From positions 1 through 21,267 of IMG/VR virus record IMGVR_UViG_3300034066_001932: a DNA stretch of 21,267 bases; one strand, written 5' to 3'. This document shows positions 1-21,267 of this stretch, piece after piece. A program made the translations under genes and the position numbers. The notes below the pieces were generated by a model. The model was not told the origin of the DNA, did no database searches, and worked only from the letters and a program-made list of their open reading frames with translations. This DNA is from a virus. The first letter of the stretch is position 1. The number at the start of each line of letters is the position of its first letter.

Positions 1-2
1 CC

Positions 3-242
3 TACAAGGGCTTAAATCGTTTAATCCAAGGGTCTGCTGCCGACCAGACAAAGGCTGCCATGGTGGCGTTAGCTCGGGAGGGGATCATGCCCATGCTGCA
101 AGTTCACGATGAACTGGCTTTGAGCGTCAAGACAAGGGAAGAAGCTGTGCGTGCTGCCGAGATCATGGCAACGTGTGTGAATATGCAAGTCCCCAGTCGG
201 TGCGATGTGGAAGTCGGACCCAACTGGGGAGAGGCCAAGTAA
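3..242 (+). CDS. DNA polymerase, family A (PolA-like), C-terminal fragment
   Basis: This is the last 79 codons of a family A DNA polymerase, open at the left edge of the window. The visible part begins YKGLNRLIQGSAAD, which matches the conserved finger/palm segment with the IQGSAAD signature. It continues to QVHDEL, the motif C palm loop whose Asp-Glu pair contributes catalytic metal binding. After motif C there are about 45 residues to the end, the usual distance for this family. The protein would replicate the phage genome. Its TAA stop (240-242) directly abuts the stop of the convergent gene at 243, leaving no room for a separate terminator between the two transcription units. The family call is firm; whether the missing part has a 3'-5' exonuclease domain cannot be seen. 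Confidence 0.95.
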   Translation, partial: YKGLNRLIQGSAADQTKAAMVALAREGIMPMLQVHDELALSVKTREEAVRAAEIMATCVNMQVPSRCDVEVGPNWGEAK

Positions 243-776
243 TTAGCGGATCCGCCCTTCAAGGCGGTCTGCTACCAACTGCGCGTAGCCGGCAATATCT
301 AGCCAGTGATCAACAACATCCGGATTGCCGTTCACAATGCGGCCAATCTTGTGGATGATCATGTCCATGGCCTCAGCCTGATCATGTGCCAACGTCTTAT
401 CACGATTGTTCAAGGCAACCTGTACAACACGTTTTAGCATTTGCATGACTTCAGCGCCCTCGATGAACTTGCCGTAGTCCACGGCCCGAGCGTCAAGGGT
501 TGCGTCTACTGCGTCTTCATACATCTCAATTCCCGTTTGCACAAGCTTTTGGGAATCTTCTGGCATAGGCGCTGCCGGAGCAAGGGATGGCAGCTGCTCC
601 GACCTCTTCGGGAATACAAAGCCTTCCTTCTTCATCTTGCTGCGCAGACCATACACCGCCTGCTTGCTCAGACTAAAGCGGATTGCTATCTCATCTGGCG
701 AAGCAGCAGGATTACTCTGCATAAATCCTTGTGCGCGTTTAGACTTAGACTTCAGTCTGATTATTTTTCGTTTCAT
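243..776 (-). CDS. HTH-containing phage protein with conserved C-terminal domain
   Basis: A 177-residue protein and the last gene of the leftward operon. Residues about 25-52 (SPDEIAIRFSLSKQAVYGLR) read as a helix-turn-helix, preceded by a very basic N-terminus (MKRKIIRLKSKSKR), so DNA binding is likely. The C-terminal third contains DVVDHWLDIAGYAQLVADR, close to the DxWLDxAGYA signature of a small domain common in phage proteins of unknown role (I believe the DUF6378 group, not verified). The start is supported by GGAGAG nine bases upstream. Sixty bases separate it from the next gene upstream, the largest gap in this operon. It could be a regulator or a replication accessory protein; no function is proven. 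Confidence 0.8.
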   Translation of the reverse strand: MKRKIIRLKSKSKRAQGFMQSNPAASPDEIAIRFSLSKQAVYGLRSKMKKEGFVFPKRSEQLPSLAPAAPMPEDSQKLVQTGIEMYEDAVDATLDARAVDYGKFIEGAEVMQMLKRVVQVALNNRDKTLAHDQAEAMDMIIHKIGRIVNGNPDVVDHWLDIAGYAQLVADRLEGRIR

Positions 777-836
777 ATCGGGCTCTCCTCATATTGCGAT
801 AAATCGCGTTTGGTTGGTTTTGGAAATAACTTTGGG

Positions 837-1073
837 TCAAGTCGTGTGAAAGGCCACCACGCCATCAATTCTTGTTGACTCAAAGGTTTTTGGGGCTCTT
901 TGGGCTGCAGCCTCTTCTGGTTTTTTGAACACTTCATAATAGTTTCTCGGTTTAGTTCTCATCATCTTGCGAAGCCACTCAGCTCCGCCTAATTCCTTAA
1001 ATGCCGTCCATTCAGAATCAGACATCCTGACGAATCTTGGCTTTAGGGGCTCCGGTGGTTTTGGTCTTGGCAT
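837..1073 (-). CDS. Small phage protein of unknown function (EWxxFKxLGGAEWL motif)
   Basis: A 78-residue basic protein with a proline-rich start (MPRPKPPEPLKPRFVRMS) followed by DSEWTAFKELGGAEWLRKMM. That segment resembles short phage and plasmid proteins in which a ribbon-helix-helix-like fold follows a 'xxxEWxxFKxLGGAxWLR' pattern; this is pattern resemblance only. The start has AAGGA about 12 bases upstream. Its 5' end overlaps the 3' end of the neighbouring zinc-finger-like gene by 56 bases in another frame, the longest overlap in the operon. A later start is possible but would delete the proline-rich tail. Confidence 0.7.
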   Translation of the reverse strand: MPRPKPPEPLKPRFVRMSDSEWTAFKELGGAEWLRKMMRTKPRNYYEVFKKPEEAAAQRAPKTFESTRIDGVVAFHTT

Positions 1074-1251
1074 GTTGTACTAAGTTCCTTGTCGTTGCAC
1101 GTTTGGTCCAGCAGCAAGCACATATCCACCTTGCTGCGCTCATTTGAATTCCACCTTCGGGTGGGCGTAGTTCTTCACACTTGTTGCACAAGCGCAATTT
1201 GTGAACAGGCTGCTTGCTTCCTAGCTGCAACTGTTTCGATGTAAAACTCAC
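1018..1251 (-). CDS. Small CxxC zinc-ribbon-like protein
   Basis: A 77-residue protein with two cysteine pairs: CNKC (LCNKCEELRPP, residues 22-25) and CACC (WICACCWTKR, residues 44-47). The ~20-residue spacing is typical of a small zinc ribbon. The rest is basic, so nucleic-acid or protein binding is plausible. It starts with GTG in a GTGA overlap with the stop of the upstream gene, and AAGGAA sits nine bases before it, which supports the unusual start. No enzymatic motif is seen. Function unknown. Confidence 0.72.
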   Translation of the reverse strand: MSFTSKQLQLGSKQPVHKLRLCNKCEELRPPEGGIQMSAARWICACCWTKRATTRNLVQHAKTKTTGAPKAKIRQDV

Positions 1252-1484
1252 TTTTTCATATTCCTTATATACACAGAAAAGCTTGATATTGTGTCAGGTC
1301 CGAACATGGTGAACTTCTCAATTTCCTTGGCCACCTCTTCAAGCACTTGGTTGCGCTGAGATGGTGAGACAAATACGTCGTAGTGATACGGCTGCCCTAG
1401 GTCACGCAAGATCTGCTTGCCAAGGTTGCTGTGCTTTTCAACATCGTTGAAAGCTTCGTCTTCTTCTTTAGTCCAGTCGGTCAT
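1248..1484 (-). CDS. Hypothetical acidic phage protein
   Basis: A 78-residue protein beginning MTDWTKEEDEAFNDVE. I chose the ATG at 1484 over the longer open frame to 1556 because AAGGAG lies directly upstream of it (1493-1498), and the extra N-terminus of the longer frame (rich in L, T and R) looks like shadow sequence. The charged N-terminus and segment QVLEEVAKEIEKFTMFG are predicted helical. It overlaps the upstream gene by 17 bases: that gene's end (KEKNH) carries the ribosome binding site and start codon of this one. No domain recognised. Confidence 0.75.
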   Translation of the reverse strand: MTDWTKEEDEAFNDVEKHSNLGKQILRDLGQPYHYDVFVSPSQRNQVLEEVAKEIEKFTMFGPDTISSFSVYIRNMKK

Positions 1485-1707
1485 GATTTTTCTCCTTAAG
1501 TTTGGCAGGGTCAGTCGTAAACTTGTTGTCACCTGTAGCAACCCAATAGCCTTCACGATAACCCTCGTAGTGAGCCAGCCACCTGCCGTTTAATGCTTGC
1601 TCGCTCATGTGGTCAACCTCACCGCGCTTCATGGCCTCAATGTAAGCATTCTTTCGGTTGGTCGCATACCTTGCGGCATCTAGGTGTAAAAGTTCTTCGG
1701 GTGTCAT
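1468..1707 (-). CDS. Hypothetical phage protein
   Basis: A 79-residue protein starting MTPEELLHLDAARYATNRK, with an ATGA overlap with the upstream gene (1704-1707). The middle (LAHYEGYREGYWVATGD) is aromatic-rich. The end, DPAKLKEKNHDRLD, resembles the LKxKN ending shared by neighbouring genes. The nucleotides for KEKNH supply AAGGAG and then the ATG of the next gene. No domain recognised and function unknown. Confidence 0.75.
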   Translation of the reverse strand: MTPEELLHLDAARYATNRKNAYIEAMKRGEVDHMSEQALNGRWLAHYEGYREGYWVATGDNKFTTDPAKLKEKNHDRLD

Positions 1708-1982
1708 GTGTTTTTGTCCTTAAGTTTGGCTTCAATGGCTTTGACTAAATCTTTCAGGTTTCCACCTTCCTCCCAATCAATTTCATCTTCATCTGTCAAT
1801 CCTACCCATGTGCGCTTCTGCTTATCAAGCATCAATTGCATAGCCTCAAGCACTTTCTTTGCCGCTTCTGTCACCTCAACATCTTCATTAACTTCAATGC
1901 GCCTATCTGCTGTAATACGCATCACCCAACCATCCATCAATGTGTTGCTTGTGGTTTTAAATTCAATTGTGTTTGGTGTCAT
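1704..1982 (-). CDS. Phage protein with C-terminal WVGLTDEDEI...AKLKDKNT module
   Basis: A 92-residue protein. Its first half (MTPNTIEFKTTSNTLMDGW) is unlike its neighbours, while the second half, from RTWVGLTDEDEIDW to IEAKLKDKNT, is a module also found at the ends of the genes at 1979-2371 and 2994-3278. Such 'WVGLTDEE' tails are common on small phage proteins; the role is not known. The last codons AAG GAC ... ACA TGA provide the AAGGA ribosome site and, through the ATGA overlap, the start of the next gene. It in turn starts in an ATGA overlap (1979-1982). Confidence 0.8.
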   Translation of the reverse strand: MTPNTIEFKTTSNTLMDGWVMRITADRRIEVNEDVEVTEAAKKVLEAMQLMLDKQKRTWVGLTDEDEIDWEEGGNLKDLVKAIEAKLKDKNT

Positions 1983-2371
1983 GTGTTGCGCTCCTTTAAG
2001 AAATGTTGAATTGTTTTTGCAAACATTTTTTGCTCTCCGGGCATGATGTCCTTTTTGCGAATTTTTATGGTGACTGCATAAATCATTTCAATTTCGTCAT
2101 CCGTTAGCTCAACCCATATGCGCTGTGGTGGGGTGGTGTAGAGTGGTTGGTTGTGAACACTGTCTTTCATGATTGGTTTAGTCACATACACCCAATCGCT
2201 ACCTGTCCCTTGTGGGAACTTTGAAACCCATGCTCTCCACGCCACAGGCTCATCCTTCGCTTCTTCCTTTAAATACAAACCCCACACCTGACCAAGCGGT
2301 GTGAACAAAGGGCAGTCTTGGTCTGTACTGACCATTCCGTTGCTTGGGTCATACCATGCTACTGGTTTCAT
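1979..2371 (-). CDS. Phage protein with C-terminal WVELTDDEI...LKERNT module
   Basis: A 130-residue protein beginning MKPVAWYDPSNGMVS. I prefer the ATG at 2371 over the longer frame to 2398 because AAGGAG lies just upstream and an ATGA overlap with the previous gene is formed. A 'PVAW' pattern occurs twice (near residues 3 and 43), as in many phage proteins that pair PVAWxx segments with an LTDEEI tail. The C-terminal part, RIWVELTDDEIEMIY to KERNT, belongs to the shared module. Function unknown. Confidence 0.82.
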   Translation of the reverse strand: MKPVAWYDPSNGMVSTDQDCPLFTPLGQVWGLYLKEEAKDEPVAWRAWVSKFPQGTGSDWVYVTKPIMKDSVHNQPLYTTPPQRIWVELTDDEIEMIYAVTIKIRKKDIMPGEQKMFAKTIQHFLKERNT

Positions 2372-2997
2372 GCCCTCTCCTTGATATCGTAAAACCAATC
2401 ATCGCCCGCGGACCACTTGCGCGTGCCGTCCACCGTCCACAGTTTCTGCGCTGCCTGAAAGTCAGGGAACTTTGTCTCGCTAGGAATCAAACTCTGGTCA
2501 TACCACAAGCATCGGTTATTAGGTTGACAGGCAAACTGCCCGTTGTCTAAGGCCATCCAATTAAAAGACTTGTGCTCCTCTGCCTGCTCGGTAAAGCCAG
2601 TGTCAAGGTCCATGCCATCAGCACAAAAGTCCACTGTAAACAAATAACGGCCAAAGTGCCATTCCTTGTCCTTACCCAAAAACTTCACGCCAAGATTACG
2701 CAGCCCAATCTTCTCAATGATCGTAAAGCGATAACCCATGCAGTCCCACAACTGCAGCGCATCAATCGGCAAGTTGCCCGCCTCTTGGTGCCACACATAC
2801 GCATGGATCGGCAGCTTGTCGTACAGGGCGCCATAATTTGGCAGCAGGGATTCAATCCTGAACACCTGACCACGCAGCGCCTTCAGACTGACCCAGATGG
2901 CCGGCTCCAATTCGCCATGGCCCTTATGATCGTTGTACAAGAACTCACGCTTGACAAAGCATTTGATGGGGGGCAAAGATGCCACGATGTAGCTCAT
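2368..2997 (-). CDS. Conserved phage protein of unknown function
   Basis: A 209-residue protein, the largest of the leftward operon. It starts MSYIVASLPPIKCFVKREFL and contains LPIHAYVWHQEAGNLPIDAL and LQLWDCMGYRFTIIEK. I recognise the style of a phage hypothetical family that appears in many environmental phages, but know no function for it. It is rich in Trp, Tyr and Phe with a mixed beta pattern, and there is no signal peptide or membrane segment. It starts in an ATGA overlap with the module-bearing gene upstream and ends IKERA, where AAG GAG AGG GCA TGA supplies the next ribosome site and start. Confidence 0.85.
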   Translation of the reverse strand: MSYIVASLPPIKCFVKREFLYNDHKGHGELEPAIWVSLKALRGQVFRIESLLPNYGALYDKLPIHAYVWHQEAGNLPIDALQLWDCMGYRFTIIEKIGLRNLGVKFLGKDKEWHFGRYLFTVDFCADGMDLDTGFTEQAEEHKSFNWMALDNGQFACQPNNRCLWYDQSLIPSETKFPDFQAAQKLWTVDGTRKWSAGDDWFYDIKERA

Positions 2998-3278
2998 GTG
3001 TTGCGCTCCTTTAATTTGGCTTCAACGGCTCGGAGAAGTTTCCCTGCTCCTGCTCCCACAGGCCATAATGCGCTTACAAAATCTTCAATTTCTTCATCAG
3101 TCAGCCCTACCCATGTGCGCTTTGACATTGCATCCACAGCTTTGTACACACTGCTCTGTGTTAAATGCATCATGCCGTCAATAAATCCTCGCTCGTAGTC
3201 TGGGCCTTGATCAAGCCGTGGCTTACGCATAATGACTTTGTCAGGGTCTGTTGGATGGTTTTCAAAATATGCATTCAT
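2994..3278 (-). CDS. Phage protein with C-terminal WVGLTDEEI...AKLKERNT module
   Basis: A 94-residue protein starting MNAYFENHPTDPDKVIMRK. The ATG at 3278 has AGGAG upstream and an ATGA overlap with the previous gene, so it is preferred over the longer frame to 3314. The middle segment GPDYERGFIDGMMHLTQSSV is followed by RTWVGLTDEEIEDF and RAVEAKLKERNT, the same tail module as in two downstream genes. Function unknown. Confidence 0.8.
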   Translation of the reverse strand: MNAYFENHPTDPDKVIMRKPRLDQGPDYERGFIDGMMHLTQSSVYKAVDAMSKRTWVGLTDEEIEDFVSALWPVGAGAGKLLRAVEAKLKERNT

Positions 3279-3457
3279 ACCTTCTCCTGTAATGATATTG
3301 GAATGTAAAGACATGCTTTACTCTTGCTGTTCTTCACGTTGACTGTCACACCTATCCCCGTCTGCTTTGCATGGTCCACCCACCTCTTGCAGTTACAGCA
3401 CTTCGCACTGATCTGATTAGGCCGGCATTTCAACAAGGTTGGCAGTCCGAGGATCAT
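3275..3457 (-). CDS. Small cysteine-containing hypothetical protein
   Basis: A 60-residue basic protein with cysteines at 11, 20, 21 and 24 (KCRPNQISAKCCNCKRW) that could form a small metal-binding knuckle. It starts in an ATGA overlap (3454-3457), with GGAG supplied by the upstream gene's last codons (AEKP), and ends QEKV, where CAG GAG AAG GTA TGA provides the next ribosome site and start. The translational coupling on both sides argues that it is real despite its size. Function unknown. Confidence 0.68.
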   Translation of the reverse strand: MILGLPTLLKCRPNQISAKCCNCKRWVDHAKQTGIGVTVNVKNSKSKACLYIPISLQEKV

Positions 3458-3720
3458 GGCTTCTCCGCATACAAAGCAATAGGCTTATACGTGCTAGGCG
3501 GCTTCTTCCACCTAAAGTACTTGTGCCCAACAGCGTTCTCACAAAGATATCCAATAGGCTGCGGTGCAGTTATTGAAATTACCCCCTCCTGATTTGGCTC
3601 AGGCTGCCCTAAACACTTTTCATACACATGGTTGGCAACAAGGACAGCAAAATGCTGAATGTCTCCATGCAACGTCAATCCATTGTCCTCAACCAATTTG
3701 ATAACTTCATCCTCTGTCAT
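3454..3720 (-). CDS. Hypothetical phage protein (IGYLCENAVGHKYFRW region)
   Basis: An 88-residue protein starting MTEDEVIKLVEDNGLTLHGD. The C-terminal half (PQPIGYLCENAVGHKYF) resembles a recurring phage segment 'xxIGYLxxxxxxFxxxKP' of unknown role. Coupling is by ATGA overlap at both ends, with AGGAGAAGAAGG upstream of its ATG. It has no membrane segment. Function unknown. Confidence 0.8.
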   Translation of the reverse strand: MTEDEVIKLVEDNGLTLHGDIQHFAVLVANHVYEKCLGQPEPNQEGVISITAPQPIGYLCENAVGHKYFRWKKPPSTYKPIALYAEKP

Positions 3721-3923
3721 GCCTTCTTCTCCTCATACTTACTGCACTCCTCCAACCAAATAGGGTCAAAGTTCCACGGCCAATGGAACCAACCCTTCTG
3801 CGCTGCCCGAGCATTGCCCGAAATCAAAGCCTTGGGCTCCAAGCATTGGATGTGATGCGTCATGGGCAAAGGATCACGGTTCACGCACTTGTGGCAATCA
3901 GGCCTTTGGTCAGAGTTGCTCAT
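3717..3923 (-). CDS. Small CxxC protein with GWFxWPxNFDPxWL motif
   Basis: A 68-residue protein beginning MSNSDQRPDCHKCVNRDPLP. Cysteines at about 10, 13, 27 and 60 with HH at 23-24 suggest a small zinc site. The segment GWFHWPWNFDPIWLEECSKY is a distinctive signature I associate with small phage proteins of unknown function. Two starts are possible: 3923 (chosen) and 3932 (adds MHT); neither has a strong ribosome site. The 5' end overlaps the upstream 57-residue gene by 14 bases. Confidence 0.75.
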   Translation of the reverse strand: MSNSDQRPDCHKCVNRDPLPMTHHIQCLEPKALISGNARAAQKGWFHWPWNFDPIWLEECSKYEEKKA

Positions 3924-4083
3924 GGTATGCATCCCTAATCTTCATCCGATCAATCATGGCCTGCATGGGATCGATATCCCCCATCAACACAGCAAGCAGC
4001 AACTCATCTGTCGCCTTGTATGCCTTCTCCGTCTTGCCCAGTTGGAAACCGAGTTCAACAAATTGTTTTGGATCTTCAGTCAT
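3910..4083 (-). CDS. Short hypothetical protein, 57 residues
   Basis: A 57-residue open frame beginning MTEDPKQFVELGFQLGKTEK and ending RDAYHEQL. It is supported by an excellent ribosome site (AAAGGAG) encoded by the end of the upstream gene, by an ATGA overlap (4080-4083), and because it closes the gap that would otherwise break the operon. It is predicted mostly helical and acidic. No domain recognised. Confidence 0.72.
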   Translation of the reverse strand: MTEDPKQFVELGFQLGKTEKAYKATDELLLAVLMGDIDPMQAMIDRMKIRDAYHEQL

Positions 4084-4292
4084 TTCTCGCTCCTTTGTTT
4101 CATCATTGCATCTGCATATTGGTAGGCCACAATGGCCGCGTCATTTATGTCATACGACTCCGCTTCGTTCATTTCCTTAATTGCCATAGGCAAAGCGGCT
4201 GCAGCAAAGTAGTCGCGCAAATCCATGCCCATATTGATCATTGTTCCCGTCTTGTCTTTTGCAACAAACGGAAATGCCGGATGATTAGTCAT
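4080..4292 (-). CDS. Small conserved phage protein (GMDLRDYFAAAAL family)
   Basis: A 70-residue protein starting MTNHPAFPFVAKDK, with GGAGGGGA upstream of the ATG at 4292. The longer frame to 4343 reads through the upstream gene and is rejected. It contains GMDLRDYFAAAALPMAIKEM and ends with AYQYADAMMKQRSEK, a layout seen in many small phage and prophage proteins annotated only as hypothetical. The closing codons CAA AGG AGC GAG AAA TGA provide the ribosome site and start of the next gene. Confidence 0.85.
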   Translation of the reverse strand: MTNHPAFPFVAKDKTGTMINMGMDLRDYFAAAALPMAIKEMNEAESYDINDAAIVAYQYADAMMKQRSEK

Positions 4293-4563
4293 AGCTGTCC
4301 CCTCCCCGCATACCTTCAAAATAAACAGGCGCATCTTGCTCAATCCGAAAAATCACATCCGGATGCAAAACCCCGCTCAAGTCAACAGTACTGTTAGGCA
4401 AGAACACCGATACCAATGTCCACACTTCCGGATAGTCCGGCTCCAATTTCAAGCCAGACTCGTACTCCACAGCACCCACCTCCGCAGGCTCGTACTCAAA
4501 AAAACACTTCAAGTCAAGACCCAACTCATCACATTCATATATAAATTCATGCAAATTTTGCAT
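4285..4563 (-). CDS. Hypothetical acidic phage protein
   Basis: A 92-residue protein starting MQNLHEFIYECDELGLDLKC; strongly acidic. The segment SGVLHPDVIFRIEQDAP near the end resembles 'xLTxDQIxxIE' tails of small phage proteins. The ATG at 4563 is three bases after the stop of the upstream gene; the ribosome site is weak (GGGG). A longer frame to 4626 overlaps the upstream gene too far to be likely. It overlaps the downstream gene by 8 bases. Confidence 0.75.
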   Translation of the reverse strand: MQNLHEFIYECDELGLDLKCFFEYEPAEVGAVEYESGLKLEPDYPEVWTLVSVFLPNSTVDLSGVLHPDVIFRIEQDAPVYFEGMRGGDSYD

Positions 4564-4565
4564 AG

Positions 4566-4811
4566 TTACCCCATCAAAAACATTAAAAGACACGCCACGA
4601 TCGCAGAACCAAGGACCACGGGCCACACAGGGGTAGACCTGTGCATCGATGGACTGCCCAACAAGGCAGCCTGAACAAGCTCCTCGGAACTGGTCAACTC
4701 AGGAGGCCTCGGCTGATACAACAAACCAATCTGCACCTTTCCAGTGTTAAATGGCGTCAAACGCTGATCCACACGATTGACAGGAATGAAATTGTCAGCA
4801 TTAGTGATCAT
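4566..4811 (-). CDS. Small protein with C-terminal membrane anchor
   Basis: An 81-residue protein starting MITNADNFIPVNRVDQRLTP. The N-terminal 55 residues are soluble and polar; the last ~20 residues (VWPVVLGSAIVACLLMFLMG) form one strongly hydrophobic segment ending at the C-terminus, giving a tail-anchored layout. It probably sits in the host inner membrane with the N-terminus in the cytoplasm, as small early phage proteins that act on the host often do; that role is inference. It overlaps the upstream gene by 11 bases. Confidence 0.75.
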   Translation of the reverse strand: MITNADNFIPVNRVDQRLTPFNTGKVQIGLLYQPRPPELTSSEELVQAALLGSPSMHRSTPVWPVVLGSAIVACLLMFLMG

Positions 4812-5046
4812 AGGATGGACCCCCCGCCTTCGCTCCCAAAGCATCCTTGTACGCATGCTCAAAACCCTTCATAAATACCTCAACAGGCACGTCCAACTCC
4901 GCAGTCAAAATGGCACAAGCGACAAGGCTCGCGTACCACGCCTGTGATGGTTTGGCAAAAGTATTTTCGCAAAAGTTAAGCAAAACCTGCGCATTGTCCA
5001 AGATCTCTTCGATCTTTTTATCCGAATTGTCTGACTGTTTAGTCAT
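4801..5046 (-). CDS. First gene of leftward operon, hypothetical
   Basis: An 81-residue protein starting MTKQSDNSDKKIEEILDNAQ, with a moderately hydrophobic middle (QAWYASLVACAILTAEL) that looks like a buried helix more than a membrane span. The ATG is preceded by GAAAGGATAG, the same leader used by the rightward genes, and by a consensus-like promoter at 5106-5134. As the first gene of the leftward transcript it is probably made early and abundantly. No domain recognised. Confidence 0.82.
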   Translation of the reverse strand: MTKQSDNSDKKIEEILDNAQVLLNFCENTFAKPSQAWYASLVACAILTAELDVPVEVFMKGFEHAYKDALGAKAGGPSYDH

Positions 5047-5105
5047 GTCACTATCCTTTCTTTGTTAATGGTGTTTATCCGTCTTTTATCTAAGTGGACA
5101 GGAGT

Positions 5106-5134
5106 ATTATCAGGCTTTAATGGAGTTAGGTCAA
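5106..5134 (-). promoter_or_regulatory. Sigma70-type promoter of the leftward operon
   Basis: Read on the minus strand: TTGACC (5134-5129), a 17-base spacer, then GATAAT (5111-5106). The spacing is ideal and both boxes match the bacterial consensus in 5 of 6 positions. Transcription would start near 5099 and give a leader of about 50 bases before the ATG at 5046. Confidence 0.7.
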
Positions 5135-5171
5135 TTACGGAAAAGCTACTATTTCGTAGGGGTTTTCCCTA

Positions 5172-5234
5172 GGGTTGGGTGGTTTGGGAGGGTACTGGGT
5201 GGATGTACAGGGGTTGGAGGGGGAGGGGGCGGGG
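5172..5234 (+). repeat. Two adjacent G-quadruplex motifs
   Basis: Five GGG runs at 5172-5174, 5177-5179, 5086-equivalent 5186-5188, 5190-5192 and 5197-5199 have loops of 1-6 bases. They are followed by a second set of four runs of four or five G (5210-5213, 5219-5223, 5225-5229, 5231-5234) with loops TTGGA, A and C. Both sets fit the standard G-quadruplex pattern on the + strand. Formation in the cell is inferred. Confidence 0.65.
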
Positions 5235-5296
5235 ACCAAGGACCGAGGGTCAAAAAGGGGAAAAATGGGCCAAAAGTGAATACTTTGGTTTAGGTG

Positions 5297-5508
5297 CTAT
5301 AGAACTTTTAGGGGTAAGGGGTGTTTTTTTTTTTATTTTTGTGAGATTTGGCGTAATGGACGTAATGGTGTAATAAGTCAATGAAATCAATACTTTATGA
5401 GCACACGTTAAATTACGTCTTTGTCATAGAAGTAATTTTTTCAGGGGGGCTCCGCGAGATGAATTGTTGAAAAATTAATTTACCCTATACCCTCCAAAAG
5501 TTCTATAG
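5297..5508. repeat. Spaced 13-base inverted repeat
   Basis: CTATAGAACTTTT at 5297-5309 and its exact reverse complement AAAAGTTCTATAG at 5496-5508, about 186 bases apart. The sequence on the inner side of each arm is also alike (G-rich on the left, C-rich on the right). It could be a pair of protein-binding sites that loop the control region. Confidence 0.6.
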
Positions 5509-5532
5509 GAACCCTGAAAAGGGATTTGGAGG

Positions 5533-5561
5533 TTGACTCTGGATGAGACACTCGTTATACT
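5533..5561 (+). promoter_or_regulatory. Sigma70-type promoter of the rightward terminase operon
   Basis: TTGACT (5533-5538), 17-base spacer, TATACT (5556-5561): a near-consensus promoter. The start of transcription would be near 5568, about 22 bases before the ATG at 5590. It drives the small phage protein, small terminase and nuclease genes. Confidence 0.78.
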
Positions 5562-5589
5562 CGTGGTAGTTCTTTTACGGGAGTTAACG

Positions 5590-5805
5590 ATGGTACAAAT
5601 CGATCAGGGAATAGCCCTGCCCACCAACCGATCCAAATACCCATTCAATGAGATGGAAGAGGGCGACAGCATCCTGTTCAAGCAGCGCAAGCAAGCGGAG
5701 AGCTGCCGTGTGGCTGCCCTTCGTTTCACACGTGTGCATAAGCCTGATTGGGTGTTCACCCTTCGCAAGGTGGACGAGGGTTGGCGTTTGTGGAGAATCA
5801 GCTAA
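5590..5805 (+). CDS. Small conserved phage protein (KYPFxxMEEGDSILF family)
   Basis: A 71-residue protein starting MVQIDQGIALPTNRSKYPFN. The ATG at 5590 has GGGAG upstream and a promoter just before it; the longer frame from 5533 begins inside the promoter and is rejected. The pattern 'RxxKYPFxxMEEGDSIxF' followed by a basic region and an R-W-R end (GWRLWRIS) matches a small phage family found in many tailed phages, often near replication or packaging genes, with no proven function. Its TAA overlaps the ATG of the small terminase gene by one base. Confidence 0.85.
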   Translation: MVQIDQGIALPTNRSKYPFNEMEEGDSILFKQRKQAESCRVAALRFTRVHKPDWVFTLRKVDEGWRLWRIS

Positions 5806-6473
5806 TGGCCAAGAAAGACGTTTGGAATGTTCCCCCTGTCATGCCTGACAAGGCACAGAAACGAATGTCTACTGAAGTGGCTCCGCTGCGGCAGCAGCGC
5901 AGAAAGCTGACGGCCAAGGAGTGGACCTTCGTTACCGAGCTTGTGAGTGGCGATGGCCGCACCACAATGAAAGACGCTGCCATTAAAGCTGGGTATAAAC
6001 CCAGTAGCGCGTCTGTGATGGCATGGAAGCTTACAAACCCTGATATCAATCCCCATGTGGTGGCTGCCATTCAGGCCTATCGTGCTGACTTGGCATCCAA
6101 ATACAACACGTCGTATGAGCGCCACATGCGTGACTTGCAGATCATTCGCGACAAGGCCTTGGATGCCGGTGCATTTGCTGCAGCCGTCCAAGCAGAGTAT
6201 CGTAGGGGCCAAGCCTTGGGAACGATCTATGTGGAGCGCAAAGAGATCCGCCATGGCACGATTGACAGCATGAGCAAGGAAGAGGTGCAGCGCAAGCTTG
6301 ACGAGCTTAAAAAGCTGTATGGTGGGCCTCCACCTACCGCCTTGATCGATGCAGACACAGGAGTTGTGATTGACAGTGCAGCAAGAGAAAAAGATCCCGA
6401 GTTCGACGCGGGAGTGGAGCAGCCTCCGCTTGACATCTTTGAGCGAGGTTTGGGGGGATCAGATGACGCCTGA
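5805..6473 (+). CDS. terS: Terminase small subunit
   Basis: A 222-residue protein starting MAKKDVWNVPPVMPDK. Residues 35-90 (KLTAKEWTFVTELVSGDGRT, then MKDAAIKAGY and SSASVMAWKLTNPDINPHV) give the helix-turn-helix layout of the Terminase_2-type small subunit: a cell of 'T..KE..FV.E...D.....AA..AGY....A...A..L..NP.V...I'. The C-terminal part is helical and then acidic (disordered), as usual. The subunit recognises phage DNA and stimulates the large subunit during packaging. Unusually it is about 5.5 kb away from the large subunit, with an accessory block between them. Confidence 0.88.
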   Translation: MAKKDVWNVPPVMPDKAQKRMSTEVAPLRQQRRKLTAKEWTFVTELVSGDGRTTMKDAAIKAGYKPSSASVMAWKLTNPDINPHVVAAIQAYRADLASKYNTSYERHMRDLQIIRDKALDAGAFAAAVQAEYRRGQALGTIYVERKEIRHGTIDSMSKEEVQRKLDELKKLYGGPPPTALIDADTGVVIDSAAREKDPEFDAGVEQPPLDIFERGLGGSDDA

Positions 6474-6867
6474 AGCTAGGTTTTCGGCTAGGGTGAAAGC
6501 CGGCCTTGTCAATTGCGCAGTTGAACGCATTGAGAATCGTGTCAACCTTGGCATTCCTGACATGTTGGTGGGTGTCGGGGAATACTTTGTTCTGATGGAA
6601 TTGAAAGTGGTGACCAAGGGCTTGAAAGTGGGATTGCGTCCCCATCAAATTGCCTTCATGACTCGGCATTCGGCCAAGGATAGGCCTTGCTTCATTCTTG
6701 TTCTTGACATGGGTAATACACTACGACCTTCGACCATTCGCTTGTACGAGGGCAGCGCTGCTATGGAATTGGCTGCAGAGGGCATAAAGCTTGAGCCCTT
6801 GAAGTGTTGGCCCTCTCGGGGCATGCCATGGGCAGAACTAGAGGAAACCCTAGGTTTAGTAAAATAA
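6463..6867 (+). CDS. VRR-NUC / PDDEXK-like nuclease
   Basis: A 134-residue protein starting MTPEARFSARVKAGLVN at the ATG at 6463 (GGGGGATC upstream); it overlaps the small terminase by 11 bases. ERIENRVNLGIPDMLVG is the 'G.PD' step and VLMELKV the 'E.K' step of the PD-(D/E)xK core, and RPHQIAFM gives the following Gln-containing helix. This matches small phage VRR-NUC-type nucleases, thought to act as resolvases or in genome processing before packaging. Its place beside the small terminase fits a job in packaging or recombination. Confidence 0.8.
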   Translation: MTPEARFSARVKAGLVNCAVERIENRVNLGIPDMLVGVGEYFVLMELKVVTKGLKVGLRPHQIAFMTRHSAKDRPCFILVLDMGNTLRPSTIRLYEGSAAMELAAEGIKLEPLKCWPSRGMPWAELEETLGLVK

Positions 6868-6880
6868 ATGTAAAAAGGTG

Positions 6881-6908
6881 TTGCAAGGTGTCAAAACCTT
6901 GCTATACT
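6881..6908 (+). promoter_or_regulatory. Promoter with inverted repeat in its spacer (operator candidate)
   Basis: TTGCAA (6881-6886), 16-base spacer, TATACT (6903-6908), with an extended -10 TGC. The spacer holds an inverted repeat GCAAGG (6883-6888) / CCTTGC (6897-6902), so a dimeric repressor bound there would cover both promoter boxes. Confidence 0.68.
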
Positions 6909-6913
6909 GGCGA

Positions 6914-6947
6914 TGCCGGTGCTTGATCCGGTGCTTAGAAAGGATAG
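6914..6947 (+). promoter_or_regulatory. Leader with weak hairpin and extended ribosome site
   Basis: A six-pair hairpin TGCCGG / CCGGTG (6914-6919, 6928-6933; two G-U pairs) precedes TAGAAAGGATAG (6936-6947). Copies of this ribosome-site element also lie at 7113, 7677, 7926, 8798, 10133 and 10558, a variant at 11155, and on the minus strand at 5051-5060. AGAAAGGA pairs with the extended 3' end of 16S rRNA in bacteria ending ...UCCUUUCU. Confidence 0.6.
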
Positions 6948-6951
6948 AGAA

Positions 6952-7110
6952 ATGGACAACAAAGTCATTGAAGAGATATTTGAGGCTGATGCAGCCGGTT
7001 GGACGATCACAGAAATTGCGAATGATCTAAAAATTTCTCGACAGGAAATAATCGACCTGTATTTGCAGTATGAGAGATATGTTCCCGCTGATCCAGAATT
7101 GAACACGTAA
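6952..7110 (+). CDS. Small HTH protein
   Basis: A 52-residue protein starting MDNKVIEEIFEADAAGW. It follows the conserved TAGAAAGGATAGAGAA leader, which decides the start at 6952 over the frame's first ATG at 6913. Nearly the whole protein is a single helix-turn-helix (WTITEIANDLKISRQEIIDL). It may be a small DNA-binding regulator; the inverted repeat in its own promoter would suit self-control, which is inference. Confidence 0.75.
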   Translation: MDNKVIEEIFEADAAGWTITEIANDLKISRQEIIDLYLQYERYVPADPELNT

Positions 7111-7128
7111 CTTAGAAAGGATAGAGAG

Positions 7129-7515
7129 ATGAAGACGTATAACGTGAAAATGAGCTATTACCAGTACTACCATGCGACGGTGCAGGCTCAAGATTTTGAT
7201 CAAGCCACAGAGAAAGCAAAAGCTTTAATGTTGGATGATTGCAGGCGAGATGAGTATGGCGAGTGGGAAGTTTATTCAATTGAAGAAAAAGTGCCGCGCG
7301 ACCTTACAGCTGAAGAGAATGCTTTTCTTGAGGCATATCTGAATTGTGTGGCCATCGCTGAGCGTGAAGACGTTGAGCGCTTTTTGCTTGCCGACAGTGA
7401 AGAGCGCAGCAGCAATGCGTTTTATGACTCTATGTCTGACGTTTACTCGTCAATCTGTGATGCCAAAGAAGTTTGGTATGCCGCGATGCAATTTGCAAAG
7501 GAGACCACAAAATGA
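7129..7515 (+). CDS. Hypothetical phage protein (DpnD-like N-terminus)
   Basis: A 128-residue acidic protein starting MKTYNVKMSYYQYYHATVQA. The first ~55 residues have the pattern 'YxVxxxxxxxxxxVxAxdxdxAxexA', typical of small beta-alpha domains seen in DpnD/PcfM-type and other mobile-element proteins; the rest is helical with no motif I know. The conserved leader TAGAAAGGATAGAGAG (7113 onward) sits directly before the ATG. Function unknown. Confidence 0.78.
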   Translation: MKTYNVKMSYYQYYHATVQAQDFDQATEKAKALMLDDCRRDEYGEWEVYSIEEKVPRDLTAEENAFLEAYLNCVAIAEREDVERFLLADSEERSSNAFYDSMSDVYSSICDAKEVWYAAMQFAKETTK

Positions 7516-7673
7516 AAGTATCTGAATTAATGGCTGCGCTTGCTGATTTGCCGCAAGATTTGCCCATTGTGATTTGGGATGCCGGCACCCGTTTAGGGCT
7601 TGCTCATGTTGACGATAGCTTTATCGAAGACGATTATCCGCGTGTTGAGTTCAACACCGACCGCGACGACTAA
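7512..7673 (+). CDS. Short phage protein (MKVSELMAALADLPQDLPIVI family)
   Basis: A 53-residue protein that starts in an ATGA overlap with the preceding gene, so the two are translationally coupled; GGAG lies upstream within the end of that gene. The sequence MKVSELMAALADLPQDLPIV is a familiar opening of small phage proteins ('MKVSELIxxLxxLPxDxxVxI') of unknown function. The end (DDSFIEDDYPRVEFNTDRDD) is very acidic. Confidence 0.8.
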   Translation: MKVSELMAALADLPQDLPIVIWDAGTRLGLAHVDDSFIEDDYPRVEFNTDRDD

Positions 7674-7691
7674 TTTTAGAAAGGATAGAAA

Positions 7692-7937
7692 ATGGCTCGT
7701 TTTGTTTATCAAGTTTGCTTTCCTGATTCGCGGACTGTTGTTCGCTCTTTTCCTTCGCTCATTCGCGCTCGCTCTTTTTTGCGCACGATGTCCGCGGACG
7801 ATGTCCCTTTTATTGTGATGCCATGGGATGAAAACAAAATTCCACTGATCAAAAGGGTATCGAAAACCCCTAAAAAATATATCACTGGGCCGTCAGTAAA
7901 TGTTGATATACTGGGCCCCTCACAACAGAAAGGATAG
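7692..7937 (+). CDS. Hypothetical basic protein
   Basis: An 81-residue protein starting MARFVYQVCFPDSRTVVRSF, preceded by TAGAAAGGATAGAAA. It is rich in Arg, Ser and Pro. Its TAG stop (7935-7937) lies inside the next gene's AGAAAGGATAG ribosome element, seven bases before that gene's ATG. No domain recognised. Confidence 0.72.
   Translation: MARFVYQVCFPDSRTVVRSFPSLIRARSFLRTMSADDVPFIVMPWDENKIPLIKRVSKTPKKYITGPSVNVDILGPSQQKG
7907..7937 (+). promoter_or_regulatory. Possible promoter and leader for the cysteine-rich gene
   Basis: TATACT at 7907-7912, then CAGAAAGGATAG at 7926-7937. There is no clear -35 box, and the element lies inside the end of the preceding gene, so this is a weak call based on likeness to the other leaders. 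Confidence 0.35.
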
Positions 7938-7943
7938 AGCAAA

Positions 7944-8648
7944 ATGCTAAAAACAGTACAAATCAGCGCCAACAGCAAAACCGGCCCAATAGCTGTCACT
8001 TACCGCAGCGGAGAGCATGAAACATACGGCACGTGCCCGACAAGCTGCAGCTTACACCCGAAAAGTGAAACCGGCACGGCCCAAATTGACAGTGAATATC
8101 TACAGGCCGTTTTTGACAGCGTGCCACGTGGTGGCCAAGCATGGACCTATTCGCATTTTTCAGCTGAAGCCTTGCCATTACCGCAGCCAAATAAAACAGT
8201 TATAAATGCAAGCTGCGATAATGTGGCTGATGCTGTCCGAGCAGTGGAATTAGGCCGGCCCGCTGTGTATGCTGCGCCCCTTGAATCAGCGGATCAGTGG
8301 CCGCGAAAAATTCACGGTGTGCAATTTGCCCGCTGCCCTGCAGAATTGGCCGAAAATTTCAGCTGCCAACAGTGCGGCGGTGGCCGGCCATTGTGTGCAC
8401 GTGGTGCCCGTGAATTCGTCGTTGTTTTTGTTGCCCATGGCACGGGAAAAAAGAAAGTTGGAAAGGATGAAAAGGGGGGCTGCTATGCTGCGAGCGGCCC
8501 GACAGCGATTCAATGGCATAACACTAGAAAAAAGGGCGCGTCTAATGATGCTGCAGCCCTTCGCGTTTTTGTTCGTGGTTTGCCTTATGGCTCATTTTTG
8601 CGCCACCATATCGCGGGCGATGTTGGCCTAGAAGTGGGGGCCCTGTGA
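7944..8648 (+). CDS. Cysteine-rich conserved phage protein
   Basis: A 234-residue protein starting MLKTVQISANSKTGPIAVTY. It has a widespread but uncharacterised phage family layout: NSKTGPIAVTYRSG, GTCPTSCSLHP, GQAWTYSHFS, TVINASCDN, ARCPAEL, SCQQCGGGRPLCAR, FVVVFVAHGTGKKKVG and GGCYAASGPTAIQWHNT (I believe catalogued as DUF7227, not checked). The many Cys (CPTSC, CQQCGGGRPLC, GGC) suggest a metal or iron-sulfur site. The last ~45 residues, after the GGCYA motif, are normal in length for the family. Function unknown. Confidence 0.85.
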   Translation: MLKTVQISANSKTGPIAVTYRSGEHETYGTCPTSCSLHPKSETGTAQIDSEYLQAVFDSVPRGGQAWTYSHFSAEALPLPQPNKTVINASCDNVADAVRAVELGRPAVYAAPLESADQWPRKIHGVQFARCPAELAENFSCQQCGGGRPLCARGAREFVVVFVAHGTGKKKVGKDEKGGCYAASGPTAIQWHNTRKKGASNDAAALRVFVRGLPYGSFLRHHIAGDVGLEVGAL

Positions 8649-8813
8649 TAATTGGAATAATCATAATTTTGGTTTTGGTGTGGTGGTTTTTGGATAATTA
8701 TGGATAACCCCTAGAAAATAAATTGTAAAAACGTAAAGAAAACGTAAAAATGCACTACAATTCAAGCACTGGCACAAATAGCCGGTTTTTATCAACTCAG
8801 AAAGGATAGCGAA
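8649..8813. other. AT-rich intergenic region
   Basis: 165 bases between the cysteine-rich gene and the DUF932 gene. It has two GGATAA copies ten bases apart (8692-8697, 8702-8707), a direct repeat ACGTAAA (8731 and 8743), and the leader of the next gene. The GGATAA copies resemble partial DnaA boxes on the minus strand but are not consensus. Confidence 0.5.
8756..8809 (+). promoter_or_regulatory. Promoter -10, leader hairpin and ribosome site of the DUF932 gene
   Basis: TACAAT at 8756-8761 is a plausible -10. It is followed by a six-pair hairpin ACTGGC (8768-8773), loop ACAAATA, GCCGGT (8781-8786; one U-G pair) and CAGAAAGGATAG (8798-8809) before the ATG at 8814. The order is the same as in the leaders at 10514 and 11110. 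Confidence 0.5.
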
Positions 8814-9770
8814 ATGGCTCACATGATCGACACAACTACAGGCACCGCGGCAATTGCATACAGCGGCCAAGCCCCTTGGCATAAGTTAGGGCAACAGCTG
8901 ACAGCGGGCGCCACAATTGAACAATGGACACAACAGGCCGGCTTAGCTTATGACGTATTAGAAAGCCCTGTTTTATTTAACACACCGGCCACCAGTGCCC
9001 CTCAAGCTTGGCCTGATAGAAAGGTTTTACATAGAAGCGACACGGGCGCGCCCTTGGCCGTAGTGTCACAGGGTTATAACGTGGTGCAGCCCTCCGAAGT
9101 TATGGGGTTTTTTAGTAAGTTGGTAGACCTTGGCGGGTTTACCATGGAGACAGCCGGAGCCCTCAGTTATGGCCGGAGGGTTTGGGCACTAGCCAAAGTG
9201 AGCGAGGGGGCCGAAGTAGTCGAGGGTGATACAGTGCGCCCTTATGTTTTGCTCGGCACGTCATACGACGGGACAATGGCCACCATCGCAAAATTTACAA
9301 GTGTTCGCGTAGTGTGCAACAACACAATTACGGCAGCGGTAAATAACAGCGAATCACAAATTAGGGTTTTGCATAGCGAGCGATTCGACGCGGACAATGT
9401 CCGGCTTCAACTTGGCATTGTCGCGAATCAATGGGAGCGCTTTTTAGTGCAATCCCGCAAGTTGGCGGGCGAATCAATGACAGCAGAAGAGGCCGATTCT
9501 TTTGTCACTGAATTATTGAAGCCTTACCACACTGGCAAAATTGCCATTAATGAATCGCGCGCATTCAAGCGAATCATTGAATTATTTAATGGGCGCGCCA
9601 TTGGATCGGATATTAAGGGTGTAGCCGGCACGCGATGGGCGGCCCTGAATGCTGTTACTGAATTAGTTGATCACGAGCGAGGCCGATCAGACAATACCCG
9701 CATTGAATCAGCTTGGTTTGGTACGGGTGCGGCCCTTAAAAATAGGGCTTTAGAATTGCTGTCCGCTTAA
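8814..9770 (+). CDS. DUF932 family protein (phage/plasmid-like)
   Basis: A 318-residue protein starting MAHMIDTTTGTAAIAYSGQA. The opening AYSGQAPWHKLGQQL is the hallmark of the DUF932 / phage-plasmid-like family (TIGR03299), and GYNVVQPSEVMGFFSKLVDL, LLGTSYDGTMATIAKFTSVR and VVCNNTITAAV follow in the expected order. Length (about 320) is normal for the family. These proteins occur on phages and plasmids, sometimes linked to recombination or replication; no activity is proven. The ATG follows AGAAAGGATAGCGAA. Confidence 0.9.
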   Translation: MAHMIDTTTGTAAIAYSGQAPWHKLGQQLTAGATIEQWTQQAGLAYDVLESPVLFNTPATSAPQAWPDRKVLHRSDTGAPLAVVSQGYNVVQPSEVMGFFSKLVDLGGFTMETAGALSYGRRVWALAKVSEGAEVVEGDTVRPYVLLGTSYDGTMATIAKFTSVRVVCNNTITAAVNNSESQIRVLHSERFDADNVRLQLGIVANQWERFLVQSRKLAGESMTAEEADSFVTELLKPYHTGKIAINESRAFKRIIELFNGRAIGSDIKGVAGTRWAALNAVTELVDHERGRSDNTRIESAWFGTGAALKNRALELLSA

Positions 9771-9785
9771 CCAGTGGAATTAGCC

Positions 9786-9840
9786 GACCGATCGGTCAGG
9801 TTTTCGCTCTTAAAACGGGCGTTTTCCCGACCGATCGGTT
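9786..9840. repeat. Paired ACCGATCGGT palindromes (operator candidates)
   Basis: GACCGATCGGTC (9786-9797, a perfect 12-base palindrome) and GACCGATCGGTT (9829-9840, core ACCGATCGGT) lie 43 bases apart, about four helical turns. Between them is a third palindrome AAAACG-GG-CGTTTT (9812-9825). The layout suits a dimeric DNA-binding protein, or a cruciform or weak terminator. Confidence 0.6.
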
Positions 9841-9906
9841 GGTTAATGAAAACCCTATAAACTAGGCCCCCGATCCCTCGCCCTCGCTGTCCTAAACGTG
9901 GCTTTT

Positions 9907-9936
9907 GGCCCGTGGCGCGTGCGTCGCGGGCCTTTT
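9907..9936 (+). terminator. GC-rich hairpin terminator
   Basis: GGCCCG (9907-9912) pairs with CGGGCC (9927-9932), followed directly by TTTTGTTTT. It lies about 135 bases downstream of the DUF932 gene. The 14-base loop is longer than usual. Confidence 0.6.
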
Positions 9937-9945
9937 GTTTTGCTT

Positions 9946-10005
9946 CATGGGCCTTGGCCCTTGGCCCATGGCCCGCGGGCCGTTAGGCCCGCGGGTTTTT
10001 CTTTT
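9946..10005 (+). terminator. Strong rho-independent terminator
   Basis: A perfect 10-base stem CCCGCGGGCC (9972-9981) and GGCCCGCGGG (9986-9995) with a GTTA loop is followed by TTTTTCTTTT (9996-10005). Just upstream another hairpin CATGGGCC / GGCCCATG (9946-9953, 9963-9970) adds to it. It ends the DUF932 transcript and isolates the next unit. Confidence 0.9.
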
Positions 10006-10070
10006 CGGCTGCCTGTTTTTTTCCTTGATTTTTTCCCTTGATAGGTGGTGGCGGGGGTGGGTGGGCCCGC
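10006..10070 (+). repeat. Direct-repeat block, copy 1
   Basis: CGGCTGCCTG plus seven T (10006-10022) is identical to 11550-11566, and the 27-base G-rich segment at 10044-10070 (starts GGTGGTGGCGGGGG, ends TGGGCCCGC) is identical to 11685-11711. A shared ATTTTTTCCCT precedes the G-rich part in both copies. The repeats bracket the genes at 10149-11492. Confidence 0.85.
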
Positions 10071-10092
10071 TGATCTTTTTTGTTTTTATTTG

Positions 10093-10120
10093 TTGCAAGT
10101 GGCTGGCGCAGTGCTATAAT
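10093..10120 (+). promoter_or_regulatory. Promoter of the gene at 10149
   Basis: TTGCAA (10093-10098), 16-base spacer, TATAAT (10115-10120) with an extended -10 TGC, the same design as at 6881-6908. Transcription starts near 10127, just before the ribosome element TAGAAAGGATAG (10133-10144). Confidence 0.78.
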
Positions 10121-10148
10121 TTAGGCTCAACTTAGAAAGGATAGAGAA

Positions 10149-10508
10149 ATGCTTGATCCAGTACTGCGGGCCAAAGCCCTTGAACTATTGCCCGACAATC
10201 ATGAAAATGACATTGGCTTTTTGCTAGGCCTTGGCCGTGACTTTGACGCTATGCTTGAGGGCCGGCAATATTGCCGTGACATTTACTTAAATGAATTTGG
10301 CTATTCGGTGCATGATTTTTCGCCCAAAGATTTGGCCATCATGTGGGACGGGGATGACGGGTGGGGGATCTTTGCCGACAATGGCTTGGAATGGATTGAC
10401 GAGACCGGCAATAATCTTGTCTTTGCAACAGAGGCCGAGGCCGCTGAATATTTAGACGAAGTAATAGCAAAAGAATTACAAAAAGAAGTTGAAAAGATCA
10501 GTAAATAA
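10149..10508 (+). CDS. Hypothetical acidic phage protein
   Basis: A 119-residue protein starting MLDPVLRAKALELLPDNHEN, with its own promoter and the conserved ribosome element directly upstream. It is strongly acidic, with a central DGDDGWGIFADNGLEWIDE. No membrane segment and no motif I recognise. It ends in a Lys/Glu helix (AKELQKEVEKISK) whose codons also hold a possible -35 box of the next promoter. Confidence 0.75.
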   Translation: MLDPVLRAKALELLPDNHENDIGFLLGLGRDFDAMLEGRQYCRDIYLNEFGYSVHDFSPKDLAIMWDGDDGWGIFADNGLEWIDETGNNLVFATEAEAAEYLDEVIAKELQKEVEKISK

Positions 10509-10513
10509 CGTGC

Positions 10514-10569
10514 TATAATTCACCCACTGGATCAGCGGATCTAGTGAACTTAAACCCTAGAAAGGATAG
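10514..10569 (+). promoter_or_regulatory. Promoter, 5' mRNA hairpin and ribosome site (leader cassette A)
   Basis: Extended -10 TGCTATAAT (TATAAT at 10514-10519; TTGAAA at 10489 is 19 bases away, so -35 is weak). The transcript begins near a 9-pair hairpin CACTGGATC (10525-10533), loop AGCG, GATCTAGTG (10538-10546; one G-U pair). Then AACTTAAACCCTAGAAAGGATAG leads to the ATG at 10574. The same order recurs at 11110-11166 with different stem bases. Confidence 0.75.
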
Positions 10570-10573
10570 AGAA

Positions 10574-11101
10574 ATGACAAGCCCAGTAACCCCGTTTCGC
10601 AATGGAATGTTTGGCTCACGTGCAACTGTTCAGGAAGCATTGGACTATTGTGAAAGCCTGATCAATACTTTGGCTCAGACCGATCAAGTTGGCATCCGTG
10701 TTGGTTTAGGTGTTTTGCTAAACACCATTGATAATGTAGTGACCCAGTCACAGGGTCCGAAGCCGATCAACGATCAGGCTGATTTACTTATCCAGTTGAG
10801 CGGCATGTATGACAAGCTTGTCCGCGATGTGGTTGGCGAAGTAGAAGCCAAGATCATGACCAACGATAAGATTGACGAATCAATTGAAGACTGGATGAAG
10901 CACAATCTGCGCGACAAGGTCATGGACATGCTGTCTATGGATGATGTCGATGACCAGATCTCCAACTGGATGTCGAACAACTTTGACCTTGATGACTACA
11001 ATGTTGACGGGGCAATTGAATCGTGGATGGACAACAACATAGACGATAAAGTTTATGATGCGGTCAACAGTATTTCATTCACTGTTGAAATTGGCCGATA
11101 A
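10574..11101 (+). CDS. Acidic protein with repeated I-E/S-x-WM-x-x-N motif
   Basis: A 175-residue protein starting MTSPVTPFRNGMFGS. The ATG at 10574 follows the conserved ribosome element; the frame's first ATG at 10544 lies upstream of it. The first ~90 residues are helical. The C-terminal half carries three related units: IEDWMKHN (104-111), ISNWMSNN (129-136) and IESWMDNN (148-155), each flanked by acidic stretches such as SMDDVDDQ. The repeats could bind a metal or a partner; no function is known. It ends at 11101, and its last codons overlap the next leader's spacer. Confidence 0.75.
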   Translation: MTSPVTPFRNGMFGSRATVQEALDYCESLINTLAQTDQVGIRVGLGVLLNTIDNVVTQSQGPKPINDQADLLIQLSGMYDKLVRDVVGEVEAKIMTNDKIDESIEDWMKHNLRDKVMDMLSMDDVDDQISNWMSNNFDLDDYNVDGAIESWMDNNIDDKVYDAVNSISFTVEIGR

Positions 11102-11109
11102 TATCGTGT

Positions 11110-11166
11110 TATAATTCAAGCTCTAGACCAGCCGGTCTAGAGCAACTTAAACCCTAGAAAGAAGAG
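11110..11166 (+). promoter_or_regulatory. Promoter, 5' mRNA hairpin and ribosome site (leader cassette B)
   Basis: Extended -10 TGTTATAAT (TATAAT 11110-11115). A perfect 10-pair hairpin follows: GCTCTAGACC (11120-11129), loop AGCC, GGTCTAGAGC (11134-11143). Then AACTTAAACCCTAGAAAGAAGAG and the ATG at 11175. This is a diverged copy of the leader at 10514: the flanks are nearly identical while the stem bases differ and still pair. Confidence 0.75.
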
Positions 11167-11174
11167 AGAACATC

Positions 11175-11492
11175 ATGACTAAAGTCATTACATTAGACGG
11201 CCAACGTTATGCATTACCTGAGGGAATGCCATCCAAAGACGTTCAGGCTTTGGCCGGTTTCTTAATCACACTCACTAAGATCGACAGTGAGTGGTCATGG
11301 TCTTCAGGCGATGAGACCAACTGGTACTACCCAACAACTGGTGCAAGCATCAGTGTAGAAGACATGGTCCTAACCACACGGGCCGAAGCCAAATCCAAAG
11401 CGGCCACGGCCCGTGCTGATTATGAAGCTAAGAAATTAGCGAAAGAAAAGGCAGAGGCCGGTGATCTAGTTGGCCTACACGTGACCCAGTAA
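11175..11492 (+). CDS. Hypothetical phage protein
   Basis: A 105-residue protein starting MTKVITLDGQRYALPEGMPS. The N-terminal 55 residues are mixed alpha/beta; residues 72-100 form a charged Ala/Lys/Glu helix (AEAKSKAATARADYEAKKLA). The ribosome site is the variant AGAAAGAAGAG with a longer gap to the ATG than in sister leaders. Downstream are a 24-base palindrome and a strong terminator, so this gene is a separate unit or the last one of the block. Function unknown. Confidence 0.78.
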   Translation: MTKVITLDGQRYALPEGMPSKDVQALAGFLITLTKIDSEWSWSSGDETNWYYPTTGASISVEDMVLTTRAEAKSKAATARADYEAKKLAKEKAEAGDLVGLHVTQ

Positions 11493-11501
11493 GTGCTGGT
11501 C

Positions 11502-11525
11502 AAGGTTGTATGTACATACAACCTT
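11502..11525. repeat. Perfect 24-base palindrome
   Basis: AAGGTTGTATGT followed directly by its reverse complement ACATACAACCTT. With no loop it is better suited to binding a symmetrical protein or forming a cruciform than to a terminator. It lies just after the stop at 11492. Confidence 0.75.
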
Positions 11526-11535
11526 AGGATCACAA

Positions 11536-11566
11536 ACAGGCAGCCGATTCGGCTGCCTGTTTTTTT
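11536..11566 (+). terminator. Rho-independent terminator
   Basis: ACAGGCAGCCG (11536-11546), loop ATT, CGGCTGCCTGT (11550-11560) followed by six T. The A-run before the stem can also pair with the T-run, so it may work from both directions. Its right arm and T-run are duplicated at 10006-10022. Confidence 0.9.
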
Positions 11567-11572
11567 GACTGG

Positions 11573-11629
11573 TGGTCTACCCTACTGGGTAGAGTATGAC
11601 AGGGCCCTAGGGCCCTGTATGCTTAGCAT
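11573..11629. repeat. Cluster of small palindromes including a perfect 20-base one
   Basis: A hairpin CTACCC / GGGTAG with a TACT loop (about 11577-11592), a perfect 20-base palindrome formed by ACAGGGCCCT and AGGGCCCTGT (11599-11618), and ATGCT-T-AGCAT (11619-11629). They follow the terminator at once and have no T-runs, so termination is not the likely job. Confidence 0.65.
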
Positions 11630-11684
11630 GTTATCCCCTCTCGCGCTATCGGTGTTTTCCCTTACTCTTAATTTTTTCCCTCAT

Positions 11685-11711
11685 GGTGGTGGCGGGGGTG
11701 GGTGGGCCCGC
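11685..11711 (+). repeat. Direct-repeat block, copy 2 (27-base G-rich core)
   Basis: Exact copy of 10044-10070, preceded by ATTTTTTCCCT as in copy 1. Together with 11550-11566 (copy of 10006-10022) it makes the second border of the 10.1-11.5 kb gene block. In this copy about 118 bases with palindromes lie between the two parts; in copy 1 only 21 bases. Confidence 0.85.
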
Positions 11712-11856
11712 CTGTTACCTTTGTCTATGTATTTAGGTCACTTACGTTTAGGGGGGAGGGCCATTTTAGGTACGTCAAGCGCAAGCGAAACCTTCGCCCT
11801 GTTTCTGCCAAATTTAGAACCTTTTTAAACTTGGCCTCCCCAAAACACCCCCCTTG

Positions 11857-11885
11857 TTGTTTTAAATGCAAATGGGGGTTATATT
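11857..11885 (+). promoter_or_regulatory. Promoter of the late packaging/head operon
   Basis: TTGTTT (11857-11862), 17-base spacer, TATATT (11880-11885), with two ATGCAAAT copies (11866 and 11887 regions) around the -10. Start of transcription near 11892, upstream of the parS-like site. Moderate match; no phage-specific promoter motif is evident. Confidence 0.5.
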
Positions 11886-11910
11886 TATGCAAATTTCAAA
11901 ACGTGGCCCG

Positions 11911-11926
11911 TGTTCCACGTGAAACA
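11911..11926. promoter_or_regulatory. parS-like centromere site 1
   Basis: TGTTCCACGTGAAACA matches the consensus of the bacterial chromosomal partition site, TGTTNCACGTGAAACA, at every fixed position. It lies between the late promoter and the first ATG of the large terminase. It would be a loading site for a ParB/Spo0J clamp; no parB gene is in this window. Confidence 0.75.
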
Positions 11927-11930
11927 AAAC

Positions 11931-13403
11931 ATGCCCAATAATTCAAGCACCCCCGACATCCAAGAAGAACAGCTTCGCCTAGAGCTCCGCCTCAAACTCT
12001 TGGAGGCCCAAGAACGTGCAACTTCAGACTTCCTGTCCTTCTGTCAGTACGTGTGGCCGGAAATGTTGGTCGGGGAGCATCACAAACGTATTGCCAAAGC
12101 TTTGGACAGAGTCATTTCTGGCGAGTGCAAACGCCTGATGATCGCGATGCCGCCCCGTCATGGTAAGTCACAGATGGGCAGTTATCTGTTCCCAGCGTAT
12201 TTGATGGGCAAGATGCCTGACACCAAGCTGATCGTGGGATCGCACACCGCGGAACTTGCGCAACGTTTCGGTAGGATGATCCGTAATCTGGTGGATGACG
12301 AGAGATATAAGGAGTTGTTCCCAAAGATGGCTCTGTCAGTTGACAGTAAGGCTGCCGGACGGTGGAACACGGCCCAAGGAGGTGAAGCCTTCTTTATCGG
12401 TAAGGGCGGCGCGATGACTGGTCGTGGCGGCAATGTTGTTGTGCTGGACGATATTTTGGACGAGCAGGATGCTGTGTCTGAAACGGCGATGGAGAATACG
12501 TGGGAGTGGTACACGTCGGGTCCTCGGCAGCGATTGCAGCCGGGTGGTGCAATCATTGTGATTAACACGCGATGGAAAACAGACGATCTTTCGGGGCGCT
12601 TGCTCAAGCAGCAGGGTTATTTGAAGTCAGACCAGTGGGAGATCTTGGAGTTCCCCGCCATTCTGCCGTCCGGAAAGCCCCTGTGGCCAGATTACTGGAG
12701 CCTCGACGAGTTGGAGAAGGTCAAAGTCAGCATTGGCCTAAAGAAATGGAACGCCCAGTGGCAGCAGCAGCCGACGAATGATGAGGGTGCGATCCTCAAA
12801 CGCAACTGGTGGAGGAAGTGGAAGTACGATGAGCCTCCTGTTTGTGAGTATCTAATTCAGGTATACGACACGGCGTACTCTAAGAAAGAGACTGCTGACT
12901 TTTCTGTTATCTCGACGTGGGGTGTGTTCTATCCTGATGCTGATTCTGGCGCCAATTTGATGCTGTTAAACGTGCGAAAGGGTCGGTGGGACTTCCCTGA
13001 GCTAAAGCGGATGGCAAAGGATGAGTATCAGTATTGGAAACCTGACAATGTTTTGATTGAAGCGAAGGCGACTGGTACTCCGCTGCAGCAGGAACTGCGT
13101 CGTCTGGGCATTCCTGTCACGATGTTTTCGCCGGGCGGAAGAAGGTCTGGTCAGGATAAAGTGTCCCGCGCCAATGCTGTTGCTCCTTTGCTAGAGTCCG
13201 GCATGATCTGGTATCCTGAAGGGAAAGAGTGGGCCGAGGACCTTGTAGAGGAATGCGCGGCTTTTCCTAATGGGAACAATGATGACCAAGTGGATACTGC
13301 GGTGATGGCTTGGACGAGATTTCGTGCGGGCAATTTTATTGCGTTGGACACGGACGAGGTGGATGATACGGAGCCCAATACATCTCCTGTTGAGTATTAT
13401 TGA
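11931..13403 (+). CDS. terL: Terminase large subunit
   Basis: A 490-residue packaging motor and nuclease. ATPase: Walker A MPPRHGKS (73-80), Walker B NVVVLDDI (168-175), coupling motif INTRW (211-215). Nuclease (RNase H fold): VYDTAYSKKETADFS (311-325), VLIEAKATGTPL (374-385) and DDQVDTAVMAW (451-461) supply the acidic residues. The C-terminal part is of the TIGR01630 (psiM2 ORF9-like) type. It cuts concatemeric DNA and drives it through the portal. The start is uncertain: ATG 11931 is chosen, but an in-frame GTG at 11910 would add VFHVKQN and put the parS-like site in the coding region; neither start has a clear ribosome site. Confidence 0.95.
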   Translation: MPNNSSTPDIQEEQLRLELRLKLLEAQERATSDFLSFCQYVWPEMLVGEHHKRIAKALDRVISGECKRLMIAMPPRHGKSQMGSYLFPAYLMGKMPDTKLIVGSHTAELAQRFGRMIRNLVDDERYKELFPKMALSVDSKAAGRWNTAQGGEAFFIGKGGAMTGRGGNVVVLDDILDEQDAVSETAMENTWEWYTSGPRQRLQPGGAIIVINTRWKTDDLSGRLLKQQGYLKSDQWEILEFPAILPSGKPLWPDYWSLDELEKVKVSIGLKKWNAQWQQQPTNDEGAILKRNWWRKWKYDEPPVCEYLIQVYDTAYSKKETADFSVISTWGVFYPDADSGANLMLLNVRKGRWDFPELKRMAKDEYQYWKPDNVLIEAKATGTPLQQELRRLGIPVTMFSPGGRRSGQDKVSRANAVAPLLESGMIWYPEGKEWAEDLVEECAAFPNGNNDDQVDTAVMAWTRFRAGNFIALDTDEVDDTEPNTSPVEYY

Positions 13404-13449
13404 AATGCCGCATAAAATGTCTTGAATATTTGATCAAGGACCTCGGACC

Positions 13450-16400
13450 ATGGCCGCTCAAAGCAATGCCCAACAGACATTTGAAGAGTTAGTTGCTGCT
13501 GTCAAGCAAGCGGAGAGCCGTGGCAAGCGGTACGCGGCAGATGGTAAGACTTTGACCACCAGCCCCAAGGGTGCTTTGGGTGAAATGCAGGTGATGCCTA
13601 AGACGATCAAGGATCCCGGCTTTGGTGTTATCCCTGCAAAAGACGCATCTCCTGACGAAATTGCAAGGGTTGGCGTGGATTATTTGCAGGCCATGACGCA
13701 AAAGTATGGGGATACTGAGAAGGCTTTGATTGCGTATAACTGGGGCCCGGGGTCCACGGACAAATGGATTGCTTCTGGTGCTGATCCAAAGAAGTTGCCG
13801 GATGAGACGAGGACGTATGTTCAGCGCGTCAAGGGTTTTCTTGGCAAGGATGTTTCACGTGAAACAGTGGCGAAAAAAGAGCGGGAGCCTTTGCCCGCGT
13901 CCCTGCCTCCAATGGCTGAAGCCCCTCAGACTACTCCTGCAAAAGCAACCACTGTAGCAAAGTTGGACATGGCAAATATGCCGGCAAGCTATAAAGCGGC
14001 TTTTGCTTTGGCTGCCTTGGCTGATGCGCAGGACGAAGAGGAAGATCGGGCGTTTAACGAGAACAAGCAGACGGAGACGGAAACATTTTTTGCCAGTTAC
14101 AAGCCTGTCAATCATTTAGCATCGCTTGATTTGAGCGTGGAGCCGATAGCCATGAAGGATGGCGGGGATGTCAGTGCTGAGACGGAGCGCAAGGACGAGC
14201 CTTTGTTTGATGCAGCGTCGAGAACTTTTGTAGACGTTATGACTGGTCGGCGCACACCTATTACTGAAAAAGACTTTACGGCCAAGGAGCAGTTGGCCAT
14301 GCTGGATGCGGTCAAGAGAAGTCAGGCGCGAGGTGGTAAGGGCCGTGTAGATTATCAGGATTACCCTGATGCCAGCACGGTCGGCCCGGGCTACGTGGAC
14401 ATTAGGAATACGCTGGGTGGTTTTCAGTACAAGCAAAACCCTGATGGCTCCACTGTGATTACAGACAGGTACGATTTCCACGGCCCGAGGGTCGCGGAGT
14501 ACGAGAAGATGGGCACAGGCGAGAAGCTTGTCAAGTCTGCCAAGAATGCTTTGACGGAGTTTGTAACCAAGGGTTTTAGCCCCCGTGATTTGGCTGGGGA
14601 ATTGGGTAGGGCGTACATAGGCAGCAAGGGCCCGGAAGTAAATATCCGTATTCCTGTTAATCGTGCTGACGGCAGTCCTGAAGAGGGCGAGCAGGTGAAG
14701 TTTTCGACGCAGGCGCAGCCTGCTCGTGGAGCCGCGCCCCCGCCTCCTGCTACGCGCAGTGCCAAGGAGCTTGATGCGTATATAAAGGCGATGAATCCGG
14801 GCGCAAGGATTTCGTATTTCCCTGAAGGGGGCGGTACATTTGGGTATGTGAACTCAGATTCGCCAAACAGCTTAAACATTCAAAGAAGTTTAAGCCCACA
14901 AAGGGATGAAGAGACAAAGCTGCATGAGTTGGAGCACAGTCTTACGTTCAGGGCAGGGGATCCGCTGGGTCGTCCAAAGGTAAAAGCTGTGGATAACAAC
15001 TACCAAGCGTATTACATGCTGGGTAGTTGGCAGCCTATGTCGCAGTTCACAAAAAACATGGTGGAAAACAAGGAAAAGCTAGAGAAATTCTTTGGCCGTC
15101 CTTTGAACAATGCTTACTTCCAGCCAGAAACTTTGCAATCTGTGAAAAAGCAGCAGGGCGACACATCGGCATTGTTTGATGAGCAGATGGCAACCTTGTC
15201 TGCGCTTGAGCAAATCACGGGCAAGTCCTTGACGCGTGATCCGGAGATGAAGAAGTTGTTTCCAAGCGTCAAAGTGATGTCTGTTTATGATGCGTTGACG
15301 GGTCCTCGTCAGACGCGCATGGATCCACGTGATTTGCCGCCCAGCACGCCTCAGCCGGCATACACCTACAGGGACAATCCTGTTACGCAGTTCTTGCACA
15401 AAACGTTTTTGAACGATAATTTTTACCCCTATCAGAAGCCTGTCAGGCGTGCAAACGGCGGCGATGCAGAACCGACAGCGGAAGAGATAGCAGCGGCAAG
15501 TACTCCTGCTTTTATTGCGCAGAAGTCGGGTATTGGACGCAAGCAAGGCAACATATCTAAGGCGTTGAAGTCTGGTGAAGCTCTGACGGAAACAGCCAAG
15601 GGTTTGACGATGCTGCCGCAGAACATTGTGGGTGCGCCGGTTGATTTGGCGACGATGGCGATGCGTCCGTTTGGCTACAACGTTGAAAAGCCATTCATGG
15701 GCAGTGATTATCTGAAGGAAAAATCACGGTCCGCGGGCCTTGCATTCAAGCCCTCTGACGATCCAACGTTGGCCGGCTTCTACGGTGCTGGTGATTTAGC
15801 CAGTAATCTGGTCAATCCTGCAGGTGCTACGCGCACGGGTGTAAAAGCTGCGGAGAAGACGGGTGAAGCAGCCAAGATGTTGGCGCGTGATTTCCAAGGC
15901 TACAACCAGCAGTTAGAAGTTCCCGGTGCTTCGTATGCAATTCGCAATCGTGGCACACCATTTTTGGGTACGCCTCAACAAGTTAACTATCAAGGCAAAG
16001 TTACGCGTGAAGCGATGAGTGAGGCGGATGACTATGCAGACTGGTTGGCCCGTAATTTTGGCAGTGAGCCATCATTAAAAACATGGCTAAGGGACAAAGT
16101 AGGGGCATATCTGCGCCGTGACTTTGGAACTGAGAGCGACCAGATGGTTCAAGCTGCGGACCAAGGCAAGAAGCTGCACTTTATGTCGCCTAAGTTGACA
16201 GAGAATGTACCGCATCGGTTGGATAGAGACATTGGTTTTTCTCGGGAACTTGAAGGATTTCCAAAAAGCGGTTTTGCCAAAACACCACAGGGCCAAAAAG
16301 TAGAAGAAGTAATAGATTCCACGATTCATCCGCTTCAATTGCAGGATGTTAGTGCAACATACCAAGTGCCGCCAAGCATGAGGCAGTTTGTGGATACCAA

Positions 16401-17448
16401 TCCTGAGATGCGCGTAAGTCAAATGGGTCCTATTGACGAGAACCTGAAGTTGGATGAGTTGGCGCAGGCGATGGGCAAAATGTTTAAGGAAAAGGAATTT
16501 AAGGCGTATGGGGAAACTATTCCTATGCCTAAAGAGTACATTCTGACAGAAGACACTTTGAAGGGCTTGACTCCTGCACAAGCATCTAATCGCGTGGCCA
16601 ACAAAATGGAATGGGTAGAGAAGAAGCGCGCAGAGTTGGCAGGCGTTGCTATTTCCAAAGATCCACGGATCGTGAGCCACAGTTATGACAACGGTAGCAA
16701 GTGGATTAGCCCTGCGGACTTAGCTGACTATCCAAATCAAGCGGAGATGGTTAAAGACATTGGCTGTGCAGGTGGATGGTGCACGGATAAAGCTACTTAT
16801 GCCATGGACTATGGTTCTGGTGACAATCGCTTAAACATTTTGCTCGATAAAAAGTTTGAGCCACGTGTGCAACTTACAGTCCACCAACCAAGCGTAGGTA
16901 CGCGTGAGTTTATTTTAGCTTACCCTGATTTGCCTGCAATTGAAGCAATGACATTAGACAGGACACTTACAAAGCAACGGGCAGATGAAATGATTAGAGC
17001 AATGCCTGAGTACCAAGAGTTTGTAAAGAACAATCAAAATATAAAACAAATTACAGAGATCAAGGGCCAGTTTAACAACGCTGACTTGCGGGATTCCCCA
17101 TACCTCAAGCAGGTCCAAGATTTTGTAAAACGCCAAGGCCCTGAATTGAAAAGCGTAATCAACTTAGCCGGTATTAATATGGTTGATGCACGGAATGAAA
17201 TTGTACAAAAGGTTCTTGATAGACATGATTTAATTAACAAGTATAACCAAAGCTACATGGATAAACTTCTACAACTTAACGATAATTCTTTTTACGTAGA
17301 CGCGGGAGAGCTTTCGGGCTTACTTAAAAAAGCAGATGAATATACGCCGCCTAATGCAGCGCGAGCAATTCAGATGAATCTCTTTCAAACCAAGGCCACT
17401 GGGGGTATGATCGAGCGCCAGCCCAACGATAACCGCAGATATCTGTAA
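13450..17448 (+). CDS. Large multidomain virion-type protein: lytic transglycosylase plus HExxH region
   Basis: A 1332-residue protein. Residues 8-132 are a lysozyme-like transglycosylase: VKQAESRGKRY (catalytic Glu 22), SPKGALGEMQVMP (38-50), AYNWGPG (95-101), then TYVQRV. Long, low-complexity and disordered linkers follow. Residues 492-496 are HELEH in KLHELEHSLTFRAG, a zinc-protease HExxH signature. Residues ~615-760 contain hydrophobic helices (LTETAKGLTMLPQNIVGAPV). Around 1105-1145, GCAGGWCTDKATYAMDYGSG and NRLNILLD loosely resemble PcfJ-like segments. The end GGMIERQPNDNRRYL is typical of large phage internal proteins. Probably an ejected virion protein that opens the cell wall; placed between terminase and portal. 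Start ATG 13450 has AGGACC upstream. The second parS-like site is at codons 134-139. Confidence 0.85.
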   Translation: MAAQSNAQQTFEELVAAVKQAESRGKRYAADGKTLTTSPKGALGEMQVMPKTIKDPGFGVIPAKDASPDEIARVGVDYLQAMTQKYGDTEKALIAYNWGPGSTDKWIASGADPKKLPDETRTYVQRVKGFLGKDVSRETVAKKEREPLPASLPPMAEAPQTTPAKATTVAKLDMANMPASYKAAFALAALADAQDEEEDRAFNENKQTETETFFASYKPVNHLASLDLSVEPIAMKDGGDVSAETERKDEPLFDAASRTFVDVMTGRRTPITEKDFTAKEQLAMLDAVKRSQARGGKGRVDYQDYPDASTVGPGYVDIRNTLGGFQYKQNPDGSTVITDRYDFHGPRVAEYEKMGTGEKLVKSAKNALTEFVTKGFSPRDLAGELGRAYIGSKGPEVNIRIPVNRADGSPEEGEQVKFSTQAQPARGAAPPPPATRSAKELDAYIKAMNPGARISYFPEGGGTFGYVNSDSPNSLNIQRSLSPQRDEETKLHELEHSLTFRAGDPLGRPKVKAVDNNYQAYYMLGSWQPMSQFTKNMVENKEKLEKFFGRPLNNAYFQPETLQSVKKQQGDTSALFDEQMATLSALEQITGKSLTRDPEMKKLFPSVKVMSVYDALTGPRQTRMDPRDLPPSTPQPAYTYRDNPVTQFLHKTFLNDNFYPYQKPVRRANGGDAEPTAEEIAAASTPAFIAQKSGIGRKQGNISKALKSGEALTETAKGLTMLPQNIVGAPVDLATMAMRPFGYNVEKPFMGSDYLKEKSRSAGLAFKPSDDPTLAGFYGAGDLASNLVNPAGATRTGVKAAEKTGEAAKMLARDFQGYNQQLEVPGASYAIRNRGTPFLGTPQQVNYQGKVTREAMSEADDYADWLARNFGSEPSLKTWLRDKVGAYLRRDFGTESDQMVQAADQGKKLHFMSPKLTENVPHRLDRDIGFSRELEGFPKSGFAKTPQGQKVEEVIDSTIHPLQLQDVSATYQVPPSMRQFVDTNPEMRVSQMGPIDENLKLDELAQAMGKMFKEKEFKAYGETIPMPKEYILTEDTLKGLTPAQASNRVANKMEWVEKKRAELAGVAISKDPRIVSHSYDNGSKWISPADLADYPNQAEMVKDIGCAGGWCTDKATYAMDYGSGDNRLNILLDKKFEPRVQLTVHQPSVGTREFILAYPDLPAIEAMTLDRTLTKQRADEMIRAMPEYQEFVKNNQNIKQITEIKGQFNNADLRDSPYLKQVQDFVKRQGPELKSVINLAGINMVDARNEIVQKVLDRHDLINKYNQSYMDKLLQLNDNSFYVDAGELSGLLKKADEYTPPNAARAIQMNLFQTKATGGMIERQPNDNRRYL
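13851..13866. promoter_or_regulatory. parS-like centromere site 2
   Basis: TGTTTCACGTGAAACA, the perfectly palindromic form of the bacterial parS consensus. It lies inside the large multidomain gene, read as VSRET (codons 135-139) in the linker just after the transglycosylase domain, 1940 bases from site 1. Chromosomal parS sites also often lie inside genes. Confidence 0.78.
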
Positions 17449-17457
17449 GGACATAAC

Positions 17458-19863
17458 ATGCCAATTGAAAAGAACATGACAATCGACGACTTGCCAAGTG
17501 GCGATGTCGCCGTGGAGATGGAAGACGAGCTGCCCTCAGAGATTGACATTGAGTTTGATACAGAAACAGGCGGTGTACTGGTCAACATTGGTGCAGAGGA
17601 AGACGATATTGCCTATGACAGCAACTTAGCCGAGGTCATTGAGCCAGACGTCTTGCAGCTTATCTCTTCTGACTTGATGTCGTTGTTTGATGCTGACAAA
17701 TCTTCACGCAAGGAGTGGGAAGAGCAGTACAGCAAGGGCATGAAGATGCTGGGCTTCACGTTTGAAGAGCGCACCAAGCCGTTTAAGGGCGCGTGCGGCG
17801 TGCAGCACCCACTTTTGACAGAGAGTATTGTTCAGTTCCAGTCACAAGCACTGAAGGAATTGATGCCAGCGGGCGGTCCTGTGCGCACACAGGTGTTGGG
17901 CAAAGAGACACGTGAGAAGTTGATGCAGGCAGACCGCGTCAAGGACTTCATGAACTACCAAATCACCACGGTGATGGAAGAGTACACACCTGACTTTGAT
18001 CAGTTGTTGTTTTATGTTGGCTTTGGTGGCTCTGCATTTAAGAAGGTGTACTTTGACGAGACCAAGGGCCGCATGGTGAGCGCTTTGGTGCTGCCTGATA
18101 ACTTGTACATCCCCTACACGGGTTCTTCTGTGATGAGCGAGTGCCAGCGCATCACGCACCGCGTTCCGATGTCCACGAACGATTACCGCAAAGCAGTGAT
18201 CCGTGGTCAGTATTTGGATACAGCGCAGATGACGACTGCGGCTGAGACAGGCCAGAGCATTATCAAGAAGGAAACAGACCGCACAACGGGTGTTGATCCT
18301 ACTGGTGTGGAAGAAGAGATCTGTTTGTTGGAGTTCTTGGTTGATCTAGACATCAGGGGCTTTGAGCACAAGGATGAGGACGGCGAAGAGACAGGGATTA
18401 AGCTGCCATACATCGTCACGATTGACGAGATCTCGCAGTCTGTTGTGGGTGTGCGTCGCAACTGGAAAGAAGGCGATCCTTTGTTTGCGCGCAAGCAGTA
18501 CTACGTGCATTATTTGTTGGTGCAGGGCCCCGGTGCTTATGGCTTGGGCTTTTTGCATTTGGTGGGGGGCCTTACGAAGACTGCTACTTCTGCATTGCAG
18601 CAATTGGTGGATGCAGGAACGCTTGCTAACTTGCCAGCAGGCTTTAAGGCCAAGGGTGCGCGCATTGCGAACGACGATACACCGCTACAGCCCGGTGAGT
18701 TCAGAGATATGGACGCTGGTGGTGCGGAATTGTCTGCGTCGCTCTTGCCATTGCCATACAAGGAGCCTAGCCAAACGCTGTTTGCGCTGCTTGGTTTCTG
18801 CGTAGATGCTGGCCGCCGTTTGGCAAGCATTACGGACATGCAAGTTGGTGACAGCAACCAGAATGCTGCTGTGGGAACGACGATTGCGTTGCTTGAAAAA
18901 GGCAGTGCGGTGATGTCTTCAATTCACAAGCGTTTGCACTACAGCCAGCGCATGGAATTTCAGTTGTTAGCCAAAGGTTTCTCGGAGTTCTTGCCTGACG
19001 AATATCCATACGATGTTCCCGGTGAGAGCCGCAGGATTAAGAAGCGTGACTTTGATGACCGCATCGATGTTTTGCCTGTCTCTGACCCCAACATCTTCTC
19101 TGTTGCCCAGCGTATCACGATGGCGCAGACGCAATTGCAATTGGCGCAGAGCGCACCGCAGATGCACAACATGTATGAGGCCTACCGCCGCATGTATGAA
19201 GCCATTGGTGTGCGTGACATTGATCAGATTTTGAACACACAGAACGTGGACAAGCCAAAGGATCCTGCAAGCGAGAACGCACAGGCTTTGGACGGCTCAC
19301 CCCTCAAAGCTTTTGCTGGTCAGCAGCACGATGCGCACATCATGGCGCACATTATGTTTGGCATGAGCCCGATGATGCAGTCGATGCCCAATGTGGCAAT
19401 CAATTTGCAGAAGCACATCTTTGAGCACATCCGTTTAAAGGCGGAAGAAGAGGTGGAAGCCGAGTTGTTCCGTCAATACGGCACTGATCCTGAGGGCTTG
19501 GTGTCTGCTTTGCAGCGTGAAGCGATGGTTGCAATGAAGGTTGCGCAGGGTTATCAGGAAGTTAAGAAGCTTCAGACGGATATGTCGGGCCCACAGGAAG
19601 ATCCTTTGGTCAAATTGAAGGAAAAAGAGCTTGAACAAGGCGCCCAACGCGACCAAGCCAAGGCTCAGATCGAGCAGGCGCGCTTGAATGTGGACCAACA
19701 GCGCTTGGGCCTTGATCAGCAGAAGGAACAATCTGATGTTCAGTTTGATCAAGCCCGTTTGGCACTGCAACAACAGGTCGCTGCGCAGAAAAATTCGCAA
19801 GATGCAATTAAAAATGCCCAACTAGGAGCAAGAAATGCAAGCCAAAGTAACAAAAACCGCTAA
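17458..19863 (+). CDS. Portal protein (P22 type)
   Basis: An 801-residue protein forming the dodecameric ring through which DNA enters and leaves the head. After an acidic N-terminus (DDLPSGDVAVEMEDELPSEI) come RKEWEEQYSKGMKMLGFTFE, FKGACGVQHPLLTESIVQF and FQSQALKELMPAGGPV, typical of the P22-like portal family, then LFYVGFGGSAFKKVYFD and LVGGLTKTATSALQQL. GDSNQNAAVGTTIALLEKGS fits the region that contacts neighbouring subunits. The last ~90 residues are a Gln/Glu/Lys-rich coiled coil (the P22 barrel region). Length is in the family range. AAGGACATAAC precedes the ATG; the gene starts 10 bases after the previous stop. Confidence 0.93.
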   Translation: MPIEKNMTIDDLPSGDVAVEMEDELPSEIDIEFDTETGGVLVNIGAEEDDIAYDSNLAEVIEPDVLQLISSDLMSLFDADKSSRKEWEEQYSKGMKMLGFTFEERTKPFKGACGVQHPLLTESIVQFQSQALKELMPAGGPVRTQVLGKETREKLMQADRVKDFMNYQITTVMEEYTPDFDQLLFYVGFGGSAFKKVYFDETKGRMVSALVLPDNLYIPYTGSSVMSECQRITHRVPMSTNDYRKAVIRGQYLDTAQMTTAAETGQSIIKKETDRTTGVDPTGVEEEICLLEFLVDLDIRGFEHKDEDGEETGIKLPYIVTIDEISQSVVGVRRNWKEGDPLFARKQYYVHYLLVQGPGAYGLGFLHLVGGLTKTATSALQQLVDAGTLANLPAGFKAKGARIANDDTPLQPGEFRDMDAGGAELSASLLPLPYKEPSQTLFALLGFCVDAGRRLASITDMQVGDSNQNAAVGTTIALLEKGSAVMSSIHKRLHYSQRMEFQLLAKGFSEFLPDEYPYDVPGESRRIKKRDFDDRIDVLPVSDPNIFSVAQRITMAQTQLQLAQSAPQMHNMYEAYRRMYEAIGVRDIDQILNTQNVDKPKDPASENAQALDGSPLKAFAGQQHDAHIMAHIMFGMSPMMQSMPNVAINLQKHIFEHIRLKAEEEVEAELFRQYGTDPEGLVSALQREAMVAMKVAQGYQEVKKLQTDMSGPQEDPLVKLKEKELEQGAQRDQAKAQIEQARLNVDQQRLGLDQQKEQSDVQFDQARLALQQQVAAQKNSQDAIKNAQLGARNASQSNKNR

Positions 19864-19978
19864 AAAAGCGCCCAAGGAGATGTCCGGGGCGCCAAAAAAG
19901 GTAAAAACACCACAAAATGACCCACGTGTCACGTATGTTTATCGCAAAGATGCCTTTAAGAAGGTAAAAATAGCGTAA
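19835..19978 (+). CDS. Tiny lysine-rich protein overlapping the portal gene end
   Basis: A 47-residue, very basic protein: MQAKVTKTAKKAPKEMSGAP, ending DAFKKVKIA. It overlaps the last 29 bases of the portal gene in another frame and has TAGGAGCAAGAA directly before its ATG, a good ribosome site. The second half (DPRVTYVYRKDAFKKV) is a more structured patch. It could bind DNA or the portal; function unknown. Confidence 0.6.
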   Translation: MQAKVTKTAKKAPKEMSGAPKKVKTPQNDPRVTYVYRKDAFKKVKIA

Positions 19979-19982
19979 ATCT

Positions 19983-20044
19983 GTGCATAATATGCACGTA
20001 ACCTTCGGACAGGGGTCTATCTGTCTGCTTCATTGGAGTTATCC
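19983..20044 (+). promoter_or_regulatory. Palindrome and leader hairpin before the gene at 20045
   Basis: GTGCATA-A-TATGCAC (19983-19997) is a perfect inverted repeat that contains CATAAT, a possible -10. A hairpin GGACAG (20007-20012) / CTGTCT (20021-20026; one G-U pair) follows, then TTGGAG and the ATG. This repeats the order -10, hairpin, ribosome site seen at 8756, 10514 and 11110. The promoter activity is uncertain. Confidence 0.45.
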
Positions 20045-20230
20045 ATGCTTGAATTTGCAGAAAAAGTCATATTTGCCATTCGCAAGCTTGAAAACGAAAC
20101 TAAAGACTTCGTTAGCAGCGGCAATGTCAAATCGATGGAGCAGTACAAACATTTGATGGGCCGGTTAGAGGGTTATGCGTTTGTTCAGGAAGCCATACAG
20201 GATGTCTTGAGCAAGAACTCTGATCTTTAA
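20045..20230 (+). CDS. Small helical protein of the head gene cluster
   Basis: A 61-residue protein starting MLEFAEKVIFAIRKLENETK. ATG at 20045 has GGAG upstream; a longer frame from 20033 lacks this. It contains SMEQYKHLMGRLEGYAFVQE, a helix pattern ('SxExYxxLxGRxEGxxxxxxxI') found in small phage proteins beside portal and scaffold genes in many environmental phages. No enzyme motif. Role probably structural or as an assembly factor; uncertain. Confidence 0.8.
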   Translation: MLEFAEKVIFAIRKLENETKDFVSSGNVKSMEQYKHLMGRLEGYAFVQEAIQDVLSKNSDL

Positions 20231-20242
20231 AGGACCAAACAG

Positions 20243-20701
20243 ATGGAAATGACTGCATTAGAGAAGCGTTGGGCGGAGGCCGCGGTGGAAAAAGCTGCCG
20301 CTGAGGTCGCTGCTGCGGAGGCTGCTGCTGTAGAAGAAGCAGAAGAAGAGCAACGCATGGAAAACATCAGGGAACACCTTCCACAGCCGACAGGTTGGCG
20401 GATTGTTGTTTTGCCCTATAGAGGCGCTAAGAAAACCAAGGGCGGGATTGAACTTCCTGAGCAAGCCTTGGAACGACAGCAACTCACTACCACTTGCGCA
20501 TACGTTTTGGCCGTTGGCCCACTTGCTTACAAAGACACCGACAAGTTTCCGGACGGTCCTTGGTGTAAAGAAGGCGATTGGATCGTTTTTGGTCGTTACG
20601 CAGGCGCACGTATGGGCATTGATGGTGGAGAGATCCGCATTCTCAATGATGACGAGATTCTGGCCCGTGTTAAGGACCCAGAAGACATTCTGCACATGTA
20701 A
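20243..20701 (+). CDS. GroES-like co-chaperonin
   Basis: A 152-residue protein. Residues 8-45 are an Ala/Glu-rich helix. Residues 48-148 form the Cpn10/GroES fold: TGWRIVVLPYRG, a mobile loop KKTKGGIELPEQALERQQ with GGIEL (67-71) in place of the GroEL-binding GGIVL, AYVLAVGPLAYKDTDKFPDG, KEGDWIVFGRYAG (the DxVxF.KYaG strand) and IRILNDDEILARV. The protein would cap host GroEL and help fold head proteins, as T4 gp31 does. The N-terminal helix is an addition to the usual ~97-residue GroES. AGGACC precedes the ATG; an alternative ATG is at 20249. Confidence 0.88.
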   Translation: MEMTALEKRWAEAAVEKAAAEVAAAEAAAVEEAEEEQRMENIREHLPQPTGWRIVVLPYRGAKKTKGGIELPEQALERQQLTTTCAYVLAVGPLAYKDTDKFPDGPWCKEGDWIVFGRYAGARMGIDGGEIRILNDDEILARVKDPEDILHM

Positions 20702-20709
20702 GGAAGCAT

Positions 20710-21267
20710 ATGACACAAGTGATGAACGATTCGCAACTTGAATTTGACCTTGGGGAGGGAGAAAAAGCCACGGATGTGAGCTTTGATCAACCTGAGGGCA
20801 ACGAGAGTCCTGCTGCGCCTGAAGTAGAAGCTAAGATTTTCCAAAAACCTGAGCAAGATTTAGCGCCTAAGAATGAGCTGGATGAGATTAGCGAAGGGGT
20901 GCAAAAACGCATCTCTAAACTCACTGCACGCATGCGCGAGGCCGAGCGCCGTGAGCAAGCTGCGCTTGAGTATGCCAAGGGATTGCAGAACCAAACACAA
21001 ACTTTGCAGCAAAAGCTTGTTCAGACGGATTACAGCCGCCTGAGTGAGGCAAAGACTCGCTTGGAAACGCAACAAACGCAACTGCGTCAGATTATTGCCA
21101 AGGCCCGTGAAGAAAACGACATCAACACTGAGTTGGAAGCGCAAGAGCGTTTATCTGATTTGGTAGGTGAGCAGCGTCAAGTAGCGGGCTGGTTGCAAGC
21201 ACAACAAGTTGCTGCGCAACAACAACAGTATCAGCAGGCTCAACAGCCTGTGCAACAAGTACAGCAG
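20710..21267 (+). CDS. Probable scaffolding protein (partial, runs off the window)
   Basis: At least 186 residues, open at the right edge. It starts MTQVMNDSQLEFDLGEGEKA (AAGGAAG before the ATG), with an acidic disordered first 55 residues. A long coiled coil follows: ISEGVQKRISKLTARMREAE, RREQAALEYAKGLQNQTQTL and onward. The visible end is Gln-rich (AQQQQYQQAQQPVQQVQQ). Composition and position between portal/co-chaperonin and the expected major capsid gene fit an internal scaffold that shapes the head and then leaves. The role is inferred from position and layout. Confidence 0.78.
   Translation, partial: MTQVMNDSQLEFDLGEGEKATDVSFDQPEGNESPAAPEVEAKIFQKPEQDLAPKNELDEISEGVQKRISKLTARMREAERREQAALEYAKGLQNQTQTLQQKLVQTDYSRLSEAKTRLETQQTQLRQIIAKAREENDINTELEAQERLSDLVGEQRQVAGWLQAQQVAAQQQQYQQAQQPVQQVQQ

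Follow-up and report, generated by a model that had tools for sequence, protein, structure and literature searches.

Two leaders of a 21,267-base virus record (the window) were found to carry, at the predicted 5′ end of the mRNA, a hairpin whose stem is maintained among relatives for its pairing and not for its letters. The hairpin probably works as RNA, and the explanation that we favor, with a probability of about 0.6, is a 5′-terminal mRNA-protecting stem-loop on host-read promoter units. Under this explanation leaders A and B would be transcribed by the host RNA polymerase from a start 7 nt after TATAAT, and each transcript would open with a stem of ~8 bp and a loop of 3-5 bases, followed by CAACC...AGAAAGGATAGAG, the ribosome site, in single-stranded form. 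The stem would keep the 5′ end out of reach of the pyrophosphohydrolase RppH and the 5′-end-dependent RNase E, or of their equivalents in the host, and so may prolong the survival of these short mRNAs with the ribosome site still open. Protection of the mRNA appears the most likely role and would be the most economical one, because a 5′ end must be single-stranded for RppH and RNase E to act on it (PMC3997798) and because ompA and T7 gene 10 have 5′ stem-loops that protect the mRNA whatever their sequence (PMC2254391).

The layout given in the original prediction, two leaders (10514-10569 and 11110-11166) each with TATAAT, a hairpin and a ribosome site, was confirmed, as were the stems it described (Table 1). 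Directly 3′ of both hairpins, at 10547 and 11144, the leaders share AACTTAAACCCTAGAAAG as an exact match, for which 0.03 matches were expected. Put in register, the A and B stems are homologous; two of the nine shared pairs are changed on both sides (A-U to U-A and U-A to C-G), one is changed on one side only (G-U to A-U) and six are identical, and the B stem has one outer pair more.

Table 1. Positions of leaders, hairpins and genes in the window.
Feature	Position	Strand	Remarks
Leader A -10, TATAAT	10514..10519	+	Extended -10, preceded by GTGC; position kept in A orthologues
Leader A hairpin	10525..10546	+	From fold and covariation; predicted +1 = A10526; stem CACTGGATC (10525-10533), loop AGCG (10534-10537), GATCTAGTG (10538-10546); 9 pairs, one being G-U
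Leader A unpaired spacer and ribosome site AACTTAAACCCTAGAAAGGATAGAGAA	10547..10573	+	
Leader B -10, TATAAT	11110..11115	+	
Leader B hairpin	11120..11143	+	From fold and covariation; predicted +1 ~11122; stem GCTCTAGACC (11120-11129), loop AGCC (11130-11133), GGTCTAGAGC (11134-11143); 10 perfect pairs
Leader B unpaired spacer and ribosome site AACTTAAACCCTAGAAAGAAGAG...	11144..11174	+	
Third leader, same layout	8756..8786	+	TACAAT, 6 nt, ACTGGC-ACAAATA-GCCGGT; precedes DUF932 gene
Short leader -10	10115..10120	+	Gene 10149-10508; internal contrast
DUF932 gene	8814-9770		Behind third leader
Gene A	10574..11101	+	175 aa; precedes terL
Gene B	11175..11492	+	105 aa; precedes terL
terL	11910-13403		
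Transglycosylase-bearing virion protein	13450-17448		
Portal protein	17458-19863		
GroES-like protein	20243-20701		

The phage family with these hairpin leaders is uncultivated and mostly lake-derived. Dozens of IMG/VR contigs encode a TerL matching that of the window at 79-100%; among named phages, TerL relatives are those of Phage DSL-LC04 from Dishui Lake (63%) and of 023Pt_psg01 and the Pelagibacter phages HTVC027P and HTVC023P (51-54%). A megablast of the window against phage records gave no match, and a host search by terL in GTDB genomes found no relative. The protein of gene A, which has orthologues in 30-odd IMG/VR contigs, matched no Pfam or PHROG family, and that of gene B matched no family above the curated cut-off.

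Leaders of A and B orthologues were collected by protein match, blind to hairpins. Unpaired stems in relatives were sought as the outcome contrary to the original prediction; the B leaders, however, were paired in 43/43 cases, all of them above the 95th percentile of dinucleotide shuffles, as were 81% of the 36 A leaders. Covariation was analysed in an ungapped alignment of 31 distinct stems from IMG/VR relatives, the rows of which were picked for even loop length (no pairing bias as such, with some pairing-based choice for A). Changes on both sides were present at 9/9 pairs, and 72 cells were changed on both sides, against 17.4 in shuffles. Base pairing was kept in 95.7% of cells and fell to 21-30% when the partners were slid by 1-3 columns. 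Structure rather than sequence was thus conserved.

An independent sample was drawn from 2.9 million viral contigs, in which sites were picked only by TATAAT, a gap of 25-45 and AGAAAGGATAGAG. A palindrome score of at least 7 was reached by 73% of the 85 distinct sites and by 1.6% of shuffles, and most of the sites lacking a palindrome resemble chance matches in unrelated contigs. Palindromes were scored against shuffles because an early control had been too lenient, any 6-bp hairpin being present in 40% of random windows. A search with a covariance model (R1) built with the leaders recovered A/B-type stems but no others, a restriction due to the model carrying sequence as well as structure. 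The hairpins of the window, which were themselves used to build R1, scored 29.9 bits (leader A, E 4.2e-6) and 38.2 bits (leader B, E 2e-8).

The position of the stem was examined in 104 distinct hairpins. The Watson-Crick fraction rose with the offset after TATAAT from 0.18 (offset 4) through 0.38 (5), 0.43 (6) and 0.67 (7) to 0.94 (8). A pyrimidine followed by A is the usual step at which transcription starts. Since offset 6 was C or T in 99/104 and offset 7 was A in 79/104, offset 7 was taken as the predicted +1, which places the stem within 0-2 nt of the predicted 5′ end; the mRNA is predicted to begin with 0-1 unpaired bases and then the hairpin. The outer edge of the stem stayed at offsets 7-8 while its center moved from 16 to 17 and to 18-20; in a small group of nine hairpins centered below 16 the edge was less sharp.

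The constancy of the outer edge bears on the possibility that the palindrome is a DNA operator, to which a dimeric repressor binds to block initiation, with the RNA hairpin as a by-product. LacI at lac O1 is such a case, its bound operator near +10 blocking initiation. The leader stems are near-perfect palindromes centered at ~+10 and may reach -2, as an operator would allow. Pairing was mildly raised at the predicted -1 and -2 (0.43 and 0.38, against ~0.25), and RNA alone is therefore insufficient unless starts vary. The outer edge tracks the predicted start and not the dyad center, however, whereas the edge of a fixed-width DNA site would shift with the center.

The two materials can also be told apart by their mismatches. 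A DNA palindrome should tolerate G-T and A-C equally on the sense strand, and a sense RNA only G-U. In a search that scored all mismatches alike, the stems near +1 showed G-U over A-C at 18:2 (p 0.0002), with 31:6 at a looser and 13:2 at a stricter cut-off; by kinship, the 18 G-U cases at the first cut-off come down to ~13 lineages by eye against 3 for A-C, and some of the excess could instead reflect a C-to-T strand bias of transcribed DNA. Palindromes in the -35/-10 spacer, used as a control, gave 4:3 and 9:7. The strand preference argues that the leader stems act as sense-strand RNA; a DNA operator would show none. Together, the covariation, the outer edge at the predicted +1/+2 and the tolerance of G-U but not of A-C bear out the prediction that a hairpin at the extreme 5′ end of the mRNA is under selection as an RNA structure.

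The control palindromes are the second point in favor of an operator. Many relatives (among them L139, L144, L221, L236 and L047) have a near-perfect palindrome in the -35/-10 spacer, abutting TATAAT, for example TTGACACGGGGCCAAAACCCCGTGTTATAAT or AGCGGACA-GAA-TGTCCGCT, which lies ~31-33 bp upstream of the leader dyad and resembles a DNA site. Since it has no G-U bias and several genomes have the same copy at their two promoters, the spacer palindrome looks like a DNA operator. The same genomes argue against extending that identity to the hairpin: in L139, L144, L221 and L236 the two spacer palindromes are identical and the two leader stems differ, although over all within-contig pairs the difference was mild (means of 0.69 against 0.62). 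We consider it unlikely that the leader palindrome itself is an operator. A palindrome in the -35/-10 spacer, as in the relatives, was also seen in the window at ~6884-6903. Some spacers are 19 bp long with a perfect TTGACA; MerR-type activation of these long spacers was rejected, no MerR_1 protein being present in 10 related records, of which several were fragments.

A module of two layers would accommodate both palindromes, the one in the spacer serving as a shared DNA operator and the one at +1 being read as RNA by a phage factor that selects these mRNAs for stability or translation. Such a promoter module would, if true, be a previously undescribed one; we regard it as quite doubtful. As a general approach, counting sense-strand G-U against A-C beside a DNA dyad 30 bp away offers a cheap discriminator between RNA hairpins and DNA operators at promoters.

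The original prediction had also proposed that the hairpin might control access to the ribosome site. This was not supported in either leader, because the hairpin is clear of the site and the motif AGAAAG was left mostly unpaired in the predicted fold (mean unpaired probability of 0.70 in A and 0.91 in B). The open ribosome site would also suit an insulator, a hairpin that keeps the ribosome site from being paired to the leader itself or to upstream sequence in read-through transcripts, and thus raises translation and not half-life. Read-through is likely in this stretch because every gene has its own promoter. However, the same genomes have short leaders that function with no hairpin, and an insulator has no need for placement at +1, so this reading is rather improbable. 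A terminator or attenuator was ruled out: no U-run directly follows the stems, which continue into ACAACC or AACTTAAACC.

The hairpin was present in 86% of 112 leaders of 27-46 nt and in 0/12 shorter ones. The window contains such a short leader at 10115, with a short gap from the -10 to the ribosome site and no hairpin. Upstream of this promoter, at ~10035-10070, lies a G-rich GGTGGTGGCGGGGGTGGGTGGGCCCGC that is nearly invariant among close relatives and could, by its sequence, form a G-quadruplex. Of three further places at which a similar order had been proposed (6914, 8768 and 20007), only 8768 held up, with its stem at +1; in the orthologous leader the letters vary and the pairing is kept. 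At 6914 the case was weak, the best stem being of 5 bp and absent from the predicted fold of the full leader, and the hairpin at 20007 proved to be of another kind. This different covarying hairpin (GGACAGGGGTCTATCTGTCT, 20007-20026, then a GCTTCATTGGAG ribosome site before the ATG at 20045) occurs at one site per genome, is conserved down to DSL-LC04 and has variants including GACAC/GTGTC and AAACAG/CTGTTT. The long non-coding stretch 3′ of the DUF932 gene contains a 22-nt inverted repeat around CCGACCGATCGGTC (9779-9847; 86% complementary, 25 nt apart).

Whole records (~51-62 kb) contained 2-4 strong sites, every one of them immediately 5′ of terL, against 0.5-1.2 per strand expected by chance; this number ruled out a genome-wide cassette. 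A scan of DSL-LC04 found no strong site, and a plausible hairpin was seen by eye before its DUF932-type gene. That just 2-4 promoters per genome carry the hairpin counts against an mRNA-protecting stem-loop. The same scarcity would fit an RNA recognition site for a phage protein or nuclease, acting in antitermination, RNase III-type processing or selective translation of the two genes, as would the frequency of AGCC, GGCC and AGCG loops closed by C-G. Over the family, however, the loop varies widely (CGG, GCGGT, GGGC, GGTC, ACAAATA), the letters of the stem are free, and no family in Rfam 15 matched the hairpin at the gathering score. A recognition site is accordingly the least probable of the readings considered here, and the mRNA-protecting stem-loop is preferred.

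Among known systems the mRNA-protecting stem-loop has its closest likeness in T7 gene 10 and ompA, which also have a 5′ stem of ~8 bp (8 bp in T7 gene 10), the letters of which are unimportant, and then a single-stranded leader and the ribosome site (PMC2254391). T7 gene 10 differs in having its own T7 RNA polymerase promoter, whereas the -10 here is of the sigma-70 type. The likeness is one of arrangement and implies no relation in sequence. The PeSL cassettes of T4-type phages likewise combine a promoter and a stem-loop in a small unit repeated between genes. They are termed promoter-terminator motifs in the title of a 2014 paper (cited in PMC5931544), and, going by that title, the present stem differs in having no U-run and in lying between a promoter and its own gene. 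Inverted repeats also make up the extended start-associated sequences (ESAS) of cluster K mycobacteriophages, which lie immediately 5′ of a conserved repeat at the ribosome site of a subset of genes; they are 17-bp repeats of conserved consensus, present in many copies per genome beside the 13-bp SAS (GGGATAGGAGCCC) (PMC3203893). Read against that description, the stems here have neither conserved 17-bp half-sites nor a 13-bp SAS, and are 8-10 bp long, free in sequence and present in 2-4 strong copies. The hairpin is filed as a new family of 5′-terminal mRNA stem-loops that is known in kind. A few model mRNAs are known to have a 5′ end protected by a hairpin. The present phage family has retained such a hairpin at orthologous genes across large divergence, with the letters drifting, and so offers compensatory mutants made by nature in which the requirements of a 5′ hairpin can be tested.
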